Shown here: positions 1-64,000 of the stretch, in pieces
How the letters are laid out: each line of letters opens with the position of its first letter
Numbering within the stretch: the first letter of the stretch is position 1
NCBI RefSeq assembly: GCF_028275115.1
Contig: NZ_JAQCNH010000041.1
Span: 1 to 64,000 of the forward strand
DNA: 64,000 nt
Direction: 5' to 3'
DNA from: Halorientalis sp.
Lineage (GTDB): Archaea > Halobacteriota > Halobacteria > Halobacteriales > Haloarculaceae
Notes under the pieces: model-generated
Databases searched by the model: none
Seen by the model: the letters and a program-made list of their open reading frames with translations, nothing else
Told to the model about the DNA's origin: nothing
Made by a program: the position numbers and the translations under genes

Positions 1-1102
1 CCTGGCGGCGGACACCTACACGCACGGTATCTCCACCACCAACGATACCGAAACGGCACAGATCACGCTGAACCCGGAGACGGTGCAGAACGGCACGGTC
101 GCCGGGACCGTGACGAACGCGAGCGGCGACGCGCTGCCTGGGACGACAGTTTTGGCCGGCGGTGAGACGACGACTACGGCGGCCGACGGCAGCTACTCGC
201 TGTCACTCGAGCCTGGCAGCTACCAGGTGACGGCCAACGCCGACGGCTTCCAGTCCGTGAGCAAGTCGGCGACGGTGACGGAAAGCAACACTACGACGGT
301 GGACTTCTCGCTGACCGCCGAGAACGACGATGGCGGTGACGGTATCGTTGACCTCGACGGTCCGACAGAGTTCACGGGTTACGTACTCGGTGATGAGAGT
401 TACCTGCACACCGGGACTGAGGACAACGACCGGCCGCTCACGTACTCACGCTGCCGTGACGGGCAGCCCGACCCGGCCGAACAGGACCCGGGCTTCCTGC
501 CGACAAATGACTGTATCACCGTCCGGGGGACGGCCTACCCCTCGAACAACTCCTGGGTCGGTGACCTGAACATCACGCCCGTGACAGGAATTATCAACGA
601 CACCCAGGAAGAGAACTTCGAGAACATCTACTTCAATGCCGACTTCTCGACGGTCGACGGGGCCCAGGGAACGTTTGACACCCAGACCGGTGAAACGTCG
701 TTGGAGACCACCGTTGCGATCGACGTCTCCATCTGGCCAGTCGGTCCCACCATCTTCGGCTTCAATTCGCCAGCACAGAACCCCTACTCTAGCCGGACCA
801 ACCTGCTGACCGAGGACACCTGCGAGATTCCGAACACGCAGATCGTGGCGTCCACCGAAAAGAGCTACACGACCGCCTCACCGTTCCCTAGTACCGACAC
901 TGTCTCCGGTGAGCGACTGAACCGGAGTCTCTCCGGGAAGGTCGTGACGGACGACTTCTCGGTCGAAAGTGCCACGAGCTGCGGGAGCTACTTCGGCGTA
1001 AACCTGACCGAACAGGTCAACATCGAACAGGGCATTCCCGCACCCAGTGGTGAGAACGAACTGGCTTACGACATCGAACTCAATCTGCAGAACGGCAGCT
1101 AA
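1..1102 (+). CDS. Secreted surface protein with carboxypeptidase-regulatory-like domain (5' end outside window)
   Basis: The reading frame is open from base 2 to the stop at 1102, so the gene begins upstream of the window; the first possible internal start is GTG at 83. Just downstream of base 83 the protein shows a carboxypeptidase-regulatory-like (Ig-type) fold, with GTVAGTVTNASGDALPG and DGSYSLSLEPGSYQVTA, which in this family packs as a small extracellular beta-sandwich. An acidic linker (ENDDGGDG) leads into a roughly 240-residue beta-rich domain that I do not recognise, with several Cys that could form disulfides. There are no membrane segments in the visible part and no C-terminal sorting tail. 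The Thr/Asn-rich acidic composition is typical of exported haloarchaeal proteins. It lies directly upstream of the DUF6230/DUF6114 cluster and may belong to it (inference). Confidence 0.8.
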   Translation, partial: LAADTYTHGISTTNDTETAQITLNPETVQNGTVAGTVTNASGDALPGTTVLAGGETTTTAADGSYSLSLEPGSYQVTANADGFQSVSKSATVTESNTTTVDFSLTAENDDGGDGIVDLDGPTEFTGYVLGDESYLHTGTEDNDRPLTYSRCRDGQPDPAEQDPGFLPTNDCITVRGTAYPSNNSWVGDLNITPVTGIINDTQEENFENIYFNADFSTVDGAQGTFDTQTGETSLETTVAIDVSIWPVGPTIFGFNSPAQNPYSSRTNLLTEDTCEIPNTQIVASTEKSYTTASPFPSTDTVSGERLNRSLSGKVVTDDFSVESATSCGSYFGVNLTEQVNIEQGIPAPSGENELAYDIELNLQNGS

Positions 1103-1111
1103 CGGCATCGG

Positions 1112-1133
1112 TCTCCAGCCGACGATATTTTTT
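1112..1133 (+). terminator. Possible T-rich terminator
   Basis: Six T residues (1128-1133) sit about 25 bases after the stop at 1102, behind a weak GC-rich hairpin. Archaeal terminators are often a simple T run after a gene. Confidence 0.35.
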
Positions 1134-1603
1134 GACCACTGGCCCGTCACTGACCGCAGACTACCAGACACGGCCCTGCCTCTTCTCTGACCTCGCGGGC
1201 GAGCACGGACGAGCATACACTCACCCACCGAAATGTTCGTTGTAACGATTCGAATCGATCTACGATCATCTTTCGTGCATTACGCCGCTGTCTGGCGATC
1301 GTCGTGATTGTTTCGACTGTCCGGATACTGTAAGCTGGTGACGGTTATATAAACAACCGGCTATGTCCGGGGAAACACTGAGGGAATATACAGTACGTGT
1401 GTTTCAATGACGTGGTAACAGGGGATGAGATGGCGTGAGCTCTCCCGCTACGCCGCTCGCACTCTCGTGGGGAGAAACTGTGGGCGGCCTTCCCGTGGTG
1501 TTGGGACCTGGCGTGTATCTTCGTGTCAGGGACGTATAGGGGGAAATGTGACGAACTGTCGTATGCCACGCGTGCTGCGCGCACGAACGAGAGTGAGAAA
1601 TCA
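1134..1603. other. Intergenic region upstream of the first DUF6230 gene; no gene seen
   Basis: No convincing coding sequence. A good TATA-like stretch, TTATATAAAC, lies at 1345-1354. If it is the promoter of the next gene, the leader would be over 200 bases, unusually long for haloarchaea. A CTCTCCC...GGGGAGA inverted repeat (about 1440-1475) could fold in that leader. Confidence 0.4.
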
Positions 1604-2362
1604 ATGTACGATAAAAGCATACTCGCAAAGAGTACGGGTGCATCGCTTGGGGTGGTCGCAATTGTCGGCCTGCTTTTCCTCAGCACTGGCACCGCATTCG
1701 CGACGCCGGTCGCAGGTATCGGTGGATTCACAATCGAAGCCAACGAAATTACTGGTGACAACCTGATCCTGTACCCCGGTACTTCAGAGGCAGAGAACTC
1801 AACTGGCATCAATCCGGACGCCCAGAACGAACCGGGCGCGCCGGACTACCGTGACCAGTATCCGGTCGGTATCGTCGAACTGACGAACACCGAAATTAGG
1901 GGGCTGGAGCTAACGAAGGTGTTCGAGCTCGGGGAGTACTCGAAGGTGACCGATGCCTCGCCCGCAATCATCCCCGGGAACGCTCGGATCAAGATTCTCT
2001 CAAGCGGCCCGCCTGTGACGACCAATTCCATCCTCATCAAGACCCCGCAGATCGCCGCGACCAACGCGACGTTCTCGGGACTCCAGATCAAGGAGAACCA
2101 GGTCGAGGACCCAGGTGACATTACCAGCTGGCTCGAACTCCGCACCCAGGAAAACGCCAACAGCCCGATTCCGGACGACGGCGCACCGGTCCAGTACGAC
2201 ACCAACTACAACTACACCGGTGGCTCTAGTCCCGGTCTGCTCCTGGAGCGGCCGTTCATCCGTGCGACCTACCTCGCCACGGACTCGATTACGATTCCGA
2301 ACCTCCGCCTCGAGGTCCAGTACGACCCCGACGGAGACGAGAACTACGAGTTCGCCAGCTAA
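1604..2362 (+). CDS. DUF6230-type secreted protein
   Basis: 252 residues. A hydrophobic N-terminal segment (about 10-32, LGVVAIVGLLFLSTGTAFA) ends in an A-T-P stretch and looks like a signal peptide or anchor. The mature part follows the order I recall for DUF6230 proteins of Streptomyces: GGFTIEANEITGDNLILYPG, then VELTNTEIRGLELTK, ARIKILSSG, AATNATFSGLQI and a final ATYLATDSITIPNLRLEVQYD. These read as a repetitive beta sheet with no catalytic motif. ATG at 1604 was chosen because two paralogues in this window (3138, 21184) also begin M-Y-D/N just before the hydrophobic segment; in-frame upstream codons look non-coding. A DUF6114-type gene follows 82 bases downstream, the pairing known from actinobacteria. 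Biochemical function is unknown; a surface location is inferred. Confidence 0.8.
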   Translation: MYDKSILAKSTGASLGVVAIVGLLFLSTGTAFATPVAGIGGFTIEANEITGDNLILYPGTSEAENSTGINPDAQNEPGAPDYRDQYPVGIVELTNTEIRGLELTKVFELGEYSKVTDASPAIIPGNARIKILSSGPPVTTNSILIKTPQIAATNATFSGLQIKENQVEDPGDITSWLELRTQENANSPIPDDGAPVQYDTNYNYTGGSSPGLLLERPFIRATYLATDSITIPNLRLEVQYDPDGDENYEFAS

Positions 2363-2443
2363 CGACAGCCAACTAATCAACTACTCTTTTATGATACAGC
2401 AGTCCCGAAATTTTAGTGCGATACCACGAAAGAGATAGAAACA

Positions 2444-2938
2444 ATGTCTGTTCGAACAAAACTCTGGCACACAGTCCCAGGTCCGATCCGTCGCCGTATC
2501 GGCGACCGCCTTACTCGGTTCAAGCAGTGGCGGCAGGGCCGGCCGTTCATGGGCGCGCTTCTGCTGATGATTGGTGGCCTAATCATCGGCTGGGTCCCGA
2601 TTCAGTTCGCGACCGAACTCGCGATTATCGGTGGCTCGTTCACAGTCATCGGGCTCGTCTTCGCGGTTATGGTATTCCTGGCCGGTGCCTTCGTGATGGC
2701 TCGGCCGGAGATGTCGACGATATTCGGCGTCATTGGGATCGCACTCTCGATTCTCTCGCTCATCGGTGCACTGGGCGGGATGTTCGTCGGGATGCTCGTC
2801 GGAATCGCCGGTGGCAACCTCTGTATTGCCTGGCGCCACCCCGACCCGGACCACGGGTCCACTGCCAGCACCGGTACCGGCACCTCGGACGCGGGTGCCA
2901 GCGAGGACGTCCAGTTCAGTTGGCAGGGCGACCAGTAA
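2444..2938 (+). CDS. DUF6114-type four-helix membrane protein
   Basis: 164 residues. A basic amphipathic N-terminus (RFKQWRQGRPFMGALLLMIGG) leads into four hydrophobic segments at about 35-55, 62-85, 90-107 and 110-128. The last ends in the family hallmark GALGGMFVGMLVGIAGGNLCIAW. The QGRPFMGALLL motif, the overall length and the closing G-G-x-L-x-x-A-W signature match what I recall of DUF6114 proteins, which sit beside DUF6230 genes in Streptomyces. The C-terminal 30 residues are acidic and Ser/Gly-rich and probably soluble. It follows the DUF6230 gene by 82 bases on the same strand. Role unknown; a membrane partner or anchor for the secreted neighbour is inferred. Confidence 0.8.
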   Translation: MSVRTKLWHTVPGPIRRRIGDRLTRFKQWRQGRPFMGALLLMIGGLIIGWVPIQFATELAIIGGSFTVIGLVFAVMVFLAGAFVMARPEMSTIFGVIGIALSILSLIGALGGMFVGMLVGIAGGNLCIAWRHPDPDHGSTASTGTGTSDAGASEDVQFSWQGDQ

Positions 2939-3137
2939 ACGTGTCCGGCCCGCCAGTGCTGTTGCTCTGACAGTCCTGCCGGCGGCGATATTCATTGCCG
3001 GCGGTATATCAATGCCCGTCAATATCCGGGGTAAGGTTCAGATTGGACTCTCGTATTGGACATATCAACGCGCGTTTGAGCGGGCGAGGGGGTTGGGGAC
3101 TGCCCGTGGGACGGCACACAACGAGCGACTGTTCACT

Positions 3138-5681
3138 ATGTACAATCGGAAACGCATCGCGCGGGGGGCTGGGACCGCCATCGCGACATGGGCACTGATC
3201 GGACTACTGGTAATGTCGACCGGCGTCGCGTACGCGCTGCCGCTGGCCGGTGTGGGCGGATTCAATGTCACTGCGTCTGAAATCACTGCGGACGACTTGG
3301 TGTTGTACCCCGGTGTCGGGAACACCGACTCGGAGGACAACTTCCCACAGACGGTGGTTCAGCTATCGAACACGGACATCCAGCAGTTCGCACTGACCAA
3401 GGACCTCGACCTGGGGTCGGTTCCGATGTTTCCGCTCCCGGGAACATTGCGGATAAAGTTCCTGTCGCCGGGTGGGACCGACGGCGGGAACGTGCTGGTG
3501 AAATCCACCGCCCTCGGTGCTGACCAGGCGACGTTCAACGGCTTCCTAACCAACGATACGAACGCGTCCGACGCACGCGGTCGCTGGAGCATCAGGTCGG
3601 ACGGCCCAGTCACGCTCCAGGGGACCGACCGTAGTGGAGTCCGAATCCGGGCACACTACCTGGCGACCGACCGTATCTCTATCACGAATCTCCGATTCTT
3701 CGCCTGTTACGATGCCGACGACGACGGCACGTTCGAGTGGGGGCCGTGCAGCGCCGACACGAGTTCCGGCGGCGGGAGCGGCAACGCGGCCCCGACAGCC
3801 GACGCTGACGCCAACTCGACGACGGTCGGTGTCGGTGACACAGTCTCGTTCAACGGGTCCGGGTCGAACGACTCGGACGGGTCGATCGTGGCCTACGAGT
3901 GGTCGTTCGGTGACGGGACGTCCGCTACGGGGCAGCAGGCCGAGCACGTCTACGACGAACCGGGTGCCTACACCGCACGGCTGACAGTGACCGACGACGA
4001 CGGCGCGACGACGATCGAACCGGTGACGGTCGTCGTCGAGAGCAACGAACCGCCGATGCCCAGTCCGACCGCCTCCTCGACCACGGTCGAGTCGGGACAG
4101 CCTATCACCTTCGACGGATCGGGATCGAGCGACCTGGACGGGTCGATCACGCTCTACCAGTGGGACTTCGGCGACGGGACGACCGCGGCGGGCCAGCAGG
4201 TCACACACACCTACACCGAGTCTGGCAGCTACGCCGCGACGCTGACGGTGACCGACGACGACGGCGCGACGGCCTCGAGTTCAGTGAGCATCACCGTCCA
4301 GAACAGCTCTACTCCCGACTCGCTGGTCGCCAACGCGTCTGGGAGTCCCAGCCAGGTGACGGTCGGCGAGTCCGTCACGCTCGACGGCTCGGGGTCCTCC
4401 GGCACTAACAGCACGATCACGTCCTACGAGTGGGACTTCACCAGTGATGGGACGGTCGACGCGACCGGTCAGCAGGTCACCACCGCGTACAGTAGCGGTG
4501 GCGAAAAGACGGCGACGCTGACGGTGACCGACGACGACGGCGACACGGCAACTGACACCGTCACCACGGCTGTCACGGTCGACACCAACGACGCGCCGAC
4601 GGCGAACGTGTCAGCGAACCCTACGACCGTAGACGTCAACGAGGTAGTCGCGTTCGACGGGGCCGGGTCGAACGACTCGGACGGATCGATCGTGGACTAC
4701 GAGTGGGACTTCGATAGCGACGGAACGGCCGAAGTCACCGGTCAGCCACGGGCTACGTACGCGTACAGTTCCCCCGGCAGCTACGTGGCGACGCTGACGG
4801 TGACCGACGACGACGGGGCGACCGCCAGCACGGACATCACGGTCACGGTCGGCGCCAACGACGCGCCGACGGCGAGCGCGTCGGCGAACGCTACGACCGT
4901 GGAAGTTGGTGAGCCGGTTTCGCTCGACGGGTCGGGGTCGGGCGACCCGGACGGATCGGTCGTGGCCTACGAGTGGGACGTCGACGGCGACGGGACGGAC
5001 GACGCGACCGGTCAGCAGGTCGACACCAGCTTCGCCTCGGCTGGTGAGAAGACGGTGACGCTGACGGTGACCGACAACGATGGTGCGACCGCTACAACGA
5101 CTGTCACGGTCACGGTCGACACCAACGACGCGCCGACGGCGAGCGCGTCGGCGAACGCTACGACCGTGGAAGTTGGTGAGCCGGTTTCGCTCGACGGGTC
5201 GACGTCGGGCGACTCGGACGGGTCCATCACGACTTACGAGTGGGACGTCGACGGTGACGGGACGGTCGACGCGACCGGCCAGCGGGTCGACACCAACTTC
5301 GCCTCGGCTGGTGAGAAGACGGTGACGCTGACGGTGACCGACGACGACGGGGCGACCGCTAGCACGAACGTCTCGCTCACAGTCGACACCAACGACGCGC
5401 CGACGGCGAGCGCGTCGGCCAGTCCCGACCCGGTCGACCCCGACGAGACCGTCAGCCTCGACGGGTCGGCGTCGAGCGACCCGGACGGGTCCATCACGAC
5501 TTACGAGTGGGACGTCGACGGTGACGGGACGGTCGACGCAACCGGCCAGCAGGTCGACACCAGTTTCTCCTCGTCCGGCGACAAGATGGTGACGCTGACG
5601 GTGACCGACGACGACGGGGCGACCGCCAGCACGGACGTCACGGTGACCGTCAACGAGTGCTTCTTCGGGTTCTGCTTCTGA
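3138..5681 (+). CDS. DUF6230 domain protein with seven PKD domains
   Basis: 847 residues from ATG 3138. Residues 1-38 are a signal or anchor segment, and about 38-205 are a DUF6230 domain (GGFNVTASEITADDLVLYPG, VQLSNTDIQQFALTKDLDL, ADQATFNGFL, AHYLATDRISITNLRFF). A Ser/Gly linker follows, then seven consecutive PKD repeats of about 85-90 residues with the hallmark Y-E-W-D/S-F-G-D-G and LTVTDDDGAT cores. PKD domains are extracellular Ig-like spacers or adhesion modules. Repeats 5 and 6 are almost identical in DNA, suggesting recent duplication. The chain ends abruptly in NECFFGFCF, with two Cys and no sorting tail. An earlier in-frame start at 2733 would overlap the previous gene and is rejected. 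A stalk-like surface protein is the best reading; ligand unknown. Confidence 0.85.
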   Translation: MYNRKRIARGAGTAIATWALIGLLVMSTGVAYALPLAGVGGFNVTASEITADDLVLYPGVGNTDSEDNFPQTVVQLSNTDIQQFALTKDLDLGSVPMFPLPGTLRIKFLSPGGTDGGNVLVKSTALGADQATFNGFLTNDTNASDARGRWSIRSDGPVTLQGTDRSGVRIRAHYLATDRISITNLRFFACYDADDDGTFEWGPCSADTSSGGGSGNAAPTADADANSTTVGVGDTVSFNGSGSNDSDGSIVAYEWSFGDGTSATGQQAEHVYDEPGAYTARLTVTDDDGATTIEPVTVVVESNEPPMPSPTASSTTVESGQPITFDGSGSSDLDGSITLYQWDFGDGTTAAGQQVTHTYTESGSYAATLTVTDDDGATASSSVSITVQNSSTPDSLVANASGSPSQVTVGESVTLDGSGSSGTNSTITSYEWDFTSDGTVDATGQQVTTAYSSGGEKTATLTVTDDDGDTATDTVTTAVTVDTNDAPTANVSANPTTVDVNEVVAFDGAGSNDSDGSIVDYEWDFDSDGTAEVTGQPRATYAYSSPGSYVATLTVTDDDGATASTDITVTVGANDAPTASASANATTVEVGEPVSLDGSGSGDPDGSVVAYEWDVDGDGTDDATGQQVDTSFASAGEKTVTLTVTDNDGATATTTVTVTVDTNDAPTASASANATTVEVGEPVSLDGSTSGDSDGSITTYEWDVDGDGTVDATGQRVDTNFASAGEKTVTLTVTDDDGATASTNVSLTVDTNDAPTASASASPDPVDPDETVSLDGSASSDPDGSITTYEWDVDGDGTVDATGQQVDTSFSSSGDKMVTLTVTDDDGATASTDVTVTVNECFFGFCF

Positions 5682-5739
5682 GTTCGCCGCCACACATCGT
5701 CGAAAGACAAAAGCGGATTCGGAGTGCAGTTGCGCTCGC

Positions 5740-6414
5740 ATGGTAACGTCGTCGGGAGACGGGTCGTCGGTTCGGGACTGGCTGACTGACCCACGGGGTG
5801 AGTTCCGTCGCTGGCGACAGCCGCGACCGATGCTCGGGAGTGCACTGTTGCTCGTCGGGAGCGGGGTCATCGGCTGGGTTCCGATCCAGTTCGCCGCCGA
5901 GTTGCTGTTCGTCGGTGGCGCGTTCACGGTCGTCGGGCTGTTTTTCGCCTCACTCGTCGCGTTCTGTGGACTCGCCACCCTCACCAGGCCCGAATTCGCA
6001 TCGGTCTTTGGCGTGTTCGGCATCGCCTTCGCCACGCTGTCGCTCGTCGGGGCGCTCGGTGGCTTCCTGGTCGGCATGGCAATCGCAACCGCCGGCGGCG
6101 TCCTCTGTTACGCCTGGGAACCGCCGACGGAGGCCGGTATCGAGGTGAAGACGGTGGCCGAGGCGTCGGAGTTCATTTGGGGTGGCACCTCGGAGTTCAT
6201 CTGGGGCGGCACCTCGGGGTTCATCTGGGGGAAAACCTCCGAGTTCATCTGGCAGACCGACGACGAGAGCGACGGCGACAACGACGACGAGAAAGCGAAC
6301 GGTCTCGGCCTCGGGTTCGACATCGGTGAGGCGGACGACGCGTCGGTTGCCGACGCCGCCGACGCAGACGACGACATTGAGACCGGCGACCTCGACGACC
6401 GGTTCAAGTTTTAG
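5740..6414 (+). CDS. DUF6114-type membrane protein with FIWG octapeptide repeats
   Basis: 224 residues. The N-terminal half repeats the DUF6114 layout: FRRWRQPRPMLGSALLLVGSG, four hydrophobic segments (about 33-50, 55-80, 88-105, 106-124) and GALGGFLVGMAIATAGGVLCYAW. It is closely similar to the protein at 2444-2938 (both have IGWVPIQFA.EL). Residues about 143-172 then hold four tandem octapeptides of the form S-E/G-F-I-W-G-x-T, unlike anything in its paralogues, followed by a highly acidic D/E-rich tail ending DDRFKF. ATG 5740 lies 58 bases after the PKD gene. The aromatic repeats could form a beta-hairpin stack or an interaction motif (inference). Confidence 0.78.
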   Translation: MVTSSGDGSSVRDWLTDPRGEFRRWRQPRPMLGSALLLVGSGVIGWVPIQFAAELLFVGGAFTVVGLFFASLVAFCGLATLTRPEFASVFGVFGIAFATLSLVGALGGFLVGMAIATAGGVLCYAWEPPTEAGIEVKTVAEASEFIWGGTSEFIWGGTSGFIWGKTSEFIWQTDDESDGDNDDEKANGLGLGFDIGEADDASVADAADADDDIETGDLDDRFKF

Positions 6415-6449
6415 GAAACTGTTTTCACGCCGTCACTGCCAGAGCGCCT

Positions 6450-6860
6450 ATGGGCGACGGTCGTACCAGTGATCGGTTCGCGACGGCGCGCGAGCGGCTG
6501 GTCGCGTTCGACGGCTGGCGTCGGCAGCGGCCCTTTTCCGGCGGGACGCTGTTGATCGTCGCCGGATTCCTGACGGCGTTCTTGCCCGCGGTCTACGACG
6601 AGTTCCTCCTCTTTGTCGCCGGTTCGTTCACCGGTTCGGCGATCCTGTTCGGTGGGTCGCTCGTCGTCTGTGGCCTGCTCGTGCTTGCCGTCCCGTCGCT
6701 GTCGTCGGTGCTCGGTGGGCTCGGGATTCTTCTGGCGACGCTGTCGCTGTTCGGTGCGCTCGGGGGGTTCGTTATCGGGTCCGTGCTAGGCGGCATCGGT
6801 GGCATTCTCGCGTTCGCTTGGACGGCTCCCGACGGGGGTGAATCCGAGGACGAGCCGTGA
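6450..6860 (+). CDS. DUF6114-type membrane protein (short)
   Basis: 136 residues, 35 bases after the preceding DUF6114-type gene. It has the same fold pattern without extra domains: WRRQRPFSGGTLLIVAGFL at the start, four hydrophobic segments, and FGALGGFVIGSVLGGIGGILAFAW before a short acidic tail. This is the third DUF6114-type protein in 4.5 kb and completes the run of five same-strand genes starting at 1604. It is not identical to the others, so it is probably a diverged paralogue with its own partner. Confidence 0.75.
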   Translation: MGDGRTSDRFATARERLVAFDGWRRQRPFSGGTLLIVAGFLTAFLPAVYDEFLLFVAGSFTGSAILFGGSLVVCGLLVLAVPSLSSVLGGLGILLATLSLFGALGGFVIGSVLGGIGGILAFAWTAPDGGESEDEP

Positions 6861-6866
6861 GCCGGC

Positions 6867-7616
6867 TCAGTCCGCTGCCTGTGGCTCGTCGATAGCGTAC
6901 TCCCGAGTCACGTCGACGAGGGCTTTCCGGTACTCGCTCTCACCGGGGTCGTCTGCGAGCGAGCGGAACCGTTTTCTGAAGCGCTCGAAGTGGATACTCG
7001 GGGCGTCCTCTGCGGCCGCGTGCGCGAGGTCGTACAGCCGGTGGTCGGACGAGACGAGGTCGTGGCGCTCGACCAGTGCCAGGGCGAACGCGGCGTTGAC
7101 GGCCGTGATCTCCGGGTCGGCTGCCGGGGTTAATCGGGTCCAACTCGTCGGGTCTGTCGGCCGGTCGGCTACTGCTGTCGCCAGACGCGACTCGAGAAAG
7201 GCCACGAGCTTATCCGCTGGCGCGACCGACAGCGTGAGGTCGTCCGCGTAGATGTCTTTCATGTGGTTGGCGATCTGGTAGCAGTGGGTGAGCTTCCGGC
7301 GCTCGACGCTGCGCCCGGAGAGGGCGAGGTAGAGCGCTTCCTTGGTCGACTGTGTGTGTGACGGGTGGCCCTGCTCGTTGCGGTGCATGTGGGCGAACTC
7401 GTGGAGTGCGAGCTCGCGGGCCATGGCGCTGCTGGCCGCCTGCCGGGAGATCGAGAGGTCGTGGCCCTCGGCGTCGTGGCTCGTCCAAGTGCGTTCGTCG
7501 GGGTCTTCACGAACGTAGACACAGACCGGACGGTCGAGGTCGTACTCGGTCTCGAAGAGGTCACGTGCGCTGAGAAACGGCTCTGTCAGCCCAGTACCCT
7601 GCACGCGAACGTCCAT
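6867..7616 (-). CDS. DUF5781-type putative metalloprotease
   Basis: 249 residues from ATG at 7616; longer in-frame starts exist up to 7778 but the extra sequence is Pro/Gly/Arg-rich and non-acidic. It shows an [13 protein letters not shown] motif (residues about 126-138 here), the HExxH zinc-binding pattern of metallopeptidases with a further His, within a mostly helical protein. I recognise it as the haloarchaeal DUF5781 family. No signal peptide or membrane segment, so cytosolic. It is transcribed divergently from EF-2, with about 200 bases between starts. Peptidase activity is inferred from the motif only. Confidence 0.7.
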
Positions 7617-7820
7617 ATAATCGAAAAGTACGGGGGCGACGCGTATCACCTTTGCGGGCGGTCGGGTGCCCGCCGGTGGTTTTCCGGCTGTGCCGCCTTC
7701 CCCCCGCGGGACGCCGCCGGTTTCGAGTGGAAGGGTTGCTCCGCGGGCAGTTTCCGGGACGTTCGGCCACCGGGGCAAACCACTTCACTTTTGACTCTGC
7801 TTCCGATACGATTGGGTATA

Positions 7821-10007
7821 ATGGGCCGACGCAAGAAGATCGTACAGGAGTGCGAACGGCTGATGGACGAGCCGGAGAACATCCGGAACATCGCCATCGC
7901 CGCGCACGTCGACCACGGCAAGACGACACTGACGGACAATCTGCTGGCCGGTGCGGGGATGATCTCCGACGAGACGGCCGGCGAACAACTCGCGATGGAC
8001 ACTGAAGAGGACGAACAGGAACGCGGGATCACTATCGACGCGGCGAACGTCTCGATGACCCACGAGTACGGTGACACCAACCACCTGATCAACCTCATCG
8101 ACACCCCCGGCCACGTCGACTTCGGTGGTGACGTGACCCGTGCGATGCGTGCCGTTGACGGCGCGTTGGTCGTCGTGGACGCCGTCGAAGGCGCGATGCC
8201 CCAGACCGAGACGGTCCTGCGGCAGGCACTCCGCGAGGGTGTCAAGCCCGCACTGTTCATCAACAAGGTCGACCGCCTCATCTCCGAACTCGAAGAGGGT
8301 CCTCAGGAGATGCAGGAGCGACTGACCGCGGTCATCCGCGACGTGAACGAACTCATCCGCGGCATGACCGAGGAGATGGAAGACATCGACGACTGGACCG
8401 TCTCCGTCGAAGACGGGACGGTCGGCTTCGGGTCCGCGCTCTACAAGTGGGGCGTCTCCACGCCGTCGATGGAGCGCACCGGCATGGATTTCGGCGATGT
8501 CATCGACCTCGAACAGGCCGACAAACGCCAGGAACTCCACGAGCGGACACCCCTGGCCGACGTCGTCCTCGACATGGTCTGTGAGCACTTCCCTAACCCC
8601 ATCGACGCACAGCCGATGCGCATCCCGCGCGTCTGGCGTGGTGACTCCGAGTCAGAACTCGCCGACACGATGCGCCTCGTCGACGAAGACGGCGAGGTCG
8701 TCCTGATGGTCACCGACATCGGTGTCGACCCACACGCCGGCGAAATCGCCGCCGGCCGCGTCTTCTCGGGCACCATCGAGAAGGGCCAAGAGCTGTACGT
8801 CTCCGGTACCGCCGGCAGGAACCGCATCCAGAGCGTCGGTATCTACATGGGCGGTGAGCGCGAAGAGGTCGACCGTGTCCCCGCCGGGAATATCGCCGCC
8901 GTCACCGGCCTCAAAGACGCCATCGCCGGCTCGACGGTTTCGAGCATCGAGATGACGCCGTTCGAATCCATCGAACACATCTCCGAGCCGGTCATCACGA
9001 AGTCCGTCGAAGCCCAGCGCATGGACGACCTGCCCAAGCTCATCGAGACGCTCCAGCAGGTGTCCAAGGAGGACCCGACGATCCAGATCGAAATCAACGA
9101 GGACACCGGCGAGCACCTGATCTCCGGGCAGGGCGAACTCCACTTAGAGGTCATCACACAGCGCATCGAGCGCAACCAGGGTATCCCCGTCAACACCGGC
9201 GAACCGATCGTCGTCTTCCGTGAGGCACCGCAGGACCCCTCGCGTGAAGTCGAGGGCATCTCGCCGAACCGCCACAATCGGTTCTACATCTCCATTGAAC
9301 CGCTCCCGGACGACGTCGTCGAGACGATCAAGATGGGCGACGCGTCGATGGATATGCCGGAACTCGAACGGCGCGAGGCGATGATGGAAGCCGGTCTCGA
9401 CAAGGACACCGCGCAGGAAGTCGAGACCATGCACGGCACCAACATCCTCATCGACGACACGAAGGGGATTCAGCACCTCAACGAGACGATGGAACTCGTC
9501 GTAGAGGGGCTCGAAGAGGCCCTTGACGACGGGCCACTGGCCGCCGAACCCGTCGAGGGTGCGCTGATTCGCCTGCACGACGCGCGACTCCACGAAGACG
9601 CCATCCACCGCGGCCCAGCACAGGTAATCCCGGCCGTCCGGGAGGCCGTCCACAACGCCTTGGTCGACGCCGAAATCCGCCTGCTGGAGCCGATTCAAGA
9701 GGTCCGGATCGACGTGCCCAACGATCACATGGGCGCTGCCTCCGGCGAAATCCAGGGTCGTCGTGGCCGCGTCGACGACATGTATCAGGAAGGCGATCTG
9801 ATGGTCGTCGAGGGCGTCGCGCCCGTCGAGGAGATGATCGGCTTCTCCAGCGACATCCGCTCCGCCACCGAGGGCCGTGCCTCTTGGAACACCGAGAACG
9901 CCGGCTTCCAAGTCATGGCCGACAACCTCCAGCCCGACCAGATCACAGAGATTCGCGAACGGAAAGGCATGAAGACGGAGTTGCCGGAAGCGCTCGACTA
10001 CTTCTAG
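7821..10007 (+). CDS. fusA: Translation elongation factor EF-2
   Basis: 728 residues. GTPase that drives ribosome translocation. G1 is AHVDHGKTT, the switch region contains [14 protein letters not shown]3 is [12 protein letters not shown] and G4 is NKVD. Domain IV carries [16 protein letters not shown], in which His596 is the expected diphthamide site. The C-terminus [13 protein letters not shown] is typical of haloarchaeal EF-2. ATG 7821 is preceded within about 30 bases by a T-rich stretch (CACTTTTGAC) that could be the promoter of a leaderless transcript. In-frame sequence upstream to 7365 overlaps the divergent gene and is not coding. Full family length. Confidence 0.97.
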
Positions 10008-10025
10008 GCCCCCACTCTTTACTGC

Positions 10026-10190
10026 GGGGGGTTCGCGCCGCAAACCCCCCCGTCTGCTCACGGGCGGCGAAGCCGCCCGTTCGCATGGTACGAGGGAGCT
10101 TTGCTCCCTCACTATTGCAAAAACTTGGGGAAAATCTGCCGGACGCGCGCTTTGCGCGTCCGGTGAACCGCGCTCGCTGCGCTCGCGCGG
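10026..10190. repeat. Cluster of five short inverted repeats downstream of EF-2
   Basis: Five hairpins lie in tandem: GGGGGGTT/AACCCCCC (10026-10050), CGGGCGGC-GAA-GCCGCCCG (10061-10079), GAGGGAGC-TTT-GCTCCCTC (10092-10110), CCGGACGCGC/GCGCGTCCGG (10139-10163) and CCGCGC/GCGCGG (10168-10190). The stems have different sequences but similar size (6-10 bp) and mostly short loops. They fill most of the roughly 300-base gap between EF-2 and the next gene (10008-10304). They could be terminators, RNA-stabilising structures or remnants of small palindromic elements. Confidence 0.75.
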
Positions 10191-10304
10191 ATGCTGGATG
10201 CTCTCCTCTCTACCGCACTGCACCGCACAGCCCCGCGGCCGCACCCGCACCGCTCCGCAGTGTAGTTGACCAACTTTACCCCGTAGCGGCCCCTATACCG
10301 TGGT

Positions 10305-10532
10305 ATGTCGCTGCTCCACCAGATTCTGGACATCCTCATTGGGGGACTGATCGCCGGTCTCTCACACTTCATGCTGAGTTTCGCCATCGCGGACCCGAAC
10401 CTCCCGGTGACAATCGGCGTCATCCTCGCGAGCATGTACTACTTTTCCCGGAACCCGTGGGGCGGAAGTCGCGAGCAGGGACGTCAGTGGAACGAACGAA
10501 TCGACGCGATGTATGATCGGGTGTTGCCGTGA
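10305..10532 (+). CDS. Small haloarchaeal membrane protein of unknown function
   Basis: 75 residues from ATG 10305. Two hydrophobic stretches (about 6-27 and 34-48, around VTIGVILASMYYF) suggest two membrane passes, followed by a charged tail SREQGRQWNERIDAMYDRVL. The compact acidic/hydrophobic composition and high third-position GC support coding. I do not recognise a named family. Confidence 0.6.
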   Translation: MSLLHQILDILIGGLIAGLSHFMLSFAIADPNLPVTIGVILASMYYFSRNPWGGSREQGRQWNERIDAMYDRVLP

Positions 10533-10610
10533 ACGTCCGCCGAGCGCGGAGCGCGAGGCGGTTCACTGCCGACGAGCGCCGATGGCGTCAGTCGGCAGGT
10601 GTTTTCTACA

Positions 10611-12392
10611 TCATTCGATCATTTCGACACCAGTGATCTCGAAGCGTGCGCCGCCATGCCGACTCTCGGTCACGTCGATCGTCCAGCCGTGTGCCTGGGC
10701 GATCTCCCTGACGATTGCCAACCCGAACCCGCTCCCGTCGCGGGTCGTCGAATAGCCACTCTCGAAGACCACGTCGCGCTCGTCGGTGGGAACGCCCGGC
10801 CCGTCGTCGGCGACGTAGAATCCCACCGGCTCGTCGAGTGCACCGACCGTGATGATCACATCCCTGCTACCGTGTTCGACGGCGTTCCGAAGCAGGTTTT
10901 CGAGGAGTTGTCGACACCGTTCCCGGTCGGCCTGGATCGTGGCTTCCGTCTCGGTGACGAGCGTCGCCTCCGCCGTCTCGACGGCCTGCCAGCACGTCTC
11001 CGCGAGCGCCGGGAGCGCGACGGCCGCCATCTCGCCGACGGATTCCCCGTCTTGCGCGAGTGCGAGCAGATTCTCGATCAGCCGCTCCATCCGGTCAAGC
11101 GCACGTGCAGCGTGGTCGAGATGCTCGCTGTCACACTCGCGCTCGGCCAGTTCGACCCGGGTTTCGGCCACCTCCAGAGGGTTCCGAAGGTCGTGGGAGA
11201 CGACGTTGGTGAACTCCTCCAGACGCTCGTTCTGGCGTTCGAGACGCTCCTTCTTCCGGGCGGACTCCGTGATGTTTTGCGAGACGGCGATGATCCGGTC
11301 GATTTCGCCGTCCTCGGTTCGCACGGGGGCTAGCTGTATCCGGTAGCGTTGGCCCTGATACGTCTGTTCGAGCGTGTAGGCGTCGCCCTCGAAGGCTCTC
11401 TCGTACTGCTGACAGAGCTCGTCGGCAATTTCGTCCGGAAACACGTCGTGAGGTTTCATTCCCTCGATCTGGTCCGAGCAGAGGCCGACGTCCTGTAGCT
11501 CCTTCCCCCGGGCGCGAACGTATTCGAGATCCGCGTTGATAAGATAGACCGCGCCGTCGGGGAAGTGCTCGGCTACCGTCTCGTACTGGCGTTTCAGTTC
11601 CTGCAGGTCCTGTTCTCGCTCTTTGGACTCGGTGACGTCCCGAGACGTGGCGAGGACCAGATCCTCGTCTTCCCGGGTCCGGACGGGAGTCAGACGGAGG
11701 CTGAGCACGTCCACCGATTCGGGGAGCAGTGGCTCGATCTCGACGCGAATCTCGTCGGACCGGGTATCGAGAATACGGTCGATACCGTCTTTGATCCGGT
11801 CAGTCTCGTCCGGTGAGAGCAAATCCGTCGTTTCAAAATACGAGATGTGACGGCCGATCCAGTTCGATTCGGACGTTTTGTCGATATCTGACACTCTGAA
11901 TTTGACGTACTGGAGAGTATGATCGCCGTCGAAGACGTAGACACCCTCGCCCATGTTCCGGATGATGGTCTCCTGCCAGTCAGCTTCCTGCTGTGCGAGA
12001 TGTCCGTCGACCGACGTCACGATACGGTTCGCGAGCAGTTCGTACTGTTCTGTGCCGCCTTTCTTCTGCAGGTAGTCGGTAACGCCCGCGGAGATGGCCT
12101 CGCTGGCTACCTCCTCACTCCCTTTGCCCGTGTAGAGAATGAACGGAAAGTCGGGGTACTCCTCCCGAACGGCTTCGAGAAATTCGATACCGTTCCGGCC
12201 TGGCATGTTGTAGTCGGACACGATGCAGTTGAACTCGTCGGCGGCGAGTCGCTCCAACCCCTCGCTTGCGCTCGTTGCGGGTTCGACTTCGAGTCGGTCG
12301 TCTTCCTTCTCCATGAAGACGCCGACCGCCGCTGCTAACTCCGGGTCATCGTCGACGTGGAGGACACGGATCGGATCCTCGTTCGTTCGCAC
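10611..12392 (-). CDS. Hybrid response regulator / PAS sensor histidine kinase
   Basis: 593 residues. The receiver domain spans 1-120 with acidic pocket D14-D16, phosphoacceptor Asp60 (SDYNMPG) and Lys110/111. Two PAS-like sensory regions follow (about 140-257, ending RDVTESKERE, and 268-378, ending SQNITESARKKE). The dimerisation/phosphoacceptor domain has His400 in VVSHDLRNPLE. The ATPase domain has the N box LENLLRNAVEHGS (Asn503), DDGPG (529-533) and GSGFGL (553-558). All catalytic motifs are present. There are no membrane segments, so it should be a cytosolic sensor. This REC-PAS-PAS-kinase layout is common in haloarchaea; the signal is unknown. Confidence 0.92.
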   Translation of the reverse strand: MRTNEDPIRVLHVDDDPELAAAVGVFMEKEDDRLEVEPATSASEGLERLAADEFNCIVSDYNMPGRNGIEFLEAVREEYPDFPFILYTGKGSEEVASEAISAGVTDYLQKKGGTEQYELLANRIVTSVDGHLAQQEADWQETIIRNMGEGVYVFDGDHTLQYVKFRVSDIDKTSESNWIGRHISYFETTDLLSPDETDRIKDGIDRILDTRSDEIRVEIEPLLPESVDVLSLRLTPVRTREDEDLVLATSRDVTESKEREQDLQELKRQYETVAEHFPDGAVYLINADLEYVRARGKELQDVGLCSDQIEGMKPHDVFPDEIADELCQQYERAFEGDAYTLEQTYQGQRYRIQLAPVRTEDGEIDRIIAVSQNITESARKKERLERQNERLEEFTNVVSHDLRNPLEVAETRVELAERECDSEHLDHAARALDRMERLIENLLALAQDGESVGEMAAVALPALAETCWQAVETAEATLVTETEATIQADRERCRQLLENLLRNAVEHGSRDVIITVGALDEPVGFYVADDGPGVPTDERDVVFESGYSTTRDGSGFGLAIVREIAQAHGWTIDVTESRHGGARFEITGVEMIE

Positions 12393-12725
12393 ATTGCCAC
12401 CTCATCTCAGACAAGGGCATTAGCGTAATAAATTAGGGGGGCACACGGACGGCACGGGACTGCTCGCGAACGGGCAGCGCTCGAACCGCTACGCGCCGGC
12501 GACGAGGCGGACACGGGTACTCGCCACGAGTGCACCGAACACCGAGGGGTTCGACCCCACGTCTCTGCGGGTGTGTGCGTACGAACTGCGCGCTCTCGAC
12601 AGTAAAAAGGTGGTTCTTATGTCGATCCGTGTGTCAGATGGTGGTATGACCAGTGACGGGACCGGAGACCGGTCGCGGCGGTATCTACCAGACGACGGAC
12701 GTTGCGGAGCGGGGGTGACCGGAAC
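12393..12725. other. Leader region of the ACT/homoserine dehydrogenase pair
   Basis: About 330 bases between the divergent kinase gene and the ACT protein. No established gene. A small open frame (12619-12729) is listed separately. AAATTAGGGG near 12430 may belong to the kinase promoter. Nothing else recognised. Confidence 0.4.
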
Positions 12726-12729
12726 ATGA
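12619..12729 (+). CDS. Possible short upstream ORF coupled to the ACT gene
   Basis: A 36-codon frame from ATG 12619 (second in-frame ATG at 12646) ends in TGA at 12727-12729, overlapping the ATG of the next gene (12726) as ATGA. The predicted peptide is Gly/Thr/Arg/Asp-rich with no known motif. Coupling by overlap is seen; whether it is translated is unknown. It may be chance. Confidence 0.25.
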   Translation: MSIRVSDGGMTSDGTGDRSRRYLPDDGRCGAGVTGT

Positions 12730-13262
12730 ACGACGGCCACGCCGACGAGGTCCACGCCTACACGATCCGGCTGGAACTCGTCGACGAACCGGGCGAGTTG
12801 CTGCGGGCGCTTGGCCCCATCGCAAACAACGGCGGGAACCTGCTCTCGATCTTCCACGAACGGGGGAACCTGACACCGCGGGGGCACATCCCGGTCGAGG
12901 TCGACCTGGAGGCGACGCCCGAGCGGTTCGACGACATCGTCGAGGCCCTGCGGGAGGCCGGGGTCAACGTGATCCAGGCCGGTGCCGAACAGTACAGCGA
13001 GGAACTCACGGTGATACTCGTCGGCCAGCTCGTCCAGACGGATCTGTCCGATACGCTGTCGGCGATCCAGGACGGGACCGACGCCTCCGTGACCGACGTG
13101 TCGCTCTCCGCGCCCGACGGGACCGAGAACGGCGCGAGCGCCCGGCTCCGGCTGGCGACACAGAGTGGCGAGACCGACAGCGTCCTCTCGGCGGTTCGGT
13201 CGGTTGCGAGCGAGAAGGACCTCCGTGTCATCGAGCCGCTCACGGGGGGTGATGCGGCGTGA
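12726..13262 (+). CDS. ACT-domain amino-acid-binding protein
   Basis: 178 residues. The N-terminal half is an ACT domain (YTIRLELVDEPGELLRALGPIANNGGNLLSI..., about residues 11-85), a fold that binds amino acids allosterically. The second half (ELTVILVGQLVQTDLSDTLSAIQ...) looks like a second, diverged regulatory domain. ATG 12726 is favoured over an earlier in-frame GTG at 12702 because the ACT domain starts about ten residues later. It overlaps homoserine dehydrogenase by four bases (GTGA), so the two are translationally coupled. It probably senses Thr or another aspartate-family amino acid (inference from context). Confidence 0.85.
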   Translation: MNDGHADEVHAYTIRLELVDEPGELLRALGPIANNGGNLLSIFHERGNLTPRGHIPVEVDLEATPERFDDIVEALREAGVNVIQAGAEQYSEELTVILVGQLVQTDLSDTLSAIQDGTDASVTDVSLSAPDGTENGASARLRLATQSGETDSVLSAVRSVASEKDLRVIEPLTGGDAA

Positions 13263-14212
13263 GACTCGCGGTCGTCGGCGCTGGCGACGTGGGTCGCTCG
13301 GTCGCGGACCTCGCGAGCGGGTACGGACACACCGTCACCGCTCTGGCGGACTCCAGGAGTGCGGCCGTCGATGCCGGTGGGATCGACGTGGCCGCCGCGC
13401 TGGAGCGCAAGCGCGAGGACGGTCAGGTCGGGACCGCCGCTCCCGAGGACGCGCTCGACGGCGAGTACGACGCCCTCGTTGAGGCGACGCCGACGACGCT
13501 GGGTGACGCACAGCCAGGCTTTGGTCACGTCCGGACGGCACTGGAACGGGACCGTCACGCCGTACTGGCCAACAAAGGCCCGGTCGCCGTGCGATACGAC
13601 GAGGTCAGTGACTTGGAGGCAGAGAGTGCGGGCGCGGTCCGGTTCGAGGCGGCCGTTGGCGGGGCCATACCCGTGCTCTCGACGGTCGAGGACGTCGGGC
13701 CGGACAACATCGTCGCCGCGCGTGGCGTTCTCAACGGGACGGCGAATTTCGTGCTGACCCGGATGGCCGCCGAGGGGCTGGACTACGAACACGTCCTCGC
13801 GGAGGCCCAAGACATGGGTGTCGCAGAGGCCGACCCCTCCTTCGACGTGGAGGGGACCGACGCGGCGCTGAAGTGTGTGATCCTCGCCAACGTCCTCGCA
13901 CAGGGTGAGCGCACCTACCGGCTGGAAGACGCCGCGGTCGACGGCATCACGGACGTGCCCGGGAGCGCGCTGGAACTGGCCCACGAGGACGGCCGAACGG
14001 TCCGCCTCATCGGCGAGGTCAGCAGCGAGGGCGTGTGCGTGGGCCCGCGCCTCGTCTCCCAGCACGGTGACCTCGCGGTCGGTGGAACGACCAATATCGT
14101 GCAACTGGAGACCGACCACGCGGGCCGACTCAACCTCAGTGGCCGGGGCGCTGGTGGGCCCGAGACCGCGACAGCCGTCCTCTCCGACGTGGGGCGACTG
14201 CCGGAGCTGTGA
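13259..14212 (+). CDS. hom: Homoserine dehydrogenase
   Basis: 317 residues, GTG start overlapping the ACT gene by four bases. It catalyses the NAD(P)H-dependent reduction of aspartate semialdehyde to homoserine on the way to Thr and Met. The N-terminal Rossmann motif is VVGAGDVGRSVADL. The catalytic region includes VLANKGPVA, the RFEAAVGGAIPV substrate loop and RGVLNGTANFVLTRM...EAQDMGVAEADPSFDVEGTDAALK, the family signature. The protein is short and lacks a C-terminal ACT domain, which fits with the regulatory domain being supplied by the upstream gene. Confidence 0.95.
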   Translation: MRLAVVGAGDVGRSVADLASGYGHTVTALADSRSAAVDAGGIDVAAALERKREDGQVGTAAPEDALDGEYDALVEATPTTLGDAQPGFGHVRTALERDRHAVLANKGPVAVRYDEVSDLEAESAGAVRFEAAVGGAIPVLSTVEDVGPDNIVAARGVLNGTANFVLTRMAAEGLDYEHVLAEAQDMGVAEADPSFDVEGTDAALKCVILANVLAQGERTYRLEDAAVDGITDVPGSALELAHEDGRTVRLIGEVSSEGVCVGPRLVSQHGDLAVGGTTNIVQLETDHAGRLNLSGRGAGGPETATAVLSDVGRLPEL

Positions 14213-14314
14213 GCGGCCGACGGCCAGCCCACTCCAACGCGATTTCCATCCCTGTCGTGTGACGGTCTCCCAAAACGCAAGACGGCGGGGGGACGACGAA
14301 CGCCACCTATCGAA

Positions 14315-14326
14315 ATCGTTTTAACT
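14315..14326 (+). promoter_or_regulatory. Probable promoter of the EF-1A/S10 operon
   Basis: CGAAATCGTTTTAAC places a purine-rich BRE-like stretch before a TTTTAA TATA element about 52 bases ahead of ATG 14376, implying a short leader of about 25 bases. Confidence 0.4.
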
Positions 14327-14375
14327 GCTTCCACCGAATGTGTCCGATATAGCGCCTTTGCGCGTGAGATAATCA

Positions 14376-15641
14376 ATGAGCGACGAACGTCACCAGAATC
14401 TGGCCATTATCGGCCACGTGGACCACGGAAAGAGTACGCTGGTCGGGCGCCTCCTCTACGAGACGGGGAGCGTACCCGAACACGTCATCGAACAGCACAA
14501 AGAAGAAGCAGAAGAGAAAGGCAAGGGCGGCTTCGAGTTCGCCTACGTCATGGACAACCTCGCCGAGGAGCGTGAACGCGGCGTCACCATCGACATCGCC
14601 CATCAAGAGTTCAGCACCGACGAGTACGAGTTCACCATCGTCGACTGTCCGGGTCACCGCGACTTCGTGAAGAACATGATCACGGGCGCGAGCCAGGCCG
14701 ACAACGCCGTGCTCGTCTGTGCGGCGGACGACGGCGTCCAGCCACAGACACGCGAGCACGTCTTCCTGGCCCGCACGCTGGGCATCGACGAGCTCATCAT
14801 CGGCATCAACAAGATGGACCTCGTCGACTACGAAGAAGGCCGATACCGAGAGACCGTCGACGAAGTCACGGAACTGCTCAAGCAGGTCCAGTTCAACCCT
14901 GACGACGCCAAGTTCATTCCGATCTCGGCGTTCGAGGGCGACAACGTCGCTGACGACTCCGACGAGACGCCATGGTACGACGGGCCGAACCTGCTCGAAG
15001 CACTCAACGACCTGCCCGAGCCCCAGCCGCCGACGGACGCCGACCTCCGCCTCCCGATTCAGGACGTCTACACGATTTCCGGGATCGGTACCGTGCCGGT
15101 CGGCCGCGTCGAGACGGGGACGCTGAACACCGGTAACAATGTCAGCTTCCAGCCCTCCGACGTGAGCGGCGAGGTCAAGACCATCGAGATGCACCACGAG
15201 GAAGTGCCCAGAGCCGAACCCGGCGACAACGTCGGGTTCAACGTCCGCGGCATCGGTAAAGACGACATCCGTCGTGGCGACGTCTGTGGTCCCGCCGACG
15301 ACCCGCCGAGCGTCGCCGAGACGTTCCAGGCGCAGATCGTCGTGATGCAGCACCCGAGCGTGATCACCGCGGGTTACACCCCGGTCTTCCACGCCCACAC
15401 GGCACAGGTCGCCTGTACCGTCGAGTCTATCGACAGGAAGATCGACCCCTCGACCGGCGAGACGGCCGAGGAAGAGCCGGACTTCATCCAGTCGGGCGAC
15501 GCTGCAGTCGTCACGGTGCGCCCGCAGAAGCCACTCAGCATCGAGCCGTCCTCCGAAATCGAGGAACTCGGCTCCTTCGCTATCCGTGACATGGGCCAGA
15601 CCATCGCAGCTGGCAAAGTCCTGAGCGTCCAGGAGCCCTAA
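14376..15641 (+). CDS. tuf: Translation elongation factor EF-1 alpha
   Basis: 421 residues. GTPase that delivers aminoacyl-tRNA to the ribosome. G1 is GHVDHGKST (residues about 13-21), the switch region has [15 protein letters not shown]3 [16 protein letters not shown]4 NKMD. The C-terminal beta-barrel domains include VGRVETGTL and [13 protein letters not shown], and the chain ends [11 protein letters not shown]. Archaeal full length. Ribosomal protein S10 follows after three bases, the standard archaeal arrangement. Confidence 0.97.
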
Positions 15642-15644
15642 CGC

Positions 15645-15953
15645 ATGCAGCAGGCTCGCGTCAGGCTCGCAGGTACGAGTCCCGAGGACCTAGACGACAT
15701 CTGCGACGACGTCCGCGAAATCGCGTCGAAGACGGGCGTCAAACTCAGCGGCCCGGTGCCGCTCCCGACCAAGACCCTAGAAGTTCCCGCTCGGAAGTCC
15801 CCCGACGGTGAGGGGACCGCCACGTGGGAACACTGGGAGATGCGCGTCCACAAGCGGCTGATCGACATCGACGCCGACGAACGCGCACTGCGGCAACTGA
15901 TGCGGATTCAGGTGCCCAACGACGTCTCAATCGAGATCGTCCTCGAGGACTGA
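15645..15953 (+). CDS. rpsJ: 30S ribosomal protein S10
   Basis: 102 residues, three bases after EF-1A and surely co-transcribed. It contains the S10 core [38 protein letters not shown] and the later [41 protein letters not shown], both typical of the archaeal/eukaryotic uS10 family. It binds the head of the small subunit. Confidence 0.97.
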
Positions 15954-16069
15954 ACCGGCCCGCCCGGGTTCGTTCCGGTGGACCGGCCACCGTCTCACGC
16001 GCGACACACTCGCGCCTTCGAGGACCGGAACAGAAGCTATAACAGCGTCGCTATGCAATCATCAGATGC

Positions 16070-16141
16070 GGGCTCGTAGATCAGCGGTAGATCGCTTCCT
16101 TCGCAAGGAAGAGGCCCTGGGTTCAAATCCCAGCGAGTCCA
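16070..16141 (+). tRNA. tRNA-Ala (anticodon CGC)
   Basis: 72 bases fold as a full cloverleaf. The acceptor GGGCTCG pairs with CGAGTCC and includes the G3-U70 wobble that identifies alanine tRNA. The anticodon arm is CTTCC-TTCGCAA-GGAAG with anticodon CGC, and the T arm CTGGG-TTCAAAT-CCCAG is canonical. The discriminator is A; CCA is not encoded. No intron. Confidence 0.95.
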
Positions 16142-16147
16142 TCCCAC

Positions 16148-16153
16148 TTTTTT
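16148..16153 (+). terminator. T-run terminator after tRNA-Ala
   Basis: Six T residues begin seven bases after the tRNA 3' end. Confidence 0.5.
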
Positions 16154-16215
16154 ACTCTCGGGTCGCGACGGGGTTGCGGCCACTCACACCAGTAACCGTA
16201 GATTTCTGGTTTGCT

Positions 16216-16304
16216 CACGAGAGTCTTGCTCTCGTGGGCCTCGCAAACTGTGGTGAGAAATTAGCGCCGCGCTCACTCCGCCCGCGCGGAGTGAATCGCG
16301 GCGC
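16216..16304. repeat. Two strong hairpins in a gene-free region
   Basis: First, CACGAGAG-TCTTG-CTCTCGTG at 16216-16236. Second, a long hairpin at 16264-16304: an outer 8-bp stem (GCGCCGCG/CGCGGCGC) and an inner perfect 9-bp stem (TCACTCCGC/GCGGAGTGA) around a CCGC loop, joined by a one-by-two internal loop. They resemble the palindrome cluster after EF-2 in style. Confidence 0.7.
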
Positions 16305-17285
16305 TTCGTGCCGCGGATGCCCGCGAACTCACAAGTCGATTCGGTCCCTGCGAGTCCAAGCCGGTCCAACATTTGACGAACTGTCCGTCTCGGCCCGGAA
16401 AGTAATATCTAGTACCACCGACGCTTCAGCAGTCTCCCTCATGTCACTATCTCGAATCACTGTTCGAGTGTATTCTGATCGGGGCTAAGCGGCGTTGAGC
16501 GCTCTCCACCCATACGCCCCTGCCGGTCACGATGCTGCCGTGACGGGCGCTCCGGTCGCCGACCGTCGGCCCGGTACGCTCGCACGGGTTGTGTCAGTGT
16601 ACGACCCAACTCAGACGACCGAACGCATCGACGACGAGTCGACTGCCGGGCCCAACGATTTCGGCGTCGAGATCACGGCCCAGGACGGCGTTGGCCCATG
16701 CGTAACTAGACCCTGCACTCCCTCCACGGTGGCAAGCGGTCGCCGATGTTCGCGGAGTTCTGCGGGAAACAGCCCAGCGGAAACAACGACAGAGGAATCC
16801 CCGCCACGGGCTCTTGGACCGGACGGAGGGCCCACGACGTGGCGTGGACCGCGACCGACCCGTCCTGTGCGCACGTCCTGCGACTCGCGGCCTGCGGGTA
16901 ATAACCGGGCGACATCGCGTTCACGGGGACGTTTCACGGACGAGTCTGACGTTCTTCCCGGCGCTGGTTCCTGCAGTGGGACTGAGAGTTCGTGATGTCC
17001 CGACTGTGACCACGCCGAGGCCTCACCCTCCGGCACCGACACTCTCTCGCCGAGGGAACCGACGGTTGCGGAATCGGGGGCGCCCCGGTCAGGACGTCCC
17101 GGAGAGTCCAGCCTCGGGCCGGGCGAACCTGGTGAGGCCGACGGCACGAACGCGCTACGGACGCTCGAAGGCAGGGCAGCGCACCGACACCGGCCGACGT
17201 TCGCGGTGGCTACGACTTACTCGCGTGACCGGTATGTGATTTGCAAACACTGGAGTTAATCTCCCAGGGATTCACAGTTGTAACC
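16305..17285. other. About 1 kb without a recognisable gene
   Basis: Open frames exist on both strands (for example 16495-16995 plus and 16611-17147 minus) but none has the acidic composition or the motifs of a haloarchaeal gene. Short protein-like stretches occur in different plus frames: RIDDESTAGPNDFGVEI near 16620-16670 and FAEFCGKQPSGNN near 16750-16790. This would fit a decayed gene (weak inference). Confidence 0.4.
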
Positions 17286-18695
17286 ATGTCGTCCGACACT
17301 GACCAGGGGGAACAGACCGTCGACGGGACCAATCCATCGGAGGGAACGGCAGACGCGCCGCTCGCGCCGTATCCACCGAATCTCGACCCGCCGTGGTTGC
17401 ATTTTAGGGGGCTGATGACGGATCTGATCGGGTTCGGCGAGCGAGCACTCGCGACGCGTGACGTCTGTCGCATGCGGATACTGGGCCGTGGCGACCAGTT
17501 CGTCGTGGGCCACCCCGACCACCTCAAACGTGCCCTGGTCACGGAGCGGGAGAAGTTCCGCAAATCGCAGGACTTCCGAATCGCCTTCGGGGAGGGGCTG
17601 TTGACGGTCGAAGGTGCGGAGTGGCAACGACAGCGCGAGGCGATGCAGCCGCTTTTCACTCGGGACAGCGTGCTGGGGTACGCGGACGGCATCGTCGAAC
17701 AGGTCCAACGCCGGGTCGACCGCTGGACGGACGGACAACGGCTGGACCTCCAGCGGGAGTTCACCGACCTGGCGCTGGACGTCCTCTTCGCGACGGTGCT
17801 GGGCCGGGAACTCGACCTGGACGGTGACCGACGGTTGCGCGAGAGCGCCGAACACCTTCACGACTGGTTCCAGCCCACGTCGTATCTCCTGCCGGAGTGG
17901 ATGCCGACACCTGCACGCCGCCGGTTCAAGTCGGCAAAGCGGACGCTCGAAGCCGAGGCCGAGCGCCTGCTCGACGAGCGAGCCGGCGACGCGCCGGCCG
18001 ACCCCACGGACGCCGAGGACCTGCTGTCCCTGCTCGTGGGGCTGCGCGAGGCGGGGGCCGTGGACTCGGGTATGCTGACCGACGAGCGGCTGCGCGACCA
18101 GATGGTGACCATCGTCTTCGCCGGACACGACACGACGACGACGACGCTGACGTTCAGTTGCTGGGCGCTAGCGAACCACCCCGAGGTCCGCGAGCGGTTC
18201 CACGCAGAAATCGACGCCTTGGACGGCCCGCCGACAGTCGACGACCTGGACACTCTCCCGGTTACCGAGCGCATCGTCACCGAGACGTTGCGACTGTACC
18301 CGCCGGTGTACACCCTGCCCCGCCTGACGACCGAATCGGTCGTCTTCGACGGCTACCGGGTCCCGGAGGACGAACTGCTCGGGCTGGCGATCCGGCACGT
18401 CCACCGCGACCCACGGTTCTACGACGACCCCGAACAGTTCCGACCGTCGCGATGGGACGGCGACCTCCGCTCCGACCTCCACGACTTCGCGTACGCCCCG
18501 TTCGGTGGTGGACCGCGCATCTGTATCGGGCGACAGTTCGCGCTGCTAGAGGCGAAACTGACGCTGGCGACGCTCGGTCGGCAGTACGAGCTGGGGTGGT
18601 TAGGTGAGAACGACGCCAACGGGGAACCCCCGGTTTCACCGGAGATGACGCTGCGGATGGAACCGGGCCAGGAGTTCCTGGTGACCGAGCGCTGA
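17286..18695 (+). CDS. Cytochrome P450
   Basis: 469 residues. Haem-thiolate monooxygenase. The I-helix oxygen-binding motif is AGHDTTTTT, the K-helix ExxR is ETLR, and the haem loop is FGGGPRICIGR with ligand Cys413. N-terminal motifs (WQRQREAMQPLFTRD) match the bacterial/archaeal CYP102/CYP174-like class. There is no membrane anchor, so it is soluble, and no reductase domain, so electrons must come from a separate ferredoxin system. ATG 17286 preferred over TTG 17241. The substrate is not apparent; neighbours give no clue. Confidence 0.93.
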   Translation: MSSDTDQGEQTVDGTNPSEGTADAPLAPYPPNLDPPWLHFRGLMTDLIGFGERALATRDVCRMRILGRGDQFVVGHPDHLKRALVTEREKFRKSQDFRIAFGEGLLTVEGAEWQRQREAMQPLFTRDSVLGYADGIVEQVQRRVDRWTDGQRLDLQREFTDLALDVLFATVLGRELDLDGDRRLRESAEHLHDWFQPTSYLLPEWMPTPARRRFKSAKRTLEAEAERLLDERAGDAPADPTDAEDLLSLLVGLREAGAVDSGMLTDERLRDQMVTIVFAGHDTTTTTLTFSCWALANHPEVRERFHAEIDALDGPPTVDDLDTLPVTERIVTETLRLYPPVYTLPRLTTESVVFDGYRVPEDELLGLAIRHVHRDPRFYDDPEQFRPSRWDGDLRSDLHDFAYAPFGGGPRICIGRQFALLEAKLTLATLGRQYELGWLGENDANGEPPVSPEMTLRMEPGQEFLVTER

Positions 18696-18705
18696 CCGGC
18701 GTCGG

Positions 18706-19017
18706 CTACTGCCGCTCGAAGCGGTGCATCACAATCTCGGAGTCGTCCTCCCACTCGAAGTTGTCGTGGGCGCGTTCGAGGATCTGTTTGTAGTGGTCGA
18801 GGTCGCGGGCGCCCTCCGCCTGGGCGTCCTCGTCGGTCATGTCGCCGAGCGTTCGCTCGTCGACGGCGACGATCTCGAAGGTCGTCTCGTCGATCCGGAA
18901 GGCGTCTCCCTCGTCGGCGTACTGCTGGCCGCGGTGGATCTGCGTCACTTCGCCGTCGAGGGCCTGTTCCTGCATCCGGTCGCTGGGCAACAGCGTGTCG
19001 GGTTCGAGTTCGGGCAC
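18706..19017 (-). CDS. ASCH-domain-like small protein
   Basis: 103 residues, GTG start. The sequence LDGEVTQIHRGQQYADEGDAFRIDETTFEIVAVDERTLGDMTDEDAQAEG is characteristic of a haloarchaeal family annotated as ASCH domain, a PUA-like beta-barrel expected to bind RNA. It is convergent with the P450 gene, with only ten bases between stops. Molecular role unproven. Confidence 0.7.
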   Translation of the reverse strand: MPELEPDTLLPSDRMQEQALDGEVTQIHRGQQYADEGDAFRIDETTFEIVAVDERTLGDMTDEDAQAEGARDLDHYKQILERAHDNFEWEDDSEIVMHRFERQ

Positions 19018-19073
19018 ACCTACTGTTAGGGCTCGCGCCTCAAAACGGTTCAGCTCGCGGCACCACGCACAGA

Positions 19074-19922
19074 TCAGTCCACCAGCCCGTAGCCGCGCCG
19101 GAACAGCTCGACGTTGAGGGCGACGACGGCCAGAGTTAATACCGAGAGGACGACCAGCGACTCGTTGGGCGGCAGCTCGGCCGCCCCGAAGAAGCCGAAC
19201 CGCACGCCGTTGACCATGTACACCATCGGATTCAACAGCGAGACGGTGTAAGCCAGCCCGTCCAGCGCGTCAAGCGAGTAGAAGACGCCGCCGAAAAAGA
19301 CCAGCGGGCGGAGGATGAACTGGTTCAGGACGGTGAGATAGTCGAAGTCCCGTGCCCACAGTCCGCCGACGACGCCGAAACTCGCAAACAACAGGCAGAT
19401 AACGAGCATGAACGCACCCAGATAGAGCGGGCGTGAAACCGGGACACTGGTAAACAGCAGGCCGATCAGCCCGATGATGACCCCGACGATGAGTCCGCGG
19501 AGCGCCGACGAGAGGATGTACGCCAGCACCATCGAAGAGTAGGGCAGCGGCGAGGTCAACACTTCGTGAATGTACTCGTTCCAGCGGCCGTGGAAGATCG
19601 AGAACGAGGAGTTCTCGAAGGCGTTCGAGATGGCACCCAGCACGATGAGGCCGGGGAGAATGAACGCGATGTACTCGATCTCTCGGCCGCCCAGCGCGAA
19701 CGAGTCGATCCGGCCTCCGAGGATGACGCCGAACACCGAGAAGTAGAGCACGTTCGTGATCGCCGGCGGGAGGAACGTGTTCCGGGGGCGGCGGAGGAAC
19801 CGCAACACCTCACGGTGGAACAGCGTCCGGAAGCCAGTCGGGAACAGGCGGCCGAGGCCGGCGGTCGACTCGCCTGCAGTCACCCCGCCATCGCTCGCCA
19901 CGCTGCTGTCGTCGCCGCTCAT
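19074..19922 (-). CDS. ABC-2 type transporter permease
   Basis: 282 residues. An acidic cytosolic N-terminus is followed by about six membrane segments with the ABC-2 permease pattern (NVLYFSVFGVILG..., FILPGLIVLGAISNAFENSSFSIFHGRWNEYIHEVLTSPLPYSSMVLAYI, FGVVGGLWARDFDYLTVLNQFILRPLVFFGGVFY). It partners the ATPase encoded immediately upstream, whose stop overlaps its ATG by four bases. Together they form a DrrAB/NatAB-like exporter; the substrate cannot be told from sequence. Confidence 0.9.
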   Translation of the reverse strand: MSGDDSSVASDGGVTAGESTAGLGRLFPTGFRTLFHREVLRFLRRPRNTFLPPAITNVLYFSVFGVILGGRIDSFALGGREIEYIAFILPGLIVLGAISNAFENSSFSIFHGRWNEYIHEVLTSPLPYSSMVLAYILSSALRGLIVGVIIGLIGLLFTSVPVSRPLYLGAFMLVICLLFASFGVVGGLWARDFDYLTVLNQFILRPLVFFGGVFYSLDALDGLAYTVSLLNPMVYMVNGVRFGFFGAAELPPNESLVVLSVLTLAVVALNVELFRRGYGLVD

Positions 19923-20851
19923 GCTTCGACCGCGCTCTCGGTGCGCGTCACGTCGACGAACACCTCTTCGAGCGACGCACGCTCGATGTCGACCTCGGTG
20001 ACGGTGTAGCCGGCCGCCTCGAGTTGGCGGAGCAGGTCGGGGACGACCGAACTCCCGCGGGCGGCGGTGACGACCAACTCGCCGTCGTCGACTCGCGCGT
20101 CGTGGATGTCGGGCAGGTCTAAGTCGGGCGCGGTCGCTGGCGTCGAGCGCGTCGAGACACTGATCCGGTCGGTGCCCCGGTCCATCAGTTCGTCGGGACT
20201 CGCCTCCTCGACTTTCCGGCCTTCGTCCACGATGGCCACCCGGTCACAGAGGCGTTCGGCCTCCTCGATGTAGTGGGTGGTCAACAGGATGGTGGTCCCG
20301 GTGTCGTTCATGCGGTTGATGACGCCCCAGAGGTCCCGGCGCAACTGCACGTCGACGCCGGCGGTCGGCTCGTCGAGGATCAGCAGGTCGGGGTCGGACA
20401 CCAGCGCCCGTGCGAGCATGAACCGCCGCTTCATACCGCCGGAGAGCCAGTCGAAGCGCGTGTCGCGTTTCTCGTAGATGCCGACAGTCTTGAGCGCCTC
20501 CTCGGCCCGGCGAGTGGCCTCGCCAGAGGCGATGCCGTGATAGCCGGCCTTGTGCTCCAGTACCTCCTGGATTGGAAAGAAGCGGTCCACGTTGTACTCC
20601 TGTGGGGCGAGGCCGATGGCGTCGCGAGCCTGCTGGTACTCGTCGCCCACGTCGTGGCCGAACACGGCCGCCTCGCCGTCGGTCCGGTGGGCCAACCCGA
20701 CGAGGATGTTGATGAACGTAGTCTTGCCCGCGCCGTTCGGTCCGAGCAGGCCAAAAAACTCTCCGGCCTCGACCGAGATGTCGAGACCGTCCAGCGCCCG
20801 CACGTCGTCGTACTCTTTCACGAGATTACGGGCTCGGATGGCGAGTGTCAT
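19919..20851 (-). CDS. ABC transporter ATP-binding protein
   Basis: 310 residues. Walker A GPNGAGKTT, Q-loop LAPQEYNVDRFFPI, signature LSGGM(K), Walker B LLILDEPTAGVD and H-loop TTHYIEEAE are all present in order. The C-terminal about 80 residues form the extra domain typical of ABC-2 exporter ATPases (DrrA/CcmA type). First gene of a two-gene operon with the permease at 19074-19922. Confidence 0.93.
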   Translation of the reverse strand: MTLAIRARNLVKEYDDVRALDGLDISVEAGEFFGLLGPNGAGKTTFINILVGLAHRTDGEAAVFGHDVGDEYQQARDAIGLAPQEYNVDRFFPIQEVLEHKAGYHGIASGEATRRAEEALKTVGIYEKRDTRFDWLSGGMKRRFMLARALVSDPDLLILDEPTAGVDVQLRRDLWGVINRMNDTGTTILLTTHYIEEAERLCDRVAIVDEGRKVEEASPDELMDRGTDRISVSTRSTPATAPDLDLPDIHDARVDDGELVVTAARGSSVVPDLLRQLEAAGYTVTEVDIERASLEEVFVDVTRTESAVEA

Positions 20852-21183
20852 TATCCAGTGTCAGCAGTCCTGTTCGGGTAAGCCCCACGTTTTCGGCCTG
20901 GTTTGAGCTCCGCGCGTTCGCCCGGAAACCGCAGGCAACTGGCCGGACAGGCGGTTCCCGCGGTCGGAACATTGATATGAATTGGCTGATATCGACAGAC
21001 CAAGGAACCGAACCGAGTCAGCACCGGCCACACCGCCAAGCCGTCGCGTTGCTGGCAACCAGGGGGGAACAGCACCACACCGCTACGGCGCACAGTGTGC
21101 GCTCGCGGACGCGACGACGGAGTGTCTCCGTCGACGACCAGGACATGGTCGGGGGGGCTCGTTCGGTCCGGACGGATCGAACA
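20852..21183. other. Upstream region of the second DUF6230/DUF6114 cluster
   Basis: About 330 bases between divergent genes. No coding sequence recognised. Like the leaders of the other DUF6230 genes it is long. AACATTGATATGAAT near 20967-20981 is AT-rich and may be a promoter. Nothing else stands out. Confidence 0.35.
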
Positions 21184-21846
21184 ATGTACGATACCAAACG
21201 GCTAGCCAGCGGCGTTGGCGTGTTGCTCACGTTGTGGGCGCTCGTCGGCCTGTTGATACTGAGCACCGGGGTGGGCGTTTCAGTGCCGCTGAGCAGCTCT
21301 GGGGGATTCAACGTATCGGCCGACTACCTGACAGCGTCCGAGGCGACCGTCGTGCCGGCGGAGACGGAGATCGTCACGCCATCGGTGCTGTTCGAGGTGG
21401 AGCGAAGCTACATCCGCAATCTGAACCTGCAGAAGACGCTCAACGTCAGCGACGTCCCGGGACTCACGGGACGGTTACAGGTACAGGTCCGGAGCGAAGA
21501 AGCGACGGCACGTGGTGTCGCGTTCAAAACCGACCGAATTACCGCCCAGACTGCGACTTGGCGGGGGTTCGTCCTCGACGAGCGAACGGGACCGGAAATC
21601 TTCGACCGGTTCAAGGCCTACGCCGGGCCGGAACCGAACCAGGCGCCCAACACGAACGACCCACTCCAGATCGAGGGCAGCGATCCGGGTGCGGTCAGAC
21701 CGAGTGACGGCGACCAGGCGTTCGAGTTGCGCGGGGCGAAGATTACGACCTCGACGCTCTCTGCGGACCAACTCCAGCTCTCGGACCTCTCCCTGAGAGT
21801 GCGGTACGACTTCGACAGTGATGGTGAGTTCGAATATGGCGCGTGA
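21184..21846 (+). CDS. DUF6230-type secreted protein (second cluster)
   Basis: 220 residues from ATG 21184 (MYDTKRLASG, the same opening as the paralogue at 1604). The hydrophobic segment at 10-33 (GVLLTLWALVGLLILSTGVGVSV) is a signal or anchor. The mature part keeps the family order: GGFNVSADYLTASEATVVPA, VERSYIRNLNLQKTLNV, GRLQVQVRSEE, TAQTATWRGFVL and STLSADQLQLSDLSLRVRYD. It is more diverged than the other two copies. Its end overlaps the next gene by 11 bases. Confidence 0.75.
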   Translation: MYDTKRLASGVGVLLTLWALVGLLILSTGVGVSVPLSSSGGFNVSADYLTASEATVVPAETEIVTPSVLFEVERSYIRNLNLQKTLNVSDVPGLTGRLQVQVRSEEATARGVAFKTDRITAQTATWRGFVLDERTGPEIFDRFKAYAGPEPNQAPNTNDPLQIEGSDPGAVRPSDGDQAFELRGAKITTSTLSADQLQLSDLSLRVRYDFDSDGEFEYGA

Positions 21847-23068
21847 AGAGACGACCGACGGCGACCTGTCGTCCGACCACGTCGCCGGACTCCAGGCCCG
21901 GTTCGACCGGTGGACCGCGACCAGACCGGCGCTCGGTGCGACGCTGCTGACAGTTGGCAGCGCCGTCCTCGCCTGGCGTGTCCTCGCACAGCTGTCGTCG
22001 GTGCCGCTGGCTCGCATCACGCCAGTCGGGTTCGCCGGCACGGTCGCGCCGTTCGTCGCCGTCGTCCTCGGACTGTCCGTCCTCGCCAGACCGGAGACGG
22101 CCCGGACTGCCGGTGGCGTCGGCTTCGGCCTGGTCGGGTTCACGTTCGCCGGCCTCCTGCTCTCGGGCGTCCCGTTCGCCCACCCAGAACTGGTCTTCAC
22201 CGGGTTCGTGATCGGCGGGGTCGGTGCGGTGGTCTGTCTCGCCCGGGACCACCAGCGCACCGTTCGTATCGAGCGTGGACCGATGTTCCGTGCCGGTCGC
22301 GCCGCGCTGGTCTGCGGGCTCGTCGTTGCACTCGTCTTTACCGCCGCCCCGGCTGTCTCCGGCGAACCGTTCCCTGCACAGTCGGACACGATAGACGGAT
22401 TCGTCGTCAGCCAGTCGTCGCTCAACGCCGGCACGTACAGCTACCAGACCGACTGCGACACCGACCCCGGCTTCGCAATCGGCGGCGAAGACTGTCTCGA
22501 TATCACCGTCGACAGCACGAGCCAGGAGAACATCAACCGGGCCGCCCGACAGCAGCTCGACAGTACGAAGGTCGCGGACGTGGAACTCGACGAGTTCCTC
22601 ATCTACGAGAACCTCTTTACGGACCTGCGTGGCGGCCGGAACGTTTTCTTCGAGCTGTCTGCCTCGCAGGCCGTCGCCTCGAGTGAGACGGACGACGGCC
22701 GCGCTATCGACGTGTACGTTTCGGAGTTCCGGTCGGAGAAACTGACCGCCCGGCTGGACCTGATCAAGTTCCCCGGCACGCCCGGGATTCCGGCCGACAA
22801 CATCGCTTACTGGACGTGTACGCCGCAGAACGACAGCGGCTTCGGGACGATCAACGACATCCGGCTCGGGCTGGACACCAACCCGCGGCTGACCAGCGGC
22901 CGCGACGTGTCGCTGCTGGCCCACCAGCTCGGTAGCTCGGAGACGGTGCTGACGGAGTTCAAGCTCAAGATCGGCGCCGAACTGGGGAACAACAGCGGTG
23001 TTCGCGAACCGATCCCGGCCGACGGCGGGCCGGCGGAGGCACAGACTGCGCCCGACAACTGCCTGTGA
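21836..23068 (+). CDS. DUF6114-like membrane domain fused to an extracellular domain
   Basis: 410 residues from ATG 21836; ATG 21821 and GTG 21818 are alternatives. The first 130 residues follow the DUF6114 layout (FDRWTATRPALGATLLTVGSAVLAW, then hydrophobic segments closing in GFVIGGVGAVVCLAR). A fifth hydrophobic segment (about residues 158-180, ALVCGLVVALVFTAAPAVS) is followed by a roughly 230-residue domain that should lie outside the cell and contains four or more Cys (TDCDTDPG, EDCLDI, WTCTPQ, DNCL). I do not recognise that domain. The fusion directly couples the membrane module to a secreted module and so supports the idea that DUF6114 and the secreted proteins work together. Confidence 0.72.
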   Translation: MAREETTDGDLSSDHVAGLQARFDRWTATRPALGATLLTVGSAVLAWRVLAQLSSVPLARITPVGFAGTVAPFVAVVLGLSVLARPETARTAGGVGFGLVGFTFAGLLLSGVPFAHPELVFTGFVIGGVGAVVCLARDHQRTVRIERGPMFRAGRAALVCGLVVALVFTAAPAVSGEPFPAQSDTIDGFVVSQSSLNAGTYSYQTDCDTDPGFAIGGEDCLDITVDSTSQENINRAARQQLDSTKVADVELDEFLIYENLFTDLRGGRNVFFELSASQAVASSETDDGRAIDVYVSEFRSEKLTARLDLIKFPGTPGIPADNIAYWTCTPQNDSGFGTINDIRLGLDTNPRLTSGRDVSLLAHQLGSSETVLTEFKLKIGAELGNNSGVREPIPADGGPAEAQTAPDNCL

Positions 23069-23529
23069 CGCCCGATAGCTCGGAATTCGATGGCTCCGAC
23101 GGCGTTTTGACCGCTACGGACGACGATGCGGACGTGGAGACGATCACGTTCGCCGAGTGGCGCCGCGCCCGGCCGTTCGGCGGCGCACTCCTGCTCGTGG
23201 TCGGCGGGTTGCTCGTCGCCTGGCCGTCGGTTCAGGTCGTCCTGAGTACACGACCGTTCGACGGATATCCGATCTCCACTCTCGGGACCGTCGTCGGCGC
23301 GGGCATCGTCTTCGTCGGTGTGGCGGTACTGTTGCGGCCCGAACGGGCACGGGTACTCGGGATAGCGGGGCTCGTGCTCGCGTCGGTGTCTTTCCTCGTC
23401 GCGTTCGGTGGCTACCTCGTCGGGATGGTCGTCGCGAGCGCCGGCGGCGTCCTCTGTTTCGCCTGGCGACCGACAGCGGAGTACGAACGGCTGGTTCTGG
23501 ACGAAGAGAGCGGAGAAGACGAACAGTAG
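23065..23529 (+). CDS. DUF6114-type membrane protein (second cluster)
   Basis: 154 residues, GTG start overlapping the upstream stop by four bases (GTGA), so translationally coupled. After an acidic 25-residue N-terminus comes WRRARPFGGALLLVVGGLL, four hydrophobic segments and AFGGYLVGMVVASAGGVLCFAW, the full DUF6114-type pattern, then an acidic tail. The three genes 21184-23529 overlap end to end and form one operon. Confidence 0.78.
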   Translation: MTPDSSEFDGSDGVLTATDDDADVETITFAEWRRARPFGGALLLVVGGLLVAWPSVQVVLSTRPFDGYPISTLGTVVGAGIVFVGVAVLLRPERARVLGIAGLVLASVSFLVAFGGYLVGMVVASAGGVLCFAWRPTAEYERLVLDEESGEDEQ

Positions 23530-23883
23530 TCAGCGGCCGAGTTTCTCGCGGCTGATCTTGACGCCCCGGGGCGTGATGATGATCTGGTCCTCGTCTTTCT
23601 GGACGATGTCGCCACCGACGCCGCGGGCGACCTGCTGGAGTTCGTCGGTTATCTGCTCCATCGTGCGGTCCTGGGTCGTATGCCGCGTGATGTCGGCGAT
23701 GACGATGTCTCCAGCGTACACCGCGTCCTTGATGTCGATGACGTCCTGTTTCTCGCTGATCTTCGCGATGTGCATCTGCGTGTCAGCCTGTGCCTCCGGC
23801 GCCTGGACGCCGTCGAGTTCGACGTAATCGTCGGTGCGACGCGTCGACCCCGACTCACCCAGGAGTTTGTTCATGAAACCCAT
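23530..23883 (-). CDS. sepF: Cell division protein SepF
   Basis: 117 residues from ATG 23883. The N-terminal MGFMNKLLGES resembles the amphipathic membrane-binding helix of SepF. The rest (ISEKQDVIDIKDAVYAGDIVIADITRHTTQDRTMEQITDELQQVARGVGGDIVQKDEDQIIITPRGVKISREKLGR) is the SepF core. In archaea SepF anchors FtsZ rings to the membrane and is required for division where no FtsA exists. In-frame sequence upstream of 23883 is not coding. Its stop abuts the stop of the convergent DUF6114-type gene. Confidence 0.93.
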   Translation of the reverse strand: MGFMNKLLGESGSTRRTDDYVELDGVQAPEAQADTQMHIAKISEKQDVIDIKDAVYAGDIVIADITRHTTQDRTMEQITDELQQVARGVGGDIVQKDEDQIIITPRGVKISREKLGR

Positions 23884-24001
23884 ACCCGCCAAACCGACTG
23901 GCAAAAGCATAGGTTTTTCGTCAGACACACGTACGCAGACTAGTATTTCCGGAACGCAGGCTGTCAGGCGCAGGAAATGGCCGACCGGTGTCCGTCGCCC
24001 G

Positions 24002-24496
24002 TCAGACCGAAAACTCGTACAGGTCGTCGCCGACGTAGTGGATACTGTCGACCACTTTGCCTTCGTCGCCGACCATATCGCCGCCGTCGGTGCGGGCTCG
24101 GCCCACTGCGAGGACTTTCCCGTGACTCTCCTCGGCGATGGCGACCAACTCACCGGCTTCGATGTCCGAGTCTGCCGCGACGATCCCCGGACGCATCACG
24201 TCGGCGCCGTCGCTGACGAACGAGATGGCCCCGGCGTCGACCGTGACGACGCTGTGCTCGGGCGGGTACTCGTTGGCACCGCGGACGGTCAGAAACGGCT
24301 CCTGCTGTCCGTGTTCGGCTTCGATGTAGACGACTGCGGGCTCACCATCGACCAGCACGAGGTCGTAATCAGTCCCCTCGAGTTCGACCTTCTCGTGGGT
24401 GTCGGCGTCCATGCTGACGCCGAGTTTCGCCTCTAGTGCCGACTCCAAGTCGTCTACCGCGTCGGCACGGAGGTGATGCCGTGATTTCACCTGCAT
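24002..24496 (-). CDS. PUA-domain RNA-binding protein
   Basis: 164 residues from ATG 24496 (MQVKSRHHLRADAVDDL); longer starts at 24523 or 24574 are possible but less typical. The C-terminal half (SVVTVDAGAISFVSDGADVMRPGIVAADSDIEAGELVAIAEESHGKVLAVGRA) is a PUA domain, as in the MCT-1/Tma20 family, which binds structured RNA or ribosomes. A translation-related role is inferred. It lies about 120 bases upstream of sepF on the same strand. Confidence 0.85.
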   Translation of the reverse strand: MQVKSRHHLRADAVDDLESALEAKLGVSMDADTHEKVELEGTDYDLVLVDGEPAVVYIEAEHGQQEPFLTVRGANEYPPEHSVVTVDAGAISFVSDGADVMRPGIVAADSDIEAGELVAIAEESHGKVLAVGRARTDGGDMVGDEGKVVDSIHYVGDDLYEFSV

Positions 24497-24707
24497 ATCC
24501 GGCACGTCGCCCGCTCGGCGCATAAATCGCCCGCTCCTCGTTCCCCCGTTATCATGAGTGATATTGAGTAGCAAAGCCTTTTATTTGTCTTCGGGATAGA
24601 TAAAATCGGATGGCACACTGGTCGCAACCGAGCGATGTCGGACGAGTGTCGAGCCTCGAATCGGACAGCCCACCGGCCAGCCCTCGTGCTACCGAGGTGA
24701 GCCACAG

Positions 24708-24908
24708 ATGAGTGTCGTCGAGAACGCCGCTGCGGCGGACGATGTCCAGTTCGATCAACTACCGGAGTTCGATTTGGAGTGTATGTACGACGATTGGGAC
24801 GAGCCAACGGAAGTGACGATCTTTTCGACCGCGGACGGAGACAGTCTCTACACGGCCTGGCTCACAGCCAATCGGGACTACGCCGTCTCACTCGCCGACG
24901 TACGGTGA
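24708..24908 (+). CDS. Small DUF7511-type protein
   Basis: 66 residues. The core ECMYDDWDEPTEVTIFSTADGDSLYTAWLTANRDYAVSLADVR matches a haloarchaeal family I recall as DUF7511: a compact acidic beta-alpha protein, usually short, of unknown function. No membrane segment. Confidence 0.65.
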   Translation: MSVVENAAAADDVQFDQLPEFDLECMYDDWDEPTEVTIFSTADGDSLYTAWLTANRDYAVSLADVR

Positions 24909-24971
24909 ACGGTTCGCGGTTGCTTCTCCGACTCGAAAAGTGATAAGTACTCACCAGCCAAACGGAGGCGC

Positions 24972-25274
24972 ATGTGGGGTTCCCGGCGGAACCGGAACGA
25001 CGCGCAGGTCACCTGCATCGCCTGTGGTGACTCGGTCGCCCGGAGCGACGCACGCGAGTACGACAAACACGGCGACCGCTGGAGCCGTGAGGACAAGGAG
25101 TTCGAGTTCTTCTGCAAACACTGTTACCGGGACCTCTGTCACCAGCCACGCAAAGGGCTGGAGTCGCTGCTCGTCGAGAGCCACGCGGGTGACTGCAACC
25201 GCGAGGAGTTTATCGCGAGTTTCTACGAACTGCTGGCAGACCACGGTGACTCCCCCGAAGGACGGGAGTCGTAG
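24972..25274 (+). CDS. Zinc-ribbon protein (DUF7562-type)
   Basis: 100 residues. CIACG (residues about 15-19) and CKHCYRDLC form a four-Cys zinc-binding set; the phrase DAREYDKHGDRW is distinctive of a conserved haloarchaeal family I recall as DUF7562. Soluble, acidic. Function unknown. Confidence 0.7.
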   Translation: MWGSRRNRNDAQVTCIACGDSVARSDAREYDKHGDRWSREDKEFEFFCKHCYRDLCHQPRKGLESLLVESHAGDCNREEFIASFYELLADHGDSPEGRES

Positions 25275-25321
25275 CGTCGGGCGCCGACACCACTAACTAT
25301 CGGGTCCACTTACCGAACTGC

Positions 25322-26626
25322 ATGAGCGACCAAGCAGAGGCCGGGACTGCGGCTGGTCAGGGCCCCGTCGACATCGACGAGGAACTCGCCCGCCACCTCG
25401 CCAACAAGCGCGAGGACCTATTCGAGAAGTTCGATATCCGGGACGACTTCCCGCCGGCCGTCCGCCAGGAGGCCGAGGACCTGACCGACGACGTACAGAG
25501 CGAGGTCGAGGCGGAACTCGACGACCGCCAGGACCTCCGCGAGATGACAACCTGGACGACCGACCCCGTCGACGCCCAGGACTTCGACGACGCCATCTCC
25601 ATCGACGTGCGCGACGACGAGATCGTCCTCTGGGTCCACATCGCCGACGTGACCCACTACGTCAACCCCGACACAGAAATGTGGTCGGAGGCGCTCAAAC
25701 GAGCGAACACCGTCTACCTCCCGGCCTACACCATCCACATGCTCCCGCCGGTGCTGGCCGAGACCGTCTGTTCACTGGTAGCACACGAGGACCGCCTGGC
25801 CCACACCGTCGAGATGCACCTCGACCCCGACACGCTGTCCTACGAGACCATCGACATCTACAAGTCCGTCATCCGCAGTGACGCTCGGCTCACGTACGCC
25901 CAGGCCGAGTCCCTGCTGGACGACCCCGAGAGCGCCGACGACCTGCTCGAGGACCCCGAAGTCGACCTAGCGGCCAAGTGTGAGCAGGTCTGGAACCTCG
26001 CCGACCAGCTCCACGAACAGCGCAAAGAGGACGGCTCGCTCGTCCTCAACCCGCGCCGGGACCGGGCCCACACCATCATCGAGGAGTGTATGCTCAAGGC
26101 AAACAAGGCCGTCACGCACACTCTCCAGTGGGACCGGGGCCTGGAAGCGATGTTCCGCGTCCACCCCCAGCCCACGCCCGACCAGTGGAACGAGGCCCTC
26201 CAGGAGATTCAGGAACTAAACGGGGTCTCCGTGTCGGCCAGCCACGAGGACCCGCGGAAAGCCGTCAACGAAACCCTGGAAGCGGCCCCCGAACGCCAGC
26301 TCAACCAGATTCAGCGGGCCGTAATGAAAGTCATGCCCCGCGCGAAGTACATGAGCGACCCCTTCGGCGGCCACCACGCCCTGAATTTCGAGATCTACGG
26401 CCACTTCACCAGCCCGATCCGCCGACTCTCGGACCTGGTGAACCACTGGATCGTCTACACCGACGAGGTGGTGGCGGACCTCGGAGACCTCTGTTCGCAC
26501 GCCTCCGACAAGCAGAAAGACGCGGAACAGTGCGAACGCGAGTACCGCCAGTTCCTCGAAGAGGTCGGGCTCGACCCCGCCGCGGTCAACAACCGTGGAC
26601 TGGAAGTCGTCGACGAGGACGCCTGA
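25322..26626 (+). CDS. rnb: RNB-domain ribonuclease (RNase II/R family)
   Basis: 434 residues. The catalytic motif of RNase II enzymes is present as DPVDAQDFDDAISIDV (Asp81, 84, 87, 89, 90), followed by WVHIADVTHYV, the RANTVYLP loop, MLPPVLAETVCSL and the second-metal region HHALNFEIYGHFTSPIRRLSDLVNHW. It should degrade RNA 3' to 5'. It lacks the N-terminal cold-shock and C-terminal S1 domains of bacterial RNase R, as is usual for haloarchaeal versions. Monocistronic, ATG 25322. Confidence 0.92.
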   Translation: MSDQAEAGTAAGQGPVDIDEELARHLANKREDLFEKFDIRDDFPPAVRQEAEDLTDDVQSEVEAELDDRQDLREMTTWTTDPVDAQDFDDAISIDVRDDEIVLWVHIADVTHYVNPDTEMWSEALKRANTVYLPAYTIHMLPPVLAETVCSLVAHEDRLAHTVEMHLDPDTLSYETIDIYKSVIRSDARLTYAQAESLLDDPESADDLLEDPEVDLAAKCEQVWNLADQLHEQRKEDGSLVLNPRRDRAHTIIEECMLKANKAVTHTLQWDRGLEAMFRVHPQPTPDQWNEALQEIQELNGVSVSASHEDPRKAVNETLEAAPERQLNQIQRAVMKVMPRAKYMSDPFGGHHALNFEIYGHFTSPIRRLSDLVNHWIVYTDEVVADLGDLCSHASDKQKDAEQCEREYRQFLEEVGLDPAAVNNRGLEVVDEDA

Positions 26627-26802
26627 CCGAACCGCCCGGCCGCTAGTGCGACCACGACTGCGAGCGACAGAACAGGCTGACGGCGGCCCGGCTCGACGCC
26701 CGTCACGTCGACCGCGAACCCCGACGGCCCCTTCCGAGCCACACCGAGCGAGAACGAACGGACCGTCCGCCGGTCCTGAAAGATAAATTGTACATAATCT
26801 GA

Positions 26803-27261
26803 TGCGAGCAGTCACACGCCGGTGCCATCAAGAACGTGAACCGCGAACTGGCCGACCGGGCGGAGATCGGTGCCGACGACCACGTCCTGGACTGTGGCTG
26901 TGGCGTCGGTGGGAGCAGCGTCTGGCTGGCAGCCGAGCGGGACCCAACGGTCACGGGCGTCGACCTCGTCCCGTTACAGCTCCAGGAGGCACGTGAGTTG
27001 GCCGCCGAGCGCGGCGTCGCCGACCGCGCCGCGTTCGCACGGGGGGACTTCACCGACCTGCCGCTGCCAGCCGACTCGGTCGACGTGGTCTGGGGGCATC
27101 GAGGCGGTTCACTGGGCCAGTCGGCTTCTCCGGTCGTTGGGCCGCGTCGCGAGCGCGGACGGCCTGCGTAACGAAACCCAGGCGGACAACCGGCGCGCTA
27201 CCAGCACGAGACGCTCGCCGACGGGTTGTGACAGTACGGCATCGTCTCGGCAAAGCGATAG
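26803..27261 (+). pseudogene. Decayed SAM-dependent methyltransferase
   Basis: Frame 1 starts just after a stop, with no proper N-terminus, and reads HAGAIKNVNRELADRAEIGADDHVLDCGCGVGGSSVWLAAERDPTVTGVDLVP...ADSVDVVWG, a clear class I methyltransferase motif I to IV. After about base 27095 homology shifts frame (GIEAVHWAS...SLGRVASADGLR) and later again (RYQHETLADGL near 27200). Truncation plus at least two frameshifts make it inactive. Residual similarity is to the gamma-tocopherol/sterol methyltransferase type. Confidence 0.75.
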
Positions 27262-27267
27262 AACCGC

Positions 27268-27660
27268 TCAGACGTTGTCGGGAGCTTCTGCGTCGTCCTC
27301 GACGGAGCGTTTCATCGAGTCACGCCGGCTCTTCGCGTCCCGTCCGGTACACTCCTCCAAGAAGTCGTTTTTTGCGTCGACAGCGTCGGCTGCGGCGTCG
27401 GCTTTCCCTTCCGCGATGACGTCCTCGGCGGGCCGTTCCACGAAGTCGACGCCTAGCTTGTCTTTTTTCCCGTCGTACGCCACGGTTCCGGCGGTGATAC
27501 GGTCGAAAACCGGGTTCTCCGGGTCGCCGACGACGTACAGGTCGCTCCCCTTGTACTCCTTGATCTCCGACACCTCACCGAAAAAGTCCTCAATCTTCGC
27601 CTTCATGTCCGGTACTCGTTCTTCGAGGTGTTCGCCCCGGCGCATCTTGTACTCCCGCAT
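27268..27660 (-). CDS. DUF5611-type conserved haloarchaeal protein
   Basis: 130 residues. MREYKMRRGEHLEERVPDMKAKIEDFFGEVSEIKEYKGSDLYVVGDPENPVFDRITAGTVAYDGKKDKLGVDFVERPAEDVI matches a family I recall as DUF5611. Small mixed alpha/beta, soluble, no catalytic motif visible. It sits 26 bases downstream of the DUF7093-type gene on the same strand and may be co-transcribed. Function unknown. Confidence 0.75.
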   Translation of the reverse strand: MREYKMRRGEHLEERVPDMKAKIEDFFGEVSEIKEYKGSDLYVVGDPENPVFDRITAGTVAYDGKKDKLGVDFVERPAEDVIAEGKADAAADAVDAKNDFLEECTGRDAKSRRDSMKRSVEDDAEAPDNV

Positions 27661-27686
27661 GGAGAGACGTTTGGATAGGGTTCGGT

Positions 27687-28586
27687 TTACTCTTTTCGCG
27701 TCGCGTCTTCGGTCCGATGTTCGAGGGTCCCCCGACGACAGGATGGACAGAAGTCGCCAGCCCGCAGCGACGACTCCTCGACCAACGTCGTGAACTCACA
27801 CTCCGTACAGTAGAACTCACCCTCCGGAACGGTGACCGCCGCGGTCCCCGCCTGCTCCGCGTCGCCGTCGATCCGCTGTGTCAGGCTGTCGCCCGGTTCC
27901 CACTCCGAACTGTCGCCCTCGTCCTCCTCGGGCCAGTCGACTTCCGGCGCCGTTCCGGACTTCTCCTCGTAGCTGTACTCGTCGGGCCACTCGTCGCCAT
28001 CGAGTTTCCCTGCTGGCACCGTCTCGCTCCCGTCGGCCGTCTCCGTGGCGGCCCGTTCGATCGCCTCCGGGTCGGGCTCGGACCGATCTTCGGGCGTGGT
28101 CTCGTCCGCCGGCCACGCCCCGGGCTCGCGCTCCGGTTCCCCGTCGTCGAGGATGACTGCGCCGTCGTCCTCGGCCGTCTCCGGGTCGTCGACGCTCGTC
28201 TCGCCCACGGTAGCGACGTCCGGTGCCGGTTCCGAGCCGTCGGACCCCTCGTCGGCCGCCGTCTCGGGGCCGTCGCTGCTGGCGTCGAGCAGTTCCACGT
28301 CGTCCTCGGCCGCGCTCACGTTCGGACTGGATGCCGGCCCACTACCGGTGTCTGCACCGGCCGTCTCCGCGGTGTCCGGTTCCGGCGCCGACTCGGACAC
28401 AGCGTCGTCCGATGCCGCCAGCGAGGTCACCTCCTTGTTCTCGGAGATGACCCGGCGCTCGCCACACCGGCCGCAGGCTTCGACCTCCTTCACCGTGATG
28501 ACGACCTCGCTACCCTGTTCCTCGCGCTCCTCCTCCACTTCCGTCCCACTGAACTTGTGCCCGAGTAACGAACACTTGATACTCAT
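27687..28586 (-). CDS. DUF7093-type zinc-ribbon protein with long acidic linker
   Basis: 299 residues. The N-terminal MSIKCSLLGHKFSGTEVEEEREEQGSEVVITVKEVEACGRCGERRVISENKEVTSL has Cys/His pairs for a zinc site. Residues about 65-245 are a low-complexity acidic D/E/S/A linker. The C-terminus EFYCTECEFTTLVEESSLRAGDFCPSCRRGTLEHR is a second zinc ribbon. The architecture of two zinc ribbons joined by a disordered acidic stretch fits a family I recall as DUF7093. No function known. Confidence 0.75.
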   Translation of the reverse strand: MSIKCSLLGHKFSGTEVEEEREEQGSEVVITVKEVEACGRCGERRVISENKEVTSLAASDDAVSESAPEPDTAETAGADTGSGPASSPNVSAAEDDVELLDASSDGPETAADEGSDGSEPAPDVATVGETSVDDPETAEDDGAVILDDGEPEREPGAWPADETTPEDRSEPDPEAIERAATETADGSETVPAGKLDGDEWPDEYSYEEKSGTAPEVDWPEEDEGDSSEWEPGDSLTQRIDGDAEQAGTAAVTVPEGEFYCTECEFTTLVEESSLRAGDFCPSCRRGTLEHRTEDATRKE

Positions 28587-28753
28587 TGACAGGATACTGG
28601 TCGCCCGCCGATATTAAGCCTACTGCCTGGGAGTCTGACGCCTGTCACGCTAGCGAATCTCGGTCTCGCCGACTTGGTCGGTGGGTGGTGCCCCGCTCGC
28701 GCGTCTGTGCCGGGTCTCGAAGTCTTAAGACCCACCCGGACAAACGGTGCTAT

Positions 28754-29047
28754 ATGCGAGCCAAGCGGGAGTACCGCGACCGTGACGAAACCCAGGTCGC
28801 AGTACTCGACGCCCTCGCGGACCGCCGCGACGACGGGATGACGGTGTTCGAAATCCGGTCTCGGGTGGACGCGGACATCGACGAACTGGAGACGGCCCTC
28901 TCGGACCTCAAGACCGACGGCCTGATCGAGGCCACCGAAGACGACCAACGCACTGTCATCCTCCCGGAGGACCACGCCATCGGGCAGTACGACCCCGACG
29001 AGGAATCCTCCGTGCTTGACCGGATCCGCTCCTGGTTCGGGCGCTGA
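28754..29047 (+). CDS. Winged-helix protein (DUF6432-type)
   Basis: 97 residues from ATG 28754. QVAVLDALADRRDDGMTVFEIRSRVDADIDELETALSDLKTDGLIEATEDDQRTVILPEDHAI is a compact winged-helix fold; the C-terminal DEESSVLDRIRSWFGR may be an amphipathic helix. It matches a haloarchaeal family I recall as DUF6432. A DNA-binding role is plausible but unproven. TATATG at the start suggests a leaderless or near-leaderless transcript. Confidence 0.7.
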   Translation: MRAKREYRDRDETQVAVLDALADRRDDGMTVFEIRSRVDADIDELETALSDLKTDGLIEATEDDQRTVILPEDHAIGQYDPDEESSVLDRIRSWFGR

Positions 29048-29090
29048 CGAACCCGGCAATTTAACGCCACCGGGTGTCCATTATCTCACA

Positions 29091-30185
29091 ATGACTGTTC
29101 TCGAGGCCGTTCACGAGGACCATGGTGCGCTGTTCAAGGCTCACGGGGGTCGTCGCGTCGTCGATCATTACGGTCGCCCCGAGCGCACTCACACTGCCGT
29201 CCGCCGCGTGGTCGGATTCTGTGAGTTCGGGCACGGCGTCGTCACCGTCACTGGCGACGACCGCGTCGAATTCGTCGACAACGCCGTCTCCAACCGCATT
29301 CCCACGACCGACGGGCAGGGTGCCTACGCCCTCCTGCTGGACCCCCAGGGTAAAATCACGACCGACATGTACGTGTTCAACGCCAGCGAGCGCCTACTCG
29401 TGTTCACGCCACCGGCTCGCGCCGCTCCTATCGCCGAGGACTGGGCCGGGAAGACCTTCATCCAAGACGTCGAGATCGATGTCGCGACCGACGAGTTCGC
29501 CACCTTCGGCGTCCACGGCCCCAAAGCCACCGAGAAGATCGCGAGCGTTCTCACCGGCGCGGCCTCACCTGGTGCCCACCTCTCGTTCGTCCGTGGGTCG
29601 ATGGGCGACTACGGCGTCACCGTCATCCGCGACGACGGCCTCGCAGGCGAGGAGGGATACACCGTTGTCTGCACAACCGACGCCGCCCGCGACGTGTTTG
29701 ATACCCTGGAGAACCGCGGCACGAATGCCGCCCCATTTGGCTACCGCACCTGGGAGTCGCTCACGCTGGAGGCCGGGACGCCGCTTTTCGAGACCGAACT
29801 TGACGGCGAGGTCCCCAACGTCGTCGGCGTCCGCAACGCTCTGGACTTCGAGAAAGGCTGTTACGTCGGCCAGGAAGTCGTCTCCCGCGTCGAGAACCGC
29901 GGCCGACCGAGCCGTCGGCTCGTCGGTCTGACCGTCGACGCCGTCCCCGCGGCCGGTGCGGCGGTTTTCTCCGGCGATAGCGCGGTTGGCGAAGTCACCC
30001 GCGCCGTCGACAGCCCAACCCGCCAGGAACCCATCGCCCTTGCGCTGGTCGACTACGACACGAGCGGCGACCTCACCGTCCGAATCGATGGAGAGGAGCG
30101 GGACGCCTCGGCGGTCGAGTTGCCGTTCGTAGAGGGGTCCGACGAATCCGCCCGTCGTCCGGCATACCCCGACGCCGAACCCTGA
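29091..30185 (+). CDS. ygfZ: YgfZ/GcvT-type folate-binding protein
   Basis: 364 residues. Built like the glycine-cleavage T-protein (GVVTVTGDDRVEFVDNAVSNRIP, GPKATEKI), but it carries the diagnostic YgfZ/IBA57 signature KGCYVGQEVVSR, whose Cys is essential in that family. YgfZ proteins use folate to assist assembly or repair of certain Fe-S proteins. ATG 29091 chosen: it follows a haloarchaea-like short leader, and the earlier in-frame start at 29016 overlaps the previous gene. No other glycine-cleavage genes are nearby, which supports YgfZ over aminomethyltransferase. Confidence 0.85.
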   Translation: MTVLEAVHEDHGALFKAHGGRRVVDHYGRPERTHTAVRRVVGFCEFGHGVVTVTGDDRVEFVDNAVSNRIPTTDGQGAYALLLDPQGKITTDMYVFNASERLLVFTPPARAAPIAEDWAGKTFIQDVEIDVATDEFATFGVHGPKATEKIASVLTGAASPGAHLSFVRGSMGDYGVTVIRDDGLAGEEGYTVVCTTDAARDVFDTLENRGTNAAPFGYRTWESLTLEAGTPLFETELDGEVPNVVGVRNALDFEKGCYVGQEVVSRVENRGRPSRRLVGLTVDAVPAAGAAVFSGDSAVGEVTRAVDSPTRQEPIALALVDYDTSGDLTVRIDGEERDASAVELPFVEGSDESARRPAYPDAEP

Positions 30186-30191
30186 CCGCTC

Positions 30192-31271
30192 CTACCCGAA
30201 CAGCTTTCTGAGCTGCTCGGTCGAAAAGAGCGTGGTCGGCCGGTCCATGTGGACGGCAATCTCGCCCGAGAGTGCCCGTATTCCCGCACGCTGGACCGGC
30301 TCTGGCATCGAGTAGCCGGTCCGAACGAGCTTCCCGAGGCGGATCTCCGTGCGTAAGTCCGCCCGCCAGGCGTCCTCGTAGTCCCCGAGCGTTCCCGGGT
30401 CGGTGGGGTCGACCTCCCGGGCGGCGTGGTCGGCGGCCGTCATCCCGTAGAGAATACCGCCGCCGGTGAACGGCTTGGTCTGTGCGGCCGCATCGCCCAG
30501 TAAGAAACTCCGACGGCCCGTCACCCTGGGTGGCGGACCGATGGGGATGAGTCCGGAACACCGCCGGTCTGTGTCGACGTCGTACGCGTCGGTGAACTCC
30601 TCGAAGCGCGCTCGCACGTCGTCGCCAGGTGGCACGGCCAGCCCGTACTCAACCCCGGCCTCGCCGCGGGGGATCTGCCAGGCGAAAAAGTCGGGGACCG
30701 TGAGGTGGACGTCGACGAAATCGTCGTGGTCGGGCTCGTCCGTGAATCCGAGGACACCGTGGAGCAACTCCTCGGGTTCGGGGAGGGCCAGTTCCGAGCG
30801 CACGCGGGACTTCGGGCCGTCCGCGCCCGCCACCATGCGCGCCTCGTAGCTGTCGGTTCCGTCCGGTCCGCGTGCCCGAATCCGCACGGCGTTTCGGCCC
30901 TCGGTCACGTTGACGACCGTGTGCTCTTCCCGGAGGTCGGCGCCGGCCTCCCGCGCGGCAGCGGCTAGCGTCCGGTCCAGCCCGACCCGGTCGATGACGT
31001 TCGAGATGACTTCGTCCTTGTAGAAGGGGTGAGCCTCGCTGTCGGGGCCGCCCGTGTGAAAGCGTGCGCCGTACACCTCGTTCTGGAGGAGGTCCTCCCG
31101 GGCACCCGGCGGGGTGTACGCCCAGACGTCCGTGCTGACGTGGCCGGAACAGGCCAGCGGCTCGCCGACCCGTCCCTGCTCGAAGACGAGCACGTCGGCG
31201 CCGTCCGCAGCAGCCTGGCGCGCGAACCGCGAACCGGCTGGCCCGGCCCCCACTACCACGAAATCGTACAT
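30192..31271 (-). CDS. Geranylgeranyl-reductase-family FAD protein
   Basis: 359 residues from ATG 31271 (MYDFVVVGAGPAGSRFARQAA); the in-frame ATG at 31298 is an alternative. GAGPAG is the N-terminal FAD-binding motif, CSGHVSTDVW corresponds to the conserved Cys-containing loop of geranylgeranyl reductases, and GRRSFLLGDAAAQTKPFTGGGILYGMTAA is the second FAD motif. Members saturate isoprenoid chains of archaeal lipids or quinones. It is convergent with ygfZ, six bases apart. The exact substrate is not resolvable here. Confidence 0.85.
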   Translation of the reverse strand: MYDFVVVGAGPAGSRFARQAAADGADVLVFEQGRVGEPLACSGHVSTDVWAYTPPGAREDLLQNEVYGARFHTGGPDSEAHPFYKDEVISNVIDRVGLDRTLAAAAREAGADLREEHTVVNVTEGRNAVRIRARGPDGTDSYEARMVAGADGPKSRVRSELALPEPEELLHGVLGFTDEPDHDDFVDVHLTVPDFFAWQIPRGEAGVEYGLAVPPGDDVRARFEEFTDAYDVDTDRRCSGLIPIGPPPRVTGRRSFLLGDAAAQTKPFTGGGILYGMTAADHAAREVDPTDPGTLGDYEDAWRADLRTEIRLGKLVRTGYSMPEPVQRAGIRALSGEIAVHMDRPTTLFSTEQLRKLFG

Positions 31272-31404
31272 ATCTACGCTCTGTCCCCGGACGCTCATAT
31301 ACCTTCTCGGTCGTCTCCGAACGTTTATATTCCGAAACGGAGCCACCCGTCTCCGTGCGCTGACTCTCGCCGTGGCACGGACTGCCGTCGTGCGACCGAC
31401 CGTG

Positions 31405-32457
31405 TCACGACCCGCAGCGGTCGCCTGTTTGCCACCTACCGTCGGTAGCTGCCGTACCGACGTTGCCGAACGCAAAGCGGGTCCCGCATTCGTACTCGCG
31501 GTCCAGCTCGACGGTCCAGCCGTGAGATTCAGCCATCGTCCGGACGATGGAGAGCCCGAGGCCGGTGCCGTCGCCGCTGGTGGTGTAGCCGTGCTCGAAG
31601 ACGTCGTCTACGTGTTCTCTGGGGACACCGGGACCGTCGTCTGCGACGTAGAACCCGTCGGGCGTCGACCCTGCCTCCACAGTCACGTCGACAGAGCCGT
31701 GTTCGACAGCGTTGCGGAAGCAGTTCTCGAAGATGGTCAGGAGCTTGCTCCGGTCGGCGCGGAACTGACGGTCGTCGGCGACGGTCAGCGTGGCGTCGCT
31801 GGTGTCGACGTTCGCCTGTGCGTCGCGGGTCGCGGTCTTGAGGCTGACGGTCTCGGTCGTCTCGACGGTCTTGCCCTCGCGGGCGATGGTAAGGATGTCG
31901 TCGATAATGTCCTGCATCCGGTCGGTGGCGGACTCGACGCTCCCGATTTCGTCTTTCAGTTGCTCCCGCACTGCGGCGTCGACATCGAGGTCGTCGATGC
32001 GGGCCTCGACCAGTTCGAGGCGGCCCGTCGTCACGTTGATGCGGTTCCGAAGGTCGTGGGAAATCGTGGAGGCCACCTGATCGAGACGCTTGTTCTGCTT
32101 CTCGAGTTGCCAGCGGGACCGTTCGGGTTCGGTAATGTCTCGCAGGAGGACCGAGCACCAGCCGGTCCGCTCGTCGCTGCTCTTCGAGACGGCGGACACC
32201 GTAACCGAGTAATAGCGGTCCTGCCCGTCGTAGGTCAGCGAGAGTTGCTGGGTCGTGCCCTCGCCGTCGGGTGGGATGACAACGGCCCCGGACAGCGTCG
32301 GACAGACCCGCTGGAACGCCGCCGGCACCTCGCTGGCGATTCCAGGCCAGACGTGCGTGGTCGCCTCGTTGAAATCGACGACGCGCTGCCGGTCGTCGAC
32401 GACGAGGACCGGGTCTCTGAGATTCTCGATGACAGTGTTGCGTGCCACCGGTTTCAC
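31405..32457 (-). CDS. PAS sensor histidine kinase
   Basis: 350 residues. The N-terminal PAS domain (1-110, VIENLRDPVLVVDDRQRVVDFN... to RDITEPERSR) leads to a short coil and the phosphoacceptor STISHDLRNRINVTTGRLEL. The ATPase core has FENCFRNAVEHGSVD (N box), DDGPGVPREHVDDVFEHG and GDGTGLGLSIVR. No membrane segment or receiver domain. The signature HDLRNRI deviates from the common HDLRNPL. Related kinases often carry a seven-helix N-terminal domain; none is attached here, and the decayed membrane gene upstream (32520-32928) is separate. Confidence 0.9.
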   Translation of the reverse strand: MKPVARNTVIENLRDPVLVVDDRQRVVDFNEATTHVWPGIASEVPAAFQRVCPTLSGAVVIPPDGEGTTQQLSLTYDGQDRYYSVTVSAVSKSSDERTGWCSVLLRDITEPERSRWQLEKQNKRLDQVASTISHDLRNRINVTTGRLELVEARIDDLDVDAAVREQLKDEIGSVESATDRMQDIIDDILTIAREGKTVETTETVSLKTATRDAQANVDTSDATLTVADDRQFRADRSKLLTIFENCFRNAVEHGSVDVTVEAGSTPDGFYVADDGPGVPREHVDDVFEHGYTTSGDGTGLGLSIVRTMAESHGWTVELDREYECGTRFAFGNVGTAATDGRWQTGDRCGS

Positions 32458-32489
32458 ATCGAGTGAACCGCCTCGGGGTCAAGTGGATC

Positions 32490-32532
32490 GAGACGCGAAG
32501 CGTCTCGTCATCACGGAAATCAAAGATTTCCG
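32490..32532. repeat. Two adjacent perfect hairpins
   Basis: GAGACGC-GAA-GCGTCTC (32490-32506) and CGGAAATC-AAA-GATTTCCG (32514-32532) lie side by side between the kinase and the decayed membrane gene. Three-base loops and 7-8 bp stems match the style of the hairpins near 10061-10110 and 36301-36348. Confidence 0.7.
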
Positions 32533-32928
32533 TTCGACGCCGAGGTACTCGCCCTACTCCGCCTGTAGAACGGCAACAGCCCGAACACCGCGTGACTGAA
32601 CCGAACCGGGAACACGGACGTGTACTGACTCAGCGAATCAAGCGTCATGATCGACAGCGCGCCGACGACGAACGCCCCGACAGTCAGGATCGCACTGAGC
32701 GCTGCGACTATCCACCCGAACCGCCTGAACAGCCGATCGACGGGGAGTAAAAAAGAACACAGACAGTGCCCAGAGCAGTCCGGTCCCGAGCATAAACAGG
32801 AACCACTGCGCCCCGTCGCGGTCCCACTGCCGCGTGTACGCCCAGTAACCGACGACGGCCTGGGTCACCGCCGTCACTACCAGCAAACCGAGCTAAACCC
32901 ACCACAGTCCAACCCAGGTCTCGGACAT
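32520..32928 (-). pseudogene. Decayed small membrane protein
   Basis: From ATG 32928 the frame reads MSETWVGLWWV, then a TAG stop, then LGLLVVTAVTQAVVGYWAYTRQW and FLFMLGTGLLWALSVFFF, and then needs a frameshift into RLFRRFGWIVAALSAILTVG and FVVGALSIMTLDSLSQ. Rejoined, it would be a roughly 130-residue protein with four membrane helices. A nonsense codon plus a frameshift in otherwise well-kept helices indicate recent loss. Family not recognised. Confidence 0.7.
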
Positions 32929-32990
32929 TGCCGGCTCTTAGGAACTGGGACGCTTCAAACGTGCCTCCGATTTTCAGACCCGAGAGACGG

Positions 32991-33086
32991 CCGCTCGCGT
33001 GTTCGGAGACGCGCCGTTCAGCCGCGTTCTGCTCGCGGGTCGGTCCTCCCCGCTCGCGTGTTCGGAGACGCGCCGTTCAGCCGCGT
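32991..33086. repeat. Direct repeat of 37 bases downstream of uvrA
   Basis: Two identical copies (32991-33027 and 33050-33086) start CCGCTCGCGTGTTCGGAGAC and end CAGCCGCGT, separated by 22 bases. The second copy ends four bases before the uvrA stop codon. Inside each, GAGACGCG and CGCGTCTC-like ends give weak self-complementarity. Confidence 0.8.
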
Positions 33087-33089
33087 CTC

Positions 33090-36000
33090 CTAGTCGTCCC
33101 CAGTCCCAGTCGCTTCCGCGTCGCCGTCCGCGGCCACCGGCTCCCGGTCGCTGCGGGGCCCCTCCAGTTCCACCGCGGGCAACAGGTCGCGCAGGTACCG
33201 CCCGGTGTGGGACGCTTCGGTGCGGGCGACCTGTTCGGGTGTGCCGGTCGCGACGACTTCTCCACCCTTCTCGCCGCCCTCGGGCCCGAGATCGACGATG
33301 TGGTCGGCGTTTTTTACGAGGTCGAGTTCGTGTTCGATTACGACCACCGTGTTGCCGTCGTCGGTCAACCTGTGGAGCACGTCTATCAACCGCCGCTCGT
33401 CCTCGGGATGGAGCCCGGTCGTGGGCTCGTCCAGCAGGTACAGCGTCTCGCCGCTGTCTTTTTTGCCCAGTTCCTCCGCGAGTTTCACCCGCTGGGCCTC
33501 CCCGCCCGACAGCGTCGTCGAGGGCTGGCCCAGTCGCATGTAGCCGAGGCCCACGTCCTTCAGGAGCTTCAGCCGCCGACGAATCTGGCGGTGACTCTCG
33601 AAGAACTCGAACGCCTCTGCGACGCTCATCGAAAGGACGTCCGCGATAGTCTCGCCCTTGTAGGTCACGTCGAGCGTCTCGTCGTTGTAGCGCGCGCCGC
33701 CACACTCCTCGCAGGGCACCTGCACGTCCGAGAGAAAGTTCATGTCGATTTTGACGGTCCCCTGACCGCCACACTCCTCACACCGGCCGCCCTTGACGTT
33801 GAATGAGAACCGCCCCTTCTCGTAGCCGCGCTGTTTGGCCAGTTTGGTGTCGGCGAACAGGTTCCGGATGTGATCGAAGACGTTGGTGTACGTGGCCGGG
33901 TTCGAGCGCGGAGTGCGGCCGATCGGCGACTGGTCAATCAGCCGGACGGTCTCGACTCTGTCCAGTCCCTCGATGTCGTCGTGGTCACCTGGGTCGACCG
34001 ACGTGTTGTCGTTCATTCGCCGGGCCAACCCCTTGTAGAGGACGTCGTGCATCAGTGTGGACTTGCCTGACCCGGAGACGCCCGTGATCGCGGTGAACGA
34101 ACCGAGTGGCAGGTCCACGTCCACGTCGTCGAGGTTGTGCTGGCGCGCGCCGCGAATCGTAACGTGGCCGTCGGGGTCGCGTCGGTCCGCGGGCACGTCG
34201 ATGAATCGGTCGCCCGCGAGGTAGTCGCCAGTGATCGATTCCTCGGCGGCTTTGAGTTCGTCGATGGAACCGTTGACAACGACCTCGCCGCCCCGCTTGC
34301 CCGGGCCAGGCCCCATGTCGACGATCTGGTCGGCCCGCCGCATCGTCTCTGTGTCGTGTTCGACGACGAGCAGTGTGTTGCCCAGGTCCCGCAGTTCTTC
34401 GAGCGTGTTCAGCAGGCGGTCGTTGTCCCGCTGGTGGAGGCCGATAGACGGCTCGTCCAGCACGTACAGCACACCGACGAGGCCGGACCCAATCTGGGTC
34501 GCCAGTCGGATTCGCTGGCTCTCCCCGCCCGACAGCGTCGAGGCCTCCCGGTCCAGGGTCAGATACTCCAGTCCGACCTCACACATGAATCCGAGGCGGG
34601 CGCGGATCTCCTTGAGAATCTCCGCAGCGATCTTCGTGTCCCGTTCGTCCAACCCGTCCTCCATCCCCTCGAAATGCTCGAGGGCGTCACCGATGGACAT
34701 ACGATTGACCTCGGTGATGGACGTTCCGCCGGCGGGTCCCTCCGACGACGCGCCGCCCGTCTCGCTCGCAGAACTGCCGTCCACGAGGACGGCCCGCGAT
34801 TCGGCCTTGAGCCGGGTTCCATCGCAGGCCGGACAGGTGGTGACGGCCATGTACTCCTCGATGTGTTCACGAGCGCGGTCGCTGTCTGTCTCGACGTGGC
34901 GACGTTCCAGATTGTTGATAACACCCTCGAACCGCTCGGTCTTCTCTCGAGTCCCGTTTTTCGTCGTCCACTCGAAGTGCACGAGTCTATCGGTCCCGTA
35001 GAGGAACTGTCGCCGGATTTCCGGCTCCAGCTCCTCGAAGGGCGTATCGAGGTCGATGCCGAAGTGTTCGGCAACGTTGTCGAGCTGTCGAGAGTAGTAG
35101 GTCCGGTTGTAGCTCCAGGGCTCGAAGACGTGCTTGAGCGGCTTCGACGGGTCTTGGATCACCAGGTCCTCGCTGACCTCCTTGGTCGACCCGATTCCCT
35201 CACACTCCGGGCAGGCTCCGTGGGGTGAGTTGAACGAGAACGAACGGGTCTCGATTTCGGAGATGTCGATGCCGCAGTGGGTACACGCGAGGTCCTCGGA
35301 GAACTCGACGACGAGGCGGTCGGTGGCGCCCTCGTCGTCCGCGTCTGCGAGGTCCCCCGTCGAGCGAGCGCTCGCACCGCCGAGCTCGGCGTCCGCTGGC
35401 GGGTCCGGCAGGATCACCTTGAGAACACCCGCACCCTCGTCGAGAGCGGTTTCGACCGAGTCGGTGATCCGTGACCGGGCCTCGTCGCTAATCTTCACAC
35501 GGTCGACCACCACGTCGACGGTGTGGTCGTAGTTTTCGTCCAGACCGGGTCTGTCCATCGTCAGGTCGTAGGACTCGCCGTCGACCTCGACCCGGGCGTA
35601 CCCCTCGGCGACGAGGTCGTCGAACAGGTCCTCGAAAGCGCCTTTCTGGTCGCGAACGACGGGCGCGGCGATCTTCGCGCGGTTGCCCGCCGGGAGTTCC
35701 AGAATCCGGGAGACCATGTTCTGGGCACTCTGCTCGCCGACTTCCCGGCCACACTCGGGGCAGTGTGGCGTGCCGACGCGGGCGTAGAGGAGACGCAGAT
35801 AATCGTGGAGTTCGGTGACGGTCCCTACTGTCGACCGCGGGTTGTTGGCGGCGTTTTTCTGGTCGATGCTGATCGCAGGCGAGAGCCCCTCGACGTTTTC
35901 GACCTGTGGCTTGTCCATCTGGCCCAGGAAGTTGCGGGCGTACGCGCTGAGTGACTCGATATATCGCCGCTGCCCCTCGGCGTAAATAGTCTCGAACGCG

Positions 36001-36125
36001 AGTGAGGACTTTCCTGACCCCGACAGTCCCGTCACGACCGTCAACTCCTCTCGCGGGACCGTCACGTCGACGTCCTTGAGGTTGTGTTCCTCGGCCCCGC
36101 GGACCTCGATGTGCTCTCTGGTCAT
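33090..36125 (-). CDS. uvrA: Excinuclease ABC subunit A
   Basis: 1011 residues from ATG 36125 ([45 protein letters not shown]). DNA-damage recognition ATPase of nucleotide-excision repair. It has two ABC modules, each with a Walker A ([18 protein letters not shown]), the LSGGE(S/A)QR signatures, Walker B regions [14 protein letters not shown] and [14 protein letters not shown], and Cys-rich zinc modules (CTHCG...[14 protein letters not shown]...CEECGG). It is slightly longer than the usual about 940 residues owing to acidic haloarchaeal insertions near 245-275 and 470-490. uvrB/uvrC are not adjacent. An in-frame start at 36194 is unlikely. Confidence 0.96.
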   Translation of the reverse strand: [1011 protein letters not shown]

Positions 36126-36230
36126 CTGTACCAACCCTGGGTCTGATTCAGTGAAACCCTGTCGGTTCCCACCAGTGACTCCCGGGCCACCCAATACGAC
36201 GGCTCGTTACCTAAAATTTAGGCGCTAATG

Positions 36231-36289
36231 CCTCGTCCTCAAGGAGCAACGCAGGGAGCGAAGCGACCGAGTAGCGCAGTAGGGCGGGG
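36231..36289 (+). repeat. Right-end-like hairpin on the left side of the IS element
   Basis: CCTCGTCCT (36231-36239) can pair with AGGGCGGGG (36281-36289) through Watson-Crick and G-T pairs, enclosing CCTCAAGGAGC and ...GAGTAGC. This mirrors the true right end (37774-37823), which encloses CTCAAGAAGC and GAGCGAGT. It looks like a solo right end or the remnant of an earlier element. Confidence 0.6.
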
Positions 36290-36300
36290 ATACAGCGTCC

Positions 36301-36348
36301 CCAGAAATCGGTGATTTCTGGTGTGCGAACGAATCGCGGAGCGATTCG
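36301..36348. repeat. Left-end hairpins of the IS element
   Basis: Two perfect short palindromes with three-base loops (9-bp stem at 36301-36321, 8-bp stem at 36330-36348). IS200/IS605 elements carry subterminal hairpins recognised by TnpA as single strands, so these are candidates for that role. Confidence 0.6.
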
Positions 36349-36409
36349 TCCACGCCGTCATCGTCTCACATACACTCCGCAACGACCGGCCCACAGGCCA
36401 ACCGGCACG

Positions 36410-36433
36410 TTTGTCAGTCCTGACAAAGTATAT
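36410..36433 (+). promoter_or_regulatory. Inverted repeat and TATA-like stretch upstream of DUF2080
   Basis: TTTGTCAG-TC-CTGACAAA (36410-36427) is a perfect 8-bp inverted repeat, followed at once by TATATA (36430-36434) and the ATG at 36443. The closeness to the start suits a repressor operator. Confidence 0.5.
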
Positions 36434-36442
36434 ACATCGTAC

Positions 36443-36586
36443 ATGGAACAGTTCACAATCAACGGCCACGAAGTTGTGGACGGCGACGTGAAAGCCACCG
36501 GCAACGGCGCTCACGTCTACGTCCCGAAACGCTGGCGTGATGCGGACGTGAAAGTCGTCCGTACTTCTGACCCCGACGACGAATAA
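36443..36586 (+). CDS. DUF2080 transposon-associated protein
   Basis: 47 residues. MEQFTINGHEVVDGDVKATGNGAHVYVPKRWRDADVKVVRTSDPDDE matches the DUF2080 family found beside tnpB in archaeal elements. The G-N-G-A-H-V-x-V-P-K-x-W pattern resembles the swapped-hairpin AbrB/MazE DNA-binding fold, so a small regulator is plausible (inference). TAA is directly followed by the tnpB ATG, implying co-translation. Confidence 0.85.
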   Translation: MEQFTINGHEVVDGDVKATGNGAHVYVPKRWRDADVKVVRTSDPDDE

Positions 36587-37816
36587 ATGAACTACAATTA
36601 CAGGTATCGGCTAAATCCGTCTGACAACCTCCGCGAGCGATTAGCGTGGACTGTCGATACCTGTAGGCAGGCCTACAACCATTTCCTCCACCGCCTCAAC
36701 CGCCACGACGACACTTTATCGTACTCCGAGCAGAAGCGCCTGCCGGACCTGAAAGACTGGTGGACTGACCTGCGAGACGTTCACTCGAAGGTGTTGCAGA
36801 AAGTCGTCCAGCGGTTGTACGACAACCTCTCGACACTCAAAGGCCGGAAGCAGAACGGCTACAGCGTCGGGGAGTTGAAGTGGAAAGCACCGGGAGAGTA
36901 CCAATCGTTCACCTACAGTCAGTCCGGTTTCAAACTCAAAAACACGAGTGGTCGGACTCGACTCTGGCTCTCGAAGATTGGTGACATTCCCATCACGTTC
37001 CACCGCGACCTGCCCGACGACGCCACCATCAAGACCGTCACGGTCAAACGCGAACCCACTGGCAACTGGTACGCCATCCTCGGCGTCGAAACGCCCAACG
37101 ACCCACCCGAGAAGCCCGACGAAGTGACTGACGCAGTTGGTATCGACGTTGGTATCCTGAAATACGTCCACGATAGCGACGGGACCGCTGTCGAGTCGCC
37201 GGACTTCTCCGACGAACGCGAGCGGTTGGAACGCGCTCAACGTAATCTCTCGCGGAAGGAACACGGCTCGAACAACTGGGAGGAACAACGCAAGACGGTC
37301 GCTCGACGCCACGCCGACCTGAAGCGCAAGCGACGTGACTTCCTGCACAAACTTTCGGCGTACTACGCCCGTGAGTACGACCTTGTGGCAATCGAGGACT
37401 TGGACGCGAAGGGACTGGTCGAACTTCCGGGCAACTCTCGGAACCGCGCCGGGGCCTCATGGGGGACGTTCCTGCGAATGCTCGAATACAAGTGCGAGCG
37501 GGAAGGCACGCACTTCGTCGCGGTCGAGCCGGCAGGAACGACTAAAGAGTGTGTGGCGTGCGGTGTCGAGACAGACAAACCGCTGTGGGTCCGCGAACAC
37601 TCGTGCCCGTCGTGTGGGTTCACCGCCGACCGGGACTGGAACGCGGCATGGAACATTCTTTCTCGCGCTCTCGAACAGGTAGGGACGGGCTGTCCCGAAT
37701 CAACGCCTGTGGAGACTGCGCTCCCTACGGACACCGATTCGGTGTCTGCAAAGCGCGTCGTGGAAGCAGGAAGCCCCACCCTCAAGAAGCGAACCGCGTC
37801 AGCGGTGAGCGAGTAG
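36587..37816 (+). CDS. tnpB: TnpB RNA-guided nuclease (IS605 OrfB family)
   Basis: 409 residues. The RuvC-like catalytic triad is complete: Asp187 (VGIDVGI), Glu270 (VAIEDLDAKGL) and Asp350 (DRDWNAAWNI). The zinc finger Cys322-x2-Cys325...Cys340-x2-Cys343 sits between the last two. The N-terminal YRYRLNPSDNLRERLAWTVDTCRQAYN is the usual OrfB start. TnpB proteins are programmable nucleases guided by an RNA made from the element right end. The last about 45 residues overlap that RNA region. Length and motifs suggest it is functional. Confidence 0.93.
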   Translation: MNYNYRYRLNPSDNLRERLAWTVDTCRQAYNHFLHRLNRHDDTLSYSEQKRLPDLKDWWTDLRDVHSKVLQKVVQRLYDNLSTLKGRKQNGYSVGELKWKAPGEYQSFTYSQSGFKLKNTSGRTRLWLSKIGDIPITFHRDLPDDATIKTVTVKREPTGNWYAILGVETPNDPPEKPDEVTDAVGIDVGILKYVHDSDGTAVESPDFSDERERLERAQRNLSRKEHGSNNWEEQRKTVARRHADLKRKRRDFLHKLSAYYAREYDLVAIEDLDAKGLVELPGNSRNRAGASWGTFLRMLEYKCEREGTHFVAVEPAGTTKECVACGVETDKPLWVREHSCPSCGFTADRDWNAAWNILSRALEQVGTGCPESTPVETALPTDTDSVSAKRVVEAGSPTLKKRTASAVSE

Positions 37817-37823
37817 GGTGGGG
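37690..37823 (+). ncRNA. Candidate TnpB guide RNA scaffold (reRNA/omega-RNA)
   Basis: In IS605 elements the guide RNA covers the 3' end of tnpB and the right end, with flanking DNA as the guide. Here ACACCGA-TTC-GGTGTCT-type pairing (about 37730-37747) and the terminal CCCCACCCT/AGGGTGGGG stem (37774-37823) provide structure. The guide would start at about 37824. The 5' limit is a guess. Confidence 0.45.
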
Positions 37824-38127
37824 AGGAAGTCACCACACCGCCTGACAGCCAACTGTGGCGACCCCGAACGAGTACGACGGCGAGGGGGCGGCTGCTTCCC
37901 CGCGAGCACGAGGCCACTATCGACGGCGCGACCGACGTTCCGAGAGCACACATCGTCGCCGCCACGATTGTCATCGACGTGGTCCAGGGAAACCGACTCT
38001 CCAACCCCATTATCACTCGTAGAAATCAGAACCTGCCGGCAGCACCTCTCTCCCACGAAGTATCATCGGTGAAAACTCACTCTCGACTCACGTATCACCG
38101 CTTTCCGTGCGCGAACGGTGGCCCTGA
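37824..38127. other. Intergenic DNA after the IS element; no gene seen
   Basis: About 300 bases with no credible coding frame and no strong repeat. The first 15-20 bases would be the guide segment of the TnpB RNA. Confidence 0.4.
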
Positions 38128-38134
38128 TTTATAA
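38128..38134 (+). promoter_or_regulatory. TATA box of the MinD-like gene
   Basis: TTTATAA lies 26-32 bases before ATG 38160, the spacing expected for a leaderless haloarchaeal transcript. Confidence 0.65.
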
Positions 38135-38159
38135 TGCCAGCTATCATCTCTCGGCCACA

Positions 38160-39107
38160 ATGCCAGCCACAGTCTACGCAGTTGCCGGCGGCAAAGGCGG
38201 TGTCGGCAAGACGACCACGGCGGCGAACCTCGCGGCGACGTTGCGAGCGACGGGTCGAGAGGTCGTCCTCGTGGACGCCGACCTGGCGATGTCGAACCTC
38301 CAGGGTATCGTCGGCATCGACCACGATCCGACGATTCACGACGTCCTCGCCGGGAACGCCGATCTCGAAGACGCCGTCGTTGGCGAGTCGTCCGACGCCC
38401 TCGACGCAGCCGGTCGACTCGACGTCCTGCCGGGAGCCAGCGAACTCGACGCCTTCGCCGCCGCGGACCCCAGCGCGATCACGGAGGTCGTCGACGTCCT
38501 CGCTGACCGGTACGATGCCATCGTCCTCGACACCGCCAGCGGTGTCTCCCGGGAGAGTGCCATCCCGATCGAGGCGGCCGACGAGACCATCGTGATGACG
38601 ACACCCGACCAGGCCGCCGTGTTCGACGCGAAAAAAACCGCGGAGTTCGCCCGCGGCCTCGACTGCTCCGTCGCCGGCATCGTCGTCTCCCGGACCTGTC
38701 AGGGGCTGTCCGACGAGGAAATCGTCGAGACCGTCGGTGCCGATCACCTCGCTACGGTCCCCGACTTGGACATGCCCGGTGTCGACCCGCTGCTGCCCTA
38801 CCGTACCCTGGTCGTCCGGTTGCTCATCGGGCACGACGTGGCGACCGACCCCTCCGCGGTGCTCGATATCGAGCCCGGACAGACCCCTCGGATCACCAAG
38901 ACGCTCAAACCGACGCCCGAGACGTCGGCTGCGAGCGTCGAGGTGAGCGCACCAGTGTCGTCCGGTGGGAGTCGGGACGAGGCGGCGGGGACGACGGCTA
39001 CCGACGGGAACGGCGGGACGGTCGCCGCCGAGGAACTGACTGACGAGACCGAGGACGAAGAGAAGGGAAGCCGCTTGGGCCGGTTCGTCGACGCGCTCGG
39101 TCGGTGA
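38160..39107 (+). CDS. MinD/ParA-family ATPase
   Basis: 315 residues. Deviant Walker A GGKGGVGKTTTAANLA at residues 10-25, VDADLAMSNLQGIVG (switch I) and VLDTASGVSRESAI (switch II) define a MinD-like ATPase. The C-terminal about 60 residues are an acidic linker ending KGSRLGRFVDALGR, which could be an amphipathic membrane-targeting helix as in MinD. No MinE or partner gene adjoins it. ATG 38160 fits the TATA box; an in-frame start at 38118 would precede the promoter. Haloarchaea hold several MinD paralogues that position motility and chemosensory assemblies; which one this is cannot be told. Confidence 0.9.
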   Translation: MPATVYAVAGGKGGVGKTTTAANLAATLRATGREVVLVDADLAMSNLQGIVGIDHDPTIHDVLAGNADLEDAVVGESSDALDAAGRLDVLPGASELDAFAAADPSAITEVVDVLADRYDAIVLDTASGVSRESAIPIEAADETIVMTTPDQAAVFDAKKTAEFARGLDCSVAGIVVSRTCQGLSDEEIVETVGADHLATVPDLDMPGVDPLLPYRTLVVRLLIGHDVATDPSAVLDIEPGQTPRITKTLKPTPETSAASVEVSAPVSSGGSRDEAAGTTATDGNGGTVAAEELTDETEDEEKGSRLGRFVDALGR

Positions 39108-39113
39108 CCGCGC

Positions 39114-39764
39114 CTACGTCCTGTGGACCACGCTGATTGCCACCTGTCCAGACAGACTCCCGCAGACACCACACAGCAGGCCGTAGCCGAGAACGTACAG
39201 CATCGTGCCTGCGCGGGACGGTTGGTAGAGGACATTGTCGACGTTCAGGGTGAACACAAAGGTACCGGCCAGTGCGATCAGCACGTACCCAGTTCCCATG
39301 GCTGCCCCGGTCGCCACCGCGGCCGTCGTGCTCCGCCGCACGGGGACCCGAACGAAGGTGAACAGGGCGCTCGCGACGGTGAGCACGACCGCCGGGAGGA
39401 ACCGGTAGAGCAGTGGGTCCCCGACCAGCGGCAGATAGTCCATCGTCATCGGAACGCTGTCCGGTAGCGCTGTCGTCACGCCGGTCACGACGACGTTGTG
39501 TGCGTTGTAAAACAGGAACCCGACCCGGATCGGCAGGTCTCCCTCTGGCAGTGACAGGGGTGCAGCGACGACCGTCGCGAACAGTCCAACGTACCCGAGT
39601 AGAAACGCCCCGAAACCGGCACTGAACGCGGGAAACCAGGGGAACGTCTCGAGCCAGAACTCCACTCGCACGTCTAGTGGCAGTTCCTCCCGCTCGACGC
39701 CAGCCTCTCCGACCGGTGCCGTGACTCGCTCTTCGTCCGTGGCTCTCGGTTCTCTGACTGTCAC
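39114..39764 (-). CDS. Haloarchaeal membrane protein of unknown function
   Basis: 216 residues. An acidic cytosolic N-terminus (1-45) is followed by about five hydrophobic segments: FSAGFGAFLLGYVGLFATVVAAPL, a stretch around YNAHNVVVTGV, FLPAVVLTVASALFTFV, ATGAAMGTGYVLIALAGTFVF and MLYVLGYGLLCGVCGSLSGQVAISVV. No transporter or enzyme motif recognised. It is convergent with the MinD-like gene (six bases apart). Confidence 0.7.
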   Translation of the reverse strand: MTVREPRATDEERVTAPVGEAGVEREELPLDVRVEFWLETFPWFPAFSAGFGAFLLGYVGLFATVVAAPLSLPEGDLPIRVGFLFYNAHNVVVTGVTTALPDSVPMTMDYLPLVGDPLLYRFLPAVVLTVASALFTFVRVPVRRSTTAAVATGAAMGTGYVLIALAGTFVFTLNVDNVLYQPSRAGTMLYVLGYGLLCGVCGSLSGQVAISVVHRT

Positions 39765-39805
39765 ATTGTCTCACATACTCGTAGTCGGAAAAAAACGTTC
39801 CGGCG

Positions 39806-40543
39806 TCACACCTGTTCGGGTAACCACCCACCCGACACCTCGATGTTCGCGCCGCTGAGGTAGTCACTGTCCGGATCGAGGAACAGGAGCGTAGGCCGAA
39901 TCAGGTCCGAGAAGGCGGCCGGCCGGCCCCGAGGGAGGTCGTCGGGGAACTCCTCCGAGTTCTCGACGACGTACGGCGAGACCGCGTTGACAGTGATTCC
40001 GTCGTCGACGGTGTCTCCGGCCAACATCCGCGTGAACATCGCAACGCCCGTCTTCGCGACGAAGTACGGGAAGTTTTTCGGGCTGACCAGTGCTCGGTCG
40101 GCACCCGCGTACCCAATGTTGACGATCCGTCCGTGCCCGGCCGCCCGCATTCCCGGAAGCGCCCGTTTCGAGCAGAGGTAGGTCCCGTCGAGATTCGTCT
40201 CCAGCACGGCCTTCCACGTCGCGAACGACATCTCTTCCCAGTGGACCGGCGCGAACGCGCCCACGTTGTTCACAAGCACGTCTACCGTTCCGAGGTCCGC
40301 CTCGACTGTCGAAAAAAGCGCGTCCACCTCGTCGGGGTCCGTCACATCGGCCTCGACGGATACCGCGTCGACGCCCGCCTCGCGGGCGCGCTCGACCACC
40401 TCGGTCGCGGCCGCGTCGCTCGTCCGGTAGTGAACGGCCACGTCGGCACCGCAGGCCGCGATGGAGAGCAGAAGCTCCCGGCCGACGCCTCTCGCACTCC
40501 CTGTCACCAGGGCCGTCTGCCCCGAGAGGTCGGGTGTGTGCAT
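39806..40543 (-). CDS. SDR-family oxidoreductase lacking the usual catalytic Ser
   Basis: 245 residues. The cofactor motif TGSARGVG (14-21), NNVG (92-95), and Y160-x3-K164 (YFVAK) identify a classical short-chain dehydrogenase. The position normally held by the catalytic Ser reads NIGYAGAD, with Tyr145 in place of Ser. This substitution recurs in a subgroup of bacterial SDRs I recall with NIGF/NIGY motifs, so it may be a family trait. NADP preference is possible from VHYRTS. Substrate unknown. Confidence 0.88.
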   Translation of the reverse strand: MHTPDLSGQTALVTGSARGVGRELLLSIAACGADVAVHYRTSDAAATEVVERAREAGVDAVSVEADVTDPDEVDALFSTVEADLGTVDVLVNNVGAFAPVHWEEMSFATWKAVLETNLDGTYLCSKRALPGMRAAGHGRIVNIGYAGADRALVSPKNFPYFVAKTGVAMFTRMLAGDTVDDGITVNAVSPYVVENSEEFPDDLPRGRPAAFSDLIRPTLLFLDPDSDYLSGANIEVSGGWLPEQV

Positions 40544-40586
40544 ACCCCTGCTAGTGACGCCGGGCGCTTAATCCGCCCGGCCTCGA

Positions 40587-43340
40587 TCAGTCCTCGGCAG
40601 TCGAGTCCGTGTCGGCGGGCGGTTCCGTCGTCTCGTCTTCGGTGTCACCCGATTCGCCCGCGTCTGTCGGGTCCGCGCCGTCGTCGGTGGCCGAGTCGCC
40701 GTTCGCGCTGGCCGTCGCGCCGCCGTTTGCCGCGGCGTCGGCTTCCGAGACCGAGTCGGTGTCCAGTAGCGACTCAGTGACCGACGCGTCCCCGCTGGAC
40801 GCGACCACGTCGGGGTTTGGCGTCCCGGTTGCGGGCTCCGGGCCGAGCGTCGGCGAGGGACCGCCGCCGCCCGTGGTCGCCGTCGCGCCGGCGTCGTAAC
40901 CGACGAGGCGGTCCCACAGCACCAGCGCCGCCGGGAGAACGAAGATCGACGTGAGGAACGCGTAGACGATGCTCACGGCGGTCAGGATGCCGAACTGACC
41001 GATAGCGGGGAACAGCGCCAGGCCCAGCACGCCGATCCCGAAGACCGTGGTGAGCATGCTGCCGAGCAGCGCCCCGCCGGTGCCTCGGACCGTTCGGTCC
41101 AGCGCCGTCACGAGGTCGTACTCCCGGCGTTCGTCGGCAAAGCGGTGGGTCACGTGGACGGAGTAGTCGATTCCCAGTCCGATAGTGATCGCCAGCATCG
41201 TCGCCGTGATGGCGTTGAACGGGATTCCCGCGAACCGCATCGTCGCCGCGACCAGTGTGACCGTCGTGATGATCGGAACCACGTTCGCGATGCCAAGCGT
41301 CGCCCGGCCCTCGATGACGTAGTAGACCAGCAGCAGGAACAGCGTCGCGCCGAGTAAGGCGAGCGCCAGGCTCTCGATAGCCGAGGTGAAAATCACGTCC
41401 GAAACCGCCTGGAAGACGACCGTCTCGCCGGTCGCGACGGTGTGGAACCGGAAGCTGCCGGCCATCTCGCGGGCATCGGCGGTGATCTCGCTCTGTTCAG
41501 CACCGGACTCGACCGTGTAGACGACGCGACTGGCCCGACGGTCCTCGGTCATGTAGTCGAGCGCCTGCCCGCGGGCCGGCGAGGACAGCAACGCGTCGTA
41601 GACATCGCCGAGGTTCCGGTCGGGAACGCCGTTCCCGTCGACGTCGTTACGGGCGACCAGAGCGGCGAACGACTCGTTCTGCTCGGCGCGGTTCTGAATC
41701 ACCGTGACGATGCTCGTCGAGTCGGCGCGGCGCTCGTCGTCCGTGATGACGGTGTCGGGCGGGTCCGAACTGGCCCGGTGGATGTCTTCCAGAGCCGTCG
41801 GCCTCTCTAACCGCCCCTCGACGTACATCGTCACCGAGTCCGACTGTGTGGAGTCGAACGTGTCTTCGAGGAAGTTCGTCGTCTCTGTGACGGTGTACTC
41901 GTTGGGCTTGAACGGTTCGGGTAACTCCATCACCCAGTCGGGGTTGTCCTCTGGCGGGAGGAAGTCCTCCTGTGCGAAGGAGGTGTTGACGCCGGTCGCG
42001 TAGTAGCCTGCACCGACGGTCCCGAGCAGGACGAGAACCAGGAAGATGGCGGGCGCGCGGTTGGCGACGACGACCCCGACGCGGAGAACGCTTCCCAGCG
42101 CGGAGTCTTCCGACCCCACCGGAGTCTGGCTGAACGTCGGGATCGGGATCCTGTCGCGCCTCCGGTCGAGCCACACCTTCGCCGCCGGGAGGAAGATTCC
42201 GAAGATCAGAAAGGTAAAGACGATTCCGATGCTCGCGACGACCCCGAAGTCCCGAATCGGCGGCAGGTCGCTGACGAGGTTGGCGGCGAAGCCGATGACG
42301 GTCGTTCCGGTGACGATGAAGAAGGCCACGAGCAACTGGTCGGTCGTGACCCGCATCGACTCCTCGATGGAGTAGTCTTGGACTCGCTCCTCGCGGTACC
42401 GGTTGATGGCGTGAATGCCGAAGTCGATCCCGACCGCCAGTAACAGCGGCGGCACGGCGATCAGCATCTGGCTGAACGGGATGCCGGCCAGGCCCATGAA
42501 CCCGAAGGTCCAGACGATGCCCATCACCAGTGCGACCACGCCCAGCAGCAGGTCGAGCAGGTCCCGGTACGCGATGATCAGGAAAAACGTGATGAAGATC
42601 ACCGCGGCCGGCACGACGATCAACAGCGAGTCGATAATAACGTTCGAGAACTCGCCGGCCAGCACGCCCGAGCCGAACACCTGAATGTTACCGCCAGTGG
42701 TCGAAACCGCGAAGATCGATTGCTCTTGGATCGGCGTCAGTGGGCTTGACCCGCCCTGTCCCGACCCCGACGACAGCCCCGCGGGCACCTCGTGGCTCAC
42801 CGTGCCGATAGTGGCTGTCGCGGTCGCGGACCCGCGGTTGAAATCGTTACTCAGGAGGCTCGTAAACTGCGGGCTTCGCCCGGCCGCCTGCGCGACCGCG
42901 CGGTCGATTTCGCCGGCGGTCGCATCCTCGACGACATCGATTTGTGCCGAAAGCGTCGTCGCAGACGGGTCGAGCTGTGTGGCGACGATACGGGCCGCAC
43001 TCGCCGTCGAGGTCACGCGCAGGGAGTCACGCTGTTCGAGACGGTCCTGTGCACGGAGCATCGCCAGCAGCGACTCCTTGTCGAGGACGTTCCGGTTTTG
43101 CTGAATCAGCGACGTGCTCCCCGTGTCGGCAGCGAACGACGGAGAGAACTTCTCGTTGACCTGGGTGAACGCCTCCTCGGCCGGGAGCCCGGTCGTGAAC
43201 TGCGAGGTTCCGGCGGAGGTACTAACGCTGCCCAGCCCCACCGTGAACAGGGCAGTCACGACGAGGAAGACGACGATAATCCGGCCGGGCCGTTCGACGA
43301 TAGTCTCGTCGACCCGGTCGATGACGCGCTGGTAGTCCAT
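40587..43340 (-). CDS. RND/MMPL-family exporter
   Basis: 917 residues from ATG 43340. After an N-terminal helix (RIIVVFLVVTALFTVGLG) comes a large extracytoplasmic loop, a six-helix bundle with GIDFGIHAINRYREER, a second helix and loop, and a second bundle with GLGIDYSVHVTHRFADERR, the duplicated MMPL/sterol-sensing-type layout. The last about 100 residues are a disordered acidic Thr/Ser/Asp tail. Its start lies one base after the stop of the CARDB-type gene, so the two are one operon, likely controlled by the divergent TetR. The substrate may be a lipid or hydrophobic compound (inference). Confidence 0.9.
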   Translation of the reverse strand: MDYQRVIDRVDETIVERPGRIIVVFLVVTALFTVGLGSVSTSAGTSQFTTGLPAEEAFTQVNEKFSPSFAADTGSTSLIQQNRNVLDKESLLAMLRAQDRLEQRDSLRVTSTASAARIVATQLDPSATTLSAQIDVVEDATAGEIDRAVAQAAGRSPQFTSLLSNDFNRGSATATATIGTVSHEVPAGLSSGSGQGGSSPLTPIQEQSIFAVSTTGGNIQVFGSGVLAGEFSNVIIDSLLIVVPAAVIFITFFLIIAYRDLLDLLLGVVALVMGIVWTFGFMGLAGIPFSQMLIAVPPLLLAVGIDFGIHAINRYREERVQDYSIEESMRVTTDQLLVAFFIVTGTTVIGFAANLVSDLPPIRDFGVVASIGIVFTFLIFGIFLPAAKVWLDRRRDRIPIPTFSQTPVGSEDSALGSVLRVGVVVANRAPAIFLVLVLLGTVGAGYYATGVNTSFAQEDFLPPEDNPDWVMELPEPFKPNEYTVTETTNFLEDTFDSTQSDSVTMYVEGRLERPTALEDIHRASSDPPDTVITDDERRADSTSIVTVIQNRAEQNESFAALVARNDVDGNGVPDRNLGDVYDALLSSPARGQALDYMTEDRRASRVVYTVESGAEQSEITADAREMAGSFRFHTVATGETVVFQAVSDVIFTSAIESLALALLGATLFLLLVYYVIEGRATLGIANVVPIITTVTLVAATMRFAGIPFNAITATMLAITIGLGIDYSVHVTHRFADERREYDLVTALDRTVRGTGGALLGSMLTTVFGIGVLGLALFPAIGQFGILTAVSIVYAFLTSIFVLPAALVLWDRLVGYDAGATATTGGGGPSPTLGPEPATGTPNPDVVASSGDASVTESLLDTDSVSEADAAANGGATASANGDSATDDGADPTDAGESGDTEDETTEPPADTDSTAED

Positions 43341-43341
43341 G

Positions 43342-44931
43342 TTAGCGGAAGCGCATGTAACCGCCGATGGCGACGACGACGACGACACCGACGCCGATCA
43401 GCGGGAGCGGGAAGCCACCGCCGCCGCTGCTCTCTTCGACGTCGATGGGGAGGCGGTAGCGGTCCGAGAGCAGCGTGTCGCCGTCCGCGTCGTCGTACTC
43501 GAAGTCAACCGACAGCGGGTACTGTTTGGGCAACGCGTCGCTGGCTCCGACGCTGAAACCGATCGTCGTCGACTCGCCGGGCCCGAGTTCGTCGATGTAC
43601 GCCTCGGAGTCTGAGACGCTGATCGGGCTGTCTGCGAACATCTTCGCCGAGATAGCCGACAGTGTCTCGTTGGCCGTGTTGGTGACCTCGACACCGATGG
43701 TGGTCGAGCCGCCGTCCTCCACCGAACCGTTGACGATGCTGACGGCGAACGCGTCCGAGCCGGGTGCCACGTCCACCCGGGCCGGGAGGTCGTCGCTCGT
43801 GCGCGAGTCGCCCTCGGTGTCGCGGTAGTCGGCGACGAAGACGAACTGCTTGGGGCCGCTCGCCGCGGCGTCGTTGACCTCTATCTCCATGTCGAAGTCG
43901 GCCGCCTGCCCCGGTTCGAGCGTGCCGACGGAGTACTCCCGGTCGGTGGGGTTGAGATTCTGTAACTGGCCGGTGAGTCGGACGACCACGTCACGGGCCA
44001 CCAAGTCACCGCCGTTCCGGACGGTGCCCGAAATGGTGCCGTCCTCGCCGACCCGGAGCGAGGGCTCGACGTTCGACAGCTCGAAATTCGTCTCCGGCAG
44101 CGGGGTCACGCCCAGCGAGCGGCTCTTGGACTGCCGGGTGACACCGTCGCTGTCGTCGTAGCTAGCGGTCACGCGGAAGGCGTAGCGCTGTTGTTCGGCG
44201 TTGTCCGACGCCGTGACGCGGTACTCGATGGTCTTTCGCTCGCCAGGCTCCCACTCACCGGCGTACCGGGTCCCGGAACTCGACTGACCGAACGTGAGGT
44301 CGCTGTTCAGCGACTCCAACTCGACACTCGCGTCGCTGGCCGTCTCGGTGCCCGTGTTCTCCATGATGACACCGACCGTCCCGGTCGATCCGATCTGCAC
44401 GTCGGACTCGGTGTCGACGATCTCGAAACGAGCGCTGTCCTCGACCCGGAGCGTCACCTGGAACGTGTCCGTCTCGCTCTGTTCGTTGTAACTTCGCAGA
44501 CCCGCGTCGGACTGGGTAATCTTCGAGTAGTACTCGTACTCGACTTCCGCCGTTAGGGTGTAAATCCCGGGCTCTGCGTTCTCGGCTACGCTGATGTCGA
44601 ACGGCACCTGAGTCGAGGACTCGCCGGACAACTGTCCGACGGTCCGCTGGTTGGTTTCGATTGTCACCGGTGCCGACCCGGAGCGCAGGTCGACCGTCAT
44701 TCCGCGGGCCTTGGTGACCTGTGACTCCAGCCCACTGGCGGACCCGTAGTCGACTTCGCCCTGGTTGTTGACCTGCAGATTCAGCGTTCTGTCCTCGCCC
44801 TGCGTGACACGGCTGTCGTCGAGAGACGCCGATAGCTCCGGGTTACCAGACACGACGAACCCGCCGAGCGCCGGCATCGGGACTAAAAACAATGCAACGA
44901 CTGCAAGAGCTGCGAGTTGTGATCCTCTCAT
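43342..44931 (-). CDS. CARDB/COG1361-type surface protein
   Basis: 529 residues. Signal peptide 1-23 (LAALAVVALFLVPMPALG), then about four Ig-like COG1361/CARDB repeats with the recurring phrases GTVGVIMENTGTETASDASVEL, GTISGTVRNGGDLVARDVVVRL and TTIGVEVTNTANETLSAISAKM, and a C-terminal helix (PLPLIGVGVVVVVAIGGYMRFR) anchoring it in the membrane. Such proteins regularly precede MMPL transporters in archaea and may act as an extracellular accessory. A TetR-type site (44935-44952) lies four bases ahead of its ATG. Confidence 0.87.
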   Translation of the reverse strand: MRGSQLAALAVVALFLVPMPALGGFVVSGNPELSASLDDSRVTQGEDRTLNLQVNNQGEVDYGSASGLESQVTKARGMTVDLRSGSAPVTIETNQRTVGQLSGESSTQVPFDISVAENAEPGIYTLTAEVEYEYYSKITQSDAGLRSYNEQSETDTFQVTLRVEDSARFEIVDTESDVQIGSTGTVGVIMENTGTETASDASVELESLNSDLTFGQSSSGTRYAGEWEPGERKTIEYRVTASDNAEQQRYAFRVTASYDDSDGVTRQSKSRSLGVTPLPETNFELSNVEPSLRVGEDGTISGTVRNGGDLVARDVVVRLTGQLQNLNPTDREYSVGTLEPGQAADFDMEIEVNDAAASGPKQFVFVADYRDTEGDSRTSDDLPARVDVAPGSDAFAVSIVNGSVEDGGSTTIGVEVTNTANETLSAISAKMFADSPISVSDSEAYIDELGPGESTTIGFSVGASDALPKQYPLSVDFEYDDADGDTLLSDRYRLPIDVEESSGGGGFPLPLIGVGVVVVVAIGGYMRFR

Positions 44932-44934
44932 GCT

Positions 44935-44952
44935 TGATTGAACGTTCAGTCA
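44935..44952. promoter_or_regulatory. TetR operator candidate 1
   Basis: TGATTGAAC-GTTCAGTCA is an 18-base palindrome with one mismatch, almost touching the start of the CARDB-type gene. It is nearly the same sequence as site 3. Confidence 0.7.
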
Positions 44953-44966
44953 GTACGCTTGTCTGA

Positions 44967-44982
44967 TTGAATGTTTATTCAA
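44967..44982. promoter_or_regulatory. TetR operator candidate 2
   Basis: TTGAAT-GTTT-ATTCAA shares the half-site of the other two operators but with a four-base spacer. It overlaps an AT-rich GAATAAAC (minus strand) that may be the TATA region of the exporter operon. Confidence 0.5.
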
Positions 44983-45038
44983 CACAAGTATCTTTTCATT
45001 CGTTTCCCGGCATCGGGAGCCGAAAAACTATTAATCGG

Positions 45039-45056
45039 TGATTGAATATTCAATCA
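45039..45056. promoter_or_regulatory. TetR operator candidate 3
   Basis: TGATTGAAT-ATTCAATCA is a perfect 18-base palindrome ending four bases before the tetR ATG and just after TATTAA (45029-45034), so bound protein would block transcription start. It suggests autorepression. Confidence 0.75.
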
Positions 45057-45059
45057 ACA

Positions 45060-45674
45060 ATGCCGGAGCGGAGGGACCTGTTCGAGGCGAACCCGGACGA
45101 CACACGCGAGGCCATTATGAAGGCCACGTACGACGCGCTTTCGAGGCACGGATACGCCGATCTGACGATCCAGCGCATCGGCGACGAGTTCGACAAGAGC
45201 AAGTCGCTGTTGTATCACCACTACGACAGCAAGGACGCGTTGCTGGTCGACTTCCTGAGTTTCATGCTCGAACGGATGGAAGGCACCATCCCGCTCGAGC
45301 AGGCCGACGCTGCGGACGAGCGCCTGCGCATCGGGTTCGACCACGTAATCTCCGAAATCATCGACGGCGACCGCCAGGATTTCAACCGCGCGATGACGGA
45401 GCTGCGCGCCCAGTCGGCGCACGACGACGCATTCTGCGAGCAGTTCTCGAAAAACGACCGGTACTTCGAACAGCGAGTCCGGGTCATCCTCGAAGCGGGC
45501 ATCGACCAGGGTCTCTTCCACGACGTCGACACGGAGCAGGTCGCCTCGATGCTCGTCACGATAATCCAGGGCGCGACGTTTCAGGCGACGACCTCGACGG
45601 AACCGGACCTCGAAGCGGTTCGCGCGGAGCTCGATGCCTACATCGAGTCTCGTCTCCTCGTCGACGACGCCTGA
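45060..45674 (+). CDS. TetR-family transcriptional regulator
   Basis: 204 residues from ATG 45060. The N-terminal helix-turn-helix (REAIMKATYDALSRHGYADLTIQRIGDEFDKSKSLLYHHYDSKDALLVDFL, residues about 15-65) is classical TetR. The C-terminal helical domain, about 130 residues, would bind a ligand. It is transcribed divergently from the CARDB/MMPL operon, with three related inverted repeats between, so it most likely represses itself and the exporter. Confidence 0.92.
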   Translation: MPERRDLFEANPDDTREAIMKATYDALSRHGYADLTIQRIGDEFDKSKSLLYHHYDSKDALLVDFLSFMLERMEGTIPLEQADAADERLRIGFDHVISEIIDGDRQDFNRAMTELRAQSAHDDAFCEQFSKNDRYFEQRVRVILEAGIDQGLFHDVDTEQVASMLVTIIQGATFQATTSTEPDLEAVRAELDAYIESRLLVDDA

Positions 45675-45698
45675 CCCGCCGTAATCGTGCGTCGTCGG

Positions 45699-46115
45699 TC
45701 ACTCCTGGAACTCCCGTCCGGCGCGTTCTTTCCAACTCCGCTCCTGTGCCCGCTCCTCGGCGTGGCGCTGCCCGTCCGCAACCGCCTCGCGAGCCTCCGT
45801 TTCGAAGCCCTCGATCTCCGCGAGAAAGTCCTCCTGGAAGCTCTCCAGCACGTCGTACGACCAGCGGTCGTCGTCGATGACACCCTGTGGGAGGTACTGG
45901 TCTCGCACTGCGTCGGCCAGGTCGTCGTAGCCACACTCGCGCAACAGCGGCTCAGCCGCCGCGAGGTGGTCCATCGCGTGACCCGTGCTGTGGTGAAACT
46001 CCACCAGATGCCCGTGCGCCCGGTGGAGACACTCCAACCCGAGTTCGATTCTGTGTAACGCTGCCCGTTCGTCCTCGGTCAGGTCCGCCGGTGCCGTCGA
46101 TCCGTCCGATGCCAT
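45699..46115 (-). CDS. Conserved haloarchaeal helical protein of unknown function
   Basis: 138 residues, His-rich in the first half (LHRIELGLECLHRAHGHLVEFHHSTGHAMDHLAAAEPLL), which suggests a helical bundle that could bind metal. The second half is strongly charged. No membrane segment and no family name that I can give. Codon composition supports a real gene. Confidence 0.65.
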   Translation of the reverse strand: MASDGSTAPADLTEDERAALHRIELGLECLHRAHGHLVEFHHSTGHAMDHLAAAEPLLRECGYDDLADAVRDQYLPQGVIDDDRWSYDVLESFQEDFLAEIEGFETEAREAVADGQRHAEERAQERSWKERAGREFQE

Positions 46116-46203
46116 GTCTCATGTTACCACATACCGCGTATTGAAACTATCGCGCCGAGCGGCTACCACAACCCATAGGTGTCGGTACCCCCAGATGCCG
46201 GCT

Positions 46204-47547
46204 ATGCGCCGCCGTCAGTTCCTCGCGGCGACGGCCGGGGCTGCACTGGTCCCGACCGCCGCCGGTCGTCCCCGTTCACAGTCTTCCTCGTTCGAACCAC
46301 TCGGGACACTCGACATCACGGGTCTCGCAGAGACCGTCCTCGGTGACGGCGGCACCACGGCCTTCGCCGCCGTCTCCGACGGGTTCGTGACCGTCGACGT
46401 CGCTGACCCGACCGCACCCGCACTGCTGACCGAGCGCCGTGACATCCTCACGGACCGCGACGGCGGGCCGCTGCGGGAGATCTGGGACGTGAAACTCGAT
46501 GGCGACCGCCTCGCCGTCGTCGGCCCGGCAAACCCGCAGGCCAGCGCCCTCCAGGCCGTCGTCTTCTACGACGTGAGCGACCCTGCTGACCCCGAGCAGT
46601 TGGGTGTCCACGAGACGCCGTATCCAATCCACAACTGCGACCTCGAGGACGGTGTGGCCTACCTCACTGCCAACGGGGCCGCGAGCGTCGGCCTGGTGAC
46701 GGTTTCGGCCGGCACAGCCCCCGAACGACTGGGTAGTTGGGCACTCACCGACCACGACCAGCGGTGGGCCGACGTGCGATACTCGCTCGCGAACCTCCAC
46801 GACGTGTTCGTGCAGGACGGTCTGGCACACCTGGCCCACTGGGACGCTGGCACGTGGATCGTCGACGTCGAGGACCCGACCGACCCGTCGTTCGTCTCCC
46901 GGGTTCGCGGTCGTCCGGTCGAAGACCTCCGCGAGTTCGGACGCAGAGCCGCACGGCGCGACGGACTCCGGCAGCCAGGCAACGACCACTACGTCGCCGT
47001 CGACGACGCCGGTGACCTGCTCGGAATCGGGATTGAGGCGTGGAACGACCCCGGTCCCGGCGGGGTCGTCCTCTACGACGTCTCCGACACGACCCGTCCG
47101 AAGCGGCTTACCCGGATCGACCCGCCGCCAACCACGGACGCCAGCTACCGGAACGGCGTCTGGACGACCGCCCACAACTTCGAGTTCTCCGGGGACCGCC
47201 TGTACACTTCCTGGTATCAGGGTGGCGTGAAAGTTTTCGACGTGAGCGACCCCGCGAACCCCGCCGAGATCGCCGCCTGGCGCGACACCGACGACGCCTG
47301 TTTCTGGACCGCCCGACCGGCGGGTGAGTTCCTCGTCGCGGCCAGCGTCGACCAGCCACCCGGAATCGACGTCACCGAACGGCTGTACACCTTCCCCGAT
47401 CCCGGATCGGGGCTGACCCCCGACGACGCCACCGAGACACCGACCGACGGCACGACCGCCGCCAGTGGCCCCGGGTTCGGCGTTCTCGCGGGCCTCGCCG
47501 GACTCGGACTGGGTGCGTGGCGCATGGCCCGAGGCCGGACGAAGTGA
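46204..47547 (+). CDS. Tat-exported LVIVD-repeat protein with PGF-CTERM tail
   Basis: 447 residues from ATG 46204; ATG 46195 adds three residues. MRRRQFLAATAGAALVPTAAG is a twin-arginine signal. The body holds beta-propeller-like LVIVD repeats: TVDVADPTAPAL, FYDVSDPADPEQLG, IVDVEDPTDPSFV, LYDVSDTTRPKRL, VFDVSDPANPAEI. A Thr-rich linker leads to PGFGVLAGLAGLGLGAWRMARGR, the PGF-CTERM motif cut and lipid-anchored by archaeosortase A. It is therefore a cell-surface propeller protein of unknown ligand. Confidence 0.87.
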   Translation: MRRRQFLAATAGAALVPTAAGRPRSQSSSFEPLGTLDITGLAETVLGDGGTTAFAAVSDGFVTVDVADPTAPALLTERRDILTDRDGGPLREIWDVKLDGDRLAVVGPANPQASALQAVVFYDVSDPADPEQLGVHETPYPIHNCDLEDGVAYLTANGAASVGLVTVSAGTAPERLGSWALTDHDQRWADVRYSLANLHDVFVQDGLAHLAHWDAGTWIVDVEDPTDPSFVSRVRGRPVEDLREFGRRAARRDGLRQPGNDHYVAVDDAGDLLGIGIEAWNDPGPGGVVLYDVSDTTRPKRLTRIDPPPTTDASYRNGVWTTAHNFEFSGDRLYTSWYQGGVKVFDVSDPANPAEIAAWRDTDDACFWTARPAGEFLVAASVDQPPGIDVTERLYTFPDPGSGLTPDDATETPTDGTTAASGPGFGVLAGLAGLGLGAWRMARGRTK

Positions 47548-47563
47548 GGCCTCGGCCTTTTTT
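47547..47563 (+). terminator. Terminator after the LVIVD gene
   Basis: AGGCC-TC-GGCCT followed by a run of six T (47558-47563) directly after the stop codon. Confidence 0.6.
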
Positions 47564-47618
47564 CCATGTTTCTGTACCGAGTGGTCGCCGGAGGCGATCC
47601 GAGGCGAAAACGGTGGGA

Positions 47619-49022
47619 TTAGAGCGCGTTCTCGACAGCACTCGCCACGCTCCGGGCTCTCTCGGCTAACCTCCCGGACACGTCGCCGTCCTCGACGGCA
47701 GCGTCGAGTTCGTCGTCGTCGACGCGTTCGACCCGACCGTCGCCGTGTTTCACCACGTCAACGTGGAGGTCGACGTACCGGACGGTGTCGGGGAAGACCT
47801 CGACGGGAGTGCAGACGTTGACGTACGTCCCTTTCCGGCGGTCCTCGGCGTCCCGGTAGACCGTCGCGTACCACCACCGACCCTCCTTGAACTTCGTGAC
47901 GGCTACGTCGCCGGCCTCGATTGGCTCGCCGATTGCGTCGAGCGTCCCTCCCGGCGAGAGCTCTCGCGAAACCGTGACAGTCCCGTCGGGGTCGTGCCCG
48001 GCCACGTCGCCCCGTCCGAGGCTGATGTACCGGCCGTCGGGCTTACCGTGGCCGATCTCGACCGAGTCACCCTCGCGTGGTCCGAACTGCCGAGTCACCA
48101 CGCCGAACGGAAACGCCTCCTCGTCGTCGCCGGTTTCCAAGCCACAGACCGCCTCCGCGAAGTCGACGGCCGTGCTCGCGCGGTCGTCGCCAGCCTTGAT
48201 GCGGTGGTGCCCGGCCATCGTCGGGACCACCTCGCGTCGGCGCTCGTCCAGCGCGAAGCGTGACTCGCGCCCGAACCACACCCACCGCGTCACCGTCCCG
48301 TCCCAACGCCGCCCCAGCGACCCCTCACCGGGGTCGGGCGCGCCATCGAGCGCGTCGTCCAGCGACGCGGCGCGCTCGTTCTGGGCCGTTAGAGCGTCGG
48401 CCAGTGCGTCGAACTCGGCGTCCTCGGAGCGCGGGCCCCACCGAACGCCCCAACCGTCCCGGGGGTCCGCCGAGACCAGGTCGACGATGTCGGCTGGCCC
48501 GCCGCCGCGAGTGGTCGACTCGCCCCGGACCAGTTCGGCCAGCGCACCCGTGAATCCGAGCTCCGTGGACAGCACCGGCCGGTTCGAGTCCCAGGGTGGT
48601 GCCGGCTCGCGCACCTGGACGCGAACCCGGTCGTCCGTCTCGACGCGACCGTCGGCGCGGTCGTACGGCAAGAACCCTTCCACTCCGTCGTCAAGGCGGA
48701 CGACCGCACCGCTGCCCAGCGTCTCGGTTACCCGACCGTCGAACACCGCATCCCGTGGTGCCGGGTCGAGCCAGCACAGCGTGTCTCGCCCGACACCGGC
48801 GAGCATATCGGCCAGTGTTTCGACGACCTCCGGAGTGCCGGCGACGCCGACGCCCTGCCGGTCGCGCGTCGTCTCGACCCTGGCGTCGGCGTGGATCGTG
48901 GGAAACGACCCCTCGAAGCGGTTAGCGATCGCGTCGGACGCCTGCACCGTCGACAGGTCCGCGCGGTCCTCGATGGCCGCGGTCAGGGCCGTGCTGTAGA
49001 TGCCGCGAACGCGGACGTTCAT
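47619..49022 (-). CDS. FAU-1-type RNA-binding protein / RNase E/G-like
   Basis: 467 residues. The first half resembles an RNase E/G S1-like region (MNVRVRGIYSTALTAAIED..., DGVEGFLPYDRADG). The C-terminal half holds a DUF402 domain (AVTKFKEGRWWYATVYRDAEDRRKGTYVNVCTPVEVFPDTVRYVDLHVDVVKHGDGRVERVDDDELD). This arrangement is that of archaeal FAU-1, shown in Pyrococcus to bind AU-rich RNA and implicated in 5S rRNA processing. It overlaps the upstream gene by four bases. Confidence 0.88.
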   Translation of the reverse strand: MNVRVRGIYSTALTAAIEDRADLSTVQASDAIANRFEGSFPTIHADARVETTRDRQGVGVAGTPEVVETLADMLAGVGRDTLCWLDPAPRDAVFDGRVTETLGSGAVVRLDDGVEGFLPYDRADGRVETDDRVRVQVREPAPPWDSNRPVLSTELGFTGALAELVRGESTTRGGGPADIVDLVSADPRDGWGVRWGPRSEDAEFDALADALTAQNERAASLDDALDGAPDPGEGSLGRRWDGTVTRWVWFGRESRFALDERRREVVPTMAGHHRIKAGDDRASTAVDFAEAVCGLETGDDEEAFPFGVVTRQFGPREGDSVEIGHGKPDGRYISLGRGDVAGHDPDGTVTVSRELSPGGTLDAIGEPIEAGDVAVTKFKEGRWWYATVYRDAEDRRKGTYVNVCTPVEVFPDTVRYVDLHVDVVKHGDGRVERVDDDELDAAVEDGDVSGRLAERARSVASAVENAL

Positions 49023-49393
49023 AGCGAGTCCGGGTCGGTCGTGAACCGCACCCGGTCGTGGACGGTCGGACCGAGGGTCAACTCCACGGTCTCCTCTGTG
49101 AGGACGCGGCCGCCCTCGACGTAGACACCCCAGCCGTCGAACTTGAGATACCCCCGGAGGTCGTCGGCGTGCGTGTAGAGGTCGACGTACGCCACGTCGT
49201 GCTTGGCTACGTCGCCGGCGCTGTGTGCGAGGTCCATGTCCGAGTGGACGGTGTCGAGCCCGTCGAAGAAGTCCTCGATAGCGTTGGCGTCTTCGGCCGT
49301 CGATTCGACGACGCGCTCCGAGGCCGTGCCGATTTCGTCGGTCGAGAGACCAACCTCTCGAAGCGCCCGCTGTGTTCGCTGGTCGAAGTGCAT
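49019..49393 (-). CDS. Small conserved haloarchaeal protein (DUF7532-type)
   Basis: 124 residues. MHFDQRTQRALREVGLSTDEIGTASERVVESTAEDANAIEDFFDGLDTVHSDMDLAHSAGDVAKHDVAYVDLYTHADDLRGYLKFDGWGVYVEGGRVL is conserved next to FAU-1 genes in haloarchaea, a family I recall as DUF7532. Its stop overlaps the FAU-1 start by four bases. Soluble, role unknown, probably linked to RNA processing or translation by context. Confidence 0.68.
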   Translation of the reverse strand: MHFDQRTQRALREVGLSTDEIGTASERVVESTAEDANAIEDFFDGLDTVHSDMDLAHSAGDVAKHDVAYVDLYTHADDLRGYLKFDGWGVYVEGGRVLTEETVELTLGPTVHDRVRFTTDPDSL

Positions 49394-49418
49394 GGTCGGC
49401 CGTTGGCGGGCCGGGACC

Positions 49419-49577
49419 CTAAAGAATCAGGTTCAGGACCTGCACGAAGACGCCGAAGAAGGCGCCGAAAGCGACGACTGTTCTCGGGTCGATCCGAATC
49501 GCGTTGTTGTCTTCGGCGTCGAAATACCGGACCAGTCCGGCACTCGACATCAGGCCCCCGCCGTCGTTACTACTCAT
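49419..49577 (-). CDS. secG: Preprotein translocase subunit Sec61-beta
   Basis: 52 residues, read directly from the minus strand between 49577 (ATG) and the TAG at 49419-49421. The sequence [30 protein letters not shown] is the conserved archaeal Sec61-beta motif, followed by one membrane helix ([18 protein letters not shown]) at the C-terminus. It is a small component of the Sec translocon. It lies 25 bases upstream of the DUF7532-type gene on the same strand, so Sec61-beta, that gene and FAU-1 appear to form one operon. Confidence 0.93.
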
Positions 49578-49725
49578 ACCCGACTGTGACCGGTGTCCGG
49601 TTGTAAGTGTTTCGCCTCGACTCTAATAAGAACACCCGGGAACGAACGGGCAGTTAAATCGGTTCTGATACGGAAGAGAACGCTGACAGGGTGATACACG
49701 TTATACTGTGTCACTGGGGGAAGCG

Positions 49726-50676
49726 ATGACGAACGAGACCACTCACGAGACCGAACAGAATAGGGACCGGGGACTGAACCGACGAAGCGTGCTGAAAGCC
49801 ACGTCGGCGGCAGCGGTCGGGACGGTTGGCCTCGGCGCGGCGACCGGAACGGCCACGGCAGAGGAGGCCGAAGAGGAACTTCTCGGGAACTGTCTGGGTG
49901 ACGTGCCACAGGCACCCGACGACGCGCCCGTCGTCGACCTGACGGGCGACGGACCGACCACCCGGGGCGCGGTGCCATCGGGCGAAAACGAGGTGCTATT
50001 TTACATCCACGGCTGGCTCGAAGACGCCACGGGCGGCGGCGAGAACCAAGGACAGGCGCTCGCGGCGGCGCTTGAGGGCCAGGGATACGGCGTCTCCGTC
50101 GTCTCCGTTCTCTGGGAGTCGAACACGCTCAATTGGTGGGGTGCCAAGGACGCCGCCGATGCGACCGGGACGGACTTCGCCGGCTGGCTCGACAGCTACA
50201 TGACAGACAATCCGGACACGACGGCCCGGGTCGTCGGCCACTCGCTCGGTGGCCGCGCCGCCTACTCGATGCTCGACGCCCTCGAGGGCACGGTCGCGTC
50301 GGTGTCGGCCGTCGGGGCCGCGAACGACCCCGACACCGTCTGTGAAGACGGTCGGTACGGCGACGGTATCGCCAGTTCGGCCGACGCGGTGTACAACTTC
50401 TACTCGGGCAACGACGACATCGTCTGTGGCGCCTACAAACTCCTCGAGATGACCGAAGCCGTCGGCGGCGTCGGTGCAGAGTGTGACGGCGGCTGGTTCG
50501 ACGAGGGGTCGACTCCGGACACCTACACGGACGTAGACGTGAGCGAATCCGTGCTGAACCACTGCGACTACTTCCGGCCCGACGTGGGCTGTGTCCCGCA
50601 GATGGTCGACCGCATCGACGGCGGCGGGACCGATCCGGCAGGTGACGACGGCGACGACGGCGACGGCTGGTGGTGA
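49726..50676 (+). CDS. Tat-secreted alpha/beta hydrolase (lipase-like), copy 1
   Basis: 316 residues. The twin-arginine signal LNRRSVLKATSAAAVGTVGLG (residues about 18-38) ends in A-T-A. VLFYIHGWLEDATGGG contains the oxyanion-type HGW, and VVGHSLGGRAAYSMLD holds the nucleophile Ser in GHSLGG. CDYFRPDVGC near the C-terminus places a conserved His (LNHCDYF) as likely catalytic base. Four or more Cys suggest disulfides. Family: secreted haloarchaeal esterase/lipase-like proteins. Ends in an Asp/Gly-rich tail. Confidence 0.87.
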   Translation: MTNETTHETEQNRDRGLNRRSVLKATSAAAVGTVGLGAATGTATAEEAEEELLGNCLGDVPQAPDDAPVVDLTGDGPTTRGAVPSGENEVLFYIHGWLEDATGGGENQGQALAAALEGQGYGVSVVSVLWESNTLNWWGAKDAADATGTDFAGWLDSYMTDNPDTTARVVGHSLGGRAAYSMLDALEGTVASVSAVGAANDPDTVCEDGRYGDGIASSADAVYNFYSGNDDIVCGAYKLLEMTEAVGGVGAECDGGWFDEGSTPDTYTDVDVSESVLNHCDYFRPDVGCVPQMVDRIDGGGTDPAGDDGDDGDGWW

Positions 50677-50782
50677 CCGACCCACCGCTCTGATTCCACC
50701 CACCGCCGAGCCACCGGCTACCGCCATTACCCTGCACACGCAGAGCGGCAGCCCCGCGCCGACCTCCGTGTATATTTCTGTG

Positions 50783-50796
50783 TTTCATCGATGAAA
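50783..50796. promoter_or_regulatory. Palindrome upstream of hydrolase copy 2
   Basis: TTTCATCGATGAAA is a perfect 14-base palindrome about 60-75 bases before ATG 50859, near AT-rich GTATATTTC (50769-50777). A possible operator. Confidence 0.4.
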
Positions 50797-50858
50797 TTTA
50801 GTACGAGGGTCGAGTACCGCCATTCCGTGTGGGGGGACTCACACAGAGGGGGATACAG

Positions 50859-51806
50859 ATGGGACACACTTCGAAGGACGAACAGGGTACTGACGCGGAA
50901 TCGACGCGGAACGGAATCGACCGGCGGCGCGTGCTGCAGGGTGTGGCTGCGGGCACGGTCACCGTCGCCGGACTCTCGGTGACGAGCGGATCGGCGGTCG
51001 CACAGGGGGAGGACCGGCTGGACGGCAACTGTCCGGCGATTCCCTTCGGCGCGCCTGAGGACTTCCCGACGGTCGACCTGACGGGTGACTCGCCGACGGC
51101 GAGCAACGTCCCGGCGGGCCAGGAGGAAGTCGTGTTCTTCCTGCACGGCTGGCTGGAGGCGTTCACCGGTGGTGCGGTGAACCAGTCGGTAGCGCTGCAG
51201 GAAGCGCTCGCACAGAACGGCAAGGACGTGCCGGTCGTGGCGGCCAAGTGGCCGGCGAACTCGCCCAACTGGTTCGGCCAGAAAGACGTGTCCGAACAGG
51301 CGGGTGCGGACCTCGGCAGCTACCTCACAGATTACACCGACGCCAATCCGGACACGACGATCAGAGTCGTCGGCCACTCGCTGGGCGGCCGGGGTGTCTA
51401 CGACATGCTGGACTCGGCGCAGTACGACACCACCGTCCAGTCCGTCTCGGCGCTCGGTGCCGCGGTCAATCCGGTTACCGTCTGTGACGACGGCCGGTTC
51501 GGTGCCGCCATCGCCGACGGTGCCGAGGAAGTGTACAACTACCACTCCGAAGGCGACGACATCGTCTGCACGATATACGACATTCCCGAGGGCCCGTCCG
51601 GCGTGGGCTGTAGCGGGTCGGACTGTCCCACGGGCTTTTTCGGACTCGACGACGGTCAGCCCGACAACTACACCGACGTCGACGTCACGGGTACCGTCGA
51701 GAACCACTGTGACTACTTCCGGCCCGACGTGGGCTGTGTCGACTTGGTCGTGAACGACTGGAGCGACCCTGACGACGACGGTGGTTTCTTCGGCGGCCTG
51801 TTCTGA
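50859..51806 (+). CDS. Tat-secreted alpha/beta hydrolase (lipase-like), copy 2
   Basis: 315 residues from ATG 50859. Paralogue of the preceding gene with the same order: twin-arginine signal IDRRRVLQGVAAGTVTVAG, VVFFLHGWLEAFTGG, WPANSPNWFGQKD, RVVGHSLGGRGVYDMLD and VENHCDYFRPDVGC, ending DDDGGFFGGLF. The linkers differ, so the duplication is not recent. It has its own upstream region (about 180 bases). A Bat-type regulator gene is convergent downstream. Confidence 0.87.
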   Translation: MGHTSKDEQGTDAESTRNGIDRRRVLQGVAAGTVTVAGLSVTSGSAVAQGEDRLDGNCPAIPFGAPEDFPTVDLTGDSPTASNVPAGQEEVVFFLHGWLEAFTGGAVNQSVALQEALAQNGKDVPVVAAKWPANSPNWFGQKDVSEQAGADLGSYLTDYTDANPDTTIRVVGHSLGGRGVYDMLDSAQYDTTVQSVSALGAAVNPVTVCDDGRFGAAIADGAEEVYNYHSEGDDIVCTIYDIPEGPSGVGCSGSDCPTGFFGLDDGQPDNYTDVDVTGTVENHCDYFRPDVGCVDLVVNDWSDPDDDGGFFGGLF

Positions 51807-51852
51807 GCGCCGTCCCGGTTGCCGGCCCAGCCGGTGGGCCGGCCCGTGCTCG

Positions 51853-52554
51853 TTATTTCAGCTCCGCGACCGTGTCGCGAAACTCGTTCATCGCCCGGTC
51901 CGAAACGGTCGCGTCGACGAGTTCGCTCTCGATGCGCCGGAGGTGTTTGCCGACGGCGCTGGCGGAACAATCGAGATCGGTCGCGATATCGTCGTACGTC
52001 GCCTCGCGAGGCGACTCGTAGTAGCCTTTCCCCACGGCGACCAGCAACACCTCGCGCTGGCGGTCGGTCAGACCGGCGAACCGCCGGTCGGTCCCCGGGT
52101 CGTAGTCGCCGATGCGTTCGATGGTCACGTCGACCTCCTCGCGCGTGGCTGCGATTTGCTCCTGGAGTTGGTCTTTCGCCCCGATCACCGACAACCGGAG
52201 GCTCGAGGCCGACGGGTCGACGAACTCGGCCGGGAAGTCGAGATGTGTCGCGTACGAGTCGTGGAGTTCCAGGAGGTTCCGAATGAGGTCGCTCGGGTGG
52301 TAGTGGACCTGTAACATCACGCAATCGCCTGCGTCGGCTACCTGGTGGTCGATCACTTTCTCGCTCGTACGTGCGAGACTCTCGTCGATCTGGTCGCGGG
52401 TCGCTTCCGCCTGGTACAGCATCACTGCCGTTCCGTCGGTCAGCAGGTCGAGTTCCTGTATCGACCGGATGACGACCCCACACTCCCGAAATATCACCTC
52501 ACTCGGATCGAAATAGCCTCGCTCCGGCGTTAGCGCGTAGGTGACGTGTCTCAC
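51853..52554 (-). CDS. Bat-type helix-turn-helix regulator
   Basis: 233 residues, GTG start. The N-terminal about 150 residues form a ligand-sensing-like region (TYALTPERGYFDPSEVIFRECGVVIRSIQELDLLTDGTAVMLYQAEA). The C-terminal FAGLTDRQREVLLVAVGKGYYESPREATYDDIATDLDCSASAVGKHLRRIESELV is the HTH_10 DNA-binding domain of bacterio-opsin activator-like proteins. Haloarchaea have many such regulators. A decayed copy lies immediately upstream (52605-53032). Confidence 0.9.
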   Translation of the reverse strand: MRHVTYALTPERGYFDPSEVIFRECGVVIRSIQELDLLTDGTAVMLYQAEATRDQIDESLARTSEKVIDHQVADAGDCVMLQVHYHPSDLIRNLLELHDSYATHLDFPAEFVDPSASSLRLSVIGAKDQLQEQIAATREEVDVTIERIGDYDPGTDRRFAGLTDRQREVLLVAVGKGYYESPREATYDDIATDLDCSASAVGKHLRRIESELVDATVSDRAMNEFRDTVAELK

Positions 52555-52604
52555 AGTTCACGTAGCGCGAACCGCCTCAATAGTGATTGCCCTCGTTTCG
52601 AGGC

Positions 52605-53032
52605 TCAATACGTCACGTCGACCCCGGCGTCGGCCACAGTATAGAAGAGTTCACGCCAGAAGAGGAAAATTAGGCACACACCGAATTCGGAGACTCGACC
52701 TGTCGGTGCGGACGAACTCGAGCGAATACCTCGGTGTGTCGCGTGTGAGCGGTGCAGGTCGAAGGGGGCCCGGGTCGTGTCACTCGGGCGGGAGTGGACC
52801 TGGAGTCGGCGCGTCTCGTCGGTGCCGCCGATGTCGTCGCCAACCACCTTCTCACCGGCCAGTGCCATGCTCTCCTCGATGGCTTTGACGCTGCCGGTCA
52901 CCTCGTAGAGCGTCACGAAGAATAATATTCATATTTTGACAGCTCGGAGAATCACCCCGTGTTCTCTGAAACCCTCCTCCCCAGGGTCGAAATAGCTGGA
53001 TTCGGTGTAATGAGGCAAGACGCGTATCGCAT
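52605..53032 (-). pseudogene. Decayed copy of the Bat-type regulator
   Basis: From ATG 53032, MRYASCLITPN aligns with the start of the neighbour (MRHVTYALTPE). A frameshift then gives TESSYFDPGEEGFREHGVILRAV, matching ERGYFDPSEVIFRECGVVIRSI, followed by a TGA. Further on, YEVTGSVKAIEESMALAGEKVVGDDIGG matches YQAEATRDQIDESLARTSEKVIDHQV, and LQVHSRPSDTTRAPFDLHRSHATH matches LQVHYHPSDLIRNLLELHDSYATH. The HTH domain is missing. It is a clear remnant of a tandem duplicate. Confidence 0.85.
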
Positions 53033-53203
53033 GTCCGCCACTTTCTTAATCCAGTAAATAACTGTTCTGTCGTGCCGACTCTGCGGTGTGTAAATATCCA
53101 GTTCCTGGCGCTCCCGTCGTATGAATGCCCGTGCCGCTGTGGCTCGTAACTGCGGCAGTAGAAACCCTTTTGCCGAACCGTGGGTTACAACCGGCGTACA
53201 TCT

Positions 53204-53470
53204 ATGACAGTTACGCTCAAGGACTTTTACGCGGACTGGTGTGGTCCGTGTAAGACCCAGGACCCGATCTTGGAGGAGTTGGAGACGGAGTGGGAGACAG
53301 TCGAATTCGAGAAGGTCAACGTCGACGAGGAACAGGACGTGGCGAACGAGTACCAGGTCCGCTCGCTGCCGACCCTCATCGTCGAGAACGACGACGGTAT
53401 CGTCGACCGGTTCGTCGGCGTCACGCAGGCCGACGACATCGAGGACGCCCTCGAAAAAGCCAGCGCGTAG
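53204..53470 (+). CDS. trxA: Thioredoxin-family protein
   Basis: 88 residues from ATG 53204. Active site WCGPCK with Cys13 and Cys16, a substrate-side cis-Pro in VRSLPTLIV, and a fold of minimal thioredoxin length. Cytosolic, no signal. GTG 53180 adds eight unlikely residues. Convergent with the archaemetzincin gene. Confidence 0.92.
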   Translation: MTVTLKDFYADWCGPCKTQDPILEELETEWETVEFEKVNVDEEQDVANEYQVRSLPTLIVENDDGIVDRFVGVTQADDIEDALEKASA

Positions 53471-53496
53471 CGCGGCCCTACTCTTCGGAGCCCCGA

Positions 53497-54018
53497 CTAC
53501 AGGACCTGTCGCTGACAGGTACCGCAGAGGTTCTCTTCTTTCACGTCGACCTCCCGAACTGTCGGCGAGAAGTTCATGACACAGCGTTTGTTGTCGCAAT
53601 GTTCCAGGCCGAGCGTGTGGCCGATCTCGTGGACGACTTCCTTGCGGACACGGTCTGAGAAGATATCTTCGGCCGAGCGGTTCGAGAAGCCGCCGTCGGA
53701 GGATGTCTGGAGCCGGTACGTGGAGATGACGCTGCCGTTCCCGTCGAGGTACGCGAGCCCGAAGACGTAGTTACGCCGCCGATAGAACAGATCTTTGGGC
53801 GTGATCGCGATGTTTTTCTCACCGGCGCCGACGTGGCTGGCCAGTTCGATGAACTCCTCGGCACGGAACTGGTCCCGATTTGCGTCGTAGGACCCGTCAG
53901 GCACCGGCTGGGCGTCGTGGACCGTGACCTCACAGTCGTAGACGGTCCGCAACCCGGCGGAGGCCTCCCGCTTGACTGGAGCGGGCACCTCGCCGACCGG
54001 CACGATGTCGACGTGCAT
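53497..54018 (-). CDS. amzA: Archaemetzincin
   Basis: 173 residues. Zinc-protease motif HEIGHTLGLEH (His130, Glu131, His134, His140) followed by CDNKRCVMNFSPTVREVDVKEENLCGTCQ, where Cys141, Cys146, Cys165 and Cys168 form the second structural zinc site typical of archaemetzincins, and Met148 is the metzincin turn Met. Cytosolic. Transcribed divergently from the UPF0146 gene with starts 39 bases apart. Confidence 0.93.
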   Translation of the reverse strand: MHVDIVPVGEVPAPVKREASAGLRTVYDCEVTVHDAQPVPDGSYDANRDQFRAEEFIELASHVGAGEKNIAITPKDLFYRRRNYVFGLAYLDGNGSVISTYRLQTSSDGGFSNRSAEDIFSDRVRKEVVHEIGHTLGLEHCDNKRCVMNFSPTVREVDVKEENLCGTCQRQVL

Positions 54019-54057
54019 GCCAACTCATATGTCCGGGCTACCCATAAACATCCCGCC

Positions 54058-54459
54058 ATGACCGACGCTCGTTACGCCGCCCTCCTCAACAGGTTAGCCA
54101 CCCACGACACCCTGGTCGAGGTGGGGGTCGGCAACCGCCCCGCCGTCGCCGCTGCCCTCGCCGACCGGGGCCAGACCGTGACTGTAACAGACGTTCACGA
54201 CCGCGAGGTCCCTGCAGGCGTCCAGTTCGTCCGCGACGACGTGACCGACCCCGACAGTTCCGTGTACGCCGACGCCGACGCAGTCTATGCCCTGAACCTC
54301 CCGCCGGAACTCCACCGCCCGACCCGTGCCGTCACCCGCCGTGTGGACGCCGACCTCCTGTTCACCACTCTCGGTGGCGACCCCCCAGTAATTCCGGTCG
54401 ACCGGGAGACGCTGCCCGGCGAGACGCTGTTCGTCGCCGACGACGCCCGACCTGGCTGA
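54058..54459 (+). CDS. UPF0146 family protein
   Basis: 133 residues from ATG 54058. YAALLNRLATHDTLVEVGVGNRPAVAAALADRGQTVTVTDVHDREVPAGVQFVRDDVTDPD is a Rossmann-like methyltransferase fold reduced to its core, with VYALNLPPELHRP typical of UPF0146. Function unknown. The longer in-frame start at 53833 overlaps the divergent gene and is rejected. Confidence 0.88.
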   Translation: MTDARYAALLNRLATHDTLVEVGVGNRPAVAAALADRGQTVTVTDVHDREVPAGVQFVRDDVTDPDSSVYADADAVYALNLPPELHRPTRAVTRRVDADLLFTTLGGDPPVIPVDRETLPGETLFVADDARPG

Positions 54460-54541
54460 CATTGCGGTGTGTAGCACTCGCCGCCCTTCGCGGCTCGACA
54501 GGTCAGAAGCGGTTTTCAACTCGGGCCGCTATTGACCGTCT

Positions 54542-55411
54542 ATGCAGGTAGATGCGGTCGTGCTCGATATCGATGGAGTCCTCGTCGATGTCGCCGACTC
54601 CTACCGCCGGGCCATCGTCGAGTCTATCGAACACGTCTACGGGGACACGGTCGACCGGGCGACCGTCCAACAGTTCAAGAACGCCGGGGGATTCAACAAC
54701 GACTGGGAGCTCACCGACGCGGCGGCGCTGTACGTGCTGGCCAGCCAGTACGGACTGGACCGCGATGTGGACGCGTTCACCGACATGATCGCCGCCACCG
54801 GCGGCGGTCTCGACGCCGCCGAGACCGTCGTCGTCAACGCCGTCGGCCCGGCCGAACGCGAGCGAATCTACGAGGCCTGGGAGACGGACCGTCTGCGCGA
54901 GGTCTTCCAGCAGCTGTACCTCGGTAGCGACCTGTACCGTGAACTGGAAGGTGGCGAACCGGACCTCGACACGGCGGGGCTCATCAACGACGAACCGAAA
55001 CTCGTCGACCCCGAGGTACTGGCGCGTTTCCAGCGTCACTTCCACGTGGGCGTCCTCACCGGACGCCCTGCCGCCGAGGCCGACATCGCGCTGGACCGTG
55101 TCGGCCTTGAGGTGCCCGACGACCATCGGTTCACTATGGACGACTGGGCGGAAGGCAAACCCCACCCCCGCGCGCTCACGACGCTGGCCGAACGGTTCGA
55201 GGCCGACGCCGTCGCCTTCGCCGGCGACACCCTCGACGACGTTCGCACCGCTGTCAACGCGGCCGAGGCAGACCCAGACCGCACGTACCACGGCGTCGGC
55301 GTCCTCACCGGTGGCCTCACCGGCGAGTCCGGGCGGCGGAAGTACGAACGGGCCGGCGCGGACCTGGTCGTCGACTCCATCAACGACCTGCCAGGGAAAC
55401 TAGCGAACTGA
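54542..55411 (+). CDS. HAD-superfamily hydrolase (TIGR01548 type)
   Basis: 289 residues. HAD motif I is LDIDGVLVD (residues 8-16), motif [14 protein letters not shown], then KPHP for motif III and [15 protein letters not shown] for motif IV. The long cap region (about 35-150, with [21 protein letters not shown]) matches the archaeal/cyanobacterial TIGR01548 group. It is a phosphatase of unknown substrate; in some genomes the family sits near histidine biosynthesis genes, but not here. Confidence 0.88.
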
Positions 55412-55468
55412 CGCGGCAACGTCGGCCGCTCGCGCAACCCTTTTTGGGGCTTCGCCGTACCTACGAGT

Positions 55469-56137
55469 ATGCAAATCGCACTGCTGGGCGGTACCGGCGA
55501 CATCGGTGAAGGGCTGGCGCTTCGGTTCGCCTGCGACACCGACCACGACGTGTTGATTGGCTCCCGCGACGCGAGTCGCGCCGAAAGCAACGCCCGGGAG
55601 TACGGGGTCGAACTCGACAAGCGTGGTGTTGAGGCGGACGTGACGGGTCACGACAACGCCGACGCCGCCGCGGCCGCCGACGTGGCCGTTCTCGCGGTGC
55701 CGGCCTACCATCTCGCCGACACCGTCGCGGCCATCGAGGGCGGACTGGACGACGACACCGTCCTCGTCACCCCTGCCGTCGGGATGAAACGCGACGAGGA
55801 CGGCTTCCACTACAATCGCCCCGGTGCGGGCAGCGTCACGGCTATTGCCGCCGAGGCAGCCCCCGAAGACGTGCCTGTTGTTGGCGCGTACCACAACCTG
55901 CCTGCGGCCCGCCTCGCCGACCTAGACGCCGATCTCGACGTCGATACGGCCATCGTCGGCGACGACGGCGACGCCGTCGACACGGTCACGCGCCTGAGCG
56001 AGGAGATCGAGGGCCTCCGCGCCGTCGACGCCGGCCCACTCTCCAACGCCGCCGAGATCGAGGCGATTACGCCGCTGCTCATCAACGTCGCGAAGAACAA
56101 CGACGGGATGCACGACTTGGGTGTCCGGTTCGAGTGA
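55469..56137 (+). CDS. npdG: NADPH-dependent F420 reductase
   Basis: 222 residues. LLGGTGDIGEGLALRFA is the NADP-binding motif and VLIGSRDASRAE the phosphate-binding loop typical of F420H2:NADP oxidoreductases. VPAYHLADTV and the C-terminal DAGPLSNAAEIEAITPLLINVAKNND complete the family pattern. It exchanges hydride between NADPH and the deazaflavin F420. It lies 57 bases downstream of the HAD gene, possibly the same transcript. Confidence 0.92.
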   Translation: MQIALLGGTGDIGEGLALRFACDTDHDVLIGSRDASRAESNAREYGVELDKRGVEADVTGHDNADAAAAADVAVLAVPAYHLADTVAAIEGGLDDDTVLVTPAVGMKRDEDGFHYNRPGAGSVTAIAAEAAPEDVPVVGAYHNLPAARLADLDADLDVDTAIVGDDGDAVDTVTRLSEEIEGLRAVDAGPLSNAAEIEAITPLLINVAKNNDGMHDLGVRFE

Positions 56138-56238
56138 CCGGAGTCGACCGACACGGGGACGAGCGACCGACCGCCCGCGCGACCGCTCGCTGTCGATAAT
56201 TTCATGAACGAGGGGCGGAAACGAACGTCCATCGAGCG

Positions 56239-56589
56239 ATGGCCGGTCCGTGCCCCGCGTGCGGGCGAGGAGTCGACGCACGCCTGAACTGTCCGGATTG
56301 TGGCGACGAGTACTGTCCGGAGTGTCTGCTGCCGGACGAGCACGGCTGTCCCGGGTACCGGAGCGAGGAGCCGTCGGGCGCGGACGGCGGCCCTTCGACC
56401 GACGACAGCGGTACGGACGGGACGGGGTCGGCCGGAGCTGACACCACCGATTCCGCTCTCGGGTGTCCGGCCTGCGGTGTCGTCGATGCGTTTCTCTACG
56501 CCTGCCCGGACTGTGGCGTGAGCCACTGTGCCGACTGCCACTCCGCAGACGCACACGGCTGTACTCCAACGGAGGTCGGCGGTTCCTGA
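56239..56589 (+). CDS. Protein with two AN1-like zinc fingers
   Basis: 116 residues. Two similar Cys/His modules, CPACGRGVDARLNCPDCGDEYCPECLLPDEHGC (4-36) and CPACGVVDAFLYACPDCGVSHCADCHSADAHGC (about 77-108), flank a Ser/Gly/Asp linker. The spacing C-x2-C...C-x2-C...C-x2-C...H-x-C is AN1-like. The duplication is internal. Possible nucleic-acid or protein binding; function unknown. Confidence 0.75.
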   Translation: MAGPCPACGRGVDARLNCPDCGDEYCPECLLPDEHGCPGYRSEEPSGADGGPSTDDSGTDGTGSAGADTTDSALGCPACGVVDAFLYACPDCGVSHCADCHSADAHGCTPTEVGGS

Positions 56590-56646
56590 GCGGGAACGGT
56601 GCGCGGCGACCCCGACCGCTGCACTGTCCGGCCCGACGGCGCTCGT

Positions 56647-57420
56647 CTACAGATCCAGCGTCACCGGTTCGATCCCCCGCGCGTCGAGATAGCGCTTGAT
56701 GTGCGGGTGGCGTTCGCCGATCTCTTCGGGTCGGTGGGCGTCCGAGCCGACGGTGACCGGAATCCCGTGTTCGGCGAGCACGTCGAGGAAGGCCGGTGCG
56801 GGGTGGAACTCCCCGTACTCGTCGAGCGCGCGGCCCGCGTTGAGCTCCGGAATCGTCGCGGAGTCGACGAAACTCTCTGCGACCCGTCGGTAGTGGGCCT
56901 CTGTCGCGAACCCCCGGAGCGCGGGGTTGCGCTCCACGAGGTCGACGTGGGCGGCCACGTCGAAGAGTTCGGAGTCGATCAGCGCCACGAGGTGGTCGAA
57001 GTAGCGGTCGACGGCTGCCTGCCGGTCGTCTTCGGTCTGCTCGGCAAAATAGGGCTCGACGTGGACGTTGACACCGTCGAGGTAGTGGACGCTGCCAATG
57101 GTGTACTGGAACTCCGCCTCGGAGAGAAACCCACGGACGGCGTCTTCCTCGTCGGGATGATAGTCCATCTCGACGCCGTCGTAGATGGCGATGTCGCTCT
57201 CCTCACGGAGCCGCTCGATCGCCTCCCGGCGACGCTCGTAGGTCTCGTCGAGGTTGAACCCCAACTGGTGTTTCTGCTCTCTGAGCGCCCCGCGGGCCGA
57301 GACGTTACAGTGATCGGCGATTCCCACACCCGTGAGACCAGCCTCGTCCGCCGCCCGAACCATCTGGAACAGGAAGCGACCGTCTGAGTACGTTGAGTGG
57401 ACGTGGTAGTCCCGATCCAT
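56647..57420 (-). CDS. PHP-domain phosphoesterase (histidinol-phosphatase-like)
   Basis: 257 residues. DYHVHSTYSDGR (residues 4-15) and IADHCN provide the first metal ligands, with GVEMDYHPDE, GSVHYLDG, AHVDLVERN and VGSDAHRPEE supplying the rest of the PHP trinuclear site. All motifs are intact. The set is closest to HisK-type histidinol phosphatases. Whether it acts in histidine synthesis is not decided by context. Confidence 0.87.
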   Translation of the reverse strand: MDRDYHVHSTYSDGRFLFQMVRAADEAGLTGVGIADHCNVSARGALREQKHQLGFNLDETYERRREAIERLREESDIAIYDGVEMDYHPDEEDAVRGFLSEAEFQYTIGSVHYLDGVNVHVEPYFAEQTEDDRQAAVDRYFDHLVALIDSELFDVAAHVDLVERNPALRGFATEAHYRRVAESFVDSATIPELNAGRALDEYGEFHPAPAFLDVLAEHGIPVTVGSDAHRPEEIGERHPHIKRYLDARGIEPVTLDL

Positions 57421-57848
57421 CTGACATATATCTTACCGTCCGGCGCTCTATAACCCCTCGTTGCGTTTCAGTGTTCGATGTAGGTCCTGTTCCCGCCGGT
57501 CGGTGAACGGCCGGGTGTGAACGCGCCGGAACTGTGGAGCCGGCGGCTGGACCGGTGGCCCTCGCCACCGATTCTCTAAGTTCGCCCCGACCCGCGTCCG
57601 CCGGTGTCCGAGAGCGGACACTCTCAACTGCGCCCAGTCTCGCCGTCGCCCCCGTCCTCGCGCGACAGAAACGGGACGAACGACCCGAAATACCGCCAGC
57701 GTGCGACGCCGACCGCCGCGGTTACCGTCCGCGAACCGACCATGTTCGGACGTGGCCGTGTCACGTCGAAACGGTGGCGGTGAAACCGGCAGTCGGCTTC
57801 GGGGTCGTCGGCTCTCGCGTGTCGTCGGTCGAGTTCGACCGAACTACT
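57421..57848. other. Intergenic region; no gene seen
   Basis: About 430 bases. In-frame extensions of the following gene reach back to 57534 but are basic and Pro/Arg-rich, unlike haloarchaeal protein. ATATATC at 57425-57431 may be the promoter of the PHP gene. Nothing else recognised. Confidence 0.4.
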
Positions 57849-58283
57849 ATGAAACTCCGACGGTCACACCTGTCTGTGACCCTGAGCGAGCGTGTCTGGG
57901 ACGAACTGGTGGGGCGATACGGGACCGACCTCCGTGCGGTTATCCGATACCACCCAGTGGACTACGAATACCACATGCGTGAGGACGTTCGACGGCAGTA
58001 CACCGACAGCGACGTCCAGTCGTTCGTCGACGAGGCTATCATCAATCAGCTCGGTCTGGAGTCGAAGGTTGACGCGGTCGACCTCGGCCCGTTCCGCGGT
58101 CTGGTCCGGATCTTCGACGAGGCGTGGGTGCTCATCTGGCCGGACAGTCTCGACGAGAAGTCGGGCTTTCTCGTGACCCTCGAGCGCGACGGTTCGCCGG
58201 TCGGAATCGACGCTATCGAAGCGGTCGACGCGTACCTCGCCGACGAGATCGGGCCGCGGATGCCGTCCACTCAGTCGGTGTAG
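57849..58283 (+). CDS. DUF7522-type haloarchaeal protein
   Basis: 144 residues from ATG 57849. LRAVIRYHPVDYEYHMREDVRRQYTDSDVQSFVDEAIINQLGLESK and FRGLVRIFDEAWVLIWPDSLDEKSGFLVTLERDG follow the pattern of a family I recall as DUF7522, a small alpha/beta protein often near signalling or taxis genes. Its 3' end overlaps the 3' end of RLI by 13 bases. Confidence 0.6.
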   Translation: MKLRRSHLSVTLSERVWDELVGRYGTDLRAVIRYHPVDYEYHMREDVRRQYTDSDVQSFVDEAIINQLGLESKVDAVDLGPFRGLVRIFDEAWVLIWPDSLDEKSGFLVTLERDGSPVGIDAIEAVDAYLADEIGPRMPSTQSV

Positions 58284-60100
58284 TAGTACTCGCCGTCTTT
58301 TTTTTGCTGGCGGTCGAGCTGACTGCCCGGCTTGTTGACTCGCGGACGACTGGTTCGCTCGTCGCGGCGGAAAGTCACGTCGAGGTTGGCGAGGAACTCG
58401 TTCATGCCATCGCGCATTCCCTTTGGCGGGGAGGCCCGGCCGTATTCGGCGGGTTCGCCGTCGAAGACGAGCAGTCGGTCGGCCAGCAGGTCGATCATGT
58501 AGATGTCGTGGTCGATTACCAGTGCGGTTGCGTCGTGGATCTCGGTGTAGCGGCGAATCGCGCCGGTCGCCAGCACACGCTGTTCCACGTCGAGGTGGGC
58601 GGAGGGTTCGTCGAGCAGGTAGAGGTCGGCGTCCTCCGAGAGACAGGCCGCGATGGCGACTCGCTGGCGCTCCCCGCCGGAGAGGTCGGTGAGATTCTGC
58701 TCCATCACCCGCTCTAGCTGGAGGGGTTCGGCGATCTCCGTCTGCCAGTACGAGGTGCCGAAGTCGTCGGCGATCGACTGGAGGAACGCGTCGACCCGCA
58801 TGTGCTGGTCGATCTCGATGTACTGCGGTTTGTAAGAGATGTCGAGGTTCGCATCGACCGCGCCCGTGTCGGGGTCGAGTCGCCCGGCGAGCAACTGGGC
58901 GAACGTCGACTTTCCGATGCCGTTCGGGCCCACGACGCCCAGCACTTCGCCCTCGTGGATCTGGCCGGCCTCGGCTTCGAGGCTGAACTCGCCGTCGCCG
59001 TACGACTTGGTGAGTTCGGGATACTCGGCGACGACCTGGCCGCTCGTCACCGTCCGCGGCGCGTGTTCCTCGAACTCGATGGCGTCCTGCCGGATGCGCA
59101 TGTTCTCGTTTTCCAGGTAGCCAGAGAGATACTCGTTGATACCGTTGCGAACCGATTTCGGCGGCGTGATGATGCCGAACGCGCCGGGACTCCCGTAGGC
59201 GAGGTGGATGTTGTCCGTCAGCAGGTCGAGGATGGCGAGGTCGTGCTCGACGACCAGCATCGAACGGTCCTCCTCGTCGGCGAGTTCGCGGATGATCCGG
59301 GCGGCGGTCACGCGCTGGCCGATGTCCAGATACGGTGTAATCTCGTCGAGGAAGTAGAAGTCGGCCTCGCGCGCTAGCGTCGCCGTCATGGCCACACGCT
59401 GGAGTTCACCACCCGAGATGGAGTCGATGTCCTGGTCGAGGACGGCCCCGATGCCGAACCGCTCGACCAGATTGGAAAGCGCTCCGCGCTCGTCGGTCCG
59501 TTCCAGTAGCTCGCGGGTCTTCCCGTCGAACTGGTCCGGAATCTGGTCGACGTACTGTGGCTTGCGCGCGACGGTCACCTCGTCGTCGCGCAGCTCTTCG
59601 AGGTACCCCTGGAGTCCGGTGCCCCGGTACTCCTCCAGGATGGCGTCCCAGTCGGGTTCGACGTTGAACTGTCCGAGGTTGGGACGCATCTCGTTTGCGA
59701 GAATGTGGACGGCGGTCGTCTTCCCGATGCCGTTCGGGCCGAGAATCCCGGTCACCTGTCCCTCTTCCGGGGCGGGCAGCCCGTAGAGGGCGAAGGCGTT
59801 CTCGCCGTAACGGTGGACGGGGTCTTCGTCGAGTTCGTCCGGCAGGTTGATGATCTCGATAGCGTCGAAGGGGCACTTCTCGACGCAGATACCACAGGAT
59901 TCGCCCAGACAGAGTTCTTCGCTGATCGAAATCTGGTCGGGGCCGCCCTCGTAGAGCCCGGCCTCCTCGTAACGCTCGTCCCGGGTGACGATACACTCCT
60001 CACCGGTCCGGTTGGGGGGACAGAAGTTCGCACACTCGTAGTTGCACCGGTCGGGCTGGCACCTGTCGAGGTCGACGACTGCGATACTATCTTCGGCCAT
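58271..60100 (-). CDS. rli: Ribosome recycling ATPase RLI/ABCE1
   Basis: 609 residues. Two N-terminal 4Fe-4S clusters (CQPDRCNYECANFC and CLGESCGICVEKCPFDAI), then two ABC domains with Walker A GPNGIGKTT and GPNGIGKST, signatures ISGGELQRVA and LSGGERQRVA, Walker B YFLDEITPYLDIGQR and YLLDEPSAHLDVEQR, and the hinge regions. It splits terminated ribosomes with release factor. Full archaeal length. It probably shares a transcript with the EMC6-like gene, which starts upstream. Confidence 0.97.
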   Translation of the reverse strand: MAEDSIAVVDLDRCQPDRCNYECANFCPPNRTGEECIVTRDERYEEAGLYEGGPDQISISEELCLGESCGICVEKCPFDAIEIINLPDELDEDPVHRYGENAFALYGLPAPEEGQVTGILGPNGIGKTTAVHILANEMRPNLGQFNVEPDWDAILEEYRGTGLQGYLEELRDDEVTVARKPQYVDQIPDQFDGKTRELLERTDERGALSNLVERFGIGAVLDQDIDSISGGELQRVAMTATLAREADFYFLDEITPYLDIGQRVTAARIIRELADEEDRSMLVVEHDLAILDLLTDNIHLAYGSPGAFGIITPPKSVRNGINEYLSGYLENENMRIRQDAIEFEEHAPRTVTSGQVVAEYPELTKSYGDGEFSLEAEAGQIHEGEVLGVVGPNGIGKSTFAQLLAGRLDPDTGAVDANLDISYKPQYIEIDQHMRVDAFLQSIADDFGTSYWQTEIAEPLQLERVMEQNLTDLSGGERQRVAIAACLSEDADLYLLDEPSAHLDVEQRVLATGAIRRYTEIHDATALVIDHDIYMIDLLADRLLVFDGEPAEYGRASPPKGMRDGMNEFLANLDVTFRRDERTSRPRVNKPGSQLDRQQKKDGEYYYTD

Positions 60101-60101
60101 A

Positions 60102-60428
60102 TTAGAATGGGAGGGAGGTGTTCGCGGTCAGTAGGACGCCCCAGGAGACAAACCAGAGGGAGAATGTCATGAAGCCGACGTAGAGGTAGTCCTTCGCACC
60201 GAAGTCGTCGACGTCGACGCCCAGCAGTTTCAGGAGCGGGAGCTGGACGAAGATTGCGCCAAGGACAATGAGCAGCGCGGTGTTGTTGGTCGCGGCCGCG
60301 TCGGGTGCCAACTCCGCAGTCGCTACCGAGGACGCGACGGCTGCTCCGATCCCCGCGATCGAAGACAGCGTTGTCACCTTCAGCCCGCGGACGTGGGCTG
60401 CTCGCCGCTCGGCCGTGTCCGTTGCCAT
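60102..60428 (-). CDS. EMC6-like membrane protein
   Basis: 108 residues from ATG 60428. Three hydrophobic segments (about 18-38, 48-68, 81-103), and the phrase LGVDVDDFGAKDYLYVGFMTFSLWFVSWGVLLT recurs in haloarchaeal EMC6-like proteins. It sits one base upstream of the rli start, a conserved pairing as I recall. In eukaryotes EMC6 is part of a membrane-protein insertase; the archaeal role is unproven. Confidence 0.72.
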   Translation of the reverse strand: MATDTAERRAAHVRGLKVTTLSSIAGIGAAVASSVATAELAPDAAATNNTALLIVLGAIFVQLPLLKLLGVDVDDFGAKDYLYVGFMTFSLWFVSWGVLLTANTSLPF

Positions 60429-60618
60429 ACTCCATTTTCCGCCATCGGGCCTCAAAAACCGTTCGTTGTCGGGTCGCTGAACGCGACTCGGCCCCGGCTC
60501 CCCTTGTTTGCAAGTTATTCACTAACACACGGCGAGCGGCCGCTACGGGGCGAGATTCGGGCAATTCCACCAGTTTGTCCATCAATCTTTATGAACCCGG
60601 CGCGCTACCACCAATGCG

Positions 60619-60897
60619 ATGGCAGAATCCGATGGGGAGACTATCGCGGACCTTCCGCCGAGCGCGAAGCTCGTGTACAAGGTGCTTGAGTACAACGGGC
60701 CGCTCACCCAGAAGGGAATCGTCGAAGAATCCATGTTGTCTGCACGGACCGTCCGATACGCCCTGGAACGGCTCGAAGAGGTGGGGGCCGTCGACGAGGA
60801 CGTCTACTTCGCCGACGCCCGGCAGAACCTCTACGAGATCGTCGACGATGCTGAGGAACAGCCCTCGGAAAGCACTGAATCGGCCGTCTCCGACTAA
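60619..60897 (+). CDS. Winged-helix transcriptional regulator (MarR/TrmB-like)
   Basis: 92 residues. SAKLVYKVLEYNGPLTQKGIVEESMLSARTVRYALERLEEVGAVDEDVYFADARQNLYEI is a minimal winged helix with the recognition helix at TVRYALERL. No ligand domain; Ser/Glu-rich tail. Single gene, divergent from the EMC6-like gene with about 190 bases between. Confidence 0.85.
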   Translation: MAESDGETIADLPPSAKLVYKVLEYNGPLTQKGIVEESMLSARTVRYALERLEEVGAVDEDVYFADARQNLYEIVDDAEEQPSESTESAVSD

Positions 60898-60904
60898 CAC
60901 AGCC

Positions 60905-60910
60905 TTTTTT
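60905..60910 (+). terminator. T-run terminator
   Basis: Six T residues start ten bases after the stop codon of the winged-helix gene. Confidence 0.5.
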
Positions 60911-61074
60911 CTGACCCGTCAGCAGCGCCGCCGACGAGTCACCGGTACTCGGCCACCGTCAAGCGCACGTTCGATGAGCCCCGTGCCGCGACAGTCGACC
61001 GTTCGGTGTACGACGTTCGTGCCCGCATCCGTGTCAGTTCGGAGCCGCAAAGCGTCTGGCTCCGGGAACATGGG

Positions 61075-62949
61075 TTACGACGGGATTACGGTGATCGTCT
61101 TCCCGCGGTCGATAGCCTGCTCCAGTTCCTCGGCGATGGCGCTGCCTCGCGAGACCTGAATCTCCCCGCCCCGCGAGACGGTCGCTGTAAAGAGATACTT
61201 CCCGTCGGCTTGGACCTCGACGGTTTCGCCGGCGTGGCCCTCCATCGGGACCATCACGTGCCGGGACGTGACTTCGGGCGAGACGATCTGTCCGGGCTGG
61301 CCGCCACCGCCGCCGGAACCGCCGCCACCGCTGGCACCGCCCGACGTGCCGCCGGGCTTCTCCGAGAGCGTCCGCACGTCGATGTCGATGCCCAGCCGGT
61401 TTTCGATGTCGGTGATCCGGCCGCCGCCTTTCCCGATGACCTGTGAGATGTCGTCGTCGTCGACCCAGACCACGGCGGTGTTTGGTCCTTTGAGGTCGAC
61501 TTCGACGTGGCCGTTAGCGACCGAGCGAATCTCGCGTTCGACCTCTTGTTTGGCGATACGGTCGACACCGGAATCCCGGTTGTTGCCGTCGCCCTCCTCG
61601 TTGAGCGGGACGGTGACGACTTGCCGATTGAAGGTGTAAATCTCGTACTCCGGCTGACCCGTCTCGAAGTCCCGGATCATGATGACCGGACGGGCGAGGT
61701 CCTCCTCCATCAGCCCCGCGGGCACCTTGACTTCGGTCGCCACGTCGTAGACCTTCTCAACGCGTCCCTCCTCGATGTAGACGACGGTGTCGACGACCTG
61801 CGGGATCATCCCGAGCTCGACGCGCCCGACGAGCCGCTGGAGCGAGTCGATGGCTCGGGTGGCGTGGACGACGCCGATCATACCCACGCCCGCGAGGCGC
61901 ATGTCGGCGAACACCTCGAAGTCGTTCGTTTTGCGCACCTCGTCGTAGATGGTGTAGTCCGGCCGGACCATCAACAGCGAGTCGGCGGTCTTCGCCATCT
62001 GGCCACCCAGCTCCGTGTACTGAGTGATGTTCGGGCCGACCTGCAGGTCCCGCGGTTTCTCCATCGTCTTGACAGCGAAGTCCGCCTCGGCGAGGAACTC
62101 CGCGACGGCCTGCGCGAAGGTGGACTTCCCGGCGCCGGGCGCGCCGGAAATCAAAACGCCACGCTGGTGATCTGTGAGCCGTTCGCGGAGTTCGTCGGCG
62201 AACTCGTAGTCGTCGAGGTCGGTCTTGACGATGGGCCGAACCGCGGTGATCTCGTGGCCGTCCGCGAAGGGCGGGCTGGCGATGGCGATCCGCATGTCCC
62301 GGAACTGGACGATAGTCATCCCGGGCTCGGAGAGCTCGATGAACCCGTCCGGGCTGGCACGAGCGCTGTTTTCGATCTCCTGGCTCCACTCTTTCAACTG
62401 GGCTTCCGTCGAGGGTTCGTCGCGGATCTCCTCGTAGTGCATCTCGCCGAGCTCGCCCCGCTTGGCCATCGGCGGGACTCCGGTCTTCAGGTGGACACTC
62501 ATCGTCGTTTCGTTGAGGAACTGCTCGACCGAGAGAGTCTCGACCGCCGTCTCCTCGACGATGGGCTCGATGTACTCGACGTCGAGACCCTTGGCACCCG
62601 CGACTTCGCTCTGGACGATATCCGAGGTGAACAGGGTCGCGTCGTGCTCGGCGGCGGTGTCGCGGATGAGCGCGTCGATGTCGCCCTCGTCGGCGCCGTG
62701 TTTCTCGGCACTGTCGGGGCGTCGGCCGACGTACTCGAGGTCGACTTCGCCGTCGTCGGCCAGGTCAGAGAGTGTCTGGAGCTCGGTCAGTCCGCTCCAG
62801 CCGCTGTCGCGGCCCTCGTTGGCCTGTGACTCCAGTTCGCCGACGACGGCCTCGGGCACGTAGATGGTCGCGCTGGCGAACTCGCCAGCTTCGACGTGGT
62901 CGGACACGCGCCCGTCGATGACGACGCTGGTGTCCGGTACAACGTTCAT
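61075..62949 (-). CDS. PIN-domain/KH-domain hexameric ATPase (PINA type)
   Basis: 624 residues. The N-terminal PIN domain (DTSVVIDGR, DEGDIDALIRDTA, TSDIVQSEVA) carries the acidic nuclease-like residues. The central PilT-type ATPase has Walker A GAPGAGKST (about residue 265) and Walker B-like VRPDYTIYDEVRKTNDF. A KH domain (DDDISQVIGKGGGRITDIENRLGIDIDV) and a Gly-rich linker precede a small C-terminal beta domain. The Sulfolobus homologue PINA is a hexameric ATPase tied to Holliday-junction processing. All motifs are intact. Confidence 0.92.
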   Translation of the reverse strand: MNVVPDTSVVIDGRVSDHVEAGEFASATIYVPEAVVGELESQANEGRDSGWSGLTELQTLSDLADDGEVDLEYVGRRPDSAEKHGADEGDIDALIRDTAAEHDATLFTSDIVQSEVAGAKGLDVEYIEPIVEETAVETLSVEQFLNETTMSVHLKTGVPPMAKRGELGEMHYEEIRDEPSTEAQLKEWSQEIENSARASPDGFIELSEPGMTIVQFRDMRIAIASPPFADGHEITAVRPIVKTDLDDYEFADELRERLTDHQRGVLISGAPGAGKSTFAQAVAEFLAEADFAVKTMEKPRDLQVGPNITQYTELGGQMAKTADSLLMVRPDYTIYDEVRKTNDFEVFADMRLAGVGMIGVVHATRAIDSLQRLVGRVELGMIPQVVDTVVYIEEGRVEKVYDVATEVKVPAGLMEEDLARPVIMIRDFETGQPEYEIYTFNRQVVTVPLNEEGDGNNRDSGVDRIAKQEVEREIRSVANGHVEVDLKGPNTAVVWVDDDDISQVIGKGGGRITDIENRLGIDIDVRTLSEKPGGTSGGASGGGGSGGGGGQPGQIVSPEVTSRHVMVPMEGHAGETVEVQADGKYLFTATVSRGGEIQVSRGSAIAEELEQAIDRGKTITVIPS

Positions 62950-63001
62950 GCTGTACTGTAGGGGGCGGTCGAGGTATAAGACCCGTGATGCTGTCGCCGG
63001 G

Positions 63002-64000
63002 TTATATATCCTCGATTTCGAAGTCGGCGGCGTAGTGGTCGAGCGCGAGGACGACGACCGCGCCGACGACCGACACGCCGAAGAAGGTGACGAGCACGCT
63101 CGTGGAGAAGCCCACGTCCGCCCGGACCGTCGCGATGGGTGCCCGGAGCGCCCCCACGACGAGCGCGACGAGGAAGGCCAGCGTCACCTCTCGGCTGCGG
63201 TTCAGCGCGTACCTGACCGCCCGGGAGATGGTGAACAGGCCGACCAGTCCGCCGGCGACGAAGGTGACGACGACCGTCCCGGGGCCGGTAATCGCATCCG
63301 TTGAGCCGCCCGTCGCCAGTCCGGCGAGTCCGTCGACGAACGCCGAGAGCGTCTCGGACAGCCTGGCGTGCTGCCCGAGGATGACGAGAATCAACGAGCC
63401 GGAGAGGCCGGGAAGAATCATCGCGCTCACAGCGACGGTCCCGGCGACGAACACTAGCGGGAGGCCGCCCCCGAACAGCTCCCGTGCCTGTCCGGACATC
63501 AAAAACGCGAACAGGAAGCCCGCGACGGCGGCGACGCCGGCACCCACCGTCCGAATCGAGATGGCCCGCAGGAGGACGACCCCCGAGGCCGCGATCAGTC
63601 CGAAAAAGAAGCCGTAGAGGACCACCGGCGCGCTCTCGTTGAGGGTTGCGACGATGCGAGTGACGATCACGACGGCCGTGAGGATGCCGGTCAGCAGGAT
63701 GAGGAGGAACCAGCCGTCCACCTCGTCGAAGACGGCCTCTGCCCGGCGGACAGAGACACCCCCGTCGAGAGGCGTGAGCGCCTTCAGAAAGCCAGACACT
63801 GCCCGTGGCGTGACGGCGGTGATGGCGGTGATGAGCCGTTCGTAGACCCCGACGATCAGCGCGATGGTCCCGCCCGAAACTCCCGGGACGGCGTCGGCAC
63901 TCCCCATGAAGACCCCGATCAGGTACGTCGACGCCCACTCCCGCAGCGGCGGCACCGACTCCCCGAGCGCCGGGGCCTCGTCGGTCGCGTGGTCCGGCGA
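63002..64000 (-). CDS. DUF368 polyprenyl-phosphate transporter (start beyond window)
   Basis: The frame is open from the right edge. The only internal candidate start is GTG at 63955, but acidic in-frame codons (DHATDEAPALGES) continue upstream, so the true ATG probably lies outside. The hallmark GVFMGSADAVPGVSGGTIALIVGVYERLI begins the membrane domain, and a second GLSGSLILVILGQH lies in the repeat half. About eight membrane segments in all. DUF368 proteins were recently shown in bacteria to flip undecaprenyl phosphate (PopT); in archaea dolichol phosphate for glycosylation is the likely cargo (inference). Confidence 0.9.
   Translation of the reverse strand, partial: SPDHATDEAPALGESVPPLREWASTYLIGVFMGSADAVPGVSGGTIALIVGVYERLITAITAVTPRAVSGFLKALTPLDGGVSVRRAEAVFDEVDGWFLLILLTGILTAVVIVTRIVATLNESAPVVLYGFFFGLIAASGVVLLRAISIRTVGAGVAAVAGFLFAFLMSGQARELFGGGLPLVFVAGTVAVSAMILPGLSGSLILVILGQHARLSETLSAFVDGLAGLATGGSTDAITGPGTVVVTFVAGGLVGLFTISRAVRYALNRSREVTLAFLVALVVGALRAPIATVRADVGFSTSVLVTFFGVSVVGAVVVLALDHYAADFEIEDI

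Follow-up and report, generated by a model that had tools for sequence, protein, structure and literature searches.

Vectorial acylation of the FadL/FadD type couples an uptake step to an acyl-CoA ligase. To our knowledge, how long-chain alkanes and fatty acids enter cells that lack an outer membrane, and archaea in particular, is largely an open question. The described proteins nearest to those analysed here are P21 and P16 of Geobacillus, which are characterised as alkane-induced, membrane-associated proteins of the insoluble fraction with determined N-termini, and whose genes resisted attempts at disruption (PMC2676291). They have been termed alkane-inducible membrane transporters in another account, which places the P21 orthologue GK2770 beside the R2lox gene GK2771, reported as an alkane monooxygenase within an alkane cluster, and mentions H. 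hydrocarbonoclasticus, a member of the genus Halorientalis, as a hydrocarbon degrader (PMC10867098). The P21/P16 literature consulted describes neither binding nor transport for any member.

In the current analysis we have examined a window of 64,000 nucleotides (the whole stretch of DNA analysed) from Halorientalis sp., which encodes secreted DUF6230-like and membrane-bound DUF6114 proteins in two loci (Table 1). The five genes of locus A (1604-6860) follow one another on one strand in the order DUF6230-like, DUF6114, DUF6230-like with PKD domains, DUF6114 and DUF6114; all lie where the sequence-only reading had placed them, every ORF is intact, and the number of PKD domains had been counted correctly. 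The second locus (21184-23529) is made up of a DUF6230-like protein, a fusion of DUF6114 to a secreted-type domain and a further DUF6114 protein.

Table 1. Members of the two loci, with positions in the window and the evidence for each assignment.
Feature	Position	Strand	Evidence
Secreted DUF6230-like protein, 252 aa, N-terminal hydrophobic helix	1604..2362	+	Homology to P21-type protein
DUF6114 membrane protein, four predicted TM-type helices	2444..2938	+	Pfam 89.3 bits; AlphaFold2 model m72dd2b6f6784
Secreted DUF6230-like domain (about residues 1-205), then seven PKD domains	3138..5681	+	PKD_4, 7 stretches
DUF6114 membrane protein, long acidic C-terminal tail and four EFIWG-like repeats	5740..6414	+	Pfam 71.9 bits; sequence
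DUF6114 membrane protein	6450..6860	+	Pfam 77.2 bits
Secreted DUF6230-like protein	21184..21846	+	A4 profile E 1.1e-54 (its own sequence is one row of A4); Pfam DUF6230 21.1 bits (below cut-off)
DUF6114 (N-terminal), extra hydrophobic segment and secreted-type domain, natural fusion	21836..23068	+	A5 HMM 3e-11
DUF6114 membrane protein	23065..23529	+	Pfam 75.9 bits

The protein encoded at 1604-2362 is homologous over its full length to a P21-type protein of Geobacillus (L147:6075-6677; BLASTP E 9e-22), as is the N-domain (3138-3776) of the PKD-bearing protein (E 1e-19), and profile comparison of the window proteins with the P21-type protein gives an E-value of 1.7e-27. The P21-type protein of L147, encoded in genome G845, agrees with the published P21 peptides at 16/17, 16/16, 18/19 and 18/19. 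Alignment with the published N-termini reveals that the window proteins also share the mature N-terminal motif of P21 and P16, and by homology to P21 the mature N-terminus of 1604-2362 is placed near TPVAGIGGFTIEANEI. The P21- and P16-type loci have a neighbouring DUF6114 gene, as the archaeal ones do, and in both L147 and L148 an R2lox-like gene lies ahead of the P21-type one. The archaeal loci differ in that the set is multiplied and includes a copy with seven PKD domains, in that one DUF6114 protein has a secreted-type domain as fusion partner, and in that no alkane- or lipid-degradation cluster lies beside them.

All three locus A proteins proposed to be DUF6114 members score above the Pfam cut-off for PF19609 (27.9 bits), which is passed by four of the five such proteins in the window; the exception is 21836-23068, the N-terminal part of which reaches 20.9 bits. 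The proposed DUF6230 type stands by homology to proteins that pass PF19741 (cut-off 27.5 bits), whereas the window proteins themselves fall below or outside that model. The Pfam scan gave no PF19741 match for 1604-2362 and 3138-5681, within the window the model touches only 21184-21846, and a search of the whole genome to which the window belongs gave no match passing E 1. Orthologues from the same genus, in the H. salina genome G430, pass the model (34.8 and 32.0 bits), as do the P21-type (40.7 bits) and P16-type (49.6 bits) proteins. In sequence searches of the PDB, DUF6230 found no match at E up to 1, and the best E for DUF6114 was no lower than 0.27. The protein encoded at 83-1102 was considered as a holder of a DUF6230 domain and has been ruled out (hhalign 0.3%).

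The genomes with DUF6230-like matches are exactly those with DUF6114 matches, namely 6 of 392 in Halobacteriota and 8 of 398 in Bacillota, in two draws in each of which both families were sought and which include the window's own genome and G428, the Bacillota centre through which the search was entered. At the thresholds used neither family was found alone in either draw, so that the pairing goes beyond chance; this holds even for three genomes in which the genes lie far apart. In 33 of the 36 Bacillota domain matches the DUF6114 match has a DUF6230-like match no further than 1.3 kb upstream, and a third secreted, DUF6230-like protein is usually encoded next. DUF6114 is joined to a DUF6230-like domain in a natural fusion in G007, and in another, bacterial lineage its fusion partner is a long-chain acyl-CoA ligase, and there it lies far from DUF6230. 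Co-occurrence, gene order and natural fusions uphold part of the earlier view, namely a two-part system conserved in archaea and in Bacillota, where it usually has three parts, and in which the membrane protein may handle or anchor the secreted one.

Accessory domains and neighbours vary among the members. Among the members analysed here, PKD domains have been found in those from Halorientalis only, with 6 and 4 of them in the relatives of 3138-5681 from H. marina and H. salina, and a PA14 domain is present in the member from L079. The genus also has a solo DUF6230-like gene (L164), and in G002 genes for CARDB-rich proteins, also secreted, stand ahead of locus A.

Full-length homology to P21, the alkane induction of P21 and P16, the R2lox neighbours, the ligase fusion, the co-occurrence, the lipid-enzyme neighbourhoods described below and the presence of a described hydrocarbon degrader in Halorientalis lead us to regard the locus, with about an even chance of being right, as encoding a conserved cell-surface module that deals with long-chain hydrocarbons or lipids, here in an expanded archaeal form, with DUF6230 outside and DUF6114 in the membrane. 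That the bacterial relatives are made during growth on alkanes suggests handling of hydrocarbons for the archaeal pairs also, and a shared, little-studied way of dealing with oily molecules at the cell surface. The DUF6230 protein would be exported, lose its signal sequence by cleavage and stay on the outside of the membrane, and its beta-rich domain may there bind or disperse long-chain alkanes or lipids. The N-terminus of 2444-2938 is inside, as judged from charge (K+R counts), and the four-helix DUF6114 protein, both termini of which would be cytoplasmic, is a candidate membrane partner, presumably in direct contact with DUF6230, that could pass the molecule, or a signal, inward; the enzyme to which it is joined in the one bacterial lineage would trap imported fatty acid as acyl-CoA. 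The set is usually completed in Bacillota by the third secreted DUF6230-like protein; in Halorientalis, which may use it for hydrocarbons, the set is multiplied, with one copy turned into a surface protein that bears PKD domains and one DUF6114 joined to a secreted-type domain.

A tentative extension, to which we assign clearly less than an even chance, is that the three kinds of protein, DUF6230, DUF6114 and the third secreted one, constitute an undescribed import system for hydrophobic substrates in archaea and Bacillota, cells without an outer membrane, with DUF6114 as a membrane conduit to which acyl-CoA ligation can be coupled directly. The ligase fusion of the one bacterial lineage would then, at the same level of confidence, represent vectorial acylation in a single polypeptide. 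The fusion suggests that uptake is linked to an acyl-CoA ligase, similar to FadL/FadD in its working only and not in membership; the cells with DUF6230 and DUF6114 have no outer membrane. The fusion also offers a direct way to test the idea. The module reading gives DUF6230 and DUF6114, domains of unknown function, a testable role, adds a third component and a membrane partner to the published P21 and P16, and lets candidate genes be named for a genus with a known hydrocarbon degrader.

At least two families of lipid or alkane enzymes are encoded near 11 of the 33 Bacillota loci and 1 of the 36 control stretches, in a test with queries picked after the clusters had been seen and with hand-picked control positions; without the loci that donated queries the counts are 7 of 29 and 1 of 36. 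Neither acyl-CoA ligase (4/33 loci, 2/36 controls) nor aldehyde dehydrogenase (4 Bacillota loci, 2 controls) is significantly enriched. The window ORFs beside the two archaeal loci include no R2lox and no alcohol or aldehyde dehydrogenase. The five R2lox-like matches in the same genome are situated on contigs C83, C100, C123 and C133, not on C81. R2lox-like genes are present in all 15 haloarchaeal entries searched (two of which, G004 and G430, are one genome), and in the seven such loci inspected neither DUF6230 nor DUF6114 was matched.

None of the tested lipid enzymes is encoded at 20 of the 33 Bacillota loci, which agrees with a surface scaffold, in which DUF6230 would coat or adhere the cell, DUF6114 would anchor it, and the alkane induction in Geobacillus would be indirect, aiding attachment to oil droplets. 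The PKD and PA14 domains, as display or binding domains, the CARDB-rich proteins of G002 and the solo gene of L164 are also in keeping with it. The ligase fusion and the R2lox neighbours fit metabolism better, and the PKD domains were found here in Halorientalis members only; on balance we consider a scaffold unlikely, though a serious contender.

SipW is an assembly or maturation factor for TasA fibres. A comparable role for DUF6114, in a module that builds an extracellular polymer from the secreted protein, would account for the conserved pairing and gene order, the conserved mature N-terminal motif and the co-occurrence. We think it improbable, as no TasA or SipW family was matched at E up to 1 when nine window proteins were scanned against Pfam and NCBIfam, structure searches with AlphaFold2 models of 1604-2362 (pLDDT 78.6) and 2444-2938 (pLDDT 77.7) gave no PDB match at E <=0.001, and a DUF6114 fused to a cytosolic ligase far from DUF6230 fits it poorly. 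That the DUF6230 proteins are secreted esterases, as the N-terminal similarity of P21 and P16 to the S. lavendulae 'cholesterol esterase' noted by Kato et al. might suggest, is very hard to believe, since that report gives negligible whole-length similarity (E 5.7 and above 10; PMC2676291), and G40, F42 and P87 are the only invariant columns across 21 aligned members, with no conserved catalytic Ser, His or Asp among them.

For the surface module for hydrophobic molecules, the P21/P16 lead, the third component and the two fusions, that within the window and that with an acyl-CoA ligase in another lineage, go beyond the sequence-only reading. Its tally for the two loci, three secreted members and five in the membrane, is correct, but the membrane member 21836-23068 itself carries a secreted-type domain. 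By hhalign this C-terminal domain has no direct link to the DUF6230 core (0.6%) or to the pooled third proteins (0.2%) and a weak link to the G007 fusion (8.9%). It resembles the third protein of one Bacillota locus, L075 (E 2.3e-4), with a score of 32.4 where 30 shuffles reach at most 16.7. Plasmid searches for further members gave matches only in Natronococcus.

The window, contig C81 in the draft genome of a haloarchaeon that very likely belongs to Halorientalis, encodes two loci composed of secreted DUF6230-like proteins and DUF6114 membrane proteins (see table). Locus A carries the five same-strand genes at 1604-6860 in the order described by the sequence-only reading, and the family assignments made there stood in part. 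Pfam clearly recognises DUF6114 in four of the five membrane proteins and not in the fifth; the secreted proteins of the window lie below or outside the Pfam DUF6230 model, which is passed by relatives in 4 of 8 genomes searched (H. salina, one Natrinema and two Bacillota). Relatives of 1604-2362 have been identified in 14 of 58 related genomes and 5 of 42 genera.

Genes of the two DUF6230-like/DUF6114 loci of the window
Feature	Coordinates	Strand	Location
DUF6230-like	1604-2362	+	locus A, gene 1
DUF6114	2444-2938	+	locus A, gene 2
DUF6230-like + seven PKD domains	3138-5681	+	locus A, gene 3
DUF6114	5740-6414	+	locus A, gene 4
DUF6114	6450-6860	+	locus A, gene 5
DUF6230-like	21184-21846		locus B
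DUF6114 + extra hydrophobic segment + secreted-type domain (fusion)	21836-23068		locus B
DUF6114	23065-23529		locus B

Genome G003 repeats the content of locus A (two DUF6230-like and three DUF6114 matches), and G002 keeps genes 1-4. H. salina and H. marina each have an additional DUF6230-like gene in this locus, and the member following the first DUF6114 has 4 and 6 PKD stretches, respectively. The tail of the 5740-6414 protein has four near-repeats of EFIWGGTS, to which the FIWQ/FVWQ tails at loci L048 and L049 are related. Directly upstream of locus A, a gene truncated by the contig start (83-1102, +) encodes a secreted protein with a carboxypeptidase-regulatory domain; two large secreted CARDB-rich proteins occupy the equivalent position in G002. 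The sixth DUF6114 of the own genome (G000, contig C114, locus L174, 6661-8661, -) is C-terminal in a 666-residue multi-helix protein with relatives in L052 and L169; seen by eye, this protein has internal repeats resembling a small membrane protein (L015, 2738-3292) near the pair in G030. Genome G007 encodes a DUF6230-like protein with two PA14 stretches (L079, 3191-4852, -).

The DUF6230/DUF6114 pair is a real, conserved system. Co-occurrence above chance was recovered in two draws, each searched for both families, with DUF6114 detected by Pfam (E 1e-5) and DUF6230-like proteins by the A4 profile (E 1e-5 and 1e-4). Of 392 Halobacteriota genomes 6 have both families, of 398 Bacillota genomes 8 do, and none of the 790 genomes had just one of them at these thresholds. 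The draws contain their entry points (G428 and the own genome); a further carrier of DUF6230-like genes, G041, and 18 of 41 genomes of a separate set stand outside this test. The hypergeometric values of 2e-13 (Halobacteriota) and 7e-17 (Bacillota) ignore kinship and are far too small because the six archaeal genomes represent two genera. In G442, G528 and G617 both genes are kept though they lie ~0.9 to 1.2 megabases apart in contig coordinates.

For 33 of 36 DUF6114 domain hits in Bacillota, a DUF6230-like match lies upstream at a distance of no more than 1.3 kb, a count that describes the neighbours of DUF6114 and not of DUF6230, since these loci were gathered via DUF6114; the exceptions are a long DUF6114 gene (L147) and two ligase fusions (L073, L101). 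The same arrangement is seen in 26/31 cases of the haloarchaeal set (three being the same locus fetched twice) and 3/5 in the window. The DUF6230-like gene of L164 lacks an adjoining DUF6114. At both L164 and L176 no DUF6114 is present across 15 kb and the gene adjoins one for a conserved secreted protein with no assigned function; in the G002 counterpart two reading frames share the match.

P21 and P16 of Geobacillus thermoleovorans B23 are induced by alkanes, more so by longer chains, and are found in the insoluble fraction, according to Kato et al. 2009 (PMC2676291), where the N-termini were determined as AFPLSGVGGFTISADLI and VPISGVGEFXVTFDKL. At the corresponding place 1604-2362 has TPVAGIGGFTIEANEI. 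The DUF6230 proteins of L147 (G845) and L148 (G922) match the four published P21 peptides at 16/17, 16/16, 18/19, 18/19 and at 16/17, 16/16, 19/19, 18/19 positions; at a second G922 locus the agreement is 14/16 with P16-N and 12/18 with P16-16. Pfam assigns both the P21-type protein of L147 and the P16-type protein of L135 to DUF6230, and DUF6114 adjoins both types of gene. As single-comparison values, the P21-type protein matches 1604-2362 over almost its whole length (BLASTP E 9e-22) and 3138-3776 (BLASTP E 1e-19), and the profile comparison gives E 1.7e-27. Nithimethachoke et al. 2024 (PMC10867098) report that lysate with recombinant GK2771 (R2lox) degraded alkanes and that GK2771 belongs to a cluster for alkanes and beta-oxidation; they identify GK2770 and GK3040 as the orthologues of P21 and P16 and term them membrane transporters. 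The names DUF6230 and DUF6114 are absent from the passages covered.

Similar neighbours have been identified on comparing 33 Bacillota loci (up to 16 kb) with 36 control stretches, taken at hand-picked coordinates in 17 of the same genomes. R2lox-like genes (6/33, one a fragment at the edge of L058), zinc alcohol dehydrogenase (7/33), SCP2 (5/33), thiolase and acyl-CoA dehydrogenase (4/33 each) all occur in 0/36 controls; the differences for aldehyde dehydrogenase (4 vs 2), acyl-CoA ligase (4 vs 2) and P450 (1 vs 0) are not significant. More than one lipid/alkane family occurs in 11/33 loci vs 1/36 controls, and in 7/29 vs 1/36 when the four query-supplying loci are removed. This is support and not proof, because the queries were picked after the clusters had been seen, the loci are related and 20/33 have none of the tested families. 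In L146, genes for a 4Fe-4S ferredoxin, a pyridine nucleotide oxidoreductase and a cytochrome P450 separate DUF6230 from the R2lox-like gene.

No lipid/alkane cluster flanks the archaeal loci. All 15 haloarchaeal handles searched (G004 and G430 being one genome) have R2lox-like genes, and the seven such loci examined have no DUF6230 or DUF6114 match. In H. salina an SCP2 protein (23.1 bits, cut-off 21.3) adjoins a multi-helix DUF6114 fusion, and in the window a cytochrome P450 (17286-18692, +; Pfam E 1.9e-73) lies some kilobases away from locus B; G003 has it near the locus too (75% identity), as does, judging by resemblance, G002. These neighbours are weak pointers to a lipid role in the archaeon; conserved synteny inside a single genus counts for little. 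The most likely role of the family, at roughly even chances, is long-chain hydrocarbon or lipid handling on the surface of cells that lack an outer membrane; for the archaeal loci the odds are somewhat lower, and there display or adhesion may have joined this role or displaced it. Among 5.39 million open full-text papers, DUF6230/DUF6114 was found in one only, as a DUF6230 gene promoter in a list, and four papers came up for the alkane-inducible P21 and its GK2770/GK2771 locus; the pairing, the identification of P21/P16 as DUF6230 proteins and the ligase fusion appear new, with no prior report as far as the literature was searched.

In the predicted structures 1604-2362 is modelled as an N-terminal helix followed by a beta-rich body (secondary structure taken from the model), and 2444-2938 as an N-terminal helix and four long helices. 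The PDB holds no confident match to either model. The database models for P21 and P16 are said to combine an N-terminal helix with a large beta-barrel (PMC10867098).

Fusions of two types have been identified. DUF6114 forms the N-terminus of 870- and 873-residue proteins with AMP-binding domains in G617 and G442, the acyl-CoA ligase fusions, and 2444-2938 aligns to such a fusion at 39% over 106 residues; G528 has an open frame of comparable length. In G007 one protein joins DUF6114 (88.2 bits) and a domain resembling DUF6230 (hhalign 88%, E 2.9e-6). For the secreted-type domain of 21836-23068, hhalign finds no match to the DUF6230 core (0.6%), nor to the third proteins taken together (0.2%); against the third protein of L075 (Bacillota) the domain gives E 2.3e-4 and a probability of 44.6%, scoring 32.4 vs a maximum of 16.7 in 30 shuffles. 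Mean K+R over 19 DUF6114 sequences is 7.0 at the N-terminus, 0.11, 1.05 and 0 in loops 1, 2 and 3, and just 0.63 in the C-terminal stretch. The charge count thus places the N-terminus inside; the C-terminus, where charge is low, is placed in the cytoplasm by helix number and the ligase fusion. One topology, with both DUF6114 ends cytoplasmic and the DUF6230-like domain outside, would suit both fusion types.

The usual Bacillota order is DUF6230, DUF6114 and a larger secreted protein. This third protein is present in 26/33 loci (BLASTP, three queries, whose donors are three of the 26), and when third proteins of archaea and bacteria are pooled, they prove to be DUF6230-like (hhalign E 6.5e-10). 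A LuxR-type regulator gene occurs in 26/35 clustered loci, mostly upstream and divergent; in L146-L148 it follows the third gene and faces it. All four regulators scanned have GerE, and one has a GAF domain. The archaeal pair at L050 adjoins an HTH_10 regulator identified by Pfam; at L051, L054 and L055 such a neighbour is assigned by resemblance alone. In part of the Bacillota (L146-L149, L075, L073) an ABC1/UbiB-type kinase gene accompanies the module, in 5/33 loci vs 0/36 controls.

Elsewhere in the window, tandem proteins with Tat-like signals, seen by eye, are encoded at 49723-50673 and 50859-51803 (+); the former has no Pfam match and the latter matches the alpha/beta-hydrolase DUF900, with a cutinase match below cut-off. 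An MMPL-type transporter with a sterol-sensing-domain match is encoded at 40590-43388 (-).
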